Of a stretch of 64,000 bases of DNA, positions 1 through 64,000 are shown piece after piece. Source of the DNA: Halobellus inordinatus (GTDB lineage Archaea > Halobacteriota > Halobacteria > Halobacteriales > Haloferacaceae); assembly GCF_024464655.1 (NCBI RefSeq), contig NZ_JANHAV010000001.1:310001-374000 (forward strand), written 5' to 3'. The notes beneath the pieces are model-generated. The model had not been told where the DNA came from, did not search any database, and worked only from the letters and a program-made list of their open reading frames with translations. Both the position numbers and the translations under genes were made by a program. Every line of letters starts with the position of its first letter. The stretch's first letter is position 1.

Positions 1-654
1 CGCTGTGGCGCGTGCTGTACGGGCCACGAGAGCGCCGATTCCGAGACCAGAGAGCCCCACACTGCGACGGTGTTCCCCGACGAAGTGCGGGCGCTGCAAG
101 CGGCCGCGAGCGGGGCCGGTGACGAACCGAGCGACGACGCTTCGGATGGCGACGCCGCGGAATCCTACGACTGGCGCGACGTCGCCCGCCCGATGCCGTA
201 CGGGATCACCGAGGGCGAGGACGGCCCCCACGGCGAGACGTTCGAGTGGGCGATCCAGACGGACGCCTGCGGCGACTGCGTGTTCTACGAAGAGAACGAC
301 GACTGGGGTGAGGAACCCGGCCTCGGGGCCTGTCGTGTCCACGAGGACCGCCCGCTCATCTGTCGGACCTACCCGTTCAGCGTCGCGCTCGGCGGGACGA
401 GCCAGCCGATGGGCGAGGCTGTCGACGAGGCCGGGATGGTCCGCGCCCACGAGTGCGAAGGACTGGGTCGCGACATCTCCCGCGCGGACGCGGAGGAGTT
501 GGCGGCGGCGCTCAAAGAGCGCGCGGTCCGCGAACTGGAGGAGGCGATCGGCGTCCGCGACAACTACAGCCCCGTCGATACCGAGGGCGTCGTCGTGTAC
601 GACTCCGAGGGACCGAAGCGCGCGGACGGGTCGCCGATTCGCGACGCGGAGTAA
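1..654 (+). CDS. YkgJ family cysteine-cluster protein, 5' end cut by the window
   Basis: The reading frame is open from base 1, so the N-terminus lies outside the window. Visible at once is the cluster CGACC, followed by CGDC and later CRVHED...RPLICRTYPF. This spaced cysteine set, with the CR-x-YPF box, is typical of the YkgJ/UPF0153 zinc- or iron-chelating family, whose substrate is unknown. The middle carries a short acidic haloarchaeal insertion (DEPSDDASDGDAAE). An internal ATG-like start at 70 would remove the first cysteine cluster and is therefore unlikely. The protein is probably cytosolic. The function beyond metal binding is not known. Confidence 0.85.
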   Translation, partial: RCGACCTGHESADSETREPHTATVFPDEVRALQAAASGAGDEPSDDASDGDAAESYDWRDVARPMPYGITEGEDGPHGETFEWAIQTDACGDCVFYEENDDWGEEPGLGACRVHEDRPLICRTYPFSVALGGTSQPMGEAVDEAGMVRAHECEGLGRDISRADAEELAAALKERAVRELEEAIGVRDNYSPVDTEGVVVYDSEGPKRADGSPIRDAE

Positions 655-710
655 CCGTACGCGGCGCCCGGTAGGAGGGTTCTTGAGCGCTCCCTCCATA
701 GCTGGCTCCG

Positions 711-1100
711 ATGACCGCCGAACTCTTCGAGCAGATCGAACGCGCGAGCGAGGGCGACGAGGTGGCGATCACCCTCGACACGGACACAGTCACCGTCGGC
801 AGCGTGGAGCTCGCGTCGCCGATCGTGACCCGCGTGGCCGCAGTGACCGAGGAGACCATCGACGCGCGGCAGAAAGACGTCGACATCGACGGGATCGTCG
901 ACCGACGGGTTCTGCGTCTCGTCCCGTGCTCACACGACACTCGACACGAGGCGTACATCGTCGAGACCCAGAGCCCCGTCGTCGGCGACGACCGGGTGCT
1001 CCCGCTCCGGATGCAGCGCCGAAGCGGGTGTGGCCCGGCGGACGACCTCGATTCGCTGTCTCCGGTGGCTGACATCGAATCCATCGAGGTTCGCTCGTAG
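711..1100 (+). CDS. Conserved-looking hypothetical acidic protein, 129 aa
   Basis: An ATG-started frame with haloarchaeal codon use and an acidic composition. It lies 56 bases after the YkgJ-like gene and 37 bases before the next gene on the same strand, so it may share their transcript. No membrane segment, signal peptide or recognisable motif is visible. The N-terminal half looks like a small beta-rich domain (alternating T/V/E strands around VAITLDTDTVTVGSVEL). I do not recognise the family and assign no function. Confidence 0.7.
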   Translation: MTAELFEQIERASEGDEVAITLDTDTVTVGSVELASPIVTRVAAVTEETIDARQKDVDIDGIVDRRVLRLVPCSHDTRHEAYIVETQSPVVGDDRVLPLRMQRRSGCGPADDLDSLSPVADIESIEVRS

Positions 1101-1137
1101 ACGAAAGTTCTTCCACGATCCCCGCCGAGCGACCGCT

Positions 1138-1611
1138 ATGCGAATCAGCGTCATCGGCGGCAGCACGATCGACGACGACACGGCCGAAGTGGCGACGAAT
1201 CTGGGCCGACACATCGCACAGCGGGGCCACACCGTCGTTTGCGGCGGTCTCGGCGGCGTGATGGAAGCCGTCTGTCGCGGCGCCGACGAGGCCGGCGGGC
1301 ACACGATCGGGATCCTCCCGACGGACGACCGCGCCGATGCCAACTCGTTCGTCGACGAGGCGATCGCGACGGGCCTCGGGCACGCGCGCAACGCACTCGT
1401 CGTGATGAACGGCGACGCCGTCGTCGCGGTCGACGGCAGCGGGGGGACGCTCTCGGAACTCGGCTACGCTGCGGTCTACGAGCGGCCGACGGCCGGCATC
1501 GGCACGCACGACGCAAATCACGTCGAAGCGGTCGAGACCGCCGAACGAGCGGTCGAGTACGTCGAAAACGCGGTCGCTGCTAGTGGCGGCTCAGTCGTCG
1601 ACGACGAATAA
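1138..1611 (+). CDS. LOG/TIGR00725-like Rossmann-fold protein, 157 aa
   Basis: Short Rossmann-fold protein of the lysine-decarboxylase-like (LOG) superfamily, closest by eye to the TIGR00725 group. The N-terminal strand MRISVIGGS is followed by the glycine motif GGLGGVMEAV (about residues 38-47) and by VDGSGGTLSEL (about 99-109), which matches the GG-x-GT-x-E loop used for nucleotide or phosphoribosyl binding. LOG enzymes cleave nucleoside monophosphates, but the TIGR00725 branch has no proven substrate. The ATG at 1138 was chosen because the family starts at the first strand. The gene is the last of three in the same direction. Confidence 0.85.
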   Translation: MRISVIGGSTIDDDTAEVATNLGRHIAQRGHTVVCGGLGGVMEAVCRGADEAGGHTIGILPTDDRADANSFVDEAIATGLGHARNALVVMNGDAVVAVDGSGGTLSELGYAAVYERPTAGIGTHDANHVEAVETAERAVEYVENAVAASGGSVVDDE

Positions 1612-1713
1612 CAGGAGCGGCACGCTCGCGGTACGGGTGGCGGAAGCAGGACACGACGCGGGAGCGGGACGCGCCGCGGAGGCCACCCGCGCCGGTCGGT
1701 ACCGTCGAGACGC

Positions 1714-2748
1714 TTACCAGGTGCCGTGGAAGGTGTCGAACGAGAGCGAATCGAGCGGCTCGTCGCCGACGGCGATCCGGTACTCCTGGGGCGTCAGCAT
1801 CGGCTTGTGGAACCGCGGCCCGTCGTCAGTCGTGATGCGGGGACAGCCCGTGTTGACGAACGCGTCCATGTCGAAGTTCCTGAGCCTGTCCGGCGTCACT
1901 TCGTCCATCGTGATGAGATAGGCGTCGTCGTTGTCCTCGATGATGGACTCTGCGATCTCCATCCGACCCTGGCCGATCTTCGTACAGAAGATCACGCCCC
2001 ACTTCTCGGCGTCCATCGCGCGGTGGACCGCGCCGTACCGCTGTTTCATAAACTTCTCCGTGTCCGCGACGGTGACGACGTTGTTGACGGGGTCTGCGAT
2101 GAGAACCTTCTTCTCGGGGTGCTCCATCGCGAGGCCGAGCGGGTGGAACTTCCCGCCGCCGACGTAGAGCACCTGATCGGCGTCGATGTCGGCCGAGGCG
2201 TAGTTGCAGCCGAGGACCTGCCCCTCGTAGGTCAGGCGGTCGTCGCCGCGGCGGGTGTGGACGTCGTAGCCGCGTTCTTCGAGCCACTCGACCATCTCCT
2301 CGAAGCGATTCATGTGCTGCGCCGTCGTCACGAGACCGACCTCCTCTTCGGGCAACTCGTCGACGGCCTCTTCGAGGATCGGGAACGGGTCGACGTTCGA
2401 GAACAGCGGCACGTAGATGATGTTCTCCGATTCCTTCATCGGCGAGTGGCCGAAGTGCACGAACACGTCGGTCCGCCGCATCAGGTAGGTGTCGAGGTCA
2501 CACGCCCCGTAGCAGGGCTGTCCCGACAGCATAAACGTCACGTCGTCGTCGCACAGTTCTCGGAGGTCGTCGGCGACGGCCGGCCCGCGGCGCTTCAGCC
2601 CCTCGGGGAACTGCAGGCCGACTTTCGTCGCGTCACGTTCTTCGATGGCTTCGACGATGCGGTCGAGTTCGTAGTCCCACTCCCGGTCGTGCTTCAGCGA
2701 CATCCCGGTGTTTCGGAGATCACCCTCCGTGGCGCCGTCCTGACTCAT
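1714..2748 (-). CDS. dph2: Diphthamide biosynthesis radical enzyme Dph2
   Basis: 2-(3-amino-3-carboxypropyl)histidine synthase, the first step of diphthamide formation on elongation factor 2. Archaeal Dph2 is a homodimer with a [4Fe-4S] cluster that cleaves SAM in a non-canonical way. The three expected cluster cysteines are visible: Cys83 in QPCYGACD, Cys181 in LGCNYA and Cys302 in NTGCPRI. The length of 344 aa is normal. A second in-frame Met at residue 16 is an alternative start. It is divergent from the YlbF-like gene, with a 149 base shared upstream region. Confidence 0.95.
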   Translation of the reverse strand: MSQDGATEGDLRNTGMSLKHDREWDYELDRIVEAIEERDATKVGLQFPEGLKRRGPAVADDLRELCDDDVTFMLSGQPCYGACDLDTYLMRRTDVFVHFGHSPMKESENIIYVPLFSNVDPFPILEEAVDELPEEEVGLVTTAQHMNRFEEMVEWLEERGYDVHTRRGDDRLTYEGQVLGCNYASADIDADQVLYVGGGKFHPLGLAMEHPEKKVLIADPVNNVVTVADTEKFMKQRYGAVHRAMDAEKWGVIFCTKIGQGRMEIAESIIEDNDDAYLITMDEVTPDRLRNFDMDAFVNTGCPRITTDDGPRFHKPMLTPQEYRIAVGDEPLDSLSFDTFHGTW

Positions 2749-2897
2749 TGCAACGCCGTAGCCGGTCGACGCTGATAACGTCGGCGGTTCCGAGAACCGG
2801 GCGAACGACCGTGAGAGTGCGGCTCAGTGGGTGGCCAGCGTGTCCGAGATTCTCTGGGTCCGGCACCTTGAAACACATCGCGTCCGAACGTACGTCG

Positions 2898-3272
2898 ATG
2901 AGCGTCCAGACAGACCGACTCGAAGAACTCGGCAGCGACCTCGGCGAAGCCATCGCGGAGACGCCCGAGTACGAGGCGTTCGAGGAAACGAAAGCGGCCG
3001 TCGAGAACGACGACGACGTCCAAGAGCAGATCGCGACGTTCCAGGAACTCCGCGAGCAGTATATGCAGGCCCGTCAGACTGGGGACGCGAGCGAAGCGGC
3101 ACTCCAGAAGGTCCAGTCCGCCCAGCAAGAGCTTCACTCGATGCCGAAGATGGCCGCCTATCTGGAAGCCCAAGAGGAACTCCAGGAGCGCCTGCAGTCG
3201 ATCAACGAGGCGATCTCCGACCCATTGGCGATCGACTTCGGCGGCGAAGCCGGCGGCTGCTGTCACGACTAA
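2898..3272 (+). CDS. YlbF family protein with a C-terminal CCH tail
   Basis: A 124 aa, almost entirely helical protein (RLEELGSDLGEAIAETPEY, then a long E/Q-rich helical region), matching the YlbF/YmcA fold. In Bacillus this family forms the RicAFT complex, which carries [4Fe-4S] clusters and acts in RNA processing. In haloarchaea the role is unknown. The protein ends GGCCHD, so two cysteines and a histidine sit at the extreme C-terminus and could bind metal or a cluster (inference). The ATG at 2898 was chosen because upstream sequence in frame is basic and unlike the protein. Confidence 0.85.
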   Translation: MSVQTDRLEELGSDLGEAIAETPEYEAFEETKAAVENDDDVQEQIATFQELREQYMQARQTGDASEAALQKVQSAQQELHSMPKMAAYLEAQEELQERLQSINEAISDPLAIDFGGEAGGCCHD

Positions 3273-3349
3273 CTCGGCGAGTCGGCTGTTTTCGGTCCGT
3301 CTTCACCTGGGTCCGAGCGTTCAAGTACCGAGACGGGACCAGCGACGGT

Positions 3350-3958
3350 ATGCTCGCTATCGCCGGCGGGAAGGGAGGCAGCGGCAAGACGACGACCACG
3401 CTGGGACTGGCGCGGGCGGTCGACGGGCCGACGCTCGCTGTGGATGCCGACTGCGACCTGCCGAACCTCCACGCGCTCGCGGGCGTCCCGCGCGACCCTT
3501 CGCCCGGTGGCTTCGGCCATCCGGACCCGGCGTCGCCCAGTTCTGAAACTCGGATTCTACCTGCTCCGCAGGACGCACCCGACGGCGTCGGCGGACGGCT
3601 GCGACGGCTCGTCGATAGCGACGACGACGCCACCGTCCTCGTCGACTGTCCGGCCGGTGCTGGTCCGGATGCGACCGTCCCGCTGCGCGTCGCCGACGCC
3701 GTCCTCCTCGTCGCGACGCCCTGCGTCGCCGCGCTCCGTGACGCGGCAAAGACGGCTGCGATGGCGCGCGCGGTCGGCACGCCGGTCGTCGGTGGCGTCC
3801 TCACGCGGGCACTGCTCGCGCCGCCCGGCGTCGACGACTTGCTCGGCTGTCCGGTTCTCGCGACGGTCCCGCCTGCGGCCGATCCGCTCGCTGCGCCTCC
3901 CGTCAGACGAGCGTACGACGACCTCGCACAGGCAGTCTGCGACCGACCAAAAAGCTAA
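3350..3958 (+). CDS. MinD/ParA-like P-loop ATPase, short form (202 aa)
   Basis: The deviant Walker A motif GGKGGSGKTT stands at residues 6-15, followed by the switch region DADCDLPNLHAL and the Walker B-like stretch VLVDCPAGAGPD. This defines the SIMIBI ParA/MinD class. At 202 aa it is shorter than typical MinD (about 260 aa), and no clear C-terminal amphipathic membrane-targeting helix is seen. It ends 25 bases before a RAD55-like gene, so the two are probably co-transcribed. The haloarchaeal MinD paralogues differ in role, and what this one positions cannot be inferred. Confidence 0.9.
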   Translation: MLAIAGGKGGSGKTTTTLGLARAVDGPTLAVDADCDLPNLHALAGVPRDPSPGGFGHPDPASPSSETRILPAPQDAPDGVGGRLRRLVDSDDDATVLVDCPAGAGPDATVPLRVADAVLLVATPCVAALRDAAKTAAMARAVGTPVVGGVLTRALLAPPGVDDLLGCPVLATVPPAADPLAAPPVRRAYDDLAQAVCDRPKS

Positions 3959-3983
3959 ACCGCTCGCCCGCGAACGCCCCGTC

Positions 3984-4610
3984 GTGGCAGGGAGACTCTC
4001 GACTGGCGTCAGCGTCCTCGATCGCCAACTCGACGGCGGGATCCCGCCGGGGAGCATCGTGCTTCTCGCCGCGGACCCCGCCAGCCAGTCGGAGCTGTTT
4101 CTCTACGAACTGACGGCAGTACGGGCGACGCTGTATCTCACGACGATCCGCTCGGATCAGGCGATCCGCGACGCGATCGACCGCGCGCCCGGACACGTCG
4201 GGGACCCGACGGTCAGAGACGTCGGCGGTAATGCACCGCTGGACACGGCGAACCGCTTCGTTCGCGACCTCCCCGAGGGCGCGAACCTCGTTATCGACGT
4301 CGTCGACGCGTTAGAGGAGACCGAGCCGGCGCGATACCGCCAGTTCCTGAACGAACTCCAGACGCATATGGTCAACACCGGCGGGCTGGCGATCGTCCAC
4401 GGGATGAAACAGGAGACCGAACCCCGGAACCGGAGCTACACGAAGCATATGTCCGATGTCGTGTTCGACCTCCGCACGAAGATCGACGGCTCCGAGATCG
4501 AGAACCGACTCGCCGTTCCGAAGTTCCGCGGCGGACACCCGCCCGAGGAGACGATCAAACTCCGCTTGGGCGAGCGCGTCACCGTCGACACGAGCCGCGA
4601 CATCGCATAG
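3984..4610 (+). CDS. RAD55/KaiC-like RecA-fold protein with degenerate P-loop (HTR-like)
   Basis: The N-terminus has the RecA/RAD55 lead-in STGVSVLDRQLDGGIPPGS, but the expected GxxGxGK[ST] loop is replaced by ADPASQSELF, so canonical nucleotide binding is doubtful. A Walker B-like strand NLVIDVVDALEE and the late beta-strand HMSDVVFDLRTK fit the RadA-like core. Haloarchaeal proteins of this kind are often labelled HTR-like. The GTG start at 3984 sits 25 bases after the MinD-like stop, suggesting one transcript. Partner or substrate is unknown. Confidence 0.8.
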   Translation: MAGRLSTGVSVLDRQLDGGIPPGSIVLLAADPASQSELFLYELTAVRATLYLTTIRSDQAIRDAIDRAPGHVGDPTVRDVGGNAPLDTANRFVRDLPEGANLVIDVVDALEETEPARYRQFLNELQTHMVNTGGLAIVHGMKQETEPRNRSYTKHMSDVVFDLRTKIDGSEIENRLAVPKFRGGHPPEETIKLRLGERVTVDTSRDIA

Positions 4611-4682
4611 GCCGACCCCGTCGCTGGGCGGTATTTTCGACTGCTCGTTCTCATCGATCGACGCGAGCGTGCGGGCGCCTCA

Positions 4683-4762
4683 TAATGATTACTCTCGTCT
4701 CTTACCGCCGACCATCGCCACCGGGAGTGGCGCTCGGCGGTCAACAGTGAGAGTAATCACTA
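4683..4762. mobile_element. Family C palindromic element, copy 1 (80 bp)
   Basis: Terminal inverted repeats centred on TGATTACTCTC (left) and GAGAGTAATCA (right), with an inner hairpin ACCGCCGA / CTCGGCGGT around CCACCGGGAGTGG. TCA stands on both sides (4680-4682 and 4763-4765) as a 3 bp direct repeat. The right TCA is the stop codon, read on the minus strand, of the downstream gene. A second copy lies at 18602-18681. No coding capacity, so it is a MITE-like non-autonomous element. Confidence 0.75.
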
Positions 4763-5050
4763 TCAGACGACGCCGAAGTAGACGAACGCGCCGAGCGTGA
4801 CTGCGACCGTCAGGAGCGACCAGTTCCGCGCGGTGTCGAGACCGCCGAGCTGCAGCCGCTTCGTGAACAGCGAGAGGAAGTACGGACCGAGGGGAAGCAG
4901 CCGCCAGACGAACGCGATCTCGCGGCCGAGGCCGTACCTGAGCCCGAGCGTCAGTCCGATCGTACAGGCCGCGGCGACGACCGCGACCCGCAGATCGTCG
5001 GTAGCGAGTCCGGCGTTCGAGAGTTCAGTGCTCGTAGATTCGTCTGGCAT
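4763..5050 (-). CDS. Small membrane protein, 95 aa, unknown function
   Basis: ATG-started acidic N-terminus (about 20 residues) followed by two or three hydrophobic helices: LRVAVVAAACTIGLTLGL, VWRLLPLGPYFLSLF and LLTVAVTLGAFVYFGVV. The protein is therefore an integral membrane protein with a cytoplasmic-looking N-terminus. Its stop codon is also the right 3 bp duplication of the family C element, so the element was inserted exactly at the end of this gene. I do not recognise a named family. Confidence 0.75.
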   Translation of the reverse strand: MPDESTSTELSNAGLATDDLRVAVVAAACTIGLTLGLRYGLGREIAFVWRLLPLGPYFLSLFTKRLQLGGLDTARNWSLLTVAVTLGAFVYFGVV

Positions 5051-5131
5051 CGGTGTGCATCACCTAGCGGGAGTCGTGTGGGGTCGACCACCCGATCGAT
5101 CTTCGAGTCGCGAAACCGACTTTCCGGTGCG

Positions 5132-6088
5132 TTACTCTTCGAGGTCGGCGTCGAGTTCGTCGGCGAGTTCGTCGGCGTCGACGTCGACGTCCTCGATAGC
5201 TTCCTCGATGTCTTCGGGGGCCGCGCCGCCTGCGCCGCCCATCATTCCGCCGAGACCGCCCATCATTCCGCCCATCCCGTCGATGGTCTCCTGGACGATG
5301 ACGCGGTCGAGATCGAGTCGGTCCATCACGTCCTGTGCGATCTGCTGCTTCGAGAAGAGCCACTGCTGATTCATCGTCATCTGCGGCGTGGCTTCGATGT
5401 ACAGCGTCTCCTTCTCGACTTCGACGGTCTCCGTCTCGGGGTCGGCGTCTTCGTCGTCCTCGTCGGACTCGACGACCTGCTCTTCTTCGACGGTGTCGGT
5501 CTCGATCCAGACCTCGGGAGCCTCCTGGAGGTACATCTCCAGCATACTGGCGGCCTGTTCCTCGCGGTCGTCGACGACGTCGAGGACCTCGTAGTCGTAC
5601 TCGAGGTCCTCGCCCGCGAGCGGGTGGTTGAAGTCGACGCGAGCGCGGCCACTGACGATGGTCACGATCTGGCCCTGCTCGCCGTCGATCTGGACCTGTG
5701 CGCCGGGGTAGCGGCTCTCTTCGTCGATCTTGTTGGCGCTGACCGTTCGGACCTCGTCGTCGTCGTACTCGCCGAAGGCCTCGGCGGCGGCGATGTCGAC
5801 GGTGCCGGTGTCACCGACCTCCGCGCCGATGAGCGCCTCGTCGACGCTTTCGAAGACGTGTCCGGCGCCGACGACGATCACGCGCGGCTCGAACTCGTAC
5901 TCGTCGGTGTCGATTTCGGCTTCTTCGGCCGTTTCTTGGTCGGTCGTGTCGACGACGCGACCGTCGTCTGTCGTCCGGAGCGTGTAGGCGAGACGGACGA
6001 AGTCGCCGTCCTGGATAGCGTCCTCGGCGACGTCGTCCTCGGCGTCTGCCTGCGATTCGGCGGCGTCCGCCTGCTGTTCGTCACTCAT
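5132..6088 (-). CDS. SlyD-type FKBP peptidyl-prolyl cis-trans isomerase, 318 aa
   Basis: An FKBP domain near residues 22-170 contains the SlyD signature (DGDFVRLAYTLRTTDDGRV, VVGAGHVFESVDEALIGAEVGD and FNHPLAGEDLEYDYEVLDV) with the insert-in-flap domain between the halves. It is predicted to speed proline isomerisation and act as a chaperone in the cytosol. A second acidic C-terminal domain follows and ends in a Gly/Met-rich stretch (MGGMMGGLGGMMGG) and an acidic helix. The ATG at 6088 was preferred to the track start 12 codons upstream because MSDEQQ begins a normal acidic haloarchaeal N-terminus. Confidence 0.92.
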   Translation of the reverse strand: MSDEQQADAAESQADAEDDVAEDAIQDGDFVRLAYTLRTTDDGRVVDTTDQETAEEAEIDTDEYEFEPRVIVVGAGHVFESVDEALIGAEVGDTGTVDIAAAEAFGEYDDDEVRTVSANKIDEESRYPGAQVQIDGEQGQIVTIVSGRARVDFNHPLAGEDLEYDYEVLDVVDDREEQAASMLEMYLQEAPEVWIETDTVEEEQVVESDEDDEDADPETETVEVEKETLYIEATPQMTMNQQWLFSKQQIAQDVMDRLDLDRVIVQETIDGMGGMMGGLGGMMGGAGGAAPEDIEEAIEDVDVDADELADELDADLEE

Positions 6089-6320
6089 ACGCTGACCATC
6101 TCCCGTGCGACCCTTAAGAATCACGTTTCGACTTGGGCAGGGAATACCGACGCAGCGGCCGTTTGCCGGGAGAAACGTGGGACGCTACGCGGATGCTGGC
6201 GTCAGCGACGGCGATGACGCCTCTCGGGCGCTCCTGTCGCAGATCGACAGACTCGAGACACCGCGCTGGATGCTTCGCCGTGAACAAACAGTGTAGAGAG
6301 ATGGATGAGTGTGGGCGAAC

Positions 6321-6845
6321 TCACACGTCGTGCTGTGGGATACCGACCACACGGCTCAGGACGTAGCCGAGGGTGAGGCCGTATATCCAGTGTCCGAGGA
6401 GCGAGAAGACGAGGAAAGACGACGACGTCAAGAGCCCCACGTCGGGCCAGAAGGCCGGCACGAATCCGAACCAGAACGCCGTCGCGAACGTCGCACCGCG
6501 AAGGTAGCGCGGCGACTCCGGCGGAAGGAACGCTCCGACGACGAGGAACGTCAGCGGGAGCGCGACCGTGCCGCCGAAGGCGAACAGCACGATGCCGAGG
6601 TAGATCGTCGGTTCGAGTCCGAAAAACGAAGCCAGTCCAGCGAATTGCGTCACTGGTGCGGTTCGGAACAGCCCTAGAAGCTCCGGAATACCGACGAGAA
6701 CGGGGAGCATCGCCACCGTTCCTAACAGTCCACCTGCCATCGAACCGAGGACGACGCGAGCGGTGATCAGAATCCCGAACGATTCGATACCGTCTACATC
6801 CTCGTCTACCGCGTCAACGGGACGCTCTGCGGTTTCACTGCTCAT
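6321..6845 (-). CDS. Four-helix membrane protein, 174 aa (possibly DUF6789-like)
   Basis: An acidic N-terminus is followed by four hydrophobic segments: ARVVLGSMAGGLLGTVAMLPVL, YLGIVLFAFGGTVALPLTFLVV, GATFATAFWFGFVPAF and FLVFSLLGHWIYGLTLGYVL. The pattern of glycine-rich first helix and GHWIYG in the last helix resembles haloarchaeal small membrane proteins annotated as DUF6789, but this is from memory. The AT-rich upstream sequence (TTTATCATTATAGAAA on the minus strand, near 6876-6891) probably contains its promoter. Function unknown. Confidence 0.75.
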   Translation of the reverse strand: MSSETAERPVDAVDEDVDGIESFGILITARVVLGSMAGGLLGTVAMLPVLVGIPELLGLFRTAPVTQFAGLASFFGLEPTIYLGIVLFAFGGTVALPLTFLVVGAFLPPESPRYLRGATFATAFWFGFVPAFWPDVGLLTSSSFLVFSLLGHWIYGLTLGYVLSRVVGIPQHDV

Positions 6846-6967
6846 AGTATGGTCCCGTCCAAACGTAGGATTTCTATAATGATAAATAACTATGTTTACT
6901 GTCGGTCTCCCGGTACTACGTACGGTCGATTCCGACCGCTTTTCTCCGGTGAGACCGACCGACTGGT

Positions 6968-7576
6968 ATGTTCGAGGTCGAGGTCAAACTGCGCGCCTCA
7001 CACGACGCTATCCGCCCGGCGCTCGCCGAGGCGGACGCAGTGTTCGTCGAGCGAGTCACGCAGGTCGACACCTACTACGACGCGCCGCATCGCGACTTTG
7101 CCGAGACGGACGAGGCGCTCCGTCTCCGCCGCGAGACGCGGGAGTCTGACGTCGAGGGCGAACTGGACAGACGCTCGGACGATGACCCCGCGCGGGCGGA
7201 CCAGGGGGTAGCGACGACCAAACTGACTTACAAAGGTCCGCTCGTCGACGCCGACTCGAAGACTCGCGAGGAGCACGAGACCGGCGTCGACGACGGCGAC
7301 ACCGCCGAAGCGATCTTCGACGGTCTCGGGTTCGAGCCAGCAGCAGTCGTCGAAAAGCACCGGGCCTTCTACGAACTCGACGGCTACACCGTCACGCTCG
7401 ATCAGGTCGCCGGCCTCGGCGAGTTCGTCGAAGTCGAAGCCGAAGCGGAAGCGAGCGACGACGTCGCGAGCGTCCGAGAGGGCGCCTTCGACGTCCTTCG
7501 GACGTTAGGTCTCGACCCGACGGATCAGATCCGGACCTCCTATCTCGGTATGCTACTCGAAGCCGACGCCGAGTAA
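6968..7576 (+). CDS. cyaB: CYTH-domain protein, class IV adenylate cyclase-like (CyaB)
   Basis: The defining ExExK motif appears at residues 3-7 (EVEVK). It is followed by the tunnel-fold signatures QVDTYYDAP, ALRLRRE, KLTYKGP, VEKHRAFYEL, VTLDQVAGLGEFVEVE and IRTSYLGML. CYTH proteins bind a triphosphate in the barrel; class IV cyclases make cAMP, but archaeal members are more likely triphosphate-processing enzymes, so the substrate is open. The length of 202 aa is slightly long because of an acidic loop near residue 70 (LDRRSDDDPARADQG). It begins 123 bases after the divergent membrane protein gene. Confidence 0.92.
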   Translation: MFEVEVKLRASHDAIRPALAEADAVFVERVTQVDTYYDAPHRDFAETDEALRLRRETRESDVEGELDRRSDDDPARADQGVATTKLTYKGPLVDADSKTREEHETGVDDGDTAEAIFDGLGFEPAAVVEKHRAFYELDGYTVTLDQVAGLGEFVEVEAEAEASDDVASVREGAFDVLRTLGLDPTDQIRTSYLGMLLEADAE

Positions 7577-7650
7577 ATACCCGGTAGTAATATTATTCCG
7601 ACGGATCTTTTCCGCAAGTTATAGAACCGCCCGGGAAGTAGCCAGGGGTA

Positions 7651-8856
7651 ATGACCGAACGGAACATCGCTATCGAGGCTGCAGACCGAACTGCAGTCGA
7701 GGACCAGGAGGTCGAAATCGTCGAGCGGAAGGGTATCGGCCACCCGGATTCGATCTGCGACGGCATTGCAGAGAGCGTCTCCCGTGCGCTCTCGCAACTC
7801 TATCTGGACCGTGTTGGCAAAGTCCTCCACTACAACACCGACGAGACACAGCTCGTCGCCGGCGAGTCAGCCCCCCAGTACGGCGGCGGCGAAATCGTCG
7901 AACCCATCTACGTTCTCATCGTCGGTCGCGCGACCAAGACGTACGACGGCCAGCGGCTCCCGGTCGACGCGGCGGCGATCGCCGCGGCCCGCGACTACCT
8001 GAACGAGAATATCCCCGAACTGGAAGTCGGCACCGACGTCGTCATCGACACTCGGCTCGGCGAGGGCTCCGGCGACCTTCAGGACGTCTTCGGTGAGGAC
8101 GGCGCGGAAGTCCCGATGTCGAACGACACCTCCTTCGGCGTCGGCCACGCGCCGCTCACCGAAACCGAGGAGATCGTCCTGACCGTCGAGCGGGAACTCA
8201 ACGGCGCGTACGCCGACGAGCATCCCGAACTCGGCCCCGACGTGAAGGTGATGGGAAAGCGCGAGGGCGATCACATCGACATCACCGTCGCCGCGGCGAT
8301 GGTCGACGCCCACGTCGAGGATCTCGACGACTACGACGACGCCGTCGAGCGCGTCCGGGAGTTCGTCGGCGGGGTCGCTCGCGGGCTAACCGACCGCGAG
8401 GTCCACGTCGACGTCAACACCGCCGACGACTACGCCGAGGGATCGATCTACCTCACCGTCACCGGCACCAGCGCGGAGATGGGCGACGACGGCTCGGTCG
8501 GTCGCGGCAACCGTGCCAACGGCCTCATCACGCCCAACCGCCCGATGAGTATGGAGGCGACCTCCGGAAAGAACCCCGTCAACCACATCGGAAAGATCTA
8601 CAACCTCCTCTCGACGGACATCGCCGAGACCGTCGTCGACGACGTCCACGGCATCCGCGACCTCCAGGTCCGACTCCTCTCACAGATCGGCCGCCCGATC
8701 GACCAGCCCCACGTCGCCGACGCGAAGATCGTCACCGAGGAGGGCGTCGAACTCGACGAGATCGAACCGGAGATCCGCGACCTCATCGACGACCGACTGG
8801 CGAACGTCACCGACGTCACCCGGCGCGTGATCGACGGCGAGCTGTCGACGTTCTGA
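7651..8856 (+). CDS. mat: Archaeal-type S-adenosylmethionine synthetase
   Basis: Methionine adenosyltransferase of the archaeal family, making SAM from methionine and ATP. The family box [12 protein letters not shown] is at about residues 30-41, followed by [24 protein letters not shown] and [20 protein letters not shown]. The 401 aa length matches the family. The upstream region has an AT-rich stretch (GCAAGTTATAGAACC) about 30 bases before the ATG. The stop codon TGA at 8854-8856 is the left duplication of a family A palindromic element, so the element abuts the gene. Confidence 0.97.
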
Positions 8857-8934
8857 TAGGGATTATCGTAAGTCCGCATAGATGTCTCGCCGGACGGGAC
8901 GGCGAGACTCTCCGAACAGTTACGATAATCCCTA
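8857..8934. mobile_element. Family A palindromic element, copy 1 (78 bp)
   Basis: Ends are TAGGGATTATCGTAA and TTACGATAATCCCTA, an inverted repeat of 15 bases, with an inner hairpin CTCGCCG / CGGCGAG. TGA is duplicated on both sides (8854-8856 and 8935-8937), and the left one is the mat stop codon. The inner sequence is inverted relative to copies at 16238, 27208, 55748 and 59004. It carries no ORF. Confidence 0.85.
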
Positions 8935-9005
8935 TGAGGACTTCCACAGTCCCGACCCACGACGCGTTTCGACGTTCTGAAACCCGCTGACGCAAAATAT
9001 ACTGT

Positions 9006-10199
9006 GTGAGCGGAACGAACCCCCCGGACGCGACTGACCCGACCAACGCCGTGCTAGTCGGTCACGGCGACTTCGGCGCGAAGAGCAGCGCGGTCCGCGC
9101 AAAGATGGCCGAGCGGGTCGCCGCCGACCTCGCGGCCGCGTTCGCCGCAGCGGAAATTGACGCGACGGTCGAACGTCCGTGGTCGCGCGTCGTCGTCCGC
9201 ACCGACCAGCCGACGGCGGCCGCACGTGTCGCTGCGACCCTGCCCGGCGTCGCGTTCGCCCGCCCTGCCGTCGCCGTCACTCCCCGACTCGACCTGATCC
9301 GCGACGCCACCCGACGGCTCGCTGCGGCCAGTTCACAGACGGCCGCGGAGTCGTACGCGGTCGACGGCGACCGAATCGGGCCAGCGGACGCCCACGACTT
9401 CTCGACCCGTGATCTCAAGGTCGAAGCCGGACGCGTCGTCGGCGAGGAAACGGGTAGCCCCGTCGACCTCGACGATCCCGACCGGACTTACCGGATCGAA
9501 GCGCGCGAGACCGAGGCGTTCGTCTCGGCGCGACGGTTCGACGGCCCCGGCGGCCTCCCGGTCGGCACCCAGGGTCGCGCCGTCGTCCTCGTCAGCGGCG
9601 GTCTCGACTCGCCGGTGGCGATGTGGCGGCTCCTCCGTCGCGGCGTCGTCGCGATCCCCGTCTACGTCGACCTCGGTGACTACGGCGGCTCCGACCACCG
9701 CGCGCGGGCGCTCGAAGTGATCGAGAGGCTCGCCGCACGCGCCCCGCGCGCCGACACCCGTCCACGGATCGTCGACGGCGGCCCGTTCGTCGAGCGCGTC
9801 GTCGAGACCACTGACAACACTCGGATGCTGTCGCTCCGGCGTGCGATGCTCGCCGCCGCGGAGGCCGTCGCCGAACGCGACGACGCCCACAGCATCGCGA
9901 CGGGCGAGGCGCTGGGGCAGAAATCCAGTCAGACCGGGGCGAATCTCGCAGCGACGGACGCGGCGGTTTCGGTCCCAGTCCACAGACCGCTTCTCACCGT
10001 CGACAAGCCAGACATCGTGGCCGAAGCGCAGGATCTCGGGACGTACACGGACGCGACGCTCCCGGTCGGCTGTGACCGGATCGCTCCCTCTCATCCGGAG
10101 ACGAACGCGACGCGCTCGGACGTCGTCGCCGCCGAACCCGACGGGCTTCTCGACATCGCACGCGAGGCGGGGCGGAACGCGGAGATCGTCCCCCTGTGA
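9006..10199 (+). CDS. thiI: tRNA 4-thiouridine synthase ThiI
   Basis: An N-terminal ferredoxin-like and THUMP region (about residues 15-170) precedes an adenylating PP-loop domain. The PP-loop SGGLDSPVAMW starts at about residue 196, and the family box GEALGQKSSQT is at about 300. PVGCDRIAP near 353 supplies the cysteine typical of archaeal ThiI lacking a rhodanese domain. The enzyme adenylates and thiolates U8 of tRNA. The GTG start at 9006 lies 71 bases after family A copy 1. The 397 aa length is normal for the archaeal form. Confidence 0.95.
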   Translation: MSGTNPPDATDPTNAVLVGHGDFGAKSSAVRAKMAERVAADLAAAFAAAEIDATVERPWSRVVVRTDQPTAAARVAATLPGVAFARPAVAVTPRLDLIRDATRRLAAASSQTAAESYAVDGDRIGPADAHDFSTRDLKVEAGRVVGEETGSPVDLDDPDRTYRIEARETEAFVSARRFDGPGGLPVGTQGRAVVLVSGGLDSPVAMWRLLRRGVVAIPVYVDLGDYGGSDHRARALEVIERLAARAPRADTRPRIVDGGPFVERVVETTDNTRMLSLRRAMLAAAEAVAERDDAHSIATGEALGQKSSQTGANLAATDAAVSVPVHRPLLTVDKPDIVAEAQDLGTYTDATLPVGCDRIAPSHPETNATRSDVVAAEPDGLLDIAREAGRNAEIVPL

Positions 10200-10325
10200 A
10201 CGCGCGACACCCGGAATTGTGCGAACGTATATCGGGTTGTGCGTGAAAGTTACGCACAGTAAGATTTCCGTGTGAAAGACCGGGTTAAAATGCATTTACA
10301 TACTTCCAGACCGTACGTACGGTCG

Positions 10326-10595
10326 ATGTCAAAGACGTGCCGTCCCTCCCCGTCGTCCGCCGATCCCGAGTGGAACGTGCGGCAGGTGGTCCCGCGTAGC
10401 GAGTGGGACACCACCACCGAAGCGTGCCCGACCTGCGGTGAGCCAGTCGAACTCTGCGGTCCGCACTACCAGGTCGAACTCGACCGCGAGCGGGCGGCCG
10501 CCGCTGGCTCGAAACTGACGCGTGAGCGCCGACTACTCTCGTTCTGTGACGAGTCGTGTGCGACCTCGTGGCTCGACGACGTCGAGAGTCGGTGA
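10326..10595 (+). CDS. Small zinc-binding protein (DUF7576-like), 89 aa
   Basis: Two cysteine pairs, CPTC at residues 34-37 and CDESC at 74-78, form a likely treble-clef or zinc-ribbon site. The linker contains HYQVELDRERAAAAGSKL, and a terminal helix ATSWLDDVE follows the second pair. This arrangement recalls TRASH-like or DUF7576 haloarchaeal proteins. The ATG at 10326 was chosen over upstream starts because the preceding in-frame bases are AT-rich (CATTTACATACT) and look like a promoter. Function unknown; a nucleic-acid or metal sensor role is only a guess. Confidence 0.75.
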   Translation: MSKTCRPSPSSADPEWNVRQVVPRSEWDTTTEACPTCGEPVELCGPHYQVELDRERAAAAGSKLTRERRLLSFCDESCATSWLDDVESR

Positions 10596-10716
10596 ACCTC
10601 GGCGTCGTTCGCGCTGTGAACGCGCCGCACGACTGCTGACGGCACTCCTCCGCGATACTGCTGACGGCACGTCCCCCCCACGTCCTCCCGACGCTCTTTT
10701 CGGCTCCTCGCTTTCA

Positions 10717-10876
10717 TAGGGATTATCGTAACTGTTCGGAGAGTCTCGCCGTCCCGTCCGGCGAGACATCTATAGTAGCGTTTGCAACTGATTACACAGC
10801 CAATCGCACGACTGCGTGCGATTAGATGCGTGAAGACTTGCAAACGCTACTATATGCGGACTTACGATAGTCCCTA
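10717..10876. mobile_element. Family A palindromic element, copy 2, interrupted by a family B element
   Basis: The two ends are the standard family A termini (TAGGGATTATCGTAA at the left, TTACGATAGTCCCTA at the right), flanked by TCA at 10714-10716 and 10877-10879. The interior is split at CATCTA / TGCGG by an 80 bp palindrome. Removing that palindrome and one TA leaves 78 bp, the exact length of the other six copies. Confidence 0.85.
10773..10852. mobile_element. Family B palindromic element, copy 1 (80 bp), nested
   Basis: Perfect inverted ends TAGTAGCGTTTGCAA and TTGCAAACGCTACTA, with an inner palindrome around AATCGCACGA / TGCGTGCGATT. TA precedes (10771-10772) and follows (10853-10854) as a target duplication; TAT is also repeated, so a 3 bp duplication with a 79 bp element is possible. 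It has no ORF. A diverged copy in inverse orientation lies at 16360-16439. Confidence 0.85.
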
Positions 10877-11045
10877 TCACTTCGTCCTGTGACGCCTCGC
10901 ACCGGAACCGATTTATGACCACATTCGAAACCGCCGGACAGTACGCCGCGCCGTCGCGCGGCCCCGATCCAATGATTCACACGTCGTCGCACTCCGTCTT
11001 CGCACCGGCCCGCAAGCGATCCGGCGGTCGCCGCCCACGACAGCC

Positions 11046-11504
11046 GTGACGCGGGTCTGCTTCGTCGGCTCGCCGGACGTCGACGTCCAGTACGAACTGC
11101 TCTCCCGGGAGACGGCTCGCGAGGCGCTCTCGACGTACGAGCGCTACGCCCCCTTCGAGAACTCGCTGGCCGTCGATACGGTGAGCCTCGGCGCCGCGGT
11201 GTCGCTGTGCAACGACCTGAACTGGTATCTCGTCCGGTTCGTCGACCTCGCGGTCGTCCGTGAGCCGAGTGTTTCGAGCGACGAGTGGCTAAGTCGGTCG
11301 CTGGCGGCGGCGGTCCGCGACGGCGACGTCCGGCCCGAAGACACCGGCGAGCGGGTGGCCATCTACGGCGTCGAGGACGGCCGTCTCGTCGAACCGATGT
11401 ACGTCACCCGCCGACCGGACGGCACCCTCCCGTCCTACGACCTCCGGCCAGTCTCGGAGACGGTCGTCGTCCGCGTGACCGACGACGAGTTCGAGGACGG
11501 GTGA
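11046..11504 (+). CDS. Haloarchaeal conserved hypothetical protein (DUF5804-like), 152 aa
   Basis: GTG start at 11046. The sequence opens MTRVCFVGSPDVDVQYELLS and continues with acidic helices, including AREALSTYERYAPFE, and a C-terminal beta-rich part (VAIYGVEDGRLVEPMYVTRR, VVVRVTDDEFEDG). This matches my memory of the DUF5804 group found across haloarchaea. No catalytic motif is visible. The protein is soluble and probably cytosolic, and its role is unknown. It is followed 134 bases later by a PRC-barrel gene on the same strand. Confidence 0.75.
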   Translation: MTRVCFVGSPDVDVQYELLSRETAREALSTYERYAPFENSLAVDTVSLGAAVSLCNDLNWYLVRFVDLAVVREPSVSSDEWLSRSLAAAVRDGDVRPEDTGERVAIYGVEDGRLVEPMYVTRRPDGTLPSYDLRPVSETVVVRVTDDEFEDG

Positions 11505-11638
11505 CGTACCAGGGCCACCGCAAATGGGTGTTCCGCGGACCGCGCGTCTGACGCTCGTCTGCCGGCTCCCGTCGTCTCGAGGGGGCCGAGCGACGCTCGC
11601 TGCGAACAATTAAGACGAACGCTCCCGATCAGCGGCAT

Positions 11639-11953
11639 ATGGACGAGACACCCGAGAAGATCACGACGCTCGTCGGCCGCGAGGTGTACTCGAACGAAGG
11701 CGTCTTCGTCGGCGAAGTCGCGGACGTCCGAATCGACCTCACCGAGCGGCAGGCCGTCACCGGACTCGCGCTCACTCAACTGAACGACGAACTATTCGCC
11801 GGCGTCGTCGGCGGACAGAAAGGCGTCATCCTCCCGTACCGATGGGTCCGCGCCGTCGGCGACGTCATCCTCGTCAACGACGTGACGCTCCACGACGTCA
11901 TCGAGCAGATGTCGAAGCCGAACGGCGAAGAGGAAGACTCGGCGCTGGTGTAA
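11639..11953 (+). CDS. PRC-barrel domain protein, 104 aa
   Basis: A single PRC-barrel: MDETPEKITTLVGREVYSNE, then the GEVADVRIDLTERQAVTGLAL strand pair and VILPYRWVRAVGDVILVND. Archaeal single-domain PRC barrels are small partners of RNA-processing, photosynthetic or cell-division proteins, with recent links to archaeal FtsZ-based division for CdpB-type members. Which branch this belongs to cannot be settled from the sequence. The C-terminal tail (EQMSKPNGEEEDSALV) is acidic and probably disordered. Confidence 0.9.
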   Translation: MDETPEKITTLVGREVYSNEGVFVGEVADVRIDLTERQAVTGLALTQLNDELFAGVVGGQKGVILPYRWVRAVGDVILVNDVTLHDVIEQMSKPNGEEEDSALV

Positions 11954-12113
11954 TCGGCCGACCGCTTTCGTACGATCTCGAACCGGGCGTTCTACCGCAC
12001 CAGGAATTCTGTCGAAGCAAGACGTCGGCTGAGCCGGATACTGAACCGATCTCGATTTCGCGTCTTCGGTTCCGACCAACAGTCATTTGCGGGCCGAGGG
12101 TGTACGCGCAGGT

Positions 12114-12542
12114 ATGTCGGACGAATCAGACGATCACGCCGCTGAGAACGACGCAGACGAATCGCCGGACGCCGACGCTGACTCCGAGGAGAAATCCTTC
12201 CGCGAGCGCGTCGAGGAGATTCGCGAGCGACGAGCCGAGGAGCGAGAGGAAGGCGACCGCCCCGAGCCCGAAGAGATGATGGGCGGCGGCGGTCCCGGTG
12301 GCGCCGGTGGCAACCCCTTCGCACAAATGATGAGCGGGATGATGGGCGGTGGCGGTCCCGGCGGTATGGGTGGCGGCCCCGGTGGAATGGGCGGCGGCCC
12401 CGGCGGGATGGGCGGCCGCGAGGAAGAGTCCGCTGGCAACGAGGAACTCGTTCGCGAGGTCCGTCAGCTCCGCGACGAAGTCCGCGATGCGACCCGACAG
12501 CTCCAGCGGATCGCACAGGCCGTCGAAGACCTCGACGACTGA
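12114..12542 (+). CDS. Acidic protein with a Gly/Met/Pro-rich low-complexity core, 142 aa
   Basis: An acidic N-terminus, a charged helix (RERVEEIRERRAEEREEGDR) and then a low-complexity core with three repeats of GPGGMGG between about residues 62 and 103. A C-terminal coiled-coil helix follows (EELVREVRQLRDEVRDATRQ). The ATG at 12114 was chosen because the frame upstream is not protein-like. It is convergent with the glycosyltransferase gene 34 bases away. Possibly an oligomerising structural protein; no family is recognised. Confidence 0.75.
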   Translation: MSDESDDHAAENDADESPDADADSEEKSFRERVEEIRERRAEEREEGDRPEPEEMMGGGGPGGAGGNPFAQMMSGMMGGGGPGGMGGGPGGMGGGPGGMGGREEESAGNEELVREVRQLRDEVRDATRQLQRIAQAVEDLDD

Positions 12543-12576
12543 AGGCCTCTGCTGCGGTCGGTGGCTGCGACGCCCG

Positions 12577-13698
12577 TTACGTCCGTTTTTTCTCGATGAC
12601 GCGCTCGTAGAGCGACGCCAGTTTATCGACCGCGTGCTCGACGCTCAGTTCCTCGCGCTGTGCGAGACAGGACTCCGCGAGCGTCGCGCGCTCGTCGAGC
12701 ACGCGCCGGATCGTGTCGCGACAGCCGTCGACGTCGCCGTGTGCGTAGTGATAGCCCGTGACGCCGTCTTCGACGGTGTTCGAGAGCGCGCCGGCGTCGA
12801 CAGCGACGACGGGCGTCCCGCAGGCGTTCGCCTCCAGCGCGACGAGCCCCTGGGTCTCCACGGGGCTCGGGAAGACGAACGCGTCGAGCGCGGAGTAGAA
12901 CGCGGGAAGTTCCTCGCGCGGGAGAAAGCCCAGAAAGTGCGCGTCGAGACCGAGGTCGTCGGCCAGCGCTTCCAGATCGTCGCGTGCCGGTCCGTCGCCG
13001 CCGAGAACGACCGTCGCGTCCACGCCGGCGGCGGCGCGCAGGAACTCAGAGAGGTTCTTCTCGTAGCCGTGACGGCCGGTGTAGCCGACGAGCGGGCCGG
13101 ACGGGAGGTCGTAGCGCGCGCGGAACGACTCGGGGTCGGTCGGCGAGAAGAACTCGACGTCGACGCCGTTCGAGAGTACGACCGCCGGCGTGTCGACCGG
13201 GACGTTCCCGACCGCACGCTCTTTGGCGTCCTCGCTGGGGCAGACGATCGCGTCCGAACGGGAGAGGAACCACCGCTCGTAGCGCTCGGCGATGCGTTCG
13301 ATGCCGCGCTCGACGCGCGGTCGAGAGGTGAGATAGTCCGCGTACTCCGCGGTCGGAGTATGGTACGAGGTAACGAGCGGAAGGTCCTCGCGGCGGGCGA
13401 GTCGGACGCCGCCGAGACCGACCGCGAAGGGTGTATGTGCGTGTACGACGTCGACGTCCGCGGCGGCCGTGGGGATCCGTGGCGTCCCCAACCGGAAGCC
13501 CTCGTACATCGGAAACGGGAGGCTCCCGACCGGGTATTCGCCGTCGTCGGGGTCGTACTCGTCGCTTCCGGGGTAGACGACGTTCATCGTCCCGCCGCGG
13601 TCCCGCCAGCGATCGCGCCACGTCTGGATCGTGTAGGAGACGCCGTTCACCGTCGGGAGGTAGGTGTCGGTGAAGGCGGCGACCGAAACGGGATGCAT
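12577..13698 (-). CDS. Family 4 glycosyltransferase (GT-B fold), 373 aa
   Basis: The N-terminal domain has the GT4 opening AAFTDTYLPTVNGVSYTIQTW and VVHAHTPFAVG. The C-terminal donor-binding domain has GYTGRHGYEKNLSEFLRAA, VVLGGDGPARDDLEAL and the E-x7-E block ETQGLVALEANACGTPVVA. These features place it near lipid glycosyltransferases such as monoglycosyl-diacylglycerol synthases, but acceptor and sugar are not determined. It lies 59 bases downstream of a second GT4 gene on the same strand, suggesting one operon making a glycolipid or glycan. Confidence 0.92.
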   Translation of the reverse strand: MHPVSVAAFTDTYLPTVNGVSYTIQTWRDRWRDRGGTMNVVYPGSDEYDPDDGEYPVGSLPFPMYEGFRLGTPRIPTAAADVDVVHAHTPFAVGLGGVRLARREDLPLVTSYHTPTAEYADYLTSRPRVERGIERIAERYERWFLSRSDAIVCPSEDAKERAVGNVPVDTPAVVLSNGVDVEFFSPTDPESFRARYDLPSGPLVGYTGRHGYEKNLSEFLRAAAGVDATVVLGGDGPARDDLEALADDLGLDAHFLGFLPREELPAFYSALDAFVFPSPVETQGLVALEANACGTPVVAVDAGALSNTVEDGVTGYHYAHGDVDGCRDTIRRVLDERATLAESCLAQREELSVEHAVDKLASLYERVIEKKRT

Positions 13699-13757
13699 CG
13701 GCGGCGATTCACGGACGCGGGCTTAATCAGTTGCGAATCGGACACGGGCAGTACCCG

Positions 13758-14852
13758 TTACTCGTCGTCGAGGTCGATCGGTCGCCCCGCGCGTTTCGCA
13801 TCGCGGACCTCGCGATACGTCGCGGCGAGCCGGTCGCCAACGCGGTCGAGGCTGTGTTCCATCGCCGTCTCGCGGGCGTTCTCGCCGAGTCGCCGCCGGA
13901 GCTGTTCGTCCTCGGCGAGGCGCTCGACGGCCTCGCGGAACTCGGCTTCGGTCTCGCATTTGATGCAGTCGTGCCCGTCGGTGTAGAACTCCTCGAAGAC
14001 CGGGATGTCGCGGAGCACGACCGCCTTCCCGCAGGCCATCGCTTCGAGGACGGCGATGCCCTGGTTCTCGTTCTTCGTCGGGAACAGATAGACGTCGCCG
14101 GCGCCGTACGCGCCGCGGATGTCGTCGATCCAGCCGGTGAACGTGACGTTCTCGGGCGGATTCGTCGTCCACTGCCGGACGGCTTTCGAGGCGTGGGGTC
14201 CGGTGTCGTAGGGGCCGAACCACGCGAAGTCGTACGGCGTCGACTCGGCGACGCGACAGAACGTCGTCAGTCCCTTCCGCTCGAAGACGTTGCCGACGAG
14301 GAAGACGACCGTCCCCTCGAGGTCGTAGCGGTCGCGGTACTCCTCGCGGAGGGTCTCGAAGCCCGCCAGCGCGTCGACGTCGACGCCGTTCGTCATCGGG
14401 CGGATCGGGGCGTCGACTGGGTACGATTCGAGCACGCGCTTCGTGTACTGGGAGGGACAGAGGACCAGATCCGCCTGCGAGTAGAACCACTTCAGATACC
14501 GACCGAGTGCGGGGGCGATCGTCGTCGACCCCCGAAACGACTCGGCGAAGTCCTCGCGCGTGACGTGCGTGTGGAGGATGAGCGGTACGTCGTTTCGTTT
14601 GGCGTATCGCGCGACGGCGAGCGATCCGGGACCGACGAGGTTGCAGTGGGCGACGTCGAAGTCCTCGAAGAAGCCGCTGCCGGCCGCGAGCGATCGGACC
14701 CCCGAGAGGGGGTCGCCGCCGCGCCACGGCGAGGTCACGACCTCGACGTCGGTGCGTTCGAGCGCGGCGCGCTGTTGGTCAGCGGCGGTCCCGATACCGC
14801 TTCGTGCCAGCCGAGATTCGAGTTCGAGGTAGTTGAGCGCGCGGAGAGCCAC
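13758..14852 (-). CDS. Family 4 glycosyltransferase, second of the pair, 364 aa
   Basis: GT-B protein: N-terminal MALRALNYLELESRLARSG and LILHTHVTREDF, then VVFLVGNVFERKGLTTFCRVA and the E-x7-E block ENQGIAVLEAMACGKAVVL. The GTG start at 14852 was preferred because a TATA-like TATAAAT lies about 30 bases upstream on the minus strand (14879-14885), which fits an almost leaderless transcript. It is first in the operon with the other GT4 gene. Acceptor unknown; the HTH and lack of membrane segments suggest a peripheral enzyme using a membrane lipid. Confidence 0.9.
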   Translation of the reverse strand: MALRALNYLELESRLARSGIGTAADQQRAALERTDVEVVTSPWRGGDPLSGVRSLAAGSGFFEDFDVAHCNLVGPGSLAVARYAKRNDVPLILHTHVTREDFAESFRGSTTIAPALGRYLKWFYSQADLVLCPSQYTKRVLESYPVDAPIRPMTNGVDVDALAGFETLREEYRDRYDLEGTVVFLVGNVFERKGLTTFCRVAESTPYDFAWFGPYDTGPHASKAVRQWTTNPPENVTFTGWIDDIRGAYGAGDVYLFPTKNENQGIAVLEAMACGKAVVLRDIPVFEEFYTDGHDCIKCETEAEFREAVERLAEDEQLRRRLGENARETAMEHSLDRVGDRLAATYREVRDAKRAGRPIDLDDE

Positions 14853-14878
14853 GTCGCGTGGCCGTTTGCGGTGGGTCC

Positions 14879-14885
14879 ATTTATA
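14879..14885 (-). promoter_or_regulatory. TATA box for the glycosyltransferase pair
   Basis: TATAAAT on the minus strand, centred about 30 bases before the GTG start at 14852. The spacing matches other leaderless or near-leaderless haloarchaeal promoters in the window. Confidence 0.5.
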
Positions 14886-14982
14886 CTGTCGGCTGTGGAG
14901 CCGTGGTGTGCCGTGGTGTCACAGCGACTGTCACGGGCGCGCGTGTCGTCGACGGCGACCGAACGCGAGGGCTACGTCTCGC

Positions 14983-15825
14983 TTAGCGCCGCTGGGACGC
15001 CGCCGGCGGGACTAAGAGGACGTTGTTGTTGCCGCGAGCGACGACGGCCTCAGAGACGCTCCCGAGCAGGAGGCGACGGAGGCGACTCTGCCCCCGCGTC
15101 CCCAGCAGCGTCGTCGTCGCGCCGACGCGCTCTTCTTCGGCGAGGATCTCCTGGACGGGGTCGCCGTTGCGGATGTTGGTCCCGGCCTCGATACCCATCT
15201 CGCGTTCGACTTCGGCGGCGAGCTCGTCGAGCTTTTCTTGGGCGTCGCTGATCTCCGTGTCGCCGTGCTGCACGTGGAGCAGGTCGACCTCCTGCGTCGC
15301 GCCCGTCAGGTGCGGGAGGTACCCGAAGGCCTTCCGGGCGTTCTCCGAGAAGTCCGTCGTAAAGAGGACGTGCTCGAAGAGGTGCTCTTTCACGACCGCC
15401 TTGTCGGACTCCGGCGGGGCGATGCGTTCGACCAGCAGCGGGCGGACGGACGTCCGGGCGACGTTTCGTGTCGTGCTCCCGACGAGGCGGTTTTCGAGTG
15501 GACTCTCACCACGCGACCCGATGACGACCATATCCGCGTTGAGTCGCTCGGCGAAGCCGTTGATGCGTCGGTATGGGGTTCCGCGCGCCACGTGCGTCTC
15601 GACGTCGAAGCCCGCGGACTCGAATACGTCGCGCTGTGCCTGCAGCGCCTGTCGGGCGTCCGAGGCCGCACCCATCCCCGGTAGCCCGCTCGTGACGTTG
15701 TCGGGGACGACCGTCACGAGGTGTACCTCCGTGACGCCGATGTTGTCCAGGCAGTCCAGGCACGTCCGTGAGCGGATCGCTGCCTCGTTCGCGTCCGAGA
15801 GGTCTGTAGCAAATACGATGCGCAT
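14983..15825 (-). CDS. Tandem universal stress protein (two UspA domains), 280 aa
   Basis: Two UspA domains of about 140 residues each. The first starts MRIVFATDLSDANEAA and ends with VIGSRGESPLENRLVGSTTRNVARTS; the second starts HVLFTTDFSENARKAF and ends with LLGTRGQSRLRRLLLGSVSEAVVA. Both retain the G-x-R/S-G ... G-S-x-x ATP-binding signature. Two earlier starts (GTG 15840, ATG 15834) exist; the ATG at 15825 matches the first strand of the fold. It probably buffers stress responses in the cytosol. The specific partner is unknown. Confidence 0.92.
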   Translation of the reverse strand: MRIVFATDLSDANEAAIRSRTCLDCLDNIGVTEVHLVTVVPDNVTSGLPGMGAASDARQALQAQRDVFESAGFDVETHVARGTPYRRINGFAERLNADMVVIGSRGESPLENRLVGSTTRNVARTSVRPLLVERIAPPESDKAVVKEHLFEHVLFTTDFSENARKAFGYLPHLTGATQEVDLLHVQHGDTEISDAQEKLDELAAEVEREMGIEAGTNIRNGDPVQEILAEEERVGATTTLLGTRGQSRLRRLLLGSVSEAVVARGNNNVLLVPPAASQRR

Positions 15826-15952
15826 ACTTATCATTCGCACCCCACTAACTAATATTGTGCGGTGAGTACAAGAATATGAGACGGCGCCTGGCTGTCCGGG
15901 TCCACGCGGCCGACTCGGAACGTCTTTTTCCGCTCGTCACGACGCGTCGGTA

Positions 15953-16237
15953 ATGGGTATCCCGGCTGAACGGATCGAACGGTTGCACGACCTCGCTCGG
16001 GAGGCGACGGCCGGGGGAGACGTCGAACGCGCACGCGAGTACGTTCGTCTCGCGCGCCGCATCGCCGAGCGGAACCGCTCGGGCCTCCCGCGCCGGTTCC
16101 GTCGGTTCACCTGCGACGAGTGTGACGCGTATCTCCGACCCGGTTCGACCGCACGCGTTCGGCTCCAGTCGGGACACGTCGTCGTCCGGTGTCTCTTATG
16201 CGGCGCGACGAAGCGGTATCCGTACGGTGACGAGTAA
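15953..16237 (+). CDS. rnp4: Ribonuclease P protein component 4 (Rpp21)
   Basis: Archaeal Rpp21, a protein subunit of RNase P that helps its RNA mature the 5' ends of tRNAs. The helical N-terminus (RIERLHDLAREATAGGDVER) pairs with Rpp29 in known structures. Zinc ligands are Cys54 and Cys57 (CDEC) and Cys80 and Cys83 (CLLC), followed by the family end GATKRYPYG. Length 94 aa is normal. The stop codon TAA at 16235-16237 is the left duplication of family A copy 3. Confidence 0.95.
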   Translation: MGIPAERIERLHDLAREATAGGDVERAREYVRLARRIAERNRSGLPRRFRRFTCDECDAYLRPGSTARVRLQSGHVVVRCLLCGATKRYPYGDE

Positions 16238-16315
16238 TAGGGACTATCGTCACTGTTCGGAGATTCTCGCCGTACCGTCCGGCGAGATATGTATGAGGAC
16301 CTACGATCGTTCCTA
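16238..16315. mobile_element. Family A palindromic element, copy 3 (78 bp)
   Basis: Ends TAGGGACTATCGTCA and a diverged right end ACGATCGTTCCTA. TAA is duplicated (16235-16237 and 16316-16318); the left TAA is the rnp4 stop codon. This is the most diverged copy in the window, which suggests an older insertion. Confidence 0.8.
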
Positions 16316-16359
16316 TAAGGGTCTGTCCGCTTCGGCGGCCCAGCCCGTGTGAGTGCCGA

Positions 16360-16439
16360 TAGTAGCATTTACAAGTCTTCACTCACCCGATCAGACGCTG
16401 TCGTGCGATCGGGTGCGCAATCAGTTGCAACTGCTACGA
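16360..16439. mobile_element. Family B palindromic element, copy 2 (80 bp, diverged)
   Basis: Left end TAGTAGCATTTACAAG, right end GTTGCAACTGCTACGA, with the inner palindrome CGATC...GTCGTGCGATCGGG. Its sequence aligns with the reverse complement of copy 1 over the whole 80 bp. Flanks show an 8 bp direct repeat CGATAGTA (16357-16364 and 16437-16444) that overlaps the ends, so the exact boundaries are uncertain. It lies between family A copy 3 and the yhbY promoter. Confidence 0.65.
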
Positions 16440-16498
16440 TAGTATGGACTATTTGTGAGTCTTAAGTTTCAAACCGGGTGCGGCCGTAGCGAGTCGGT

Positions 16499-16747
16499 AT
16501 GGACGAACAGGAGTTGCGAAAGCAGGCACACGACTTGGATGTCACCGTCTGGGTCGGAAAGGGCGGTCTCGACCCCGTCGTCGAGGAAGTATCCGACCAA
16601 CTCGCAGACCGGGACCTCATCAAAGTGAAGTTCCTCCGAGCCGCTCAGGGCGGCACGACGGTCGAGGAGTTAGCCGCGGAGTTGGCAGAGCGCACCGATG
16701 CCACGGTAATCGAAACACGAGGTAACACGGGAGTTCTCTACCGATGA
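16499..16747 (+). CDS. YhbY-like CRM-domain RNA-binding protein, 82 aa
   Basis: A single CRM domain: RKQAHDLDVTVWVGKGGLDP contains the GKGG-type loop for RNA binding, followed by RDLIKVKFLRAAQ and a C-terminal strand ATVIETRGNTGVLYR. YhbY proteins bind pre-50S ribosomal RNA in bacteria; the archaeal homologue is presumed to help ribosome assembly. It overlaps the MscS gene by four bases (ATGA), so the two are translationally coupled. Confidence 0.92.
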   Translation: MDEQELRKQAHDLDVTVWVGKGGLDPVVEEVSDQLADRDLIKVKFLRAAQGGTTVEELAAELAERTDATVIETRGNTGVLYR

Positions 16748-17658
16748 CCGGCGGGGCGACGCTCCAGACGGGCGTCGGCCTGAGCGACTCTATCGGTCGC
16801 TTCCTCGCTGGATTCGGACTGCCGGACACGGTCGCCGGCCTGCTCGGACAGGCGCTGGCGTTCCTCGGCGTGTTCGCCGTCGTCTATCTCGTCGGGCGCA
16901 GCGTCGTGCTCCCGCTCGCGAACCGGATGATGGACTCGCGCGGTCTCGAAACACACGCACAGACGCCACTGCGGCGACTCCTCGTCCTCGTCGTCGGTTT
17001 CGTCGGCATCACCGCGGCGTTCGGGGCGGCGGGCTACCCCAACTTCCTGCAGTCGCTCGCGACGATCGCCGCGGCGGCGACGCTGGCGATCGGGTTCGCG
17101 ATGCAGGACGTCCTGAAGAACTTCGTCGCCGGCATCTTCATCTACACCGACAAGCCGTTCAAGATCGGCGACTGGATCGAATGGGACGGCAACTCCGGTA
17201 TCGTCGAAGACATCAGCTTCCGCGTCTCGCGCGTCCGGACGTTCGACAACGAACTCCTGACGGTGCCGAACTCGGCGCTGACCGACGGCGTCATCAAGAA
17301 CCCCGTCGCGAAAAACAAACTCCGCCTCCAGGTCCCCTTCGGAATCGGCTACGACGACGACGTCGAGCGAGCGACCGAGATCATCGTCGAGGAAGCCGAC
17401 GCCCGCGACGACATCCTCGACGATCCCGCGCCGACGGTGCGGCTGACGGAACTCGGTGACTCCTCGGTGACGCTTACCTCTCGAATCTGGATCGACGACC
17501 CGAGTCGTGCTGACTTCGTCAAGACCCGCGCGGAGTACGTCCAGACCGTGAAACGGCGCTTCGACGAGGAGGGCATCGACATCCCGTACCCGAACCGGAC
17601 GCTCGGTGGCGAACTCACCGTCGCCGGCCTCGAAGAAGTCACGCCCGCAGACGACTGA
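16744..17658 (+). CDS. MscS-family mechanosensitive ion channel, 304 aa
   Basis: Three membrane segments (ALAFLGVFAVVYLVGRSVVL, LLVLVVGFVGITAAFGAAGY and IAAAATLAIGFAMQDVLKNFV) are followed by the soluble beta domain with the MscS signature FIYTDKPFKIGDWIEWDGNS and TVPNSALTDGVIKNP. It is an osmotic safety valve that opens under membrane tension. The TM3 alanine/glycine-rich pore helix is present. It is coupled to the YhbY gene by a four-base overlap. The last residues (LTVAGLEEVTPADD) form a short acidic tail. Confidence 0.94.
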   Translation: MTGGATLQTGVGLSDSIGRFLAGFGLPDTVAGLLGQALAFLGVFAVVYLVGRSVVLPLANRMMDSRGLETHAQTPLRRLLVLVVGFVGITAAFGAAGYPNFLQSLATIAAAATLAIGFAMQDVLKNFVAGIFIYTDKPFKIGDWIEWDGNSGIVEDISFRVSRVRTFDNELLTVPNSALTDGVIKNPVAKNKLRLQVPFGIGYDDDVERATEIIVEEADARDDILDDPAPTVRLTELGDSSVTLTSRIWIDDPSRADFVKTRAEYVQTVKRRFDEEGIDIPYPNRTLGGELTVAGLEEVTPADD

Positions 17659-17701
17659 GCGCGTCGCCCCTCGTCTGCGCTGCTCTCGCTATTCGGTCGC
17701 C

Positions 17702-18514
17702 TTACAGTTCGATCCGCTCGACGAGCTGATCGTCGGCTTTCGTGTTGACCGCGACGATGCGGATGTGCGATGCGAGTCCCGAATCCCTGAGTTTCGCTTT
17801 CAGGAGGTTATCTACCTGATAGACGCCGGCAGCGTTGACCATCTCGATCTCGACGAGGACGGCCTTGCCGTCGCCGGGACGGAGCGAGACGCTCTCGATC
17901 GCCTGGCTGGAGAGGGTGTTGATCCCCCGGCCACCCTTCTCGTAGGGGATGCGCGAGCGGCCGCGCTCCATATCCAGCGCGTCGGCGACGCGAATGACGC
18001 CCGCTTCGGTCGTCAGCGGATCTTCTTCGGTGTGATGGCACAGAATCGCGTGCAGCACTTCGGCCTTCATCCGGACTACCTCAGGGGTGTCGTAGAACTC
18101 GAACTGCGGGAGGATGCGGTCGAGGACGTCGGATGCGAGCGGAATCGAATAGTACGCGTGCTCGTCGCGGTGGACGACGTGGCCGATATCGTGCAGCGTC
18201 GCCGCCAGCGCGACGATCACCGGTTCGTCGGCCTCCGCGAGGCCCTGGTCGGCCGCGCCGTTGAACGCCACGTCGCCGCCCTTCAGGAGGTCATAGAGGT
18301 TGAGCGCGCGGTTGCGGACGATCTCGATGTGTTTGGGACCGTGGTCGTTGTATCCTTTGCGCGTGACCGCGTTGACGTTCTGGGCCTGCAGATACGTCGT
18401 AATCTCGGGGTCGTCGAGGATCTGCGGGAGAACCGCGTTGAGTCGCTCGTCCGGGAAATTGTGGTCTGCGTCCGGGTCGTACTCGTGACCGACGCTCTCG
18501 GTAGACTCAGCCAT
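17702..18514 (-). CDS. HD-domain phosphohydrolase, 270 aa
   Basis: The HD metal site is visible as HDIGH at about residues 108-112, with an upstream His in NDHGPKH (about residue 58) and ILCHHTEEDPLT downstream. A second C-terminal domain (SVSLRPGDGKAVLVEIEMVNAAGVYQVDNLLKA) is beta-rich and ends IRIVAVNTKADDQLV. Archaeal HD proteins of this type are predicted nucleotide or phosphate-ester hydrolases; the substrate is not known. A deeply conserved archaeal protein by appearance, acting in the cytosol. Confidence 0.88.
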   Translation of the reverse strand: MAESTESVGHEYDPDADHNFPDERLNAVLPQILDDPEITTYLQAQNVNAVTRKGYNDHGPKHIEIVRNRALNLYDLLKGGDVAFNGAADQGLAEADEPVIVALAATLHDIGHVVHRDEHAYYSIPLASDVLDRILPQFEFYDTPEVVRMKAEVLHAILCHHTEEDPLTTEAGVIRVADALDMERGRSRIPYEKGGRGINTLSSQAIESVSLRPGDGKAVLVEIEMVNAAGVYQVDNLLKAKLRDSGLASHIRIVAVNTKADDQLVERIEL

Positions 18515-18601
18515 ACTTCTGTATATTCTCCGGGGAGCGCAAAGTAGCCTACGGGTAGGCCGATCGGGAACGTGTCAGATTCGGGTGTCGCGACCGACTC
18601 A

Positions 18602-18681
18602 TACTGATTACTCTCGTCTCTTACCGCCGACCACCGCCACCGGGAGTGGCGCTCGGCGGTACACAGTGAGAGTACTTCCTC
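18602..18681. mobile_element. Family C palindromic element, copy 2 (80 bp)
   Basis: Same layout and length as copy 1 (4683-4762): left end TACTGATTACTCTCGTC, right end AGTGAGAGTACTTCCTC, with the ACCGCCGA / CTCGGCGGT inner hairpin. TCA flanks both sides (18599-18601 and 18682-18684), and the right TCA is the stop codon of the peroxiredoxin gene. The right terminus has decayed more than the left. Confidence 0.75.
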
Positions 18682-19161
18682 TCAGGCGCTCGCTTCTTCG
18701 GCGGCGGCGGCGACCTCGTCGTAGTCGGGTTCGGCGCCGGGGTCGTCGCTCACCCAGGCGTAGGTGACTGACCCGTCTTCGTCGACGACGAAGACCGCGC
18801 GCTTTGCGACGTTGTAGACGCCGAGGTCCGCGAAGTCCATCGAGACGTCGTAGGCGTCGATGATCTCGCGGTTGGTGTCGCTGAGGAGCGCGAAGTTCAG
18901 TTCGTTCTGCCGGCGGAACTCGTTGAGCGTGAACGGCGTGTCGATGCTGATGCCGTACACTTCGGCGCCGACGTCCTCGAAGTTGGCCATCTGATCGCGG
19001 AACGTACACATCTCGGTCGTACAGGTGCTCGTGAACGACGCGGGGAAGAACGCGAGCACGAGCGGCCCCTCCGAGAGTTCTTCTGAGAGGGTGAACGAGC
19101 CGATGTCGCCGTCTGCGAGCGGTGCGGTGAAGTCAGGGGCAGTATCGCCGACTGAAACCAT
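18682..19161 (-). CDS. Thiol peroxiredoxin (AhpC/TSA, BCP-like), 159 aa
   Basis: Thioredoxin-fold peroxidase. FFPASFTSTCTTEMCTF carries the peroxidatic Cys47 (T-x-x-C motif) and Cys52, a likely resolving cysteine five residues later as in BCP-type enzymes. VYGISIDTPFTLNEFRRQN and VFVVDEDGSVTYAWV complete the fold. It reduces peroxides in the cytosol. The ATG at 19161 was chosen because the upstream in-frame sequence is basic and unlike the family. It is divergent from a small winged-helix gene at 19333, a possible regulator. Confidence 0.92.
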   Translation of the reverse strand: MVSVGDTAPDFTAPLADGDIGSFTLSEELSEGPLVLAFFPASFTSTCTTEMCTFRDQMANFEDVGAEVYGISIDTPFTLNEFRRQNELNFALLSDTNREIIDAYDVSMDFADLGVYNVAKRAVFVVDEDGSVTYAWVSDDPGAEPDYDEVAAAAEEASA

Positions 19162-19332
19162 ACCGGGAGTGCGCAGGCATCCCGGTTCAATGTTGCTGTC
19201 GCTGGTTTCGATTGCCTGTTTCGGCCCGAATTCACCGAGCGTCGCGGGGTCTGCTGTCCGGCGACGCAGTCGTCGTGTGTCACCACGGTTCCCGAGCCGA
19301 ATACCCATATACCGGTAGTATCTGTCGTAGGT

Positions 19333-19626
19333 GTGATCACCTATCGCCTGACGCAGTCGACCGACTTCGAGATTCTCGAAGTGTCGGCTGATGGCCGGCG
19401 TACAGGCGCTTCGAATCTGTCCGTCCGGCTCGACCGCAAGCGGACATCCCTCAACACACGACTGCGGGAACTCGCCGGGCAGGAGTTCCTGACCGACGTC
19501 GGCCCGTCCGATACGGCTGGCCTCTACGACGACGATCGCGAGGCGTTCACCGCCGCCGTCGACGAGCTTGCAGCGAAGATCACCATCGAACCGCTGGCGA
19601 TCTCCGATCGCGCTCCCACGGAGTGA
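19333..19626 (+). CDS. Small winged-helix-like protein, 97 aa, possible regulator
   Basis: The frame begins with GTG at 19333, with a TATA-like CATATACC near 19307-19314 about 22 bases upstream, consistent with a leaderless transcript. The sequence DFEILEVSADGRRTGASNLSVRLDRKRTSLNTRLRELAGQEFLTDVG (shown here only in its first part) reads as two helices, a recognition-like helix and a wing, as in small haloarchaeal PhiH1-repressor-like regulators. It is divergent from the peroxiredoxin gene, sharing a 171 base upstream region. A link to oxidative-stress control is inference only. Confidence 0.65.
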   Translation: MITYRLTQSTDFEILEVSADGRRTGASNLSVRLDRKRTSLNTRLRELAGQEFLTDVGPSDTAGLYDDDREAFTAAVDELAAKITIEPLAISDRAPTE

Positions 19627-19963
19627 CGCCGGAATCAGACCCGTTTCTCTCGTAACTGCATCTCGTAACTACACCTCGTAACTACACTCTCTTTTCGCGC
19701 TCGTGCGTGCGTGGTCTGACTGTAGCTGACGAGCCACGTTGAGTCCGTGAATATTGGTACCACACCTGACCGTCCGGATTCCCTAAACCCACAGTAAAGA
19801 CCGTGAAACATTCGTGTTTGCCAGATTCAAATAAAACCTTTGGCGAATACCAGCGGTAGACACTAGCAATAGATATAAGTGGTGTAAACTGGAATACACG
19901 TGCCGAGTGGTGCATAGCTGTGTGGAGGCCACTCGAACTGGATCGATTGTAGTAGAACGGAAC
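19627..19963. other. Intergenic, relatively AT-rich, with a 13 bp triple repeat
   Basis: This 337 base gap has no convincing gene. It includes three tandem 13 bp repeats (19649-19687), then an AT-rich stretch around 19800-19900 (for example AAATAAAACC and AGATATAAG) that probably holds the promoter of the next gene. Minus-strand frames here are cysteine- and serine-rich with unusual codon use and were not called. Confidence 0.5.
19649..19687. repeat. Tandem repeat, 3 x 13 bp
   Basis: Units CTCGTAACTGCAT, CTCGTAACTACAC and CTCGTAACTACAC. The last two are identical. Lies just after the stop of the small winged-helix gene. Confidence 0.8.
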
Positions 19964-20134
19964 ATGGCAACGATGACAACATCGGATAACGGCAGTCGCT
20001 CGGACACCACGCACACGTCCATCGAGATCAGCCGGGACGTCTGGCGACAGGTCCGCAGTGATGCCGTTGCAGACGGGAAGAACGTCTCTGAAAAACTGGA
20101 GGAGGTGCTCGAGGATTATTACGACCTCGATTGA
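19964..20134 (+). CDS. Small ribbon-helix-helix-type protein, 56 aa
   Basis: The core HTSIEISRDVWRQVRSDAV gives a basic beta-strand followed by two helices (KNVSEKLEEVLEDYYDLD), which is the CopG/Arc-type ribbon-helix-helix layout. ATG at 19964 or 19973 can be the start. The gene lies 87 bases upstream of the giant surface glycoprotein on the same strand. It may regulate that gene or be an antitoxin-like protein without a visible toxin partner; neither is proven. Confidence 0.65.
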   Translation: MATMTTSDNGSRSDTTHTSIEISRDVWRQVRSDAVADGKNVSEKLEEVLEDYYDLD

Positions 20135-20221
20135 CGCGCCGGGCGCGAGCCCGCCGGAGCACGCGATGATCCAGCAGTCGTATCGCTCGCTAACTAACCA
20201 CGATTATACATTCAACACTGA

Positions 20222-23200
20222 ATGACACACGATAAACACGACAAAGTCCGCGCAGTGTTCCTCGCGGCGCTGATGATCGTCTCCGTCTTCGGAGGCTCCA
20301 TCGCGTTCGCTGGGAGTGCTGCAGCGGCATCGACCAGTGCTGGGAATAGTAGTATTTCACCCAGTTCCGTCGATGGAAATACGACGGGTAATACACTAAC
20401 GGTAACGCTCAATGCAACTGATGTTAACACTAGTGACACGACGGCTCAGGTCTTCGCTGTCCGCCTCCCCACGGAGGTTGACTTCGATCTGAGTGGATCG
20501 TCGGTTTCAGGCACCACAATCAACAACGGGAACGTCACTGTCGGTTCTACCAACGTCTACGACAACAACGACACCGCGACAGTCAGTCTGAGTGACGACG
20601 ATGCTAATGGTGTCAACAGTGACACTGTGAACATCACATTTGACATCGGATCTGTTGGTGTTCCTAACGTGGCAACCACGACTGGATCCGCTCAGTACGC
20701 TGTTGACGCTAACAGCGATGGTACCTATGGCAGCGGTGAGGGATTCGATTTCACCAACTTCCAAGATGTTACGGTTAATGACGTGACGGCTCCCACATTT
20801 GAGGGCGCCGTCACCGGCAACCAGTCTGGAGGAGATAGCCTGGCTCGTGACAAGATCTACGTCAACTACACCGAGCCAAGTGGTCTAAACGCAAGTACAG
20901 TAACGACTGGTGACTACCAAGTGAACGGAGAGCCTGGCGCGGTTACTGGAGTCAAACTCGCCTCAAACGGTGAGGACGTCATCCTCACAGTCGATAGCAC
21001 GCTTTCGGCTGACGCAACTCCATCGGTCACTCAGATTAGTGCTATCGAAGACACAGAAGGTAACTCGCTCGATAGCTTCGCACAAACGACTGCCGCCGAC
21101 GGCCTTGGGCCAGTTATCTCAAAATACACGGTTACGAACCCGACCGGACAGGATGTCCAAGTTGAGTTCAACAGTACTGAACAATTAGGTGCTGTCTCAG
21201 CCGCAGTTAGTGGCGCCGAGACTGGCACTCTGACAGGAGTCGGTGGTGACTTCACCGAGAGTGGAAGTGGGCCATACACGTACACCGCTACGTATAGTGG
21301 CGCCTCTGACGGTGAATACACGATCACACTCAACGAAGCTAACGACACTGCCAACGACAACAACGGTGCAACGGGTCAGTCTGACAGCGCGACGGTCGAC
21401 ACGACCGATCCCGCTGACCTTAGCATCGACAAGCCCACTACGACGGTCGTCAACACGACTGACGACACGCTGAACGTCAACTACAGTTACAACGAGGCGA
21501 ACCCCAACACTGCAACAGTCATCCTCGAGAACGGCTCGAACGTCGTCGAGTACAACATCGACGACAGCCAGTACGCTGGTGACAACAACGAAAAGCAGGT
21601 TGCTCTCGACCTCAACGCGTCCAGCGCAGACGTTGTCGAAGGCAACGGCTTCGTTGACGGTACGTACAACCTCACCGTCAACGTGACTGACGTCGCTAGT
21701 AACACGACGTCGGCGACGGCACAGGACCGTGTCGTGTTCGACACGACATCGCCCTCGATCGACCTGACGTCGCCGACTCAACTTCAGTACAACCGCACGG
21801 GTCAGGATCTCACGGTTGAGTACGATCTCACCGAGGCAAATCCTGCTCGCGTGAACGTGACGCTCGCTGATGGTACGGGTAACAACACCACCTTCGTGAC
21901 TGCGGATACGGATGGTCAGGATACGATCACGCTGACGGAAGCCAATGCAGACACCGTCAACGGTGACGGGTTGACTAACACGACCTACAACGTGACGGTT
22001 ACCGCCGTTGACGAAGCCGGTCTGAGCAGTTCCGATACTGAAACTGATGTCCTCGAGATCGACGACATCAACCCCGGCGACATCCAGATCGAGAAACCCA
22101 CCAGCGAAGTCATCAAGCAGTCCGGTGACACGCTCGGTGTCGCGTACAACTACTACGAAGACAACACCGAATCCGTTACGGTCACGCTGAACGGATCGAC
22201 CGACTACACGTACAACGTCGATGACTCGCAGTACGTCAACGACGACACGCGCAAGTCGCTTGATCTCGACCTTGACCAATCGGACAACTCTCCGGGTACT
22301 CTGAACGAAGGCACGTACTCGGTGAACGTCACGGTCACTGACAGCGCTGGCAACACGCACTCCGCTGAGACGAACAAGAAGTGGGTCGTCATCAACGACA
22401 ACACGGCTGACGTCAACGACGCCTCCACGACGGCGGGCGTCGTCCGCCCTGGTGATACGATCACTGTCGAATACAACTACACGGACCAGACGAACGCGAC
22501 GTCCGTCACGTTCGAACTGGTCGACGACAAGGGCACCGCGACCACGGACGATGACGAGGTCCTCACGACGCTCGGCACGTCCTCGGACGTTGTGCCTACC
22601 GACGACATCCAGAAGGAACTCACGATTCCGGACGGCTACGATGGTAACTCCTTCTCCGTCGAAGTCTCGACGGAGAACCGCTTCGGTGAGACCGACTCCT
22701 CCGAGACGGCGAACTTCACCATCAACGAGGAACTCCCCTCGATCACCGAGGTCGAAACTGACGCTGGTACCAACACTGCCTACGTCCACTTCAACGAAGA
22801 CGTCTACCCGAGCGGTGACGCTACGTTCACGGTGGACGACTTCGCCTACCAGGACGTCAGCGCTGGTGGTGCCATTGGCATCGATGCGGTCACGGATGCC
22901 TACCTTGAGGATGGTCACACGGTCCTCGTCGTTGACCTGAACGGTGACGTGCAGGCCTCCGACCTCGAAGCCGACCTCGTCAACGCTCGCGCGGGTCAGC
23001 TCATTGACTCCGCCGGTGCGCAGGTCGGTACCGAGACGGTTGCCATCAACGACACGACCGGACCGACGGTCACGATCAGTGGCCTCGAGGACGTCACCAA
23101 CACGAGCGCAGACAGCTACGCTGGTGTCTCGATCGACGTCGACGAGACGGTCAACGTGACGGTCTCTGCGACGGCCGACTCGAACATCAACGCGACGTAC

Positions 23201-25093
23201 ACGAAGGTTGGTCCTGGTGACGATATCCAGCTCACCGGATCGACGCTTGATCTCTCCAGTCTCGAAGACACCGAGAGCCTCGGCATCACGGTCGACGTCG
23301 AGGACCTCTCGAAGGCTGGCTACACCGACAGTGAGAGCAGCACTGTCGCGAAAGACACCGTGAAGCCCGAGATCGTCAGCGCGACGACGAACGCGGGTAC
23401 GAACACGATCACGGTCGAACTCAGTGAACCGGTCGACGGCGCCACCTTCAGCGGGGACAACGTCACGGTTCACGACGTCACGCGCGAAGACGCCGACACC
23501 TACACGGTGACGACTCAAAGCGAAGTCCTGGCAGACATCAGCACCGCCTCGCTGACGATGACGGGCGGGACTGACGACGTCGGTAACGCGCCAGTTGGTG
23601 AGCCGGTCACGCTCACTGACACCGAGAAGCCGACGCTTGACCTGGTGACGGCCGAAACTGGTGATACCACCGTGGAACTTCGGTTCTCTGAGAGCGTCTA
23701 CAACGACACGGACACGAACCTCACTGACGGTAACATCCACTACCAGAACAGTGAGAGCGGTGTGAACCACCGAATTGTCGGTGTCGAACACGATGCGGGC
23801 GACACGACCGCGACGGTCACCCTGAACACCTCGCTTGTCGAGGACGATATCGGCAACGACGAGATTCAGGTCGCTCGCTTCAACGACTCTGTCGACAACA
23901 ACAACACTCAGACCGTCACGATCACGGATAGTGTCTGGGTCAGCGACATCCAGCTGACGAACACGTCGAACCACGAAGTCCAGATCTCGTTCAACGCTAC
24001 CGACAAGCTGGATAACTTCACGGCGAACCTCGTGAGTCCGCAGCTCGTCGAAGTCGATCACACTGACGAGACGTTCCACATCGAGGATGCAACCGAAGAA
24101 GCGAACGGTGACAAGTACACCTACACGGTGAACTACACTGTTCAGCGCGACAGCATCTACGGTCTGAACCTACAGAGCATCGAGGCCCTCGACGGCGCGA
24201 CGGACGACGATGTGGGACTCGATATCGACGATACGGCTGAAGTCGACTACGAGGATCCGGAGGCTGACGACGCTGAGCTCACCTCCGACAACAAGCGCAA
24301 CAACGCCGGATCGACGGTCGTTGTGCAGTTCAACGAACCCATCCAAGAAGCTGGTGAGTTCGATGTCTCGAACATCACGTTCGCAGGCACCCCTGCAGAA
24401 AATGCCTATCTCACCGGCTACAACGAGATCACTGTTGAGTTCGACACGGTGATTGCCACGGGTGACGCAGAGCACATCGAATTCGGCGTCGATACGGTTG
24501 AGGAAGAATTCGGAGACCACACCTCTGCTGCTGGTACGGACGATCCGGTCGACACGCACGAATACCACCTGAAGGACGGTGTCAACTTCGTGTCCGTCCC
24601 CGCTGAATTCGGCTCGCTCGACATCGCGAGTTCTGAATTCAGCGATGCGACGGTGATGACCTACGAGAACGGCGAGTGGCTCTCCTACAGCCCCGAGAAG
24701 TCCGCCGACAACCAGGACATCGAGTCCCTCGAAGGCGGTCAGGGGTACATCGTGAAGACCGACGCTGACGCGACGGTCGACATCACGGTGCGCAACGAAG
24801 AGTCTGGAACCACCGCCGAGAGCGCCACGCCTGGCGAGCAGCAACTCCACGAAGGCTGGAACCTCGTCGGTCACTGGCAGGAGAATGCCCAAGATGCGGA
24901 CACTCAGGCGGGCGGTGCACTCGCAACACTCGATAGTGTGAGCACTGCAACCCACATCTACGGTCAGGCATCCGACGGTCAGTTCGGCTACAAGACCGTC
25001 GAAGGTGGCCACTTCAAGCCCGGTGAGGCCTACTGGGTCTTCGTCGAGAACGGCGAAGTCTACACGGTCTCCAAGTACGACCAGGTTCGCTAA
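20222..25093 (+). CDS. Giant secreted surface glycoprotein (S-layer candidate), 1623 aa
   Basis: The N-terminus (MTHDKHDKVRAVFLAALM, then a hydrophobic core and GSAAAA) is a Sec signal with the S-layer style of haloarchaea. The mature protein is Asp/Thr/Asn-rich and full of N-x-S/T sequons (NAT, NVT, NTT). Tandem Ig-like repeats of about 95 residues cover roughly residues 400-735, with DDSQY occurring in two of them. The C-terminus has two related modules, one with GVNFVSVPAEFG and GGQGYIVKT, the other with GWNLVGHW and GEAYWVF. No PGF-CTERM motif or membrane anchor is present. The first kilobase has lower GC and relaxed codons. Confidence 0.85.
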   Translation: MTHDKHDKVRAVFLAALMIVSVFGGSIAFAGSAAAASTSAGNSSISPSSVDGNTTGNTLTVTLNATDVNTSDTTAQVFAVRLPTEVDFDLSGSSVSGTTINNGNVTVGSTNVYDNNDTATVSLSDDDANGVNSDTVNITFDIGSVGVPNVATTTGSAQYAVDANSDGTYGSGEGFDFTNFQDVTVNDVTAPTFEGAVTGNQSGGDSLARDKIYVNYTEPSGLNASTVTTGDYQVNGEPGAVTGVKLASNGEDVILTVDSTLSADATPSVTQISAIEDTEGNSLDSFAQTTAADGLGPVISKYTVTNPTGQDVQVEFNSTEQLGAVSAAVSGAETGTLTGVGGDFTESGSGPYTYTATYSGASDGEYTITLNEANDTANDNNGATGQSDSATVDTTDPADLSIDKPTTTVVNTTDDTLNVNYSYNEANPNTATVILENGSNVVEYNIDDSQYAGDNNEKQVALDLNASSADVVEGNGFVDGTYNLTVNVTDVASNTTSATAQDRVVFDTTSPSIDLTSPTQLQYNRTGQDLTVEYDLTEANPARVNVTLADGTGNNTTFVTADTDGQDTITLTEANADTVNGDGLTNTTYNVTVTAVDEAGLSSSDTETDVLEIDDINPGDIQIEKPTSEVIKQSGDTLGVAYNYYEDNTESVTVTLNGSTDYTYNVDDSQYVNDDTRKSLDLDLDQSDNSPGTLNEGTYSVNVTVTDSAGNTHSAETNKKWVVINDNTADVNDASTTAGVVRPGDTITVEYNYTDQTNATSVTFELVDDKGTATTDDDEVLTTLGTSSDVVPTDDIQKELTIPDGYDGNSFSVEVSTENRFGETDSSETANFTINEELPSITEVETDAGTNTAYVHFNEDVYPSGDATFTVDDFAYQDVSAGGAIGIDAVTDAYLEDGHTVLVVDLNGDVQASDLEADLVNARAGQLIDSAGAQVGTETVAINDTTGPTVTISGLEDVTNTSADSYAGVSIDVDETVNVTVSATADSNINATYTKVGPGDDIQLTGSTLDLSSLEDTESLGITVDVEDLSKAGYTDSESSTVAKDTVKPEIVSATTNAGTNTITVELSEPVDGATFSGDNVTVHDVTREDADTYTVTTQSEVLADISTASLTMTGGTDDVGNAPVGEPVTLTDTEKPTLDLVTAETGDTTVELRFSESVYNDTDTNLTDGNIHYQNSESGVNHRIVGVEHDAGDTTATVTLNTSLVEDDIGNDEIQVARFNDSVDNNNTQTVTITDSVWVSDIQLTNTSNHEVQISFNATDKLDNFTANLVSPQLVEVDHTDETFHIEDATEEANGDKYTYTVNYTVQRDSIYGLNLQSIEALDGATDDDVGLDIDDTAEVDYEDPEADDAELTSDNKRNNAGSTVVVQFNEPIQEAGEFDVSNITFAGTPAENAYLTGYNEITVEFDTVIATGDAEHIEFGVDTVEEEFGDHTSAAGTDDPVDTHEYHLKDGVNFVSVPAEFGSLDIASSEFSDATVMTYENGEWLSYSPEKSADNQDIESLEGGQGYIVKTDADATVDITVRNEESGTTAESATPGEQQLHEGWNLVGHWQENAQDADTQAGGALATLDSVSTATHIYGQASDGQFGYKTVEGGHFKPGEAYWVFVENGEVYTVSKYDQVR

Positions 25094-25144
25094 CCAACCG
25101 CAGTCCACACCTTTCCGAATTTATTTGGGGGTAACTACAACAAA

Positions 25145-26236
25145 ATGACAACCAAGATGATACGGAACTCTCGTGGCCTGCGGTATCTCGCAGTCGCGAT
25201 GGTGGCGATGCTGCTCATCGCCCCAGCGACTGCAGTCGCCGTTCCAAGTCCGCCGCACGAAGTCTTCGGCACGGTCACTGACCAGAATGGAAATGCGGTC
25301 GACGGGCTCACCGTCACGGTGACCGACGAAGACGGCAACAGCTACACGGCGACGACTGACGCCGACGGCTACTACGAAATCAAGTTCCCCGCGGAGGACG
25401 GCTCCGAGGGCGAAACACTCACAGTCTCGGTCGAGGGCAAAGACGCCTCCGACACCACGTCGTTCGAGTCTGCCACCTCTGAACGGATCGACCTCAGCGT
25501 CGAGGTCGATACCGGCGGCGGTGGCGGCGGTGACGATGACGACGATACCGGTGGTGGCGGTGGCGGCGGTGGCGGTGGCGGCGGTGCTGCCCCACCGGAA
25601 GACACCGCGACGCCGGGTGGCGACACCACGCCTGAGCCAGTCTCCGAAACGGTCGATCTCGACCAGGACGGCGCCGCGAAGGTGAACCTCTCGGGCGGTA
25701 CGGGCGCAACGAGCGTCTCCGTGTCCGTTCCGAACAAGACGGGCCAGACGTCTGTCCAAGAACTGCCCGACCCGCCGGCTGACGTACCCGCCCCCGAAGG
25801 CGACTACGTGAGCGGGGTCGACATCTCCGCGCCGGACCCGGCTGAAGGCGAGACCGCGACGGTCTCGATCAGCGTCTCGCAGTCGCGCCTGGACGAACTG
25901 GGCGTGAGTGCTGAGCAGCTGGTCGTCCAGCACTACCGCGACGGTGCCTGGGAGACGCTCGAAACGAGCGCCGAGACCCAAGACGGCGAAGTCGTCCTGA
26001 GCGCAGAGACGACGGGCTTCTCGCCGTTCGCGGTCACGACGCAGGAGCAAGCGCAGGTGACGACGACGGCTGATACGACCGATCAGCCGGACGAGACGAC
26101 GGAACCAGCGACCCAGGCGACGACGACGTCGCCGCCGGGTGACGACGGCGGGCCTGGCCCGCTGCTCATCGCTGGCGTCGTGATCGTCATCCTGGCGATC
26201 GTCGCCGGCGCGTACTTCGCGTCCCAGAACGAATAG
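25145..26236 (+). CDS. Surface protein with PGF-pre-PGF-like domain and C-terminal membrane anchor, 363 aa
   Basis: Signal peptide (YLAVAMVAMLLIAPATAVAV), then a carboxypeptidase-regulatory-like beta module (VFGTVTDQNGNAVDGLTVTV) of about 75 residues. A Gly/Asp-rich hinge follows, then a PGF-pre-PGF-like domain around residues 160-300 (ending TGFSPFAVTTQ), a Thr/Pro-rich stalk and a C-terminal helix LLIAGVVIVILAIVAGAYFA. It is thus an anchored cell-surface protein with a short cytoplasmic tail. It starts 51 bases after the giant glycoprotein and may anchor or cap it (inference). Confidence 0.85.
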   Translation: MTTKMIRNSRGLRYLAVAMVAMLLIAPATAVAVPSPPHEVFGTVTDQNGNAVDGLTVTVTDEDGNSYTATTDADGYYEIKFPAEDGSEGETLTVSVEGKDASDTTSFESATSERIDLSVEVDTGGGGGGDDDDDTGGGGGGGGGGGGAAPPEDTATPGGDTTPEPVSETVDLDQDGAAKVNLSGGTGATSVSVSVPNKTGQTSVQELPDPPADVPAPEGDYVSGVDISAPDPAEGETATVSISVSQSRLDELGVSAEQLVVQHYRDGAWETLETSAETQDGEVVLSAETTGFSPFAVTTQEQAQVTTTADTTDQPDETTEPATQATTTSPPGDDGGPGPLLIAGVVIVILAIVAGAYFASQNE

Positions 26237-26292
26237 CGCGCCTCCCACACCTCGCACCACCCCTTCACACGCTCCATTCTTTGCGCCCGGTC

Positions 26293-26325
26293 GACGGCAA
26301 GCGCTGAGTCACACCGCTTGCCGTC
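26293..26325. terminator. Inverted repeat between convergent genes, possible bidirectional terminator
   Basis: Perfect 11 bp arms GACGGCAAGCG and CGCTTGCCGTC separated by 11 bases, lying between the stop of the surface protein (26236) and the stop of the convergent small membrane protein (26328). No long T-run follows, so termination is only inferred from position and symmetry. Confidence 0.45.
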
Positions 26326-26327
26326 GC

Positions 26328-26528
26328 TCACGCACTCCGTAACATCTCGTCGAGGACATACAATCCAAAAGGCACAGTCCCACAGACGACCGCAAAGCGC
26401 GCGAGTTCGAGGTGCGCCTCACCGAATTTGTCGATGTAGAGGTGCAGATGCCCGCCAAACACGAACGCCTGCAGGACAACCATTCCGAGCAACAGCGTCG
26501 CGAACCCGCCCAACAGGACGGTTGTCAT
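26328..26528 (-). CDS. Very small membrane protein, 66 aa
   Basis: Two hydrophobic helices, VLLGGFATLLLGMVVLQAFVF and LARFAVVCGTVPFGLYVL, joined by GGHLHLYIDKFGEAHLEL. ATG start and a clean stop. Its gene is convergent with the surface protein and separated from it by an inverted repeat. No family is recognised; the compact two-helix form resembles many uncharacterised haloarchaeal membrane proteins. Confidence 0.65.
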   Translation of the reverse strand: MTTVLLGGFATLLLGMVVLQAFVFGGHLHLYIDKFGEAHLELARFAVVCGTVPFGLYVLDEMLRSA

Positions 26529-26955
26529 ACTGTCGGACAGAACGATGTGAAGCGTATCGGCACCCCGCGGGGGCCAACACGATTCACGGACTTCTGTCCG
26601 ACAGACTCAGGATGCTCGATCCCGGCGACGACGTCAGCCGTACAACTGATAGGGATTATCGTACGTCTCCATAGATTTCTCGCCGGACGATACGGCGAGA
26701 ATCTCCGAACAGTTACGAGAATCCCTATGAGACGGCCACAGCCCGTCGCGTCTTCGAGCCCGACGTCGCCGTCACCGCTGAGCGGTTCGTACGGATCTAC
26801 CGGGCGCTCGCCCTCGGAGCGGATGAGAGGTGCAATTATGATGCTGCGGCCAGTATATTAGCTGAGCGCCCATCTGTGGACGTGAAACGCCGTTCTTTAC
26901 CCGGGTGTGGGAGGCAAAAAGCCTATAATTACGACTGGGTTAGGTGCTGGTAGCA
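26529..26955. other. Intergenic with a family A element and the tatA promoter region
   Basis: The 427 base gap contains family A copy 4 (26650-26727). Right of it, between about 26840 and 26940, lies an AT-richer block (CAGTATATTAGCTGAG and AAAAGCCTATAATTACGACT), the likely promoter of tatA. Plus-strand frames crossing the region are arginine- and serine-rich and not protein-like. Confidence 0.55.
26650..26727. mobile_element. Family A palindromic element, copy 4 (78 bp)
   Basis: Ends TAGGGATTATCGTAC and TTACGAGAATCCCTA, flanked by TGA at 26647-26649 and 26728-26730. This copy is not at a stop codon of a recognised gene. Its inner sequence is inverted relative to copy 5, and together they bracket tatA. 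Confidence 0.85.
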
Positions 26956-27207
26956 ATGTCCGTAAGTGTTACCCCACTGTTCCCGGGGCTCCCGGGTGGG
27001 CCGGAAGTGCTCGTCGTCCTGCTCATACTGGTGCTGCTGTTCGGCGCGAACAAGATCCCCAAACTCGCCCGCTCCACGGGGCAGGCGATGGGAGAGTTCA
27101 AGCGCGGCCGTGAAGAGATCGAAGATGAACTGAGTCAGATGGACGACGAAGAGGCGGACGAGGCCGAGACCACGAAGTCGACGGAAACGTCCACCGACGC
27201 GAACTGA
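26956..27207 (+). CDS. tatA: Twin-arginine translocase subunit TatA
   Basis: The N-terminal helix (about residues 16-30, VLVVLLILVLLFGANKIP) is followed by the hinge FGANKIPKLARSTG, an amphipathic helix (QAMGEFKRGREEIEDEL) and a disordered acidic tail. This is the classic TatA layout, forming the variable pore for folded proteins. Haloarchaea export much of their secretome through Tat. ATG at 26956. No tatC is in the window. The TGA stop at 27205-27207 is the left duplication of family A copy 5. Confidence 0.93.
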   Translation: MSVSVTPLFPGLPGGPEVLVVLLILVLLFGANKIPKLARSTGQAMGEFKRGREEIEDELSQMDDEEADEAETTKSTETSTDAN

Positions 27208-27285
27208 TAGGGATTATCGTAACTGTTCAGAGATTCTCGCCGTACCGTCCGGCGAGAAATCTATGCGGACTTACGATAAGCCCTA
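27208..27285. mobile_element. Family A palindromic element, copy 5 (78 bp)
   Basis: Ends TAGGGATTATCGTAA and TTACGATAAGCCCTA, flanked by TGA at 27205-27207 (the tatA stop codon) and 27286-27288. Inverted relative to copy 4. Confidence 0.85.
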
Positions 27286-27346
27286 TGAGGCGCTGCCCCC
27301 ACCCGGCGTTTTTCTCGGAACCGTATCTGTTTAACTGTAAGTAGGC

Positions 27347-27412
<66 letters not shown>

Positions 27413-27478
27413 ATACAGCGCCGTACGGTTCTCAAACACGTTCGTCGCCCGGCCCACAGGCCCACGCAATCACAACTC

Positions 27479-27487
27479 TTATTTATG
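27479..27487 (+). promoter_or_regulatory. TATA box upstream of the RHH-tnpB pair
   Basis: TTATTTATG, centred about 26 bases before the GTG at 27508. This spacing equals that of other leaderless promoters in the window. Confidence 0.5.
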
Positions 27488-27507
27488 TATTTTGTGTATA
27501 ATATGTT

Positions 27508-27633
27508 GTGGCAACGCGCAAGAACATCTCCATCCGAGACGACCAAGAGGAGTGGATCCAGGAGAACCACCTGAATCTCTCCTCGTTCGTCCAAGAGAAA
27601 CTGGACGAACTTATCGAGGAACGAGAAGAATAG
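27508..27633 (+). CDS. 41-residue ribbon-helix-helix ORF in front of tnpB
   Basis: Too short for standard ORF calling. GTG at 27508 opens VATRKNISIRDDQEEW, then two helices NLSSFVQEKLDELIEEREE and a TAG at 27631-27633 immediately followed by the tnpB ATG. The basic strand KNISIR plus two helices is the CopG-like fold. It is the first gene after the TATA box and is probably co-transcribed with tnpB. A role in repressing tnpB or the ends of the element is a reasonable guess. Confidence 0.75.
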   Translation: MATRKNISIRDDQEEWIQENHLNLSSFVQEKLDELIEEREE

Positions 27634-28923
27634 ATGCACTACAACTACAAGTATCGGCTCGACCCACCGGAAGCTCTCGCGGAGACGCTTCTGCACCACG
27701 TCGATACCTGTAGGCAACTGTATAACCACGTCCTCTACAAACTCAACGAGTCAGACGAGATTCCCGCCCGCTACAAGGTACAGGGCACACTCCCCGACCT
27801 CAAATCGTGGTGGGACGACCTCGGAGACGTTCACTCGAAGGTGTTGCAGATGGTTGTCAAGCGCGTTTACGATAATCTCTCCACGCTCAAAGCGCAGAAG
27901 GAGAACGGACGCGCCGTGGGAATGCTCAAGTGGAAACCGCCTCGGGAGTATCGGTCGCTCACCTACAATCAGTCCGGCTTCAAACTCAAGAATACGAGTG
28001 GTCGGCCTGTCCTGTGGTTGAGCAAAATCGGAGAAATACCGATTCACCTCCACCGAGACATTCCCGAGAACGCGACCATCAAACAGGTCACGGTCAAGCA
28101 GGAACCGACGGGTGAGTGGTTCGCCACATTCGGTATCAACGTGGACGAAGCAACGCCTGAGAAACCGGAGACACCCGAGAAAGTCGTCGGGATTGACGTA
28201 GGCTTCCTGAAGTACGCTCACGACACCGACGGGTACGCTATCGAGAGTCCTGACTTCAGCGACGAGCGCGAGCGGTTGGAACGCGCACAGCGCAACCTCT
28301 CGCGGAAACAGCACGGCTCTGCGAATTGGGAGAAACAACGCCGGGTCGTGGCCGAACGACACGCCGAGTTGAAGAACAAGCGCCGTGACTTCCTCCACAA
28401 ACTCTCGAACTACTACGCCCGAGAATACGACCTTGTGGCCGTAGAGAATTTGGACGCGAAGGGTTTGGTGGAACTACCGGGCAACTCGCGCAACCGTGCG
28501 GGTGCGGCGTGGGGGACGTTCCTTCGGATGCTCGAATACAAGTGCGAGCGGGAGGGAACGCACTTCGTCGCTGTTGACCCGAAAGACACGACAAAGAAAT
28601 GTGCGTCCTGTGGTGTCAAGACGGATAAACCGCTGTGGGTGCGCGAACACTCGTGCCCATCTTGTGGGTTTGAAGCGGATAGAGACGCGAATGCGTCGTG
28701 GAACATCCTTTCTCGCGGTCTCGAAGACGTAGGAGTGGTTCACTCCGAACGAACGTCCCCAGAAATCGAAGATTTCTGGTGTGCGAACGAATCGCGCAGC
28801 GATTCGTTAACGCCTGTGGAGACTGCGCTCCCTACGGACACCGTTGTGTCTGCAAAGTGCGTCGTGGAAGCAGGAAGCCCCTGCCTCAAGGAGCCGCCGA
28901 AGGCGGCGAGTAGGCAGGGGTAG
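27634..28923 (+). CDS. tnpB: RNA-guided endonuclease TnpB (OrfB_IS605, 429 aa)
   Basis: RuvC-like nuclease of the IS200/IS605 family, the ancestor group of Cas12. Catalytic residues are intact: Asp188 in GIDVG, Glu271 in VENLDAKGL and Asp351 in DRDANASW. The zinc ribbon cysteines are 323, 326, 341 and 344 (CASC, CPSC). The N-terminal wedge domain is full length and no frameshift is seen, so the protein looks active. The last 15 codons overlap the right-end hairpin that should form the 3' part of the guide RNA scaffold. GC is somewhat lower than the neighbouring genes. Confidence 0.95.
   Translation: MHYNYKYRLDPPEALAETLLHHVDTCRQLYNHVLYKLNESDEIPARYKVQGTLPDLKSWWDDLGDVHSKVLQMVVKRVYDNLSTLKAQKENGRAVGMLKWKPPREYRSLTYNQSGFKLKNTSGRPVLWLSKIGEIPIHLHRDIPENATIKQVTVKQEPTGEWFATFGINVDEATPEKPETPEKVVGIDVGFLKYAHDTDGYAIESPDFSDERERLERAQRNLSRKQHGSANWEKQRRVVAERHAELKNKRRDFLHKLSNYYAREYDLVAVENLDAKGLVELPGNSRNRAGAAWGTFLRMLEYKCEREGTHFVAVDPKDTTKKCASCGVKTDKPLWVREHSCPSCGFEADRDANASWNILSRGLEDVGVVHSERTSPEIEDFWCANESRSDSLTPVETALPTDTVVSAKCVVEAGSPCLKEPPKAASRQG
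28878..28920 (+). ncRNA. Right-end hairpin, predicted 3' scaffold of the TnpB guide (omega) RNA
   Basis: CCCCTGCCT (28878-28886) pairs perfectly with AGGCAGGGG (28912-28920), and inside it GCCGCC pairs with GGCGGC around GAA. In characterised TnpB systems the RNA runs from the 3' end of tnpB through the right end into flanking DNA, which serves as guide. Sense-overlapping transcripts of this kind are known for haloarchaeal tnpB genes. The 5' limit of the RNA cannot be read from the sequence. Confidence 0.6.
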
Positions 28924-28953
28924 TTCACGCGACGGCTACGCTATCCTGCGGTA

Positions 28954-29027
28954 GGACGTGTGGCCCAGTGGACTAAGGCGAGGGGTTCCTAACCCCTAGA
29001 GCGCGGGTTCGAATCCCGTCACGTCCG
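28954..29027 (+). tRNA. tRNA-Arg (anticodon CCT)
   Basis: Acceptor stem GGACGTG pairs with CACGTCC and is followed by the discriminator G. D-stem GCC/GGC, anticodon stem AGGGG/CCCCT with loop TTCCTAA (anticodon CCT, reading AGG), and T-arm GCGGG-TTCGAAT-CCCGT. No intron and no encoded CCA. It begins about 25 bases downstream of the tnpB element and its 3' end is the start of a tandem repeat array. Confidence 0.96.
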
Positions 29028-29407
29028 CTCACTTCGGTCACTCCTGTGACGACCGCCCGCTCGCTGCCGCTCGCGGGAGTCCCGTCACGTCCGTTTCCCG
29101 CCGAGCGACAGCGAGGCGTGAAAACGACGCTGAGGAATTCGAATCGGGGAAGTCGCGCGCAGCGGAGCAAGCACGTCCGACCGTGGTTCGAATCCCGTCA
29201 CGTCCGCTCACTTCGTTCACCCCCGTGAGGACCGCCCGCTCGCAACCGCTCACGGGAGTCCCGTCACGTCCGCTCACGTCGCGCACTCCCGTGACGACCG
29301 CCCGCTCGCTACCGCTCGCGGGAGTCCCGTCACGTCCGCTCACGTCGCGCACTCCCGTGACGACCGCCCGCTCGCTACCGCTCGCGGGAGTCCTGTCACG
29401 TCCGCTT
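29015..29407. repeat. 66 bp tandem array derived from the tRNA-Arg 3' end
   Basis: Each unit begins with CCCGTCACGTCCG, the last 13 bases of the tRNA. Full 66 bp units start at 29015, 29194, 29260 and 29326; the last two are identical. Partial units start at 29081 and 29392, the latter running into CTTTTT. A longer 31 base copy of the tRNA end, beginning GGTTCGAATCCCGTCACG, occurs at 29185-29215 and matches 29006-29036. Each unit also contains arms ACTCCCG / CGGGAGT. This also covers the gap between the tRNA and the next gene. Confidence 0.85.
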
Positions 29408-29460
29408 TTTACCGAGGGGACGTTGCTACGACGAAGTGGCGGGTCGCGTTCGCCCGCGAC

Positions 29461-30294
29461 TCAGAGGTCGATCCGATCGCCGATCTCGGCGATCTCCAGC
29501 GATTCGGGGTACGCGTAGCTCCGCGTGTGGTGGTGGAGTACCTTCGGATCGGCGGTCAGCCCCTTCCACATATCCCAGTGGCTCGGGAGGAACCGCTCGA
29601 ACTGGAGGGCCGAGGCCGCCTCGACGGCCTCGTTCTCCGTCGAGTACCAGCGCGTGCGCTTCGGCTCGCCGGTCTGTTTGTCGTCGATGTTCCCGATCGC
29701 GCCGAACGCGAGCACGCCCAGGTCGATGTCGTAGCGCTCGCCGACGTCGTCGAAGTCGTCGTGCGGCTTGGTGTCGCCACCGTGGAAGAACGTCCCCGAG
29801 TCGTGCTCGAACACGTAGGAGACCGGATGCGTCGAATCGGGGTCGTGAGAGATCTCGACGTGCACGGTGAACTCGCCCACCTCGACGGTGTCGCCCTCGG
29901 TGACCTCGGTGAACTGCTCTTCTGTGAGGTCGTACTCGTCGAGCCACGCCTCGTCGTCGAAGGCGACCGCGAGCGAGTCGTCCGGCGCGTAGAACGATGC
30001 GCCGGTGGTTTCGAGGATCGGCGCCTGGCTCGGGCCGTGCGTGTGGTCGGTGTGTTCGTGCGTGGCGAAGACGGCGTCCATCTCGGCGACGTCCTCGGGC
30101 GCGAACGGCACGGGAATCATCCGGACGGTCCGCGGCGGGTCACCCGTGCCGAGATACGGGTCGATCGCGACGGTCGTCCCCTCCGAGCCCTTCAGAATGA
30201 AGCCGTTGCAGCCGAGATACCAGATCGCGACAGTTTCCGGGTCGGCCGATTCGACGGCGCGCGGGAGCCAATCGTCCCAGTCGCTGTGAATCAT
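29461..30294 (-). CDS. UlaG-like metallo-beta-lactamase-fold hydrolase, 277 aa
   Basis: The zinc-binding box THEHTDHTHG lies at about residues 78-87, with GNGF/LGCNGFILKG near the N-terminus, ISHDPDSTHPVSYV and FFHGGDTKP (metal ligand Asp) downstream and LPSHWDMWKG near the C-terminus. This set matches the UlaG/L-ascorbate-6-phosphate lactonase branch of the MBL superfamily, in which many archaeal members have unknown lactone or phosphodiester substrates. The protein is cytosolic and full length. Confidence 0.9.
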   Translation of the reverse strand: MIHSDWDDWLPRAVESADPETVAIWYLGCNGFILKGSEGTTVAIDPYLGTGDPPRTVRMIPVPFAPEDVAEMDAVFATHEHTDHTHGPSQAPILETTGASFYAPDDSLAVAFDDEAWLDEYDLTEEQFTEVTEGDTVEVGEFTVHVEISHDPDSTHPVSYVFEHDSGTFFHGGDTKPHDDFDDVGERYDIDLGVLAFGAIGNIDDKQTGEPKRTRWYSTENEAVEAASALQFERFLPSHWDMWKGLTADPKVLHHHTRSYAYPESLEIAEIGDRIDL

Positions 30295-30746
30295 ACCCGA
30301 CGGTGGGTTGGGCCGCGGGCTAATTCTGTCGGTTGTCGCTACCTATTGTCTGTCGCTTCTCGTGAACGAGCGGACAGCCCGTACCGCGCGTCGACTGTGA
30401 CACTAGACGGCAGAAATTGAAAGAAATAGCAACTATAGCCGGAATATATTTTATATATAAATACAATATGTGGGTACACTAGTGATAAAAACCAAATAGG
30501 CGGCGCAGAAAAATACTTATGTGATACTCCTGATTCTAGGTATGCTATGTCTGACCGTGACAGGAAAACCGCCCACTTTTCACAGATGGATGCGACGATG
30601 CGGCGCCTCGGATCGTGGGATCCACGCCCCGCGTCTGACCGATCCTAATCGCCCTCCAGTAGTGGCGTCCGTGCGCCGTCACGCGCCCGCTTGCACGCGG
30701 TCGTGCCATCGAGTGCGTGACGGCGCACGAACGCAACTGTCAGTTC
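30295..30746. other. Intergenic, strikingly AT-rich block
   Basis: The 452 bases contain an AT-rich stretch near 30420-30545 (for example GGAATATATTTTATATATAA and GTGATAAAAACCAAATAGG), very unlike the surrounding GC-rich DNA. AATACTTATG at about 30510 could be a TATA box for a 33-codon frame at 30547-30648 (opening MSDRDRKTAHFSQMDATMRR), which I cannot confirm as a gene. The remainder shows nothing recognisable. Confidence 0.5.
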
Positions 30747-31196
30747 TCACTCCGCGTCGAGGTTCCCGAACGCCTCGTCGACGAGCTCGCCCGTATCGGC
30801 GATGACGTCGGCCATCTCGTCGCTGTCGGGTGCCATCCCGACCAGGCGAGCGATGCGCATAATACTCACGTGATAGACGGTCTGGACGCCCGGCTCTTCC
30901 TGCCAGACCACGACGTTGCACGGGAACAGCCCACCCATCCGGTTGTCGCTGGCGTCGAGCGCGCGGTTCGCCATCGACGGGTTGCAGGCCCCGAGAACGT
31001 GATACGGGTCGCGTCCGGCGTCGATCTTCTCGTTGAGCAACTCCGAGGCCGAGAATTCAGTCGCGATCCCGAAGCCGGCGTCGGTGAACGCCTCCCGAAC
31101 GTGTTCGATCGCGTCTCCGTGTTCCATCTGTAGTGTCGCGCGCTCTTCGCCGATATCTGACGCAGCGATCGCTTCCGGATCTATCGGTAGAGTCAT
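30747..31196 (-). CDS. DUF302 family protein, 149 aa
   Basis: The DUF302 signature is present: GFGIATEFSASELLNEKI, YHVLGACNPSMANRAL and GGLFPCNVVVWQE. DUF302 proteins are small alpha-beta domains often found with redox or heavy-metal genes, without a settled function. ATG at 31196 was preferred to the start 7 codons upstream because the family begins near this point. The last residues are acidic. No membrane segment or signal is present. Confidence 0.9.
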   Translation of the reverse strand: MTLPIDPEAIAASDIGEERATLQMEHGDAIEHVREAFTDAGFGIATEFSASELLNEKIDAGRDPYHVLGACNPSMANRALDASDNRMGGLFPCNVVVWQEEPGVQTVYHVSIMRIARLVGMAPDSDEMADVIADTGELVDEAFGNLDAE

Positions 31197-31280
31197 CGGG
31201 TTGTCATACGACGGCACGCGAGGAAAATCTATGCCCTTTCACAGCGGTCTCTGTCCCTCGCACGGCAGTCTATCAGCACC

Positions 31281-31970
31281 TCACAGCGGGACTGGCAACC
31301 ACCGCAAGGCCGCCAGTACGTCCTGCGGCGGAAACACGGGGTCGTGCAGTGTGAGCCAATCGAGCAGCGTCAGGCCGAGGCCGTGGGCGACGATCGAGGG
31401 CAACAGCGACTGGCTGTGGTAATCGACTGCGCCGAAGAGAACGTCTGTCGGCCCCGACAGCAGGAGTTCGATCGGCGGCTTGCCGACGTGGTGAAGGGCG
31501 TAGACGACGGGGCTGATGAAGACGCTCTTGAACCCGAAATCGTCGCTGACGCCGACACAGAGCAGTCCGCGGTAGTAGGTCTCGGCGGCGACGACGACGA
31601 GCAGTTGCTGGATCGTGTGCGGGAGGAACTGCCCGAGCGCAGTCGTCGTCTGCCACATCGGGTAGTACGCGCGGATGCTCGGCAGCGACGCGCCGACGAG
31701 GTAGAAGGGAAGCACGAATGCAGCGAGAATAAGGGTGTCGCGGAGCGCCCGCCGGTCGACTCGGTAGCCGAGGTTCCGCCCGTGCGTGATCGCGAGACCG
31801 ATGGGCACGAAGAGGAACACGACGGCGTCGCGGACGACGCGTGCGGTGAGATCCGACGGTGGGACCGTCCACGAACTCCAGAGTATCGAGAGGACGAGAC
31901 CGACGAACAGCGACCGCTGGAGCCAACTCGACTCGAAAGCGGCGTTACGAATACGTACGTGAACGGACAC
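31281..31970 (-). CDS. CPBP-like intramembrane protein with altered motif 1, 229 aa
   Basis: Five or more hydrophobic helices, including LFVGLVLSILWSSW, VVFLFVPIGLAIT, LILAAFVLPFYLVGA and LLVVVAAETYYRGLLCVGV. The CPBP (Abi/Rce1) metal motifs are recognisable as AETYYRG, VVYALHHVGK and SIVAHGLGLTLLD. The normal EE pair of motif 1 is reduced to ET, so proteolytic activity is uncertain. CPBP proteins cut prenylated or membrane substrates, or serve in bacteriocin immunity. The gene ends 15 bases after the small gene 31986-32267 on the same strand. Confidence 0.75.
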   Translation of the reverse strand: MSVHVRIRNAAFESSWLQRSLFVGLVLSILWSSWTVPPSDLTARVVRDAVVFLFVPIGLAITHGRNLGYRVDRRALRDTLILAAFVLPFYLVGASLPSIRAYYPMWQTTTALGQFLPHTIQQLLVVVAAETYYRGLLCVGVSDDFGFKSVFISPVVYALHHVGKPPIELLLSGPTDVLFGAVDYHSQSLLPSIVAHGLGLTLLDWLTLHDPVFPPQDVLAALRWLPVPL

Positions 31971-31985
31971 CGTCGTGGCCGATAC

Positions 31986-32267
31986 TCACTCGGTCTGCAC
32001 GGGCCCATCGCCGATGACGTCGTGGACCCGGTCGACGAACGTCTGTCGGGAGTCGAAGTACGTCTCGTCGACTGCTTCGAGGACGTCGGCGAGCGTCTGG
32101 GGGCCGGACGGCGTCCGAACGACGCTGTCGCCCTCCTGTTCGACGATCCGGCTCATCTCGTGGGGCCAGGTGAGTCGCGCGGCGACGCGCGCCAGCGGCT
32201 GGCCCTCGACGGGTGTTTCCTCGCCTAATTCGACGACGGGGCCCTCGGATTCCTCCTCGTCTGCCAT
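31986..32267 (-). CDS. Small acidic haloarchaeal protein (DUF5789-like), 93 aa
   Basis: The sequence MADEEESEGPVVELGEETPV begins an acidic soluble protein with PLARVAARLTWPHEMSRIVEQ and TYFDSRQTFVDRVHDVIGDG. The pattern fits my memory of DUF5789, widespread in haloarchaea. It reads as three short helices and a wing-like segment (SVVRTPSGPQTLAD), perhaps a winged-helix-like fold. It is probably co-transcribed with the CPBP-like gene, 15 bases away. Function unknown. Confidence 0.75.
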   Translation of the reverse strand: MADEEESEGPVVELGEETPVEGQPLARVAARLTWPHEMSRIVEQEGDSVVRTPSGPQTLADVLEAVDETYFDSRQTFVDRVHDVIGDGPVQTE

Positions 32268-32598
32268 ACCCGGCGGTTAGCGAGCCCGTACAATAATCTC
32301 TTCGACACGCCCGAAGGCCCGTGAACGCGACGCTCGCGGGTCTCTCTGTCCGTCGCCTGTGTGTCTACCGTCCGTCGTCTACTGCTCTATCGATCGCTGC
32401 CAGCTTGGTCTGTTGTCCGTCGCCTACTGCTCTATCGCTCGTCGTCTTCTCCCCGGTTGCTCGCCACCTTCTGCCCAGTCGACCTCGTCCCATCGCATAT
32501 GTGTTGCCCGCTCGGAAGACGGGTTCTGGTCCCCGTTCGAGTGTCCGTCGTACGTCCGTCTGACGCATCGTTTTGTGTGGTGACTTCGAACTAGGCCT
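32268..32598. other. Intergenic with a spaced 23 bp direct repeat
   Basis: A 331 base gap in which GTCCGTCGTCTACTGCTCTA... recurs: 32370-32392 and 32415-32437 match at 22 of 23 bases, 45 bases apart, with a weaker third start at 32349. Frames across it are serine-rich and not convincing. The 3' part contains the promoter of the plus-strand membrane protein gene, but no clear TATA box was identified. Confidence 0.5.
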
Positions 32599-33582
32599 AT
32601 GCCCAGTCTCTCGGAGGTTTACAGGGGAAAAGAAACGGGGGCGAGCCTCCGGCGACTGCTCTTCGGGCTAGTGCTGTTTCTCGCCGGGGCGCTCTTCGTC
32701 GTCTTCGGCATCGTCGTCGCCACGACGGACGTTCTCTACGGAACCGAACCGGCCGCGCTGACGGCCAAGCGCCAACTCGGGGGCGTGCTCGCCGGCGTCG
32801 GCGTCCCTGCGGTCTTTCTCGGTATCTTCGCGGTGCTCCCCTCCGCGCGGCTCACGAAGGCAGCAGCGGTCGTCGGAGCCGGCATCGCCGTGATCGGCGT
32901 CGCGCTCTTCACCTACGCGTACCCCTGCCGCTGGTCGGGATCGCTCTGCGGCGCGGGCAAGCCCGACTTGACGCTGATGACCGTCGGCGTCTACTTCCTC
33001 GGCGCGATGATCACCTTCTGGTGTCTGTTCGCCGGCGTCGCGAACTTCAAGACGCGCAACGATCCCGGGGGGACGGCCACCGTGAACGTGACGCGCAAGA
33101 GCGAAACGAAGTACGTCCCGGTCGAGCGCTCGCGCGGCGGCCTCGGCGGTATCGGCTTCTTTGGCGGTACACCCGACGGCGAAGTCGAAACGCAGACCGC
33201 AGGCAGATCCAGCAACGGCGGTTCCAGCGCCCCCGGCAACACGCCCGGCCCGGCGTCGGACGGCGGCACCGACGCCGAGTCGATCTCGTCGCCGATGGAC
33301 GCCGCACCGGGCGCGACGCAGAGCGCCGGTGCAGCAGCGAGTTCGGCTTCGAAGCCACGACAGCAGACCGAGCGCGCACAGACGCCGCGAAGCCAGCGCT
33401 CCGAGCGCACCGAGCGCGGCTCCGCATCCGACGCTGCAGACTCCTACTGCGGCAACTGCGCACACTTCGAGTACGTCCGTACTGACTCGGGGATCCAGCC
33501 GTACTGCGGCGCACACGAGGAACTGATGGACGATATGGACCCCTGTGAAGAGTGGACGTCGCGGTCGGACCGCTCGCGCTGA
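32599..33582 (+). CDS. Membrane protein with C-terminal cysteine-rich domain (DUF7139-like), 327 aa
   Basis: Four membrane helices in the first 150 residues (LLFGLVLFLAGALFVVFGIVV, LAGVGVPAVFLGIFAVLPSA, AAAVVGAGIAVIGVALFTYA, LMTVGVYFLGAMITFWCLFAG). A long Ser/Gly/Ala-rich linker with glycine-rich RGGLGGIGFFGG follows. The C-terminus has YCGNCAHFEYVRT...YCGAHEELMDDMDPCEEW, a likely zinc-binding cytoplasmic domain. The architecture matches haloarchaeal DUF7139 proteins as I remember them. The role is unknown; the cytoplasmic zinc domain suggests sensing or protein interaction. Confidence 0.8.
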   Translation: MPSLSEVYRGKETGASLRRLLFGLVLFLAGALFVVFGIVVATTDVLYGTEPAALTAKRQLGGVLAGVGVPAVFLGIFAVLPSARLTKAAAVVGAGIAVIGVALFTYAYPCRWSGSLCGAGKPDLTLMTVGVYFLGAMITFWCLFAGVANFKTRNDPGGTATVNVTRKSETKYVPVERSRGGLGGIGFFGGTPDGEVETQTAGRSSNGGSSAPGNTPGPASDGGTDAESISSPMDAAPGATQSAGAAASSASKPRQQTERAQTPRSQRSERTERGSASDAADSYCGNCAHFEYVRTDSGIQPYCGAHEELMDDMDPCEEWTSRSDRSR

Positions 33583-33591
33583 CTGTCGCTC

Positions 33592-34083
33592 CTATAGCTC
33601 TTCGAGCGTCGCTGTCACGTCGTCCCAGTGGCTGCCCTTCCAGAACACCTGCCCGCAGGAGCGACAGCGCCAGCAGTCGGTCTCGGCCGGGTCGGGTGCG
33701 TACGCCGGAAGCGACTCGGCCGCGTCGACGGGACGGAGTTCGCCGTTACACGCGCTACAGCGGGTCGGCGGATCGTCGAGCGTGAGGGCGTAGCCGGCGT
33801 CGCGGACCTCTCTGAGTTGGTCTTTCACGTCGCGCGTGGACAGGAGCACGGCGTCGGTCGCGCGGGTCGCGAGCTCGACGTCGCGCGTCACGAGCGTCCG
33901 ATCCGACGCCTCGACTTGCGCCAGGATCTCGTCGTCACTGGGGTCGTTTCCGGGCTCTGGCCCCCACTCGCCGCCCTCGTCGAGGATATACGCGGCGTCG
34001 TAGCCACACATCCGCAGGTACGTGGTCAGTTTGCCGAGCATCGCGTCGAGGAGCAACCGGTCCGTGGAGTCGTTCTCGGTCAT
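33592..34083 (-). CDS. Mut7-C RNase-domain protein, 163 aa
   Basis: The N-terminal half is a PIN-like fold: RLLLDAMLGKLTTYLRMCGYDA with conserved Asp, SDDEILAQVEASDRTLVTRD and a third acidic cluster. The C-terminal half is a zinc ribbon (CSAC ... CRSC). This is the Mut7-C/DUF82 layout, predicted RNase. It lies 8 bases after polX on the minus strand, so it is likely the third gene of a polX operon. Confidence 0.9.
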   Translation of the reverse strand: MTENDSTDRLLLDAMLGKLTTYLRMCGYDAAYILDEGGEWGPEPGNDPSDDEILAQVEASDRTLVTRDVELATRATDAVLLSTRDVKDQLREVRDAGYALTLDDPPTRCSACNGELRPVDAAESLPAYAPDPAETDCWRCRSCGQVFWKGSHWDDVTATLEEL

Positions 34084-34091
34084 CGGTCGAA

Positions 34092-35846
34092 TCAGTGCAG
34101 GAAGGCGCGAAGCTCGTCGACGTCTCGGGTGTTCAACACGTCGTCTGCTTCACACCAGCCGCGCCGAGCCGTGTGGACGCCGTATCTGACGTACGCGAGC
34201 GCGCCGGGGGCGTGCCCGTCGGTGTCGACAGCGATCGTCGACCCGGCGTCGATCGCGACCCGGACGAGTTCGCCGTGGAGATCCAACCGCGCGGGGTCGG
34301 CGTTGATTTCGAGCGCGGTTCCGGCGTCTGCGGCCGCCTCGGCGATCCGGGCGACGTCGAGGTCCAGCCCTTCGCGCTCGTTGATGAGGCGGCCGGTCGG
34401 GTGCCCCAGGATGTCGACGCTCGGGTGTTCGACGGCTCGGACGAGCCGGTCGGTCGCCGTCTCGCGGTCCTGGCCGAGCGCGGCGTGCGGTGACGCGACG
34501 ACGACGTCGAGGTCCGCGAGGAGGTCGTCGGCGGTGGAGAGGCCGCCGTCGGCGTCGATGTTCGTCTCGATGCCGTGCAGCAGGGTCAACTCCGAATCGG
34601 TCTTCTCGCGCGCATCTTCGATCGCGTCCATCTGTTCTCGGATTTCGTCGTCGGAGAGTCCGACGCCGCCGACCATTCCCGGTCCGCTCGCGTGGTCGGT
34701 CACGGCGTAGTAGTCGTAGCCGCGTTCGGCGGCCGCCTGCGCCATCTCTGCGATCGACGCGCGCCCGTCGGACCAGTCGGTGTGCGTGTGGAGATCGCCG
34801 CGGACGTCGCCCTCCGCGACGAGGTCGGGGAGAGTTCCCCCGCGCGCGGCGTCGATCTCGCCGGTCCCCTCGCGGATCTCCGGCGGGATGAGCGGTAGAT
34901 CGAGCGCCGCGTACATCGATTCCTCCGTCTCGCCGGCGATCCGTTCCCCGACGCGCTGGCCCGTGTCGGGGTCGTCAACGTCGGCGACGTCGAAGACGCC
35001 GTACTCGTTCATCTTCAGCCCCCGATCGATCGCGAGGTTCCGGAGTTCGACGTTGTGATCTTTGCTTCCGGTGAAATACTGGAGTGCGGAGCCGAACTCG
35101 TCGGGGACCACGACGCGGAGATCGACCCGGATGTCGTCGACGCGGAGGCCCGCTTTGTGTTCGCCCGCCTCGATCACGTCCGATGCGGCCGGTAACTCGA
35201 CGAACGCGTCGATCACGGCCTCACTCTCGGTTGCGGCGACGAGAACGTCGACGTCGCCGATCGTGTCCCGCCAGCGGCGGATCGACCCCGCGACTTCAGC
35301 CTGCTCGACCTCGTCGATCCCGCGGAGGTACGCGAGGACGTCGTCCGCGAGCGGACGCGCGTCGCCGAGGCGCTCTCGTTTCTGTGCCTCGCGAGCGAAC
35401 GCGACGTTCTCGCGGATGTTCGCTTCGGTCTTCGCGCCGAAGCCTTTCACTTCCTGGATGCGCCCCTCCTCGGCAGCCTCCGCGAGCTCGTCGAGCGTGG
35501 TGATGCCCAGCGCGTCGTAGAGCGTCCCGACCGTCTTGGGACCGACGCCCTCGACTCGCGTGAGCGCCTCGATGTCGACGGGCAGTTTCTCTTTGAGATC
35601 GGCTAGCTCCTCGATCTCGCCGGTCTCGATGTACTCGACGACTTTCGCGGCGATGGCGTCGCCGACGCCGTCGATCCGCTCGACCGCGGATTTCCCTTCG
35701 TCCGCCAGGTCCTCGATCGGCTCGTGGTACTCGCGGACGTTCTCCGCGGCGCGACGGTAGGCGTTCGGCTTGTATTCCACGTCGTCGGCTTCGAGGAGGT
35801 CCGCGAATATCTCGAGTTGGTGGGCGACCTCCGCGTTGCGGCTCAC
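34092..35846 (-). CDS. polX: DNA polymerase X with PHP domain (PolX), 584 aa
   Basis: Domain order: helix-hairpin-helix modules (about residues 55-70 and 95-110; VERIDGVGDAIAAKVV, LTRVEGVGPKTVG), the Pol X catalytic core with GSIRR at 187-191 and metal Asp198, Asp200 and Asp242, and a PHP exonuclease domain from residue 350 (GDLHTHTDWSDG). It is a gap-filling repair polymerase with 3'-5' exonuclease and AP-site activity in characterised relatives. The length matches bacterial-type PolX. Its start overlaps the stop of the upstream gene by four bases. Confidence 0.96.
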   Translation of the reverse strand: MSRNAEVAHQLEIFADLLEADDVEYKPNAYRRAAENVREYHEPIEDLADEGKSAVERIDGVGDAIAAKVVEYIETGEIEELADLKEKLPVDIEALTRVEGVGPKTVGTLYDALGITTLDELAEAAEEGRIQEVKGFGAKTEANIRENVAFAREAQKRERLGDARPLADDVLAYLRGIDEVEQAEVAGSIRRWRDTIGDVDVLVAATESEAVIDAFVELPAASDVIEAGEHKAGLRVDDIRVDLRVVVPDEFGSALQYFTGSKDHNVELRNLAIDRGLKMNEYGVFDVADVDDPDTGQRVGERIAGETEESMYAALDLPLIPPEIREGTGEIDAARGGTLPDLVAEGDVRGDLHTHTDWSDGRASIAEMAQAAAERGYDYYAVTDHASGPGMVGGVGLSDDEIREQMDAIEDAREKTDSELTLLHGIETNIDADGGLSTADDLLADLDVVVASPHAALGQDRETATDRLVRAVEHPSVDILGHPTGRLINEREGLDLDVARIAEAAADAGTALEINADPARLDLHGELVRVAIDAGSTIAVDTDGHAPGALAYVRYGVHTARRGWCEADDVLNTRDVDELRAFLH

Positions 35847-36316
35847 AGTCGACCCCCGCGCGTGCTACTGGTGTCTTCGTGCCCGAGCGCTTGCTTCAGG
35901 AAGCCCATCCATCGCTTCTGGTCTGCGGCCTCTTGCACCTTCGACTCCTGTTCGAGGTCGACCGGCCGAAGCTGTTCGAGCGCGTTCAGCGCGCGGTCGA
36001 TGCCGATGATGCTCTCGGCGAGCCGTTCTCCCTTCTCGTAGGTGATCTCGCCCGCCTCGATCTCTTGGAGTCGCTGGAGTCGCTCGCGACGGAGGTTCTT
36101 CTTCGCCTGCTCGACGCGGTCGCGCTCGCCGGCCGGAATCGTATCGCGACGCTTGATCTCGAAGACGAACTCCCGGAGGTCGATCTCCTCGTCCTGTACG
36201 TCGATCCGATCCGGGATGTCGACGCCGACGGTCGCGGCCTCGCGGTTGACGCGCTCCAACAGCTGTTTTCGTTCGAACTCCTTCACGGCTCGCCTTGCAG
36301 TTACGCGGCCGTCCAC
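35843..36316 (-). CDS. Coiled-coil haloarchaeal protein (DUF5788-like), 157 aa
   Basis: Charged helical protein: REFVFEIKRRDTIPAGERDR, QAKKNLRRERLQRLQEIEAG and ALNALEQLRPVDLEQ. The GTG start at 36316 is tentative; another GTG eleven codons later precedes KEFERKQLLERVNRE. It overlaps polX by four bases, which suggests translational coupling and a possible link to DNA repair. The name DUF5788 is from memory. No enzyme motif is seen. Confidence 0.75.
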   Translation of the reverse strand: MDGRVTARRAVKEFERKQLLERVNREAATVGVDIPDRIDVQDEEIDLREFVFEIKRRDTIPAGERDRVEQAKKNLRRERLQRLQEIEAGEITYEKGERLAESIIGIDRALNALEQLRPVDLEQESKVQEAADQKRWMGFLKQALGHEDTSSTRGGRL

Positions 36317-36399
36317 TTCGCTCCTTCGCCGTCAGAGACGCCGGCAGTCGTTCGCACGGAGACGAAACTTCTTATGACTCACCAGGAAATACGGAGGAT

Positions 36400-37749
36400 A
36401 TGGGATTGTTCGACCGACTTCGCGGGGCGGATCACCCGCGCGTCGCCTTCATCGGTATCGACGGCGTTCCTTTCAGCCTCCTCGCCGACAACCCAGATCG
36501 GTTTCCGCACTTCGCCGCGCTCGCTGAGGAGGGGAGCGCCGGCCCCATCGAGAGCATCGTCCCGCCGGAGTCCTCGGCCTGCTGGCCGTCGCTCACGACC
36601 GGCGTCAACCCGGGTGAAACCGGTGTCTACGGCTTTCAGGACCGCGAGAACGGCTCCTACGACACCTACGTCCCGATGGGGCGCGACGTGCAGGCGACGC
36701 GCCTGTGGGATCGCGTCACCGACGCCGGCCGCCAGGCGAGCGTGATGAACGTCCCGGTGACGTTCCCGCCGCAGCGGAACGTCCAGCGGATGGTCTCGGG
36801 CTTTCTCTCGCCGGGCGTCGACAAGGCCGCCCACCCCGACGAGTTCCGCGACGAACTCGACGAGATGGGCTATCGGATCGACGTCAACGCCAAACTCGGC
36901 CACAACGAGGACAAGACGGAGTTCGTCGAGAACGCGCACAAGACCCTCGACCGCCGGTACGAGGCGTTCACGAACGTCCTCGATCGCGACGACTGGGACC
37001 TCTTCTTCGGAGTCTTTATGACGACCGATCGAGTGAATCACTTCCTCTTCAAGGACTACGAACACGACGGCGAGAACAAAGCGGCGTTCCTGGAGTTCTA
37101 CGAGAAGGTCGACGAGTACGTCGGCAAGATCCGCGAATCGCTCCCGGACGACGTCACGCTCGTCGTCGCCTCCGACCACGGCTTCACGTCCCTCGAGTAC
37201 GAGGTCCACTGCAACGCCTGGCTCGAAGAGGAGGGCTGGCTCTCGTATGCGGACGACGACCACGAGGAACTCGGCGACATCGCCGACGACACGCGCGCGT
37301 ACTCGCTCATCCCCGGGCGGTTCTACATCAACCTCGAAGACCGCGAACCGCGCGGAGGCGTCCCGCAGGACGAGTACGAGGCGGTCCGTGCGGAACTCAA
37401 AGCCGAACTGGAAGCGCTCGAAGGCCCCGACGGTCGCAAGGTCGCAGAACGGGTCGTCGAGAAAGAAGACGCCTTCCGCGGCGACCACGACGACATCGCG
37501 CCGGACCTCGTCGTCGTCCCGAACCACGGCTTCGACCTCAAATCTGGCTTCAAGGGCCACGAAGACGTGTTCGGTACCGGCCCCCGGAACGGGATGCACA
37601 GCTTCGACAACGCGTCGCTGTTCGTCGACGACTCCGACGTCGAGATAGAGGACGCCGACCTCTACGACATCGCGCCGACGATCCTCGACCTGCTGGAAGT
37701 CGAGTACGCCCGCACCGAGTTCGACGGCGCGAGCCTACTCCAGCAGTAG
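36400..37749 (+). CDS. Alkaline phosphatase-superfamily phosphodiesterase, 449 aa
   Basis: Type I phosphodiesterase/nucleotide pyrophosphatase layout: FIGIDGVPFSLL (metal Asp), PPESSACWPSLTTGVNPGETG (catalytic Ser/Thr region), TTDRVNHFLF, VVASDHGF and MHSFDNASLF (metal His). It cleaves a phosphate ester or diester whose identity is unknown. An RBS-like GGAGG at 36393-36397 precedes the ATG. Soluble; no signal peptide was seen. Its gene is divergent from the coiled-coil/polX operon. Confidence 0.9.
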   Translation: MGLFDRLRGADHPRVAFIGIDGVPFSLLADNPDRFPHFAALAEEGSAGPIESIVPPESSACWPSLTTGVNPGETGVYGFQDRENGSYDTYVPMGRDVQATRLWDRVTDAGRQASVMNVPVTFPPQRNVQRMVSGFLSPGVDKAAHPDEFRDELDEMGYRIDVNAKLGHNEDKTEFVENAHKTLDRRYEAFTNVLDRDDWDLFFGVFMTTDRVNHFLFKDYEHDGENKAAFLEFYEKVDEYVGKIRESLPDDVTLVVASDHGFTSLEYEVHCNAWLEEEGWLSYADDDHEELGDIADDTRAYSLIPGRFYINLEDREPRGGVPQDEYEAVRAELKAELEALEGPDGRKVAERVVEKEDAFRGDHDDIAPDLVVVPNHGFDLKSGFKGHEDVFGTGPRNGMHSFDNASLFVDDSDVEIEDADLYDIAPTILDLLEVEYARTEFDGASLLQQ

Positions 37750-37853
37750 CGAGCGACTTCTCACCTCTTTCGCACCGACCGAACGGCGCCTCAGCGCTCG
37801 GTTCACGTCGCTTCCAACGGCTTCGTATCCCCCCTCCAACGGCCCTGCGTCGC

Positions 37854-38945
37854 CTACAGCAGATCGTCGAGGTCGTCGTTCGCCCACATATCCGCGGCGT
37901 CCTCGGCCTCCGCTTCGGCCGCCGCGTCGGACTCTTCTTGGGCGTCTTTGGCGCGCTGCATAAACGCCTCCAGACGTTCGGAGCGTTCGACGCCGCCGAG
38001 GAGGACCAAGGTCGCGAGGCGACCGCTCGATAGCGGGAAGTCGCCGCCGCGGACCTGGAGACTGCCGGTCTCCTCTTCGACCCACCGACGGGCCCGCTCG
38101 ACGCCCTTCCGCGGAATGGCGTCCTGCTCGCCGGCGACGATCAGGAGCGCGGCGTCGGCGTCCGTCGCGTCAGGCAGGCTCGACCCGGTGAGGAGGGCGC
38201 GCCGGGTGGTGCTCATCACGGCGTTGATGTTCTCCTCGGCGTCGGGGGCTGCTTCGGCGGAGGCGTAGCCGAGGGCGGCGATGCCGCCGCTGCGGAGCGT
38301 GTTGATGATCTCCGAGGAGTCGACGACGCTCTCGGCGACGCCCTCGACGGCCTCGCCCGATGCGAGGAGGAGGCCGACTCGCTGTGCGATCTCCTCGTTG
38401 ATCGCGTCGAAGCCTTCGGTGATGCTCTCGCCGGCCGACCGGAACGCGTCGTTGTCCACGAGGAGGAGGGCGTCGGACTCGCGAGCGAACGTCTTCAGCG
38501 ATCGACCGGCGTTCACCTGGTACATCGAGCCCTCGTCGCGGCCGGGGAGGATTCCGAGCCCGTAGACGGGGACGTCGTAGATACGCTTGAGCTCCTTCGT
38601 GAGGACGGGCGCGCCGCCGCTGCCGGTGCCGCCGCCGAGCCCGGCCACGACGAAGATCGACTCGACGCCGGCCGTGATGCGGCCGTCGAGCGCCGAGAGC
38701 ACCTCGCGGTTGTCCGATTGCATCACTTCGGCCCCGAGTTCGTTGTCGCCGCCGACCCCGTGGCCTTTGACGCGGTCCTGGCCGATCAAGACGGTCTCGA
38801 AGGGCAGACCCTGCAGATCTGTCTTGGCGGTGTTGACCGCGACTGCGCCACGGATGGAGCCGAATCCCATCCGTTCGTCGTATGCGACCAGTTCGCGGGT
38901 GAGTTTCCCGCCGGCCTGGCCGACGCCGATCAGGACGGACTTCAT
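37854..38945 (-). CDS. CetZ-family tubulin-like protein, 363 aa
   Basis: Tubulin-superfamily GTPase: VLIGVGQAGGKL at the N-terminus and the GTP-binding loop GGGTGSGGAP at residues 104-113, then GLGILPGRDEGSMYQVNAGR. The T7 loop region is present and the C-terminal domain ends in an acidic tail (DAADMWANDDLDDLL). CetZ proteins control cell shape and motility in haloarchaea and are distinct from FtsZ. ATG at 38945 was preferred over a start 10 codons upstream. It is divergent from the pilus-like cluster at 39059. Confidence 0.93.
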   Translation of the reverse strand: MKSVLIGVGQAGGKLTRELVAYDERMGFGSIRGAVAVNTAKTDLQGLPFETVLIGQDRVKGHGVGGDNELGAEVMQSDNREVLSALDGRITAGVESIFVVAGLGGGTGSGGAPVLTKELKRIYDVPVYGLGILPGRDEGSMYQVNAGRSLKTFARESDALLLVDNDAFRSAGESITEGFDAINEEIAQRVGLLLASGEAVEGVAESVVDSSEIINTLRSGGIAALGYASAEAAPDAEENINAVMSTTRRALLTGSSLPDATDADAALLIVAGEQDAIPRKGVERARRWVEEETGSLQVRGGDFPLSSGRLATLVLLGGVERSERLEAFMQRAKDAQEESDAAAEAEAEDAADMWANDDLDDLL

Positions 38946-39028
38946 ATCTCGTGTATCTCTGAGGTGGCCCTTCAACGTTCGCCCCGGGTCCCGGGTCGCG
39001 TGCGCGGCGGACTCTCTGCGGCCGACCG

Positions 39029-39036
39029 TTTATGAA
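39029..39036 (+). promoter_or_regulatory. TATA box of the pilus-like cluster, promoter 1
   Basis: TTTATGAA, centred 26.5 bases before the ATG at 39059, as for the other two cluster promoters. The 12 bases TGACGCGGCCAC that follow recur downstream of promoter 2. Confidence 0.7.
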
Positions 39037-39058
39037 CGATGACGCGGCCACGGGCGGT

Positions 39059-39748
39059 ATGTCGAGTGAACAGACTGGCCACGACGCGCTCACCGCTCGT
39101 CTCGATTCCGTCGACGGCGCTATCGCCGCTTCCGAATCGGCCGCGACCGACGACGAGAAACTCCTACCCCCAGCGACGGACAGCGACTTCGACCGGGGTT
39201 CGGCGACGACGCACGCCGATTCCGCGTCCCGAGACGACGCGGACGCCGTCGAGGAGCGCGTGGCGAGTCTCGACGAGCGGCTGACCGCGCTGGAGGCCGA
39301 CCTCGACGCAGTCCGAGGGCTGCTCGACGGCGTCGAAGCCATCGACGAGGCGGTCGAGCGCCGGGCGTCCATCGCACTCGCGAAAGTCGAAGCACTCGAA
39401 CGGCAAGTCGAGCGGGAGGACGGAGCGCTCGTCCGCGAGCGGTTCGCGGAGTCGGGAGAGACAGGTGACGGAGATACGCCCGCGGAATCGAAAAGCGGCG
39501 AGACACGCCACGCGGTGGGGAGATCGACCACAGCCGAGACGCCGACCCGAACCCCGAACGACGCGGTCGACGACGCAGACGCGAGACCGTCCACGCCGCA
39601 GTCCCGACAGTCCACTCGCGGCGGTGATCGCGCGCGCGACGCGCAGACAGTCCGCGACGCCGTCAGCCGTTCAGAGGGCGCGTCGACGGATATGGCATCG
39701 GACGCGGATCCGTCTCTCGCGTCGCGACTCCGCGACGCCTTCCGGTGA
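39059..39748 (+). CDS. Coiled-coil protein, first gene of the pilus-like cluster, 229 aa
   Basis: The central region (VEERVASLDERLTALEADLDAVRGLLDG and KVEALERQVEREDG) is a clear coiled coil; both ends are disordered and charged. A signal peptide or membrane helix is absent, so it is probably cytosolic. The start at 39059 fits the leaderless TATA box; an upstream ATG at 39032 would lie inside that box and is rejected. It overlaps the next gene by four bases (GTGA). It resembles haloarchaeal DUF7310 by memory; the role in pilus assembly is inferred from context. Confidence 0.75.
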   Translation: MSSEQTGHDALTARLDSVDGAIAASESAATDDEKLLPPATDSDFDRGSATTHADSASRDDADAVEERVASLDERLTALEADLDAVRGLLDGVEAIDEAVERRASIALAKVEALERQVEREDGALVRERFAESGETGDGDTPAESKSGETRHAVGRSTTAETPTRTPNDAVDDADARPSTPQSRQSTRGGDRARDAQTVRDAVSRSEGASTDMASDADPSLASRLRDAFR

Positions 39749-40236
39749 TTCGCCTCGTCGTCGCGGCGGCACTCACGGTCGCGACGTTCGCGGCCGTCGT
39801 TCCCGCGGTCGACGACGCCCGAGCAACGCGGACCGACGCGACCATCGAACGTGCCGTCGACCGGATCGACCGCGCCGGGCGTAGCCTCGCAACGACGGAA
39901 GACGCGACGCCGACGCGCGAGCGAGCCGCGACGCGACGCATCACGATCCGACTCCCGCGCGCGTCGCTGACAGCAGCCCAGCCGGCGTTCGTCGCGATCG
40001 GCGGTCGGCCTAGGGGACCGGGAAATCGCTCGGCTGTCACGTTCGCCCTGGCGGAGTCGCCGACGCGGCTTCGAGGACTCTCGCTGCCGGTTCCAGTCCG
40101 AACGCCCGCCGGCCCAGTCGTCTTGCGCGAACCCGGTCGCCAAAGCGTCTCGCTCGCGCTCGTGGGTGTGGCCGAGCACCCCACGCTCGTCGTCACGCGG
40201 CGTCCGCCCGGAGCATCTGTGACGGCGGCGACCTGA
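39745..40236 (+). CDS. Small exported or anchored protein of the pilus-like cluster, 163 aa
   Basis: GTG start overlapping the previous stop. An N-terminal hydrophobic helix (LVVAAALTVATFAAVVPAV) follows only a few residues, then a beta-rich soluble part of about 130 residues (ITIRLPRASLTAAQPAFVAI, VRTPAGPVVLREPG). It is a single-span protein with most of its mass probably outside the cell. DUF7311 in memory; no enzyme motif is present. Its position just before the secretion ATPase fits a minor assembly factor. Confidence 0.75.
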   Translation: MIRLVVAAALTVATFAAVVPAVDDARATRTDATIERAVDRIDRAGRSLATTEDATPTRERAATRRITIRLPRASLTAAQPAFVAIGGRPRGPGNRSAVTFALAESPTRLRGLSLPVPVRTPAGPVVLREPGRQSVSLALVGVAEHPTLVVTRRPPGASVTAAT

Positions 40237-40251
40237 GCCGTCGGCCGATTC

Positions 40252-40259
40252 TTTATATA
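40252..40259 (+). promoter_or_regulatory. TATA box of the pilus-like cluster, promoter 2
   Basis: TTTATATA, centred 26.5 bases before the ATG at 40282. TGACGCGGCCAC follows at the same place as in promoter 1. Confidence 0.75.
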
Positions 40260-40281
40260 CCGTGACGCGGCCACCCGTCGT

Positions 40282-42381
40282 ATGTCGCTCAACCTCGGTT
40301 CCGTCCTCGGCGACGAGCCGTCTCTCAGTCGCCTCACGTCGTCGCTTCCCGATGTCGCTGCTCTCGGACTCGGTTCGGACCCAGACCAACCGACCCCCGT
40401 TAACGAGGGATCGGGACCGGTGGCCAGTGGGGTTGATCCAGGCGAGACGGGTGAGGGCTGTCGGTGCCAGCCGTCGATCGAACGACCGACTGGCACGGGT
40501 GTTGCCGATCGCCGGGAACTCGTCGTCGACGCTTCCGCGTGCCCCGGCAAGGGAGTTCTCGAGTCACGTCCAGGGTGTCGCGCAACCGTCGTCGCGGCAC
40601 TAACCGACCACGACGTGGACGCCGTCAGGACGCGATCCGATGGACGCGAACGGACGTACACCGACGAATCCGTGGGGCTGCTCCTCGCCGCGGGTCGGTT
40701 CGTCGAGCGCGTTCGCTTCCACGACGAGTCGCTGGCCGAGCGGACCCGTCGAGACCCGCTCGCGGCCGCTCGGCTGGCGACCGGACGCGCGGGCGCCGTC
40801 GCACGAATCGCCGCCGAATCAGGGCTCGCAGAGGGGGCTGCGCGCGCGGGTGCTCGCCTTGGAGCGGACGACTCCAACTCTGTCGGCGACGGGGACGACT
40901 ACGCTGGCGTCCTCCGCGCGTTCGTCGGGCCGACGATCGCTCGTGCGCGTGTGGCTCGCCAGCCGCCGTCTGACGCCTCTCCCCGAGAGACGTACGAACT
41001 GCCGACCGGTGCGGACGTCTGGGTGTACGACACCGCCGACGGAGCGCGATACCACCTCGATCCGGTCGCACACGGACTCGACGCCGCCGCCACGTCGACC
41101 CTGGCGGCCGCCTACGGCGTGCTCGCGAACGGGTCCGTTAGCGGCGGACCGCGTGCCGCGGGCCGAGCCGTTCGACGCGTCGCCAGCCCTGCCGACCCGG
41201 TCGAAACGCTCTCGACGGCGCTCGACCGGTACACTCGCGGACTCGGCGTCTTCGAGCACCTCTTCGCCGACGAGCGAGTCTCGGACGTCGTCGTCTCGGC
41301 CCCGGTGACTGACTCGCCCGTCAGAGTCGTCCTCGACGGCGAGCGCGTCCCCACGAACCTCCGGCTGACGCCCGGCGGCGCGGCGTCACTCGCCTCACGC
41401 TTCCGTCGCGAGAGTGGCCGCGCGTTTTCCCGCAGTTCGCCGACGCTCGACGCGTCTGTCGTCGCGGAGACGGGTCGCCGGATCCGGGTGGCTGGCGTGA
41501 CGGCACCCGCGAGCGACGGCGTCGGATTCGCCTTTCGCGCGCGGGACGGCGAGGCCTGGACGTTGGCGCGTCTCGTCGCCGCCCAGTCGCTCTCACCGGC
41601 GGCTGCGGCGTTTCTCTCGCTCGCGATCGAGCGCGGGGCGGCAACGATCGTCGCCGGGACGCGCGGTGCCGGCAAGACGACCCTGCTCGGGGCGCTTCTC
41701 TGGGAACTCCCCTACACGACGCGGCTCGTGAGCATCGAAGACACGCCGGAGCTCCCGGTCGAAGCGCTCCGTGCGCACGGCCGGGACGTGCAAGCGCTCC
41801 ACACCGACGGCCACGCAGGGGGGTCGGGCGAAGGCGCCGGGATAGGCGGTTCGTTCTCTCCGACGAACGCGCTTCGCGCGGCGCTTCGGCTCGGCGACGG
41901 GGCGCTCGCAGTCGGCGAAGTCCGCGGTGAGGAAGCCGGTGCGCTCTACGAGGCGATGCGAGTCGGCGCGCACGGGCACGCGGTGCTCGGAACGATCCAC
42001 GGCGACTCCGCGGCTGCCGTCCGCGAGCGCGTGGTCTCCGATCTCGGCGTCCCACCGTCCTCGTTCGGTGCGACGGATCTCGTCGTCACCTGCACTCACG
42101 ACGGCGACGCACGCTACGTCGACGCCATCGAGGAAGTCCGCGCTGTCGACGGAGAGACCACGTTCGTCTCGCTCTTCGAGCGGCAATCGGGAACGCTCCG
42201 TCGAACCGGTTCGCTCGATAGAGGGGACAGCGCGTTGTTCGAGCGGCTCTGCCACGGGGACGAGTCCTACGGCGACCTGCTCTCGCTGCTCGACCGGCGC
42301 GCGAGTCGCTTCGAGCGACTCGCCACCGCGGGGTTGACTGCCCCCGACGATCTACGCCCGTCCCAGCGCGGAGGTCGCTGA
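40282..42381 (+). CDS. Type II/IV secretion system ATPase (PilB/TadA-like), 699 aa
   Basis: The N-terminal part has cysteines CRC...CPG...C (about residues 60-105), a metal-binding-like element, then a linker domain. The ATPase domain starts near residue 330 with VFEHLFADERVSDVVV, a Walker A AGTRGAGKTT at about 458-467, an Asp box SIEDTPELP, Walker B ALAVGEVRGEEA and a His box LGTIHGDS. It should power extension or retraction of a pilus-like filament at the cytoplasmic face of the membrane. It overlaps the next gene by one base (TGATG). Confidence 0.92.
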   Translation: MSLNLGSVLGDEPSLSRLTSSLPDVAALGLGSDPDQPTPVNEGSGPVASGVDPGETGEGCRCQPSIERPTGTGVADRRELVVDASACPGKGVLESRPGCRATVVAALTDHDVDAVRTRSDGRERTYTDESVGLLLAAGRFVERVRFHDESLAERTRRDPLAAARLATGRAGAVARIAAESGLAEGAARAGARLGADDSNSVGDGDDYAGVLRAFVGPTIARARVARQPPSDASPRETYELPTGADVWVYDTADGARYHLDPVAHGLDAAATSTLAAAYGVLANGSVSGGPRAAGRAVRRVASPADPVETLSTALDRYTRGLGVFEHLFADERVSDVVVSAPVTDSPVRVVLDGERVPTNLRLTPGGAASLASRFRRESGRAFSRSSPTLDASVVAETGRRIRVAGVTAPASDGVGFAFRARDGEAWTLARLVAAQSLSPAAAAFLSLAIERGAATIVAGTRGAGKTTLLGALLWELPYTTRLVSIEDTPELPVEALRAHGRDVQALHTDGHAGGSGEGAGIGGSFSPTNALRAALRLGDGALAVGEVRGEEAGALYEAMRVGAHGHAVLGTIHGDSAAAVRERVVSDLGVPPSSFGATDLVVTCTHDGDARYVDAIEEVRAVDGETTFVSLFERQSGTLRRTGSLDRGDSALFERLCHGDESYGDLLSLLDRRASRFERLATAGLTAPDDLRPSQRGGR

Positions 42382-44165
42382 TGCCGGCGACCGACGACCG
42401 CGTCGTTCGTGCGGCACGCCGACTCGCGCGTTGGTATCCAAGCGACGTCGAGCCGACAGCAGAGCTTCACCGGTCGCTGGCGTTTCTCGAGAGCGACCTC
42501 CGAGCCCAGACGGTCGTCCGGGCCGGGTACGTGCTCGCCCCCTTTGCTGCGATCCTCGTGTTGTGTGGGGTCGTACTCGCCGTCCCGTCACTCCCGTTCG
42601 TGGCCGCGGCCTCGGCGGCCGCGGGCCTCGGTCTCGGAGTTACTCACCTCGTCCACCGGCTCCCCGTCGCGGCCGCGACACTCCGACGGTCGCGGGCTCT
42701 CGGCGACGCACCCGGACTCGTCGCCCGCGCAGCCCTTCGGCTTCGGCTCGAAGCAGCGCCCGAACGCGCCGCCACGTTCGCGGCCCAGACCGGTGAAGGG
42801 CCACTCGCTCGGAGCCTCGCTGCACACATCGACCGGACGCGCGCCGGCCCGGCTGCGGGACTCGGCGGCTTCGCCGCGGAGTGGCACTCGTGGTTCCCAG
42901 CACTCGAACGGTCGACGTCGCTGCTCTTGAGTGCCTCCGACGCCCCCGCGGAGGAACGTGACCACGCGCTCGATCGCGCACTGGAGACGGTGCTCGACGG
43001 GGCGCGAACCGAGATGGCGACCTTCGCAGGCGACATTCGCGGTCCGGCCAGCGGAATCTACGCGTTCGGCGTGCTCCTGCCGCTCGCACTCGTCGGCGTG
43101 TTGCCGGCCGCCCGTGCTGGCGGGGTGTCAGTACCGGCGATGGCGTTCGTCGGCCTCTACGACGTCGTCCTCCCGGTAGGGTTGGTGTTTGCCGGAGCCT
43201 GGCTCCTGCTTCGGCGTCCGATCGCGCTCGCCCCGCCGCGCGTGACGACCGGGCATCCGGACGTGCCGTCCGGGCGGTGGCGCGGGGTCGCCGCGGCGTC
43301 GGGTGGCCTCGTCCTCGGGGCCGCTGTTGGGTCGCTCGTCGCGCCGTGGGCGACACCAGTCGGTGCCGCGGGGCTCTCTCTCGGGGCCGGTCTCACCGCG
43401 TACTACCGCCCGATGGCGGCGGTCCGTCGCGACGTCACCGCGGTCGAATCGGGGCTCGCGGACGCGACAGCCGTCATCGGACGTCGGGTCGGAGCCGGCG
43501 AGTCCGTCGAGACGGCGATCGAATCGGCTGCCGACGCGACGACGGGACGGACGAGCGAAGTATTCGACGCCGCGGCGGGCGTCCAACGTCGTCTGCGCGT
43601 CGGCGTACACCGAGCGTTCCTCGGGGCGCACGGCGCACTCGAACACGTTCCGAGCCCGCGGGCCCGCGCGACGGCATCGCTCTTAGCCGTCGCAGCCAGA
43701 GAGGGCCGACCTGCCGGTCCGACACTCGTCACGCTGGCCGATCATCTGACCGAACTCCGGCGCGTCGAGGCCGACGCACGCCGCGAACTCGCAGCGATCA
43801 CGGGTACACTCGGACACACCGCGGCGCTGTTCGGTCCGCTCGTCGGCGGCGCGACCGTGGCGATGGCGACACAGATGGCCGCATCCGGCGTCGGCGCGGG
43901 CCAGCAGTCGCTGGGCGCGTCAGCCGCAAGCCGTTCGTCGATTGCTGGATCGGCAGCCCCGGGGGCGACGACGCTCGACCCTGCGCTGCTCGGCGCAGCG
44001 GTCGGCCTGTACGTTCTCGCGCTCGCGGCTATTCTCACTGTCGTGGCGACGGGACTGGACCGCGGTCTCGATCGGACGCTCGTGGGGTACCGTGTCGGAC
44101 TGGCGCTGCTGTCGGCGACGGTGGCGTATCTCGCGGCGTTTCTCGGGGCGTCGATGCTGTTCTGA
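42381..44165 (+). CDS. TadC/PilC-like polytopic membrane platform protein, 594 aa
   Basis: Type II secretion F-type membrane protein. Helices: YVLAPFAAILVLCGVVLAVP, GIYAFGVLLPLALVGVLPAA, GLVLGAAVGSLVAPWATPVG and a C-terminal group ending AYLAAFLGASMLF. Two T2SF-like cytoplasmic domains appear, one near residues 115-200 and one near 345-480 (LADATAVIGRRVGAGESVET). It forms the inner-membrane platform with the ATPase. The one-base overlap with the ATPase gene shows translational coupling. Confidence 0.9.
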   Translation: MPATDDRVVRAARRLARWYPSDVEPTAELHRSLAFLESDLRAQTVVRAGYVLAPFAAILVLCGVVLAVPSLPFVAAASAAAGLGLGVTHLVHRLPVAAATLRRSRALGDAPGLVARAALRLRLEAAPERAATFAAQTGEGPLARSLAAHIDRTRAGPAAGLGGFAAEWHSWFPALERSTSLLLSASDAPAEERDHALDRALETVLDGARTEMATFAGDIRGPASGIYAFGVLLPLALVGVLPAARAGGVSVPAMAFVGLYDVVLPVGLVFAGAWLLLRRPIALAPPRVTTGHPDVPSGRWRGVAAASGGLVLGAAVGSLVAPWATPVGAAGLSLGAGLTAYYRPMAAVRRDVTAVESGLADATAVIGRRVGAGESVETAIESAADATTGRTSEVFDAAAGVQRRLRVGVHRAFLGAHGALEHVPSPRARATASLLAVAAREGRPAGPTLVTLADHLTELRRVEADARRELAAITGTLGHTAALFGPLVGGATVAMATQMAASGVGAGQQSLGASAASRSSIAGSAAPGATTLDPALLGAAVGLYVLALAAILTVVATGLDRGLDRTLVGYRVGLALLSATVAYLAAFLGASMLF

Positions 44166-44216
44166 CCGGGGCACAATTTCGGGAGGCCGACCAGCAGTGC
44201 TCCGCGGCGGCGAGCG

Positions 44217-44224
44217 TTTATATA
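44217..44224 (+). promoter_or_regulatory. TATA box of the pilus-like cluster, promoter 3
   Basis: TTTATATA, centred 26.5 bases before the ATG at 44247, identical in spacing to promoters 1 and 2, but without the shared TGACGCGGCCAC block. Confidence 0.7.
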
Positions 44225-44246
44225 CGGAGACGGCACCAGCCGCCCT

Positions 44247-44726
44247 ATGTTCGACCTCACACTCGACGCGTGGTACGCGTGGATCGGCCTGTCGCTGACG
44301 GGCGTCGCACTCGTCGGTGCCGCTACCGGACTTCCGACTGCCCCGCCACCGGACGCAGGTGCCGTCGCGGCGACGATCGACCGCGTCGCGGCCGCAGAGT
44401 ACACCGCGACTGGCGAGCACCCGCTCGACGCCGAGGAGGTCCGGCTCGGGACGCGCCGCGTCGGACTCCGCTCGGACGCGGGGACGGCTCACGCGACGGT
44501 GGCGTTCGGCCCCGTTACTCCTGTCCCCGCCGGCGACTCGCCGCTTCGGGAGGTGCTGCACGGGACGCCGCCCGACCGGGCGTTCCGCTCGCCGGCGGCG
44601 TTCCGACAGGCAGTCGTCAGCGCCAGAGCCGACGCGACGGAGGCGCCGTGGCGTGTCGTGGATCGAACGCTGATCGTTCGCCGGACGACCTGGGACGACG
44701 TCGACGTGGTGCTCGTCGATGCGTAA
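44247..44726 (+). CDS. Membrane-anchored protein of the pilus-like cluster, 159 aa
   Basis: Starts with an N-terminal helix (WYAWIGLSLTGVALVGAATG) and continues as an alanine- and acid-rich soluble domain with VAATIDRVAAAEYTATGEH, FGPVTPVPAGDSPLREVL and PWRVVDRTLIVRRTTWDDVD. It may be a pseudopilin-like or minor subunit. The name DUF7283 is from memory. It overlaps the next gene by eight bases. Confidence 0.75.
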   Translation: MFDLTLDAWYAWIGLSLTGVALVGAATGLPTAPPPDAGAVAATIDRVAAAEYTATGEHPLDAEEVRLGTRRVGLRSDAGTAHATVAFGPVTPVPAGDSPLREVLHGTPPDRAFRSPAAFRQAVVSARADATEAPWRVVDRTLIVRRTTWDDVDVVLVDA

Positions 44727-45129
44727 CGAGGCGAGGGCGGCCGAACGGGCCCAGACGTCACCGATAGTGGCGCTCGTCGCGCTCTTCGCGGTCTGTGCTG
44801 GCCTGTCGCTGTACGCCACCACACTCGGTGCCGTGACGCCGTCAGAGACGACGAACGAACTCGCAGAGCCGACGCTCGACCGCGTCTACGGCGAGATCCA
44901 CGGTGGCGGCGTCGTCTCTCCCGTGAGCCTCGTTCGGGCAGACAGGGTCGCGCCAGACGGCTACCGCGTCGCGGTCGTGCTCACGACACAGAACGCGCGC
45001 TGGACGAACGGCCGTCGGCCGCCGCACGACGTCGGCAGCGACGCCGACAGTGCTGCCCGGCCGGTGAGCGTTGCGATGGGGGACGGCGACGTCGAGTGGG
45101 GTCAGCTACGGGTCTGGGTGTGGCGATGA
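44719..45129 (+). CDS. Pilin-like N-terminus protein of the cluster, 136 aa
   Basis: Its N-terminus EARAAERAQTSPIVALVALFAV resembles a prepilin: charged segment, small residues, then a hydrophobic helix. The remaining part is a compact beta-rich domain (VSLVRADRVAPDGYRVAVVL, VEWGQLRVWVW). It is the best candidate pilin-type subunit in the cluster, but prepilin cleavage was not proven. Overlaps the next gene by four bases (ATGA). DUF7285 by memory. Confidence 0.7.
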   Translation: MRNEARAAERAQTSPIVALVALFAVCAGLSLYATTLGAVTPSETTNELAEPTLDRVYGEIHGGGVVSPVSLVRADRVAPDGYRVAVVLTTQNARWTNGRRPPHDVGSDADSAARPVSVAMGDGDVEWGQLRVWVWR

Positions 45130-46031
45130 ACGCCGCTCTCGACGCAGTGGTTTGTCTGCTCCTCGTCTCCGCGTCCGTCTTCGGTCTGGTGAGTGTCGAG
45201 CAGTCGCCACCGCAGAACCCTGGACAGGCCGACGCCGTCTCCGACGCGCTCGCGACGACGACGGCACAGGTGACCTACTCGCTCGCCCCCGGCGTTCGTG
45301 CCCTCGACGACGCTGATCCACGGTATGGGAACGCGGCCGAAACGCCTCTCGACTCGCCCGAACTCGACCGGACTGCGCACGGGAGCCTCGCCGGATTGCT
45401 CGCTCGCGCCGCGACGGGAACTGCGGGCGTCACCCTGGACTCGGCGGACTCAGATCCCGAGGCAGCCCCACTCACGCGGACCCGCGCGGACTTCCGCCGG
45501 GCCGTGCGGGAAGCCGTCCGCGCTCGAACCGGCGCGACCGCTCGGATCGACGCAGTGTGGCGACCGTATCCCGACGCGCCGGTCGGCGGTGCTGTCGGCG
45601 TCGGTCCTCGACCGCCTACCGATGGCGTCCACACGGCGACGCTCGTCGTCCCGACTGGGGTCGCACCGATCGATGCGTCGGAAACGACCGATTTCGAGAC
45701 ACTCGGCCGCGCAGTCGCCGACCGGACCGTGCAGGTACTCGTCCCGCCCGGCCCCGCGCACGTCACGCTCCGCGGTGACGATCCGGCCGCTGGGTTGGTT
45801 CGATATCGGTACGCGCGCCTCGAAGCCGAAATGAACACGTCGCTGTCTGCCCCGCTCGCGACCGAAGACACCGATGCCGCGAACGCCTGCGTCGCTGACG
45901 CGCTCGCCCGGCAGGTGACTGCAGACTTACGGAGTCGATACGACACGCCGGCTGCGGCCGCGGAGTCGGTGTCCGTGTCTTCAGTTCGGATCATCGTTCG
46001 TACCTGGAACCCCTCGGCGGAGGCTCGCTGA
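45126..46031 (+). CDS. Membrane-anchored protein of the cluster, 301 aa
   Basis: N-terminal helix (AALDAVVCLLLVSASVFGLVS) followed by a large soluble domain with conserved-looking blocks VSDALATTTAQVTYSLAPG, TVQVLVPPGPAHVTLRGDDP and VSVSSVRIIVRTWNPSAEAR. The ATG at 45126 overlaps the previous stop and the end overlaps the next ATG, so it is tightly coupled to both. Function unknown; DUF7284 by memory. It is probably an extracellular or membrane-bound assembly subunit. Confidence 0.75.
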   Translation: MNAALDAVVCLLLVSASVFGLVSVEQSPPQNPGQADAVSDALATTTAQVTYSLAPGVRALDDADPRYGNAAETPLDSPELDRTAHGSLAGLLARAATGTAGVTLDSADSDPEAAPLTRTRADFRRAVREAVRARTGATARIDAVWRPYPDAPVGGAVGVGPRPPTDGVHTATLVVPTGVAPIDASETTDFETLGRAVADRTVQVLVPPGPAHVTLRGDDPAAGLVRYRYARLEAEMNTSLSAPLATEDTDAANACVADALARQVTADLRSRYDTPAAAAESVSVSSVRIIVRTWNPSAEAR

Positions 46032-49000
46032 TGCGGCTCGCAGACGACGACCGCGCGCGGGTCCCGTTCGCCCTCGTCGGCGTGCTGCTCCTCGTTGGCA
46101 GTTCGACGTTCGCGGCCTCACTCGCGACACCGGGTCCCGAACCGATCGACCGCTCGGCTGACGTCGTCGCCGATCGCGTCGACGCCGAGGTGACCGCCGC
46201 ACTCCGCGGCGCCGTTCGGGATGCGGCGCGGGCGGCTGCTCGCGACCCCGTGACCATCGCAGCAGACACCGAGGCCGGACGCGCGCTCGCGGGTTCGCAG
46301 ACGTTCCGTCGCCACCTCCGGCTTCGCGTGTTCCTCGCTGCTCGTGATGCTGTCGCGGCGGTCGAACACCGCCGAGGGCAGAGCGCCGCGCGGGCATCGC
46401 TCGGTAAGTCCGTCGAGACCGTTCCGGGCGCACTCGGTCACGTCTCGCTCGCGAGCGCCGACGACGGGACGGAACTGCGAGTGACGGTCCACGACGTCGT
46501 TCTGACGATCGAACGGGACGGACGTGTCGTCGAGACCAGCCAGCGCGACCGGACGATAACCGTCGGCGTCCCCGTCCTGGCGCTGCACGACCGAACCGAA
46601 GCGTTCCAGGCACGCCTGGACGCGGACCCAATCGACGCACCGGGCCTCGCTCGCCGGACGACGATTGGCGTCACCGCGATGGCGCAGGCCCGTGGCCTCG
46701 GTCAGTACGGCGGGCTACCGATCTCGAACGTCGTGGCGAACCGCCACGTCGCGCTCTCGACGAACGCCGGCCTCCTCGACGCCCAGCGGGCGGCGTTCGG
46801 TAGAGCTGATCCGGACGCTGCCGCTGGGGTTCGCGCGGCGACGCTGCAGACCGGCGCGACCGACCTCCTCGGCCCGAGAACGGACCCGCGTGTCGTGTCG
46901 GCAGTGACCGGTCAACTTCCGAGTCCCAACGACGCCGATCGCGCGGATTCCGACGGGAGATCTGGGGCGTTGCCGGCGACCCGATCGATTTCGGTGGGTG
47001 TGAACGGCACGGCCGACGAGGCGTTTTTGTCACTGCTCCGCGGGACGCGCGGAGCCGACAGCCTCGACGCCGTCCTGCGGGACGGCTACCGGGCGAGAGT
47101 CTCCATCGACGCCGAGGCGTGGACGGTCCGAAACGGCCGGCGACCCGCCCCACGCGCACCAGGTCCCAACTGGACGCTCGTCTACTCCGACGTCTCGACT
47201 GACGTCGCCGTCACCGGAAGTGGGCAGTCGCGGTCTGTGTCTCGAACGGGGATCGGAACGCGGCGGCTCTACACGGCAACCCGACGCGTCGTAGAGCACC
47301 GGCGAGTGGATCGGACCTGGGTCAAGGTGAATGCGACACCACAAACGACGTCCGCGTCGTGGCGGGACGTCTCCCGTGTCCGGGTGACCGCGACCGGCCG
47401 GCTCGGTGGCGGGAGAGCGCCCGCCCGCCCCGTCCGACCGCTCTTCGAATCCGGCGGGGCGCTCGATGGACCGAACCTCAGAGCGGGACGCACAGCCAGC
47501 CGTGAGCTCGTGTCGGACCTCGGGGGACCCGACGCGATCGCTCGCCGTGCAGTCACCGGTGGCCGGACGAGTGCCTCGACCGCGATGGTCGGCGACCGGC
47601 CCGCGGAACTCGCCGACTGGGTGTACGCGGACGTCGCGCGACTCCGCGATCGTGTGCGGCACCTCTCTGTCGAGGTCGACGCCAGTGCTGCGGCCACGGG
47701 GCGAGCCAACGGTGCGGCGCGCCTCGCGTCGCTCGTCCGCGACCGACGTGCCGTACTCCTCGACGCGCCTGAAACCTACGACGGCGTCGCGGACCGAACC
47801 CGCGTCGCCACTCGTGCGGCGTATCTCGACCAGCTACTCGCTGCGCTCGACGCCCGCGCTGACCGGACCCGGAAGCAAAACACCGGCATCGGTCGCGCGC
47901 TCGACGCGAAAGGGATCGCGGCCTCACGCGCGAACGATCTCGCAGATCTCACGCCCGAGCCGCCATCGCCCCGTCGGGACGTCGGGACGGCCGCAGGCGC
48001 ACGCGGAGAGGTCGTCTTCGTCCCCGACGGCGACCCGGCGTATCTCGCGCCCGAACCGGTCGAGGGAACTCTCGTCGACGGTATCGACGACGACGAACAG
48101 TACGTCGGTCTCGCCGTCCGAAATCTGAACGTATTTGCCGTCCCGTACGGCGAAGCGGCGGATCTCGTCACACGAACGCTCTTCGGGAACGCTGGACGCG
48201 TCTCGCTGCACACCGCGGGGCAGGCGCTCGTCACCGCCGACCAGACGCTCGAAACGCACACTGATCCGACGCTCCGAACGCGTACCGACGCGCTGCGGTC
48301 GAACGTCGCCCGCTCGATGGGCCACGTTCGACAACGCACGAAGCGAACGCTCGCTCGCGAGACGACACTCTCGCCGACAGAGCGGACTGCCGTCGTCCGC
48401 CGCGCGTTCGCGCGCTGGGCCGGCCCGGGCGAGCGTGCGATCGCGGCGACCGACGGGTCCCTCGCTCGCGAGGTTGCGACAGTGGCCGTCGCTGAAACGA
48501 CAGGCACTGGTTCGAGCGAGGTAGCGGAAGATCGCGTCCGTACGGCGCTGCGCGTCGACCTGCGGCGGGCAGCGACGTCGAAACGGGTCCGCGTTCCCCA
48601 GTCGGCCGTTGACGAGACAGTCTCGACGACGCGCGACGTCGCCCGCGAGATGGCGACTCGAACCGCCGAGAACGCGACCCAGCAGGGGATCGCTCGCGCA
48701 ACGAACGGGACGCTCGGCGAGATCCCCGCTGGACTCCCGATCCTGCCGACGCTCAATCCGTGGGTCGCCACGGCGAACCTCTGGATCGTGGAATCCCGCG
48801 GTGCTTACGGTCGGTTCGCCGTCGAAGCAGCCACCGGTCCGACGACGTACGTCCGCGACGGGACGACCGTGGCGCTCGACGTCGACGGCGATGGGGTCGA
48901 CGAACGACTCGGACGGAACGAACGCGTCGACTTCCGCGTGCGGACGGTCGCCGTCGTGGCCGTGCCCCCCGGAAAATTCGGCGTCGGCGACACCGACGGC

Positions 49001-49087
49001 AACGTCGACGAGCGATCAGTCGCGTGGAGCGGGCCGGTTCCGGGGCCTCGCTGTACGACGCCGACGGGGCAGTGTCCGAGAGAATGA
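46031..49087 (+). CDS. Large membrane-anchored protein of the pilus-like cluster, 1018 aa
   Basis: N-terminal charged segment and helix (RARVPFALVGVLLLVGSSTF), then almost 1,000 residues of alanine/arginine-rich exported-looking sequence (IATRRLYTATRRVVEHRRVD-like strands, VGLAVRNLNVFAVPYGEAAD). A C-terminal calcium-type motif DVDGDGVDERLG near residues 956-967 and a second acidic loop GDTDGNVDERS follow. It is exceptionally long for a pilus cluster member, so it could be an adhesin-like or tip subunit (inference). DUF7286 by memory. The gene ends 48 bases before sufD, which is convergent. Confidence 0.75.
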   Translation: MRLADDDRARVPFALVGVLLLVGSSTFAASLATPGPEPIDRSADVVADRVDAEVTAALRGAVRDAARAAARDPVTIAADTEAGRALAGSQTFRRHLRLRVFLAARDAVAAVEHRRGQSAARASLGKSVETVPGALGHVSLASADDGTELRVTVHDVVLTIERDGRVVETSQRDRTITVGVPVLALHDRTEAFQARLDADPIDAPGLARRTTIGVTAMAQARGLGQYGGLPISNVVANRHVALSTNAGLLDAQRAAFGRADPDAAAGVRAATLQTGATDLLGPRTDPRVVSAVTGQLPSPNDADRADSDGRSGALPATRSISVGVNGTADEAFLSLLRGTRGADSLDAVLRDGYRARVSIDAEAWTVRNGRRPAPRAPGPNWTLVYSDVSTDVAVTGSGQSRSVSRTGIGTRRLYTATRRVVEHRRVDRTWVKVNATPQTTSASWRDVSRVRVTATGRLGGGRAPARPVRPLFESGGALDGPNLRAGRTASRELVSDLGGPDAIARRAVTGGRTSASTAMVGDRPAELADWVYADVARLRDRVRHLSVEVDASAAATGRANGAARLASLVRDRRAVLLDAPETYDGVADRTRVATRAAYLDQLLAALDARADRTRKQNTGIGRALDAKGIAASRANDLADLTPEPPSPRRDVGTAAGARGEVVFVPDGDPAYLAPEPVEGTLVDGIDDDEQYVGLAVRNLNVFAVPYGEAADLVTRTLFGNAGRVSLHTAGQALVTADQTLETHTDPTLRTRTDALRSNVARSMGHVRQRTKRTLARETTLSPTERTAVVRRAFARWAGPGERAIAATDGSLAREVATVAVAETTGTGSSEVAEDRVRTALRVDLRRAATSKRVRVPQSAVDETVSTTRDVAREMATRTAENATQQGIARATNGTLGEIPAGLPILPTLNPWVATANLWIVESRGAYGRFAVEAATGPTTYVRDGTTVALDVDGDGVDERLGRNERVDFRVRTVAVVAVPPGKFGVGDTDGNVDERSVAWSGPVPGPRCTTPTGQCPRE

Positions 49088-49134
49088 GACCGCGCGGAAA
49101 GTGCGGGAGAAAGAACCGTAAGTAAAAGCGTCGG

Positions 49135-50346
49135 TTACTGCAGCCGTGCGGCGATCAGCGCTTCGAGATCGTCGCGGAACTCCTCGACTTCGATCTCTTC
49201 GAGGACGGGGACGAAGAAGCCCTCGACGAGCATATTCCGCGCGCGCCGGGGCGGGATGGCTCGCGAGACCATATAGAACAGGTCTTCCTGGTCGACCTGT
49301 CCGACAGTCGCCGAGTGCGACGCCTCGGTGTCGTGATTCTGAATGATCAGCTTCGGCGACGCGTCGGCCTCGCTCTCGTCCGAAAGCATCAGCGTGTTCT
49401 CGCGCTGGTAGGAGTTCGTGTCCCACGCGTCGCGACCGACGTCCTGGACGCCCTCGTACACCGAGCGCGCCTCGTCGTCGAGGACGCCTCGGGTGACGAG
49501 ATCTGCGGTCGTGTGTTCGGCGTTGTGCCAGACGCGGGCGTTGACGTCGAAGTGCTGGTCGTCGTGGCCGAAGAACGCGCCGACGATCTTCGTCTCGGCG
49601 GCGTCGCCGTTGAGTTCGCTCTCGACGTCGCTGCGAGTCAGCCGCGATCCGAGGTTGCCCTCGATCCAGTTGACCGTCGCGTACGTGCCGACGTCCGCGC
49701 GCTTGAGCGAGTAGCTGTAGGTGTCTTCGTTCAGATTCTGCAGCGACCCGTACTGGACGTAGGAGTTCTCGCCGGCGTCGATCTCGACGAGGTTCGAGAA
49801 GTACCGCGAGCCCTCTACGTCAGCACCCGACTCGATGCTCTCGAGGATCGTGACCGACGCGGACTCCTCGGTGACGACGAGCGTGTGACTGAACAGCGAT
49901 CGGGAGTTCATCTCCGCGCGGATCGTCACGTCCTCGGCGTCGACTCCTTCGGGGACGTAGACGACCGTGCCGGTCGTGAACAGCGCGGCCGACAGCGCGG
50001 TCAGGTAGTTCTCCTGCGGGTCGATCGTCGATCCGAACGCGGACTCGACGACGTCGGGGTGCGCGTCGAGTGCTTCGGTGAACGTGAGCACCTCGACGCC
50101 CTCGTCGGCGGTGCGCTCGGTCTCGTCGACCTGTTCGAGCGGGTCGACGAGCGACTCGAAGTCGAGCGCTTCGAGGTTCGTCCAGCGGCGGCCGGGCGTC
50201 TGGATGACGTCCGGCAGATCGAGCGTTTCGAGCGCGTCGAGGGCGTCGAGTCGCGCTTCGAGTAGCCACTCGGGTTCCTCGCGCTGCTCGGAGATCTCTC
50301 GGACCGTCTCCGCAGAGAGGTTCGCGGGAAGTTGTGCGCCGCTCAT
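49135..50346 (-). CDS. sufD: Iron-sulfur cluster assembly protein SufD
   Basis: Scaffold partner of SufB and SufC. The beta-helical core (ETKIVGAFFGHDDQHFDVNA and NTEASHSATVGQVDQEDLFY) matches SufB/SufD. At 403 aa it is normal. A 1-base gap follows sufB, so translation is coupled. The SufBCD complex builds [Fe-S] clusters in the cytosol. Confidence 0.95.
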   Translation of the reverse strand: MSGAQLPANLSAETVREISEQREEPEWLLEARLDALDALETLDLPDVIQTPGRRWTNLEALDFESLVDPLEQVDETERTADEGVEVLTFTEALDAHPDVVESAFGSTIDPQENYLTALSAALFTTGTVVYVPEGVDAEDVTIRAEMNSRSLFSHTLVVTEESASVTILESIESGADVEGSRYFSNLVEIDAGENSYVQYGSLQNLNEDTYSYSLKRADVGTYATVNWIEGNLGSRLTRSDVESELNGDAAETKIVGAFFGHDDQHFDVNARVWHNAEHTTADLVTRGVLDDEARSVYEGVQDVGRDAWDTNSYQRENTLMLSDESEADASPKLIIQNHDTEASHSATVGQVDQEDLFYMVSRAIPPRRARNMLVEGFFVPVLEEIEVEEFRDDLEALIAARLQ

Positions 50347-50347
50347 A

Positions 50348-51778
50348 CTACCCGAGGCTCCCCTCCATTTCGAGTTCGACGAGGCGGTTGAGTTCGACCG
50401 CGTACTCGATCGGCAGCTCTTCGGTGATCGGCTCGATGAAGCCCGAGACGATCATCTGCTTTGCGTCGTCGTCGTCGAGGCCGCGCGACTGGAGGTAGAA
50501 GACGTCCTCGTCGCCGATCTTACCGACGGTGGCCTCGTGGGCGACGTCGACTTTCGACTCGTTGATCTCCATATACGGCATCGTGTCCGACGTCGACTCG
50601 TTGTCGAACATCAGCGCGTCACACTCGACGGAGGTCGAGGAACCGGACGCGCCGTCGGCGATGTGGACGAGACCGCGGTAGTTCGTCCGGCCGCCGTCCT
50701 TCGAGATCGACTTGGACTCGATCGTCGACTTGGTGTTCGGCGCGTTGTGGTAGACCTTCGCGCCGGTGTCGATGTTCTGGCCCTCGCCTGCGAAGGCGAT
50801 GGTGATGTGGTTGTCGGAGGCGCCGGGACCCTTCAGCACGGTCGAGGGGTACAGCATCGTCGCCTTCGAGCCCATCGAGCCGGAGATCCACTCCATCCGG
50901 CCGCCGGCTTCGACGATCGCGCGCTTGGTGTTGAGGTTGTAGGTGTTCTTCGACCAGTTCTGCACCGTGGAATACTGGACGTGGGCGTCCTCGCCGACGA
51001 ACACTTCGACGCCGCCGGAGTGCAGATTGAACGCCGAGTACTTCGGGGCCGAACAGCCCTCGATGTAGTGAACTTCCGCGCCGTCCTCGGCGACGATGAG
51101 CGTGTGCTCGAACTGGCCCATCCCTTCGGAGTTCATCCGGAAGTACGCCTGCACGGGCATCTCGACTGTCACGTCCTCGGGGACGTAGACGAACGAGCCG
51201 CCGGACCAGACAGCGCCGTGGAGCGCGGCGAACTTGTTGTCGCTCGGGGGGACGCACTTCGTCATGAAGTGCTCGCGGACGATGTCGGGGTGCTCCTGCA
51301 CCGCCTTGTCCATATTCATGAAGATGACGCCCTTCTCCTCCCAGCGCTCCTGCATATTCTGGTAGACGACTTCGGACTCGTACTGGGCGCCGACGCCCGA
51401 GAGCGCGTTCTTCTCGGCCTCGGGGATGCCGAGTTTGTCGAAGGTGTCTTTGATCTCGTCTGGGAGTTCCGTCCAGTCGTCGACGCCCGCGCGGACGTCG
51501 ACGTCGGGCCGGATGTAAGGTACGATCTCTGCGATGTCGACTTCCGAGAGGTCCGGCTGGCCGGGCCAGTCGGTCGGCATCGGCATCTTCTGGAACTGCT
51601 TCAGCGCGCGGAGGCGCCGGTTCAGCATCCACTCGGGTTCGTCTTTGTCCTCGGAGATAACGCGGACCGTCTCTTCGGTCAGGCCCTTCTCGGTCTGGAA
51701 CGCCGAGGACTCCTCCTTCTTGAAGTCGAAGCGAGCCTCGGTGTCCGTCTCTTTGAGGTGATCTTGTTCGGAGCTCAT
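50348..51778 (-). CDS. sufB: Iron-sulfur cluster assembly scaffold SufB
   Basis: SufB is the scaffold of the SUF machine. Visible boxes are EEKGVIFMNMDKAVQEHPDI, GGSFVYVPEDVTVEMPVQAY, YIEGCSAPKYSAFNLHSGGV (with a cysteine that serves as a cluster ligand in family members) and DVAHEATVGKIGDEDVFYLQ. At 476 aa it is full length. It lies between sufC and sufD in one operon. Confidence 0.96.
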   Translation of the reverse strand: MSSEQDHLKETDTEARFDFKKEESSAFQTEKGLTEETVRVISEDKDEPEWMLNRRLRALKQFQKMPMPTDWPGQPDLSEVDIAEIVPYIRPDVDVRAGVDDWTELPDEIKDTFDKLGIPEAEKNALSGVGAQYESEVVYQNMQERWEEKGVIFMNMDKAVQEHPDIVREHFMTKCVPPSDNKFAALHGAVWSGGSFVYVPEDVTVEMPVQAYFRMNSEGMGQFEHTLIVAEDGAEVHYIEGCSAPKYSAFNLHSGGVEVFVGEDAHVQYSTVQNWSKNTYNLNTKRAIVEAGGRMEWISGSMGSKATMLYPSTVLKGPGASDNHITIAFAGEGQNIDTGAKVYHNAPNTKSTIESKSISKDGGRTNYRGLVHIADGASGSSTSVECDALMFDNESTSDTMPYMEINESKVDVAHEATVGKIGDEDVFYLQSRGLDDDDAKQMIVSGFIEPITEELPIEYAVELNRLVELEMEGSLG

Positions 51779-51811
51779 AATTGTGTTTGGTTGCTTAGAT
51801 CTCTGTCCGTA

Positions 51812-52726
51812 TCAGGCTGTCCCGTATACCTCGTCGCGAACCCAGTCGTACCCCTTGTCTTCGAGTTCTTCGGCCAGCGACGCGTCGCCGCTCTTGACGA
51901 CCTTCCCGTCCAGCATAATGTGGACGTGGTCGGGCTCGACGTACTCGAGGATGCGCTGGTAGTGCGTGATCTGGAGCACGCCCGTGCCCTGCTCGTCGCG
52001 GAGGGCGTTGATTCCCGCCGAGACGTCCTGCAGGCGGTCGATGTCCAGCCCGGAGTCGATCTCGTCGAGGACGGCGACCGACGGTTCGAGGATCGCGGCC
52101 TGCAGCACCTCGTTCTGTTTCTTCTCACCGCCGGAGAAGCCGGCGTTGAGATAGCGCTGCATAAACTTCTCGTCCATATCCAGCAGCTCCATCTTCTCTT
52201 TGAGGAGCTGTTGGAACTCGGCGACGCCGACCTCGCCCTCGTCGGCGGGGCCTTCCATCGGGGAGGTCTCGTAGCCGGCGTCTTCTTCTTCGCCCGCTGC
52301 TTCTTCGGCTTCGCCTTCGTCCTCGAAGAGCTCCTCGCGTTCCTCGAGTTTGGCGTTCAGTGCGGTCCGGAGGAAGTTCGTCATCGTGACGCCCTCGATC
52401 TCTGCGGGGTACTGGAAGCCGAGGAAGATACCGAGCGCGGCGCGCTCGTTCGGCTCCAGCTCGAGAAGATCCCACGTCAGTTTGTCCTCGGGGACGTCCT
52501 CGTCGACGTCGTTCTCGTCGAGATGGAGGAGGATCTCGCCGTCGGTGACCTCGTAGGCGGGATGTCCGGCGATGACCTTCGCCGTCGTCGACTTCCCGGA
52601 CCCGTTTGGACCCATCATCGCGTGGATCTCGCCGGATTTGACCTCCAGGTCAACGCCACGAAGAATCTGTTCGCCGCCTTCCTCCGCCACGTTCGCGTGG
52701 AGGTTCTTGATTTCGAGTGTAGCCAT
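51812..52726 (-). CDS. sufC: SUF complex ATPase SufC
   Basis: ABC-type ATPase: Walker A GPNGSGKST at residues 39-47, Q-loop LGFQYPAEIEG, signature SGGEKKQNE near 206 and Walker B VAVLDEIDSGLD. An acidic haloarchaeal insertion (EDEGEAEEAAGEEEDAG) sits between them. ATG at 52726, chosen because the family starts MATLEIKNL. It opens the sufCBD operon. The upstream region has AT-rich sequence and a 7 bp dyad, listed separately. Confidence 0.96.
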   Translation of the reverse strand: MATLEIKNLHANVAEEGGEQILRGVDLEVKSGEIHAMMGPNGSGKSTTAKVIAGHPAYEVTDGEILLHLDENDVDEDVPEDKLTWDLLELEPNERAALGIFLGFQYPAEIEGVTMTNFLRTALNAKLEEREELFEDEGEAEEAAGEEEDAGYETSPMEGPADEGEVGVAEFQQLLKEKMELLDMDEKFMQRYLNAGFSGGEKKQNEVLQAAILEPSVAVLDEIDSGLDIDRLQDVSAGINALRDEQGTGVLQITHYQRILEYVEPDHVHIMLDGKVVKSGDASLAEELEDKGYDWVRDEVYGTA

Positions 52727-52784
52727 CGTTGTTTCGTTGCCTCGTGTCCCTAAAGTGGGGTCTGGCACCCATAATGGTTACGCA

Positions 52785-52813
52785 TTCCCCAGTACACAGT
52801 TTATTGTGGGGAA
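52785..52813. promoter_or_regulatory. Dyad in the sufC upstream region, possible operator
   Basis: TTCCCCA (52785-52791) and TGGGGAA (52807-52813) form a 7 bp inverted repeat; AAAATATATTTTC at 52812-52824 is a possible TATA region. The left half, extended to CATTCCCCAGT, recurs at 58718-58728 in front of a winged-helix gene. Regulatory use is inferred. Confidence 0.4.
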
Positions 52814-52884
52814 AATATATTTTCGTTTTGCGAAACCGAATGTGGGTACGTGAGGTTCCTGCCGGTCGCGTTTGCTGACGTGCG

Positions 52885-55629
52885 TCAGACGAAACTGCCG
52901 AGTCCGGTCTGCTCCTGCCCGGATTTCACCTCGTCCCACGACATTCCGAGCGCTTCGATGATCCGCGCGATCGGTCCCTTCAGGGTCTTTTCGAGCATCA
53001 CGTCCCAGTCGACCTCGAACTCTTCGGGGAGTTGGTCGTCATACTCGACACAGATGACGTCGGGATCGCGTTTGAACTCTCCGTAGAGGACGTCGCGCTG
53101 CGGATCGAACCTCTCCTCGTCTTCCATCCGTCGGAACCACGAGGGATGGACTTTCTCCAGGTAGATCCGCTTCGGTTTCGAGCCGCGCCCGAAGTTCGTC
53201 CCCAGGAACTCGTTCGCGTACTTCGCGCCGCGGACCTGCGCGGTCGCGGTGTCGTAGGCGTCCAGCCGCTTGCCGATCCCGCCGGGGATGCCGATCTCGT
53301 CGACGGGGATCTCGCCCGACTCGAAGTCGCTGATGATCTCGTGGAGGTAGTCGGCGATCTCGTCGGTCTCCTCCCCGTGGACAATCATCTCGATGACGCG
53401 CTTTTGCACCTCTTTGGTGATCGGCGCGATGTCCGAGCGCTTGTACTCGAAGCCCGTGATGTCGATGTCGTCGACGTCCTTCCCTTCCTTCCAGACGATG
53501 TGGCCCGCGTAGCGCTTTTTCTTTCCTGCTTGGAAGAACCGCCGATAGAGCTTCTCGAACTCGATCTGGAAGCGGTGTTCCTCGGCGTCGAGTTCCCGCG
53601 CTGCGAACTCGTCGTAGGAGTCGTTGATGTACTCCTCCAACTCGAAGGACTGCTCTATGGCTTCTTCCTTACTGACGTCACCGCCGAGTTCCAGCATCAC
53701 CGAGTCGGTGTCGCCATAGATGACTTCCTTGCCGAGTTCGTTCGCGGCCTCCGCCGTGTGTTCGATCACGTCACGACCCGTCGCAGTGACGGCAGCACCC
53801 ATCTCCTTGTCGTAGAGGCGGAACCGATCCCAGCCCAGGACGCCGTACAGCGAGTTCATAATCACCTTGACAGCCGCCTGCTGGCGGTCGTACTGCTCGT
53901 AGGCCGGCGTATCGGGATCGTTCTCGTTCCGCAGGGCCTTCTTCTCCTCGCGCTCTGCGAGGAGGTCGTCGATCATCTCGCGGATGATCCCGTCCGGTTC
54001 GCGCCGGAAGTACGTCCCGTTGGGTGCCTGGAACGTGTCGCCGTCGTAGCTTTCGGGGTCGACCTTCGTCTCCGGCGACGCGTTGATCGTCACCATACAC
54101 ATCGGATAGAGGCTCTTCAGGTCGAGCACGGTGACGTTCTCTTTGACGCCGGTGATCGGATCGAAGACGGCCCCGCCCTCGTAGTCCTCGGCGTCGGCCT
54201 GGCCCTTCGACGGGAGGGCGAAGCGGCCGTGCGCCTCGTGGAGAATGTAGATGTCGACGGTGTCGCCCGGCGTCGTCGCGTCTTCGAGCTTACAACCGAC
54301 GAACGTCCGCACCTCGTCCCAGAAGGCGATGACGTCCTGTTTGCGGTCGATCTCGACGCAGAGTTCGACGTCGCGAACGTTGTACTCCAGCAGACGTTCG
54401 GGCTCTTGCTCCCAGAGGTCGCCGATGTCGCCCGCGTAGCGCTCTTTCCCCACGTCGAGTTCGAGTTCGCCCACGGCGTCGAGCCGATAGGACTCCAGTT
54501 CCGTGAACTGCGTGCGCTTGTAGGCGTACAGGAGGTCGAAGACGACGCGGCCTTTCACGTTCGGGCCACCCCAGCCGCTGCGCCAGACCTCGCCGATGCG
54601 GGAGAACCGCGCGGGGTCGAGGTCGTACTCCGAGGTCGGATCGATGACCTCCATTCGATCGAGGAGGTACGGCATATCGAAGTCCTCGAAGTTCCAACCG
54701 GTCAGCACGTCCGGGTCCGTTTCCTCGATGTAGGTGAGGAACGCGTCGAGCATCGCATCCTCGCGCTCGAAGGATCGAACGTCGATGTCGGTGTCCTCGC
54801 GCAGCGGTTCGTACGCGTCGAGGTCGTCAGGAGAGTCGACGCCCGCGGCGGCCTCCGGAGCGTCGTAGAGCCACGCAGTGTACTCGTCGCGTTCGGAGTC
54901 GTGGCTGGTGAGACAGACGATCGGCTCTTCGCCGTCCTCGGGAAAGCCCGAGCGGTCGTCGACCTCGATGTCGAAGGTGTTCACGCGCAGCGGCGCTTCG
55001 ACCTCGACGGGTTCGATCTCGTCGTGCGGGATCTGGATCGCATCTGCTTTCCCGTCGCTATCGTCGCCATCGTCGCCGCCGTCACCGAGACGTCGCTCGG
55101 GAACGCGGATACCGCTCTTGACGTCCTTGTCGATGAGCAGGCGGTTCGGAAAGAGGATGTCCGCCTCGTAGTGTTCGAACTCGTCGCGGACCTGGCCGAC
55201 GTCCCGCGGCGTCCGGGTGCAGATCTTCGTCAGTTCCTCACCCCGGATACTCTCGTAGCCCTCCTCCGTTCGCGTGATGACGTCCTTGTCGAGTTTGTCG
55301 TCGTCGAGCGTCTCGGTCGGCGCGTAGAAGTACGGCTCGAACCCGAGCACGCGGACGTGTTCGGTCTCGCCGTCGGGCGTCCGACCGAAGACGTGCAGGA
55401 CGGGATACTCCCGACGGCTGCTGCCCTCGACGGAGTAGTTGACCTGCGTCACCATCAGTTCGACCGTGCCGTCGGCGTCGGGAAAGCGGATGTCCTCGGC
55501 GTCGACGACTTCCGAGACGTGCTGTGTGCCGTTGCCGGCGACGGCCACCGCTTCCGCGTCCGGCCGGGCGTCGTCGGCGGTGTCGTCGCCACCGCCCCCC
55601 CAGTCGTCCGTAAGCCCTGCCTGTTCCAT
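52885..55629 (-). CDS. polB: Family B replicative DNA polymerase
   Basis: 914 aa, the main archaeal PolB. Exonuclease motif NTFDIEVDD, with later exonuclease motifs WNFEDFDMPY and EYNVRDVELC. Polymerase motifs DLKSLYPM, the KVIMNSLYGVLG helix and YGDTDSV are intact. No intein interrupts these motifs, which are frequent intein sites in haloarchaeal polB. The C-terminus QTGLGSFV is a PCNA-binding (PIP) box. An acidic loop near residue 185 (GDGGDDGDDSDGKADA) is a haloarchaeal feature. The ATG at 55629 was preferred over one 13 codons upstream. Confidence 0.97.
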   Translation of the reverse strand: MEQAGLTDDWGGGGDDTADDARPDAEAVAVAGNGTQHVSEVVDAEDIRFPDADGTVELMVTQVNYSVEGSSRREYPVLHVFGRTPDGETEHVRVLGFEPYFYAPTETLDDDKLDKDVITRTEEGYESIRGEELTKICTRTPRDVGQVRDEFEHYEADILFPNRLLIDKDVKSGIRVPERRLGDGGDDGDDSDGKADAIQIPHDEIEPVEVEAPLRVNTFDIEVDDRSGFPEDGEEPIVCLTSHDSERDEYTAWLYDAPEAAAGVDSPDDLDAYEPLREDTDIDVRSFEREDAMLDAFLTYIEETDPDVLTGWNFEDFDMPYLLDRMEVIDPTSEYDLDPARFSRIGEVWRSGWGGPNVKGRVVFDLLYAYKRTQFTELESYRLDAVGELELDVGKERYAGDIGDLWEQEPERLLEYNVRDVELCVEIDRKQDVIAFWDEVRTFVGCKLEDATTPGDTVDIYILHEAHGRFALPSKGQADAEDYEGGAVFDPITGVKENVTVLDLKSLYPMCMVTINASPETKVDPESYDGDTFQAPNGTYFRREPDGIIREMIDDLLAEREEKKALRNENDPDTPAYEQYDRQQAAVKVIMNSLYGVLGWDRFRLYDKEMGAAVTATGRDVIEHTAEAANELGKEVIYGDTDSVMLELGGDVSKEEAIEQSFELEEYINDSYDEFAARELDAEEHRFQIEFEKLYRRFFQAGKKKRYAGHIVWKEGKDVDDIDITGFEYKRSDIAPITKEVQKRVIEMIVHGEETDEIADYLHEIISDFESGEIPVDEIGIPGGIGKRLDAYDTATAQVRGAKYANEFLGTNFGRGSKPKRIYLEKVHPSWFRRMEDEERFDPQRDVLYGEFKRDPDVICVEYDDQLPEEFEVDWDVMLEKTLKGPIARIIEALGMSWDEVKSGQEQTGLGSFV

Positions 55630-55930
55630 AGGGGCGCTTTCGGCATTCCCGAGTAAAAGCTTCGGCATTGTGTCCGTCGCGTGTACCCGGATTCCGCCAT
55701 TTACGTTCGCTAACGCCTCGTCTCCTTGCCGACCGCCCCTCGACTGATAGGGATTATCGTAACTGTTTGGAGATTCTCGCCGTACCGTCCGGCGAGAAAT
55801 CTATGCGGACTTACGATAGTCCCTATGATCATCCTTCCGCCGACCGTCTCGGCGGATCGTCGGTTTCTCCGCGACGGGTTCCGGATCGGACGCAAGACCT
55901 ATAGTGTGTTATGTCATACCACAGGCTACG
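55630..55930. other. Divergent region between polB and a small gene
   Basis: About 300 bases that include family A copy 6 (55748-55825). TATAGTGTGTTATG at 55900-55913 lies about 20-30 bases before the next gene and may be its promoter. The polB promoter was not identified with certainty; AGTAAAAGCTT at 55652-55662 is the AT-richest part. Confidence 0.5.
55748..55825. mobile_element. Family A palindromic element, copy 6 (78 bp)
   Basis: Ends TAGGGATTATCGTAA and TTACGATAGTCCCTA, flanked by TGA at 55745-55747 and 55826-55828. It sits in the divergent polB intergenic region, not at a stop codon. Confidence 0.85.
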
Positions 55931-56119
55931 ATGGTCGACCCTGCAGACTCCGAGCGGACGGATCGGTCGCCAGCCGCGCCAGCGCGCCTGGGCGAAGCGA
56001 ACGGACTCGACGACGTCGAGTCCTACGAGGTCGACGGCGGGATCGTGTTTTACGATCCGCAGAATCCGCTCGCGTGGGTCGAAGCGGCCCGGACGGTGAC
56101 GCTCGCCGAGTACTGTTAG
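55931..56119 (+). CDS. Small acidic haloarchaeal protein (DUF7331-like), 62 aa
   Basis: The protein starts MVDPADSERTDR and contains the compact block DVESYEVDGGIVFYDPQNPL and AWVEAARTVTLAEYC. The second half looks like a small folded beta-hairpin plus helix ending in a cysteine. ATG at 55931, since upstream in-frame sequence is not protein-like. Co-directional with the next gene at 64 bases. No function is known. Confidence 0.7.
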   Translation: MVDPADSERTDRSPAAPARLGEANGLDDVESYEVDGGIVFYDPQNPLAWVEAARTVTLAEYC

Positions 56120-56183
56120 CCCGCTCGTCGCTCTCTTTCGGCGGAACGAACTGTTTTTGCGGCGCCCGCCCCTCGAGTCGACC

Positions 56184-56657
56184 GTGCCGACGGATTTCGA
56201 CGAGTGGCTCGAAGAACCGAACGAGCCCAACCCCGAAGACCGGTGGGGAGACCCCGAGAACGACCTCGTTTCTATCCCGTCGGTCGAGACGTCGGGGGAC
56301 GAAGATGCCGCCGGCATCGACGCCGACGGCGACCTCGCGAAGTTCTTCTGGGCCACGGTCATCTACGCCAACGTCGCGCTCGCAGGCGTCAGCCTCGGCC
56401 TGCTGCTCATCGCGTTCCGTAGTCAGTGGACTTGGGGCGGCGGGGCCGTCGTCGTCGGCCTCTTCGCACTCTACCGGACGTACGATCTCTATCGGACGTA
56501 CCAAGAGCACGTCGCAGACAGCGACGAGAGCACGCCCGACGCAGCTGCTGACGGGACGGTAGATACAGACTCTGACGGGGCGAAAGACGGAGATTCTGCC
56601 GGTGCGGCAAACGCGGACGCCGATACCGCGGGCGCCGGTCCGGACGAACATCAGTGA
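56184..56657 (+). CDS. Two-helix membrane protein (DUF7322-like), 157 aa
   Basis: GTG start (VPTDFDEWLEEPNEPNPEDRW), an acidic N-terminal domain, then two helices ATVIYANVALAGVSLGLLLIA and GAVVVGLFALYRTYDLYRTY, and a long acidic Asp/Ala-rich tail. The GTG was chosen because the frame upstream is arginine-rich. A four-base-scale spacing to the neighbours suggests an operon with the next gene. No function is known. Confidence 0.75.
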   Translation: MPTDFDEWLEEPNEPNPEDRWGDPENDLVSIPSVETSGDEDAAGIDADGDLAKFFWATVIYANVALAGVSLGLLLIAFRSQWTWGGGAVVVGLFALYRTYDLYRTYQEHVADSDESTPDAAADGTVDTDSDGAKDGDSAGAANADADTAGAGPDEHQ

Positions 56658-56707
56658 TCGCGTCCGCCAGCGCAACTGATAAGCGCCGCTCGGGCCAGGT
56701 CACGACT

Positions 56708-57151
56708 ATGCAGACCGTCCGCGACGACGCCGGTGATCGGTATCTCTTGGTCAAGCGCTCGGCCGAATCGAGTCGCGTGCGCGATCCGGAGACCGGCGAG
56801 GAACGGTACCTCCCCAACGACGCGTTGACCGTCGAGGACGATGCGCCACTTTCGGTCGCCGCTCGCGCCGTCCCCGAGGCGGTCCGACGCGTCGCCACGG
56901 CCGCACACGACGACCGCTCGCTTGGACTGCTCGTCGAACTCGCCGATCGCGGCCCGCTCTCGGTGGTCGAACTCCTCGATTCCTACGACCTCTGTGAGTC
57001 GGATCTTCACGGCCTCCTCGGTGAGTTCCGCGCGGCAGGGCTCCTCACCGAGACGACGGTCTACGGCGAGCGCGGCTACGACGCCACCGAGACGACGCGC
57101 CGTGCGGTCGCGATGCTTCGAGGCGCCGAAGACGACGGTAACAGCGAGTAA
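56708..57151 (+). CDS. Winged-helix-like protein (DUF7346-like), 147 aa
   Basis: The N-terminal part has a strand-rich segment (RYLLVKRSAESSRVRDPETG) and the C-terminal half reads as a helix-turn-helix: LLVELADRGPLSVVELLDSY, DLCESDLHGLLGEFRAAGLL and TETTVYGERGYDA as a wing. Such proteins are often DNA-binding in haloarchaea. ATG at 56708. It may regulate neighbouring genes, but no target can be named. Confidence 0.75.
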   Translation: MQTVRDDAGDRYLLVKRSAESSRVRDPETGEERYLPNDALTVEDDAPLSVAARAVPEAVRRVATAAHDDRSLGLLVELADRGPLSVVELLDSYDLCESDLHGLLGEFRAAGLLTETTVYGERGYDATETTRRAVAMLRGAEDDGNSE

Positions 57152-57246
57152 TCGACAGTAGCCGACAGTGGTCGGCGATAATCGACGCACGGCTCCGTCC
57201 CGTCGATTCTGAACAGCAGAAAGAAGCCCGGAGAGACGCCGCCGAA

Positions 57247-58464
57247 TCAGGCGAACGCGCGGCTCGCGTCGCCGTCGGCGCTCGCGTCGGCCTGGATCTT
57301 CTCCCAGGCTTCGACGAAGTCGGCCATCGTGATCTCCGTCCGGTCGTCGCGGATGGCGAACATCCCGGCCTCCGTGCAGATCGCTTTGATGTCGGCACCC
57401 GAGGCCTCGCCGGTCAGTTCGGCCAGCCGGTCGAAATCGACGTCGTCGGCGACGTTCATATCGCGCGTGTGGATCTGGAAGATGATCGCGCGACCTTCCT
57501 GGCCGGGCTTGGGGACTTCGATGAGGCGGTCGAAGCGGCCGGGGCGGAGGATCGCCTCGTCGAGCATATCGAAGCGGTTCGTCGCCGCGATGATGCGGAT
57601 GTCACCGCGCTCGTCGAAGCCGTCCATCTCAGAGAGCAGTTGCATCATCGTGCGCTGGACCTCGGCGTCGCCGGAGGTCTTCGAGTCCGTCCGCTTGGAG
57701 GCGATCGCGTCGATCTCGTCGATGAAGAGGACCGCCGGCTCGTTCTCGCGGGCCACCTCGAAGAGGTCGCGAACGAGCTTTGCGCCCTCGCCGATGAACT
57801 TGTGGACGAGTTCGGAGCCGGCCATCTTGATGAACGTCGCGTCCGTCTGGTTGGCGACGGCCTTCGCTAGCATCGTCTTGCCGGTGCCCGGCGGACCGTA
57901 GAGCAGGACGCCCGAGGGCGGCTGGATGCCGACCTTCTCGAACATCTCGGGCGATTCCAGCGGCATCTCGACGGTCTCGCGCACCTCCTGCATCTGCTCT
58001 TCGAGGCCACCGATGTCCTGGTAGGTGACGTCCGGGCTGTGATCGACCTGCATCACCCGGGCGCGGACGTCGGTCTCGTTGTCGAGACGCTTGACGACCG
58101 AGAGCGAGTTGTTGACGGCGACGCGCGCGTCGGGTTCGAGGTCCTCGCGCATCTCGTCTGTCACCTCGGTGAGCGCCTCCTGGTTGTTGCCGTGCTGTTT
58201 GATCACGACGCCGTCGTCGGTGATCTCTTGGACGGTGGCGACGAAAAGCGGCGACTGCTTGAGCTTCTTGTTCTCGTGTGTGAGCCGCTCGAGCTTCTGC
58301 TGGTACTTGTTGTTCTCGGCGTTCGCGTCCAGCAGCTTGTCCCGCATCTCCTCGTTTTGGGACTCGAGAATATCGAGGCGCTCTCTGAGCGCCTGGATCT
58401 TCTCCTGCTGCGACGCCGCCTCCTCGTCGTAGGGGAGCTCGACGTCGTCCACAGTGTCAGTCAT
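57247..58464 (-). CDS. pan: Proteasome-activating nucleotidase (PAN)
   Basis: AAA+ ATPase that unfolds proteins for the archaeal 20S proteasome. An N-terminal coiled coil (about residues 17-70) precedes the OB domain (PLFVATVQEITDDGVVIKQH). The ATPase domain has Walker A GPPGTGKT at 190-197, Walker B LFIDEID at 246-252 and the arginine fingers of the AAA family. The C-terminus ends RAFA: its hydrophobic-Phe-X differs from the usual hydrophobic-Tyr-X docking motif. ATG at 58464, with a GGAGGG RBS-like element just upstream. Confidence 0.95.
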   Translation of the reverse strand: MTDTVDDVELPYDEEAASQQEKIQALRERLDILESQNEEMRDKLLDANAENNKYQQKLERLTHENKKLKQSPLFVATVQEITDDGVVIKQHGNNQEALTEVTDEMREDLEPDARVAVNNSLSVVKRLDNETDVRARVMQVDHSPDVTYQDIGGLEEQMQEVRETVEMPLESPEMFEKVGIQPPSGVLLYGPPGTGKTMLAKAVANQTDATFIKMAGSELVHKFIGEGAKLVRDLFEVARENEPAVLFIDEIDAIASKRTDSKTSGDAEVQRTMMQLLSEMDGFDERGDIRIIAATNRFDMLDEAILRPGRFDRLIEVPKPGQEGRAIIFQIHTRDMNVADDVDFDRLAELTGEASGADIKAICTEAGMFAIRDDRTEITMADFVEAWEKIQADASADGDASRAFA

Positions 58465-58739
58465 CACCCTCCGTAGGATGTGGCTTCATAAGAGACTTCG
58501 GGTGAGCGAACCCGTACCATAGTCGGATCCGCCGCGCTGTGGGAGCGCTGTCTCTCCGGCGGCCTCCGAACGTACCCGAACGAGCAAGGAGACCCGTTAC
58601 TCGCTCATTCGCTGGTAACAGTGGGATGATGCGTCAAATCGGGGCAGAACGAGCTGTGTCCCGAGACAAAATAATTATTAGAATGCATATTTTGATACAG
58701 TAAATATTATCAGTCTACATTCCCCAGTGAGAGATACGA

Positions 58740-59003
58740 ATGAGCACCACCGAGGCACTCGCCCCCGAAGAGGAGTCGACCGACCGCTGGGACCCGGTCC
58801 GCGAGATGCCGCCGAGTGCGAAACTCGTCGCCAAGGTCCTCGATTACAACGACACGCTGACCCAGAGCCAACTCGCAGAGGAGACGCTTCTCCCGCCGCG
58901 GACCGTTCGCTACGCGCTCTCGCGACTCGAAGACGCCGGCGTCGTCGACTCGCGCTTCTCGTTCACCGACGCCCGCAAGCGGCTGTACACGCTGAACCTC
59001 TGA
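58740..59003 (+). CDS. Winged-helix transcriptional regulator, 87 aa
   Basis: The body SAKLVAKVLDYNDTLTQSQLAEETLLPPRTV reads as helix 1, then the classical helix-turn-helix with recognition helix RTVRYALSRLEDAGVVDSR and a wing SFTDARKRLYTL. The layout is MarR/TrmB-like, small enough to be a stand-alone DNA-binding domain. Its upstream region is AT-rich (AAATATTATC at 58701-58710) and contains CATTCCCCAGT, shared with the sufC upstream region. The TGA stop at 59001-59003 is the left duplication of family A copy 7. Confidence 0.88.
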   Translation: MSTTEALAPEEESTDRWDPVREMPPSAKLVAKVLDYNDTLTQSQLAEETLLPPRTVRYALSRLEDAGVVDSRFSFTDARKRLYTLNL

Positions 59004-59081
59004 TAGGGATTATCGTAACTGTTCGGAGGTTCCCGCCGTACCGTCCGGCGAGAAATCTATGCGGACTTACGATCATCCCTA
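59004..59081. mobile_element. Family A palindromic element, copy 7 (78 bp)
   Basis: Ends TAGGGATTATCGTAA and TTACGATCATCCCTA. Left flank TGA (59001-59003) is the stop codon of the winged-helix gene. The right flank is CGA, one base off a perfect TGA duplication, so this copy may be somewhat older. Confidence 0.8.
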
Positions 59082-59128
59082 CGAGGAGTCTCCGGAAGTT
59101 CAAGTAGCAACGCGGCGCCATCGACGCC

Positions 59129-59617
59129 GTGTCAGAACCGTCGCCCGATTCCGTCCGACGTTCGCTCCGTGCGCTCACAGAGGGGTCCGCGCCCGCCCGA
59201 CTGACGCCCACTGCGCCCGACCCTGGTTGTGACGCCGAAGGCCCCGAAACCGGACTTGTCGGTGCGGAAGCTGTGGTCGCCGACACCGAAGACGCCGAGG
59301 ACGTAATCTCCGACGCAGAGGGTGCAGTCTCGTGTGCGTGCGCGGGCGCGAGATTCGTCGCTGCGGGTCGGCTGTCGGCGCTCGACGCCGCGGTCCGGAC
59401 GGCGACGCGGTGTGGCACAGCCGAATTAGCACGCCGCGGACGAACCGCGAGCGCGACGCTGCGACGATTCGCGACCGCCCTGAGGGGCCACGATGACAGT
59501 CCTCGATCCGCCGGCGTCGCCTCCGACGCCGACTGTCCGCCGGCGTCCGACGACGACCACTTTCACTCCGCTCGCGGAACCGTTTTAGGACGCAGCGGTC
59601 AAGATCCGGGCAGATGA
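59129..59617 (+). CDS. Hypothetical protein upstream of mre11, 162 aa
   Basis: GTG start, acidic middle and an alanine-rich helix near residues 74-110 (ARFVAAGRLSALDAAVRTAT). The gene overlaps the mre11 ATG by four bases (59614-59617), so the two are probably translated together. CACAG-type cysteines appear (SCACAGARF), but no known zinc-finger spacing. The family is not recognised; a role in the Mre11-Rad50 pathway is suggested only by coupling. Confidence 0.65.
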   Translation: MSEPSPDSVRRSLRALTEGSAPARLTPTAPDPGCDAEGPETGLVGAEAVVADTEDAEDVISDAEGAVSCACAGARFVAAGRLSALDAAVRTATRCGTAELARRGRTASATLRRFATALRGHDDSPRSAGVASDADCPPASDDDHFHSARGTVLGRSGQDPGR

Positions 59618-61167
59618 CACGGGTGATCCACACCGGCGACACCCACCTCGGGTACCAGCAGTACCACTCCTCGGCGCGGCGCAAGGACTTCCTCGACGCG
59701 TTCGAGCAGGTGATCGACGACGCCGTCGAGATGGGCGTCGACGCCGTCGTCCACGCCGGCGATCTGTTCCACGACCGCCGCCCGGAACTCCGGGACCTCC
59801 TCGGAACGATTCGCATTCTCAGGCGGCTCGACGACGCCGAGATCCCGTTTCTCGCGGTCGTCGGGAATCACGAGTCCACGCGCGGCGGACAGTGGCTCGA
59901 CCTCTTCGAGAACCTGGGCCTGGCGGAGCGACTCGGAGCGGCCCCGCGAGTCGTCGAGGATACCGCCTTCTACGGTCTCGACCACGTGCCCGAGTCGCGA
60001 CGGGAGGAACTCGATTACGACTTCGAGCCACACGACGCCGCCTCCGCCGCGCTCGTGAGCCACGGGCTGTTCACGCCCTTTGCCCACGCCAACTGGGACA
60101 CCGAGATGGTCCTCGACCGCTCGAACGTCGACTTCGACGTGGTCCTCCTCGGCGACAACCACGCGCCGGGGACCGAGACCGTCGACGACGCGTGGGTCAC
60201 CTACTGCGGATCGACCGAGCGCGCGAGCGCCGCCGAGGAGGACGCGCGCGGGTACAACCTCGTGACGTTCGACGACGCGGTCGACATCCGGCGACGCACG
60301 CTCGACACCCGCCCGTTCGTCTTCGTCAGCGTGGAGTTGGCCGCGGGCGAGGGACCGGGGCGCGTTCGCGAGCAACTCCGTCAGCGCGAGGTCGCAGACG
60401 CGGTCGTCGTCGTGGAGGTGACCGGCGACGGCGAGCCCGTGACGCCCGCGGCGATCGAGGAGTCTCTCACGGAGCGCGGCGCGCTCATCGCGCGCGTCAC
60501 GGACCGCCGCGAGCACGAGACCGACGCGGAGATCGACGTCTCCTTCGCCGACCCCGACGCCGCCGTCGACGAACGCGTTCGCGACCTGGGACTCTCGACA
60601 GCCGCGCTCGACGTCGACGAGACGATCCGCGCGAGTGAGACGCCGGACTCGAACGTCCGCGACGCGGTGAAGTCCCGCATCTCCGACCTCCTGGAGGACG
60701 GAGCGGACGCCGCGTTCGCTGCCGCTCCGCGAGGGGACGACGAATCTGGTGCAGAGAGCTCTGGAAGGGACGGAGCTGGGACGACCGAGTCCGGTGCAGA
60801 CGGCGGTTCCGAGACGGATGACGCCGATGTTACCGGTCCAACAGACGGCGCTGCCGACGTCACCGACGCGACGGACGGTGTTTCCGACGTCGCCGCCGCG
60901 GATGCCGCCGGATCTGCGACTGGTGACGCCGCCGACCAGGCCGCTCCGCCCGCACTCGACGATTCTAGCGACGAAACCTCTAGCGACGAAACCTCTAGCG
61001 ACGAAACCTCTAGCGACGAAACCTCTAGCGACGAAACCTCTAGCGACGAAACCTCTAGCGACGAAACCTCTAGCGACGAAACCTCTAGCGACGAGGAGGC
61101 GACAGACGACGACTCGGAGGAGACTGCGACGCCGAGCGACACTCAAGTAACGATGGAGGATTTCTAG
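59614..61167 (+). CDS. mre11: DNA double-strand break repair nuclease Mre11
   Basis: Metallophosphoesterase nuclease: GDTHLGYQQYHSSARRKDF at residues 7-25, HAGDLFHDRRPE near 47-58, VVGNHESTRGG near 82-92, and the capping domain follows. It trims DNA ends with Rad50. Beyond about residue 370 a disordered acidic tail appears, including eight SSDET repeats (about residues 451-490), before the C-terminal TQVTMEDF. The stop TAG at 61165-61167 is followed directly by the rad50 ATG at 61168, so both are cotranslated. Confidence 0.96.
   Translation: MTRVIHTGDTHLGYQQYHSSARRKDFLDAFEQVIDDAVEMGVDAVVHAGDLFHDRRPELRDLLGTIRILRRLDDAEIPFLAVVGNHESTRGGQWLDLFENLGLAERLGAAPRVVEDTAFYGLDHVPESRREELDYDFEPHDAASAALVSHGLFTPFAHANWDTEMVLDRSNVDFDVVLLGDNHAPGTETVDDAWVTYCGSTERASAAEEDARGYNLVTFDDAVDIRRRTLDTRPFVFVSVELAAGEGPGRVREQLRQREVADAVVVVEVTGDGEPVTPAAIEESLTERGALIARVTDRREHETDAEIDVSFADPDAAVDERVRDLGLSTAALDVDETIRASETPDSNVRDAVKSRISDLLEDGADAAFAAAPRGDDESGAESSGRDGAGTTESGADGGSETDDADVTGPTDGAADVTDATDGVSDVAAADAAGSATGDAADQAAPPALDDSSDETSSDETSSDETSSDETSSDETSSDETSSDETSSDETSSDEEATDDDSEETATPSDTQVTMEDF
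60964..61095 (+). repeat. 15 bp tandem repeat in mre11 (8 perfect units plus a partial)
   Basis: TCTAGCGACGAAACC repeated eight times without a mismatch (60964-61083), then TCTAGCGACGAG. It encodes (SSDET)8-SSDEE in the disordered part of Mre11. Each unit contains one CTAG tetranucleotide. Perfect copies indicate recent expansion. Confidence 0.95.
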
Positions 61168-63867
61168 ATGCGCTTCGAACGGATCAGACTCCAGAACTTC
61201 AAGCCCTACGCCGACGCCGACCTCGACCTCCGCGACGGTGTGACGGTGATTCACGGCCTGAACGGCAGCGGCAAGTCTTCGCTGCTCGAGGCGTGTTTCT
61301 TCGCGCTCTACGGCGCGCGCGCCCTCGACGAGACGCTCGACGACATCGTGACCACGGGCGAGGACGAGGCCGAGGTCACACTCCAGTTCGTCCACGAGGG
61401 AGACACCTACCGGATCGAACGTCGCCTGCGCCGCTCCGGCGAGCGGATGCAGACGGCGACGTGTACGCTCGAAGGCCCCGACGTCGCCGTCGACGGGGCC
61501 ACCGACGTCCGGGCGTTCGTCACCGACCTCCTCCGGATGGACGCCGAGGCGTTCGTCAACTGCGCGTACGTCCGCCAGGGCGAGGTGAACAAACTCATCA
61601 ACGCGACGCCGAGTCAGCGACAGGACACTATCGACGACCTGCTGCAACTCGGCAAACTGGAGGAGTACCGCGAGCGCGCCGGCCAGGCACGCCTCGGCGT
61701 CGAAGACGTCCTCTCGGAGAAGCGCGGCGCGCTCTCGAAACTCGACTCCCAGATCGAGGCCAAAGAGGACGCGGGACTGCACGAACGCTTGAACAGCCTC
61801 GAAACCGAACTCTCGGACGTCGATTCGGAGATCGAACGCTTCGAGGAGAACAAATCGCGCGCCGAAGACACCTACGAGGAGGCGACAGAGGTGCTCTCGG
61901 CGTACGAGGAGACGAAGCAGAAACTCGACAGCCTCGACGCTGACATCGAGGAACTGCGCGGGACGATTCAGGACGGCGAGGCGACGCGCGAGGAGTTGCG
62001 AGACGAGATCGTCGACGCGCGCGAGCGGATCGACGCGCTCGAAGACGACCTCGATGCGGCACTCACAGAGACGGACCTCGACGCGGCTAGTTCCGGGCAC
62101 GTCGATGCGGACGCCATCGACGCGCGCCGCGAGACGCTCGACGACGAGGAAGCGGACGTCCGCGAGGAACTGCAGGCAGCGCGCCAGCGCCAGACGATGC
62201 TGTCGAACCAGGCCGAGAAGTTGCGAGAGCGCGCCGACGAACTCGAAACGCGCGCAGGGGAAGTGCGCGAGCGTGCTACAGACGCGGAATCGACCGCCGA
62301 GGAGGCCGCAGAACGCGCGGAGGAGCGCGCTGCGGAACTCTCGACAGTCGACGACGAGATCGAGTCACTCCAGGCCCGTTTCGTGGAGGCACCGATCGAT
62401 GTGGGCGAGGCGGCGGCCCACCGCGAATCGCTGCAGGAGGACCAGCAAGCAGTCCGCGACGATCTCGTAGACGCCCGAGCGGAACTGGACTCCGTCCGCG
62501 ATCGCCTCGAGGAGGCGAAGGAACTCCAGGCGGCGGGGAAGTGTCCGGAGTGCGGTCAGCCCGTCGAGGGGTCGCCCCACGTCGACGCCATCGGAGAGTA
62601 CGAAGCGCAGATCCAGACGCTCGAAGCTGACGTCGAAACGCTGCAGGAGCGACGCAAAGCCCTCGACGAGAAACTCGATACGGCCGAGTCGCTCGCGGAC
62701 GCCGAAACGCGATTGGGGAATCTGCGCGAGAAGCGCTCGTTGATCGAAGACAGCATCGCGGACGCCGAAACGACGGCCGAGGACCGCCGAGCGGAGGCGG
62801 AGTCGCTCCGCGAGGAGGCCGCCGAACTCGAATCGCAGGCGGCCGAAAAACGCGAAGCGGCCGAGGGCCAGGCCGACGCGGCAGCCGACGCCGCCGAGCG
62901 CGTCTCGGCGCTGGAGGGCGACCTCGATGCGATCGAGGCGGCGCGCGAGCGACTCGACCGGGTCGAAGAGTTGCGCGCACAGATCGACGAGATCGAAGGC
63001 CAGATCGACCGCCGCCGCGAGAAGCGGGAGTCGATCGCGGACCGAAACGACGAGCGACGGTCGTATCTCCAGGAGAAGCGGGACCGGCGCGAGGAACTCG
63101 CCGACGCGGTCGACGAGTCACGAATCGAGGAGGCACGGACGAACAAGGCCGACGCCGAGGAGTACCTGTCCGACGTCGAGGTGAAACTGACGGAACTGCG
63201 CGAGCGCCGCGACGAACTGCAGAACAGCATCGGGAGCGTGAAAGGCGAACTGTCGCAACTCGAATCGCTCCGGGAGGACCGCGAACAGATCGCCGCGCGG
63301 GTCGACGATCTGGAGTCGCTCCACGAGGAGATCTCGACGCTCGAATCGACCTACAGCGACCTCCGCGCGGAACTTCGGCGGCGGAACGTCGAGACGCTCG
63401 AACGGATGCTCAACGAGACGTTCGATCTCGTCTACGGCAACGACGCCTACTCGCGCATCCGGCTCGACGACGAGTACGAACTGACGGTCTTCCAGAAGGA
63501 CGGCACCGCGCTCGAACCCGAACAGCTCTCCGGGGGCGAGCGCGCGCTGTTCAACCTCTCGCTGCGGTGTGCGATCTACCGGCTGCTCGCGGAGGGGATC
63601 GAGGGGTCGGCCCCGATGCCGCCGCTCATCCTCGACGAGCCGACGGTGTTTCTCGACTCCGGGCACGTCTCCCGGCTGGTCGATCTCGTCGAGGAGATGC
63701 GGAACCTCGGCGTGAAGCAGATCTTGATCGTGAGCCACGACGACGAACTCGTCGCGGCCGCCGACGATCTGGTGACCGTCGAGAAAGATCCGACGAGCAA
63801 CCGCTCGTCGGTCGACCGCGTCGAGGACGCGTCGCTTGCGGCGGTCACGTCGAGCGCGGACGACTGA
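61168..63867 (+). CDS. rad50: DNA repair ATPase Rad50, 899 aa
   Basis: SMC-like ATPase partner of Mre11. Walker [10 protein letters not shown] at residues 30-38; a long coiled coil runs from about 150 to 750 and turns at the zinc hook CPEC (Cys459 and Cys462). The C-terminal lobe has the signature [14 protein letters not shown] from about 787 and Walker [14 protein letters not shown] near 820-832. The complex tethers and processes DNA ends. The full-length gene ends in an acidic tail. Confidence 0.97.
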
Positions 63868-63883
63868 TCGGTAATTCGGTTTC

Positions 63884-63940
63884 GGCGTTCGACTGCACCG
63901 CCGGCGTTCGACTGCACCGCCGGCGCTCGACTGCACTGCT
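63884..63940. repeat. Tandem repeat, 3 x 19 bp, downstream of rad50
   Basis: Two identical units GGCGTTCGACTGCACCGCC and a third with three changes. Lies in the last 130 bases of the window, where no gene is recognised. Confidence 0.85.
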
Positions 63941-64000
63941 CGGAGTTATCCCCGCGCGAGCGTCGTGGGAAGCCGAATCACTCAACACACGCGGCGACGA

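Follow-up and report, generated by a model that had tools for sequence, protein, structure and literature searches.

Two MITE families of Halobellus inordinatus nest in each other at fixed target-motif matches

Introduction

Nesting in itself is ordinary in haloarchaea, since 192 cases of a mobile element within a mobile element, many of them at preferred sites, have been described in Haloquadratum walsbyi (PMC3119063). In that species, the HqIRS MITEs are short and non-coding, carry TIRs and a target duplication of fixed length, occur in tens of copies and insert into other mobile elements, and a MITE with a broken partner transposase was reported to be mobile (PMC3119063). SMR-A/B of the same species are approximately 80-110 bp long with inverted repeats and prefer particular sites inside mobile elements, but they show no target duplication (PMC3119063). 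As regards enzymes that duplicate TA, a preference of IS630 for TA within CTAG is given in the title of a reference cited in PMC2170065, and ISY100 moves by cut and paste with duplication of TA (PMC2170065).

Here, we describe two element families, A and B, in a window of 64,000 nucleotides, which is the whole stretch of DNA that was analyzed (310001-374000 of contig 11 in the 3.4 Mb, 23-contig genome of Halobellus inordinatus). Both families have the character of MITEs, being short and without a transposase, with TIRs, a fixed target duplication and many dispersed copies. Their likeness to HqIRS is one of description, and while no MITE was struck by another element in the Hqr. walsbyi count (PMC3119063), here two MITE families strike each other. 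Despite their similar length, inverted repeats and site preference inside mobile elements, A and B are not SMRs, as both leave target duplications. Assignment to PATE or IS605-derived elements, which have neither TIRs nor a target duplication, was likewise ruled out by the perfect TIRs and the duplications.

Results

Anatomy of the nested locus

Read directly along the strand, a family A element at 10717-10876 is interrupted by a family B element at 10773-10852, and the nest lies between genes at 10272-10595 and 11046-11504. The order on the forward strand is TCA, TAGGGATTATCGTAACTGTTCGGAGAGTCTCGCCGTCCCGTCCGGCGAGACATC, TA, TAGTAGCGTTTGCAA to TTGCAAACGCTACTA, TA, TGCGGACTTACGATAGTCCCTA and TCA. 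The outer TCA trinucleotides (10714-10716 and 10877-10879) are the target duplication of A, whose left part covers 56 bp (10717-10772), including the TA that was later duplicated by B, and whose right part occupies 10855-10876. The B duplication is formed by TA at 10771-10772, positions 55-56 of A in the target CTAT, and by TA at 10853-10854. A duplication of either TA or TAT had been proposed, and only TA agrees with the flanks, because TATG on the right is met by CTA on the left. The B element itself is 80 bp long and is a candidate IS630-type MITE, bounded by TAGTAGCGTTTGCAA and TTGCAAACGCTACTA. Its termini are exact inverted copies over 15 of 15 bases, as the earlier note had stated, whereas the inserted palindrome as a whole is imperfect, with arm complementarity of 83% and a DNA fold z of -8.3. 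Matches to the TAGTAGCGTTTGCAA end number four in the window, where approximately 0.25 would be expected by chance.

When 82 bp (B and one TA) were excised, a 78-bp A element was restored, which is the length of each of the six further A copies in the window (8857-8934, 16238-16315, 26650-26727, 27208-27285, 55748-55825 and 59004-59081). The restored element differs at one position of 78 from the reverse complement of 8857-8934, an uninterrupted copy on the reverse strand that serves as the empty-site reference, and the region 10717-10772 matches 8878-8937, inverted, at 100% over 60 nt. The nesting of B in A proposed earlier is thus borne out by the TIRs, the TA and TCA duplications and the restored 78-bp element. 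This inverted copy, 1.8 kb away, is also the nearest to the focal A among approximately 78 copies, and the near-identity of the two could stem from either a local hop or gene conversion.

Copies in the window, the genome and relatives

Based on searches together with retrieved stretches, approximately 86 elements of family A and 48 of family B were counted in the host genome. Within the window, the A copy at 16238-16315 (forward strand) has a TAA duplication, and a second, diverged B copy (81%) lies at 16360-16439 on the same strand. Family A is plentiful in the host genome only and sparse in a few relatives, and it was not found in public plasmids. Family B is spread throughout the genus; it also occurs at exactly 80 bp on plasmids of Haloferax mediterranei and Halorubrum. 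On the Halobellus limi plasmid NZ_CP031312, the coordinates of the B copies match those in the congener G003. In a sister genus, B takes a 107-bp form with identical ends and a different interior (L202, L222 and L223; genomes G017 and G044), suggesting that a single end-recognizing transposase served several MITE interiors.

Several other repeats were seen alongside these families. A 213-bp B element (L101, G000:C18:112984-113196, locus positions 485-697) contains a third, unrelated insert of approximately 130 bp with GTTTCAGTGATCACTC-like inverted ends. At L025 (G000:C18:176866-177009), the right end of B is repeated with its flank (TTGCAAACGCTACTATAGGATTCTCACGC) next to a B copy, which adds a third, unpaired B end. 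In the window, a pair of palindromic repeats (4671-4769 and 18590-18688), 88% identical and ending near CATAATGATTACTCTC and GAGAGTAATCACTATCAG, is probably what the earlier note called family C. Tandem units of 66 bp, 83-87% alike, lie in intergenic-looking DNA at 29011-29416, and identical 15-bp units (TCTAGCGACGAAACC) form a run at 60964-61098, apparently inside coding sequence.

Target rules of the two families

Of the 48 B copies, 39 have TA at both ends, and none shows a longer duplication. The CTA..TAG setting is found for 24 of the 48, with C before the element at a frequency of 0.79 and G after it at 0.79. The target of B is therefore CTAG, with TA duplicated. Among the A copies, 72 of 86 have an exact 3-bp duplication, which takes the form TNA in 67, mainly as TCA or TGA within C-TNA-G. 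The two target rules are clearly different, in line with the earlier proposal that a TA duplication in B would suit an IS630/Tc1-like transposase and depart from the TNA rule of A.

We derived target matrices from the dispersed copies, the A matrix including nested sites, and scored each family as a target for the other. ACTGAT is by far the top A target in B, with 10.2 bits against a window 99.9th percentile of 6.9. The CTATG of A scores 4.0-4.7 bits as a B site, between the 99th (1.7) and 99.9th (5.8) percentiles, and it belongs to the small number of good B sites in A without being the sole best one, as the outer edge of A and the focal GATAGT score similarly or higher.

Reciprocal nesting at fixed positions

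Nesting also occurs the other way around. Five A elements lie inside B in the host genome (C16:311130, C16:442172, C21:61171, the C19:130751 region and C1:42630), all at one ACTGA/T site covering B positions 18-20. Four of these are clean 161-bp composites with a TGA duplication, and the C1 copy sits in a diverged B. B inside A was found three times in two species, in the focal copy, at C19:54766 (L033) and at C1:1639429-1639588 of species G009 (L510), each time in the same TA of TCTATG, which holds the single CTATG of A. Nesting is thus reciprocal, and each family sits where the other offers the best match, or nearly the best, to its target motif. The fixed positions follow from target choice, as indicated by the motif scores.

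Under uniform insertion over the whole genome, 0.10 A-in-B cases would be expected against the five seen (P = 6.6e-8); if approximately 14% of the genome is open, the assumed intergenic share, the expectation rises to 0.69 (P = 7.5e-4). The two B-in-A events in the host genome show no clear excess over the 14%-open expectation (P = 0.15).

The recurrence of five A-in-B cases at one position and three B-in-A cases at another might also be expected if a single composite element had spread via its outer ends. We consider this very improbable, as the shared positions are explained by the motif scores and nests of each class are seen in both relative orientations, A-in-B being found three times one way and twice the other. 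Moreover, every nested A has its closest match among the un-nested copies and not among the other nested ones, and in the A-in-B set one of the B shells is from a different subfamily (16-18 differences). Judged by these sequence relationships, the five A-in-B cases are separate, independent events, and composite transposition was rejected in view of the distinct ancestry of the nested copies. Nor does the interrupted focal copy recur as a repeat: in the only other B-in-A of the host genome, the two elements are oriented the other way relative to each other, and the flanks differ.

Order of insertion and history of the locus

At the focal locus, the interrupted duplications make the order secure, with A first and B second. 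The earlier note had taken this order as the relative age of A and B; it holds for this copy and fails for the families, since A lies inside B five times. Only the focal copy can be ordered, and the five cases indicate that A and B were mobile over overlapping periods.

Eleven congeners and one neighboring genus have neither A nor B in the intergenic DNA that precedes the DUF5804 gene. An alignment with sister regions had been suggested earlier as a means of finding the uninterrupted A. The congeners are without both elements, and their intergenic sequences have diverged too far for a base-exact empty site to be located at this locus. Upstream of the DUF5804 gene, a block at 10900-10925 of the window, ACCG(C/G)AACCGATTTAT, is conserved throughout the genus, unlike the remaining intergenic DNA, and it is probably the promoter of that gene.

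The strong hairpin potential of the 160-bp unit and its place upstream of this promoter-like block would also suit a conserved element of this locus, either a functional RNA or a palindrome with a regulatory role, with no record of transposition. We regard this as extremely improbable, because a search of Rfam gave no match, the unit is missing from every orthologous intergenic region examined, and the dispersed copies carry target duplications. In particular, no relative had the 160 bp as an ancestral unit at this locus.

Comparison of family B with IS630 elements

To compare the ends of B with those of known transposons, we gathered haloarchaeal IS630-type transposase genes with HTH and DDE_3 domains, 80 of them with organism names. 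Both ends were located for 59 copies, and these read TATAGTA, followed mostly by A or G, and (C)CGTTAGAA or a close variant; 37 of the 59 have C on both sides, that is, TA duplicated in CTAG. The B end stands in the same setting, C followed by TATAGTAGCGTTTGCAA, and its first seven bases, TATAGTA, are common to the 59 IS630 copies. B thus resembles the IS630/Tc1-mariner elements of haloarchaea in the outer TATAGTA, the TA duplication and the CTAG preference, but it lacks a transposase gene, measures 80 bp where these are approximately 1.05 kb long, and diverges beyond TATAGTA, where its inner TIR reads CGTTTGCAA compared with (C)CGTTAGAA in IS630.

An autonomous parent of B was also sought. 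None with the full 15-bp end was found in the host genome, 99 relatives, four haloarchaeal plasmids and the 80 IS630 loci, and no parent of B appeared as a long end pair at IS630 loci of the genus or of B-bearing neighbors. The IS with TAGTAGCG ends for which the earlier note had suggested a search was not found, and related IS630s share the outermost bases only. At least 120 single 15-mer matches to the B end in viral contigs were read as chance and left out, and the isolated match TAGTAACCGTTGCAA at L486 was discounted for the same reason. At L232 (G000:C1:102000-104700, locus positions approximately 60-1570), a CRISPR-like array (GTTTCAGACGGACCCCTTGTGGGGTCGAAG) adjoins an IS630 remnant, and ends of this remnant were not found at that locus.

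B is thus a putative member of the IS630 family, given that no autonomous element with full B ends was found. In addition, a search for a DDE_3 transposase had no match in genomes G007 and G009, which hold many B copies. Both results would fit a transposase of another family with a 2-bp TA duplication, such as an IS5-type enzyme, with the likeness to IS630 ends arising by convergence, and the TNA rule of A suggests that IS5-type enzymes may exist in the lineage. We consider such a mover unlikely, as the outer TATAGTA after C, the TA duplication and the CTAG preference are all common to B and 59 complete haloarchaeal IS630 copies, and as the Haloquadratum MITE offers a precedent with a broken partner transposase (PMC3119063). 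Mobilization of B in trans by an IS630-type enzyme would be the best explanation, considering the shared ends and setting together with the published behavior of IS630 and ISY100 (PMC2170065).

A partner for family A

IS5-type elements duplicate 3 bp of the form TNA, and the 67 of 86 A copies with a TNA duplication agree with them in this respect. A transposase with A-type ends (TAGGGATTATCGTAA) was not found at the A-like sites read in G021 and G033, which held only short gene-less relatives; the candidate A parents in these two genomes proved to be further short elements of this kind. In G033, which belongs to another genus, gene-less elements of approximately 100 bp with A-like ends (TAGGGATTATCGTAG) were seen at L511 and L512.

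Discussion

We propose, with high confidence, that MITE A came first, that B was then mobilized in trans by an IS630/Tc1-mariner-type transposase into a TA of A, and that the two families land in each other at fixed sites. At the focal locus, the 78-bp A would have inserted at TCA between the two neighboring genes, duplicating TCA. Later, the transposase would have acted on the ends of the 80-bp B and, probably by cut and paste, placed it into the TA of ATCTATG within A, duplicating TA. The site would not be random, as CTATG is an internal A match to the CTAG-like target motif of B. B in turn bears the best match to the A target motif, ACTGAT, so each family may repeatedly land in the other at a fixed position.

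Mutual nesting of MITEs at fixed positions adds modestly to what is known of nesting among haloarchaeal elements. It might be supposed that the two unrelated families were selected as mutual landing pads, self-limiting and sparing the genome, in which case a share of insertions would be diverted from genes into already inert mobile DNA. We give this little credence, because B carries ACTGAT also in species where A was not detected.

For both families, a base-exact and clean empty site was obtained, and the target rules are fixed as C-TNA-G for A and CTAG with TA duplication for B. A single nest is unsuitable for ordering the ages of two families, and the counts show that matches to a target motif alone can yield recurrent nesting at one position.
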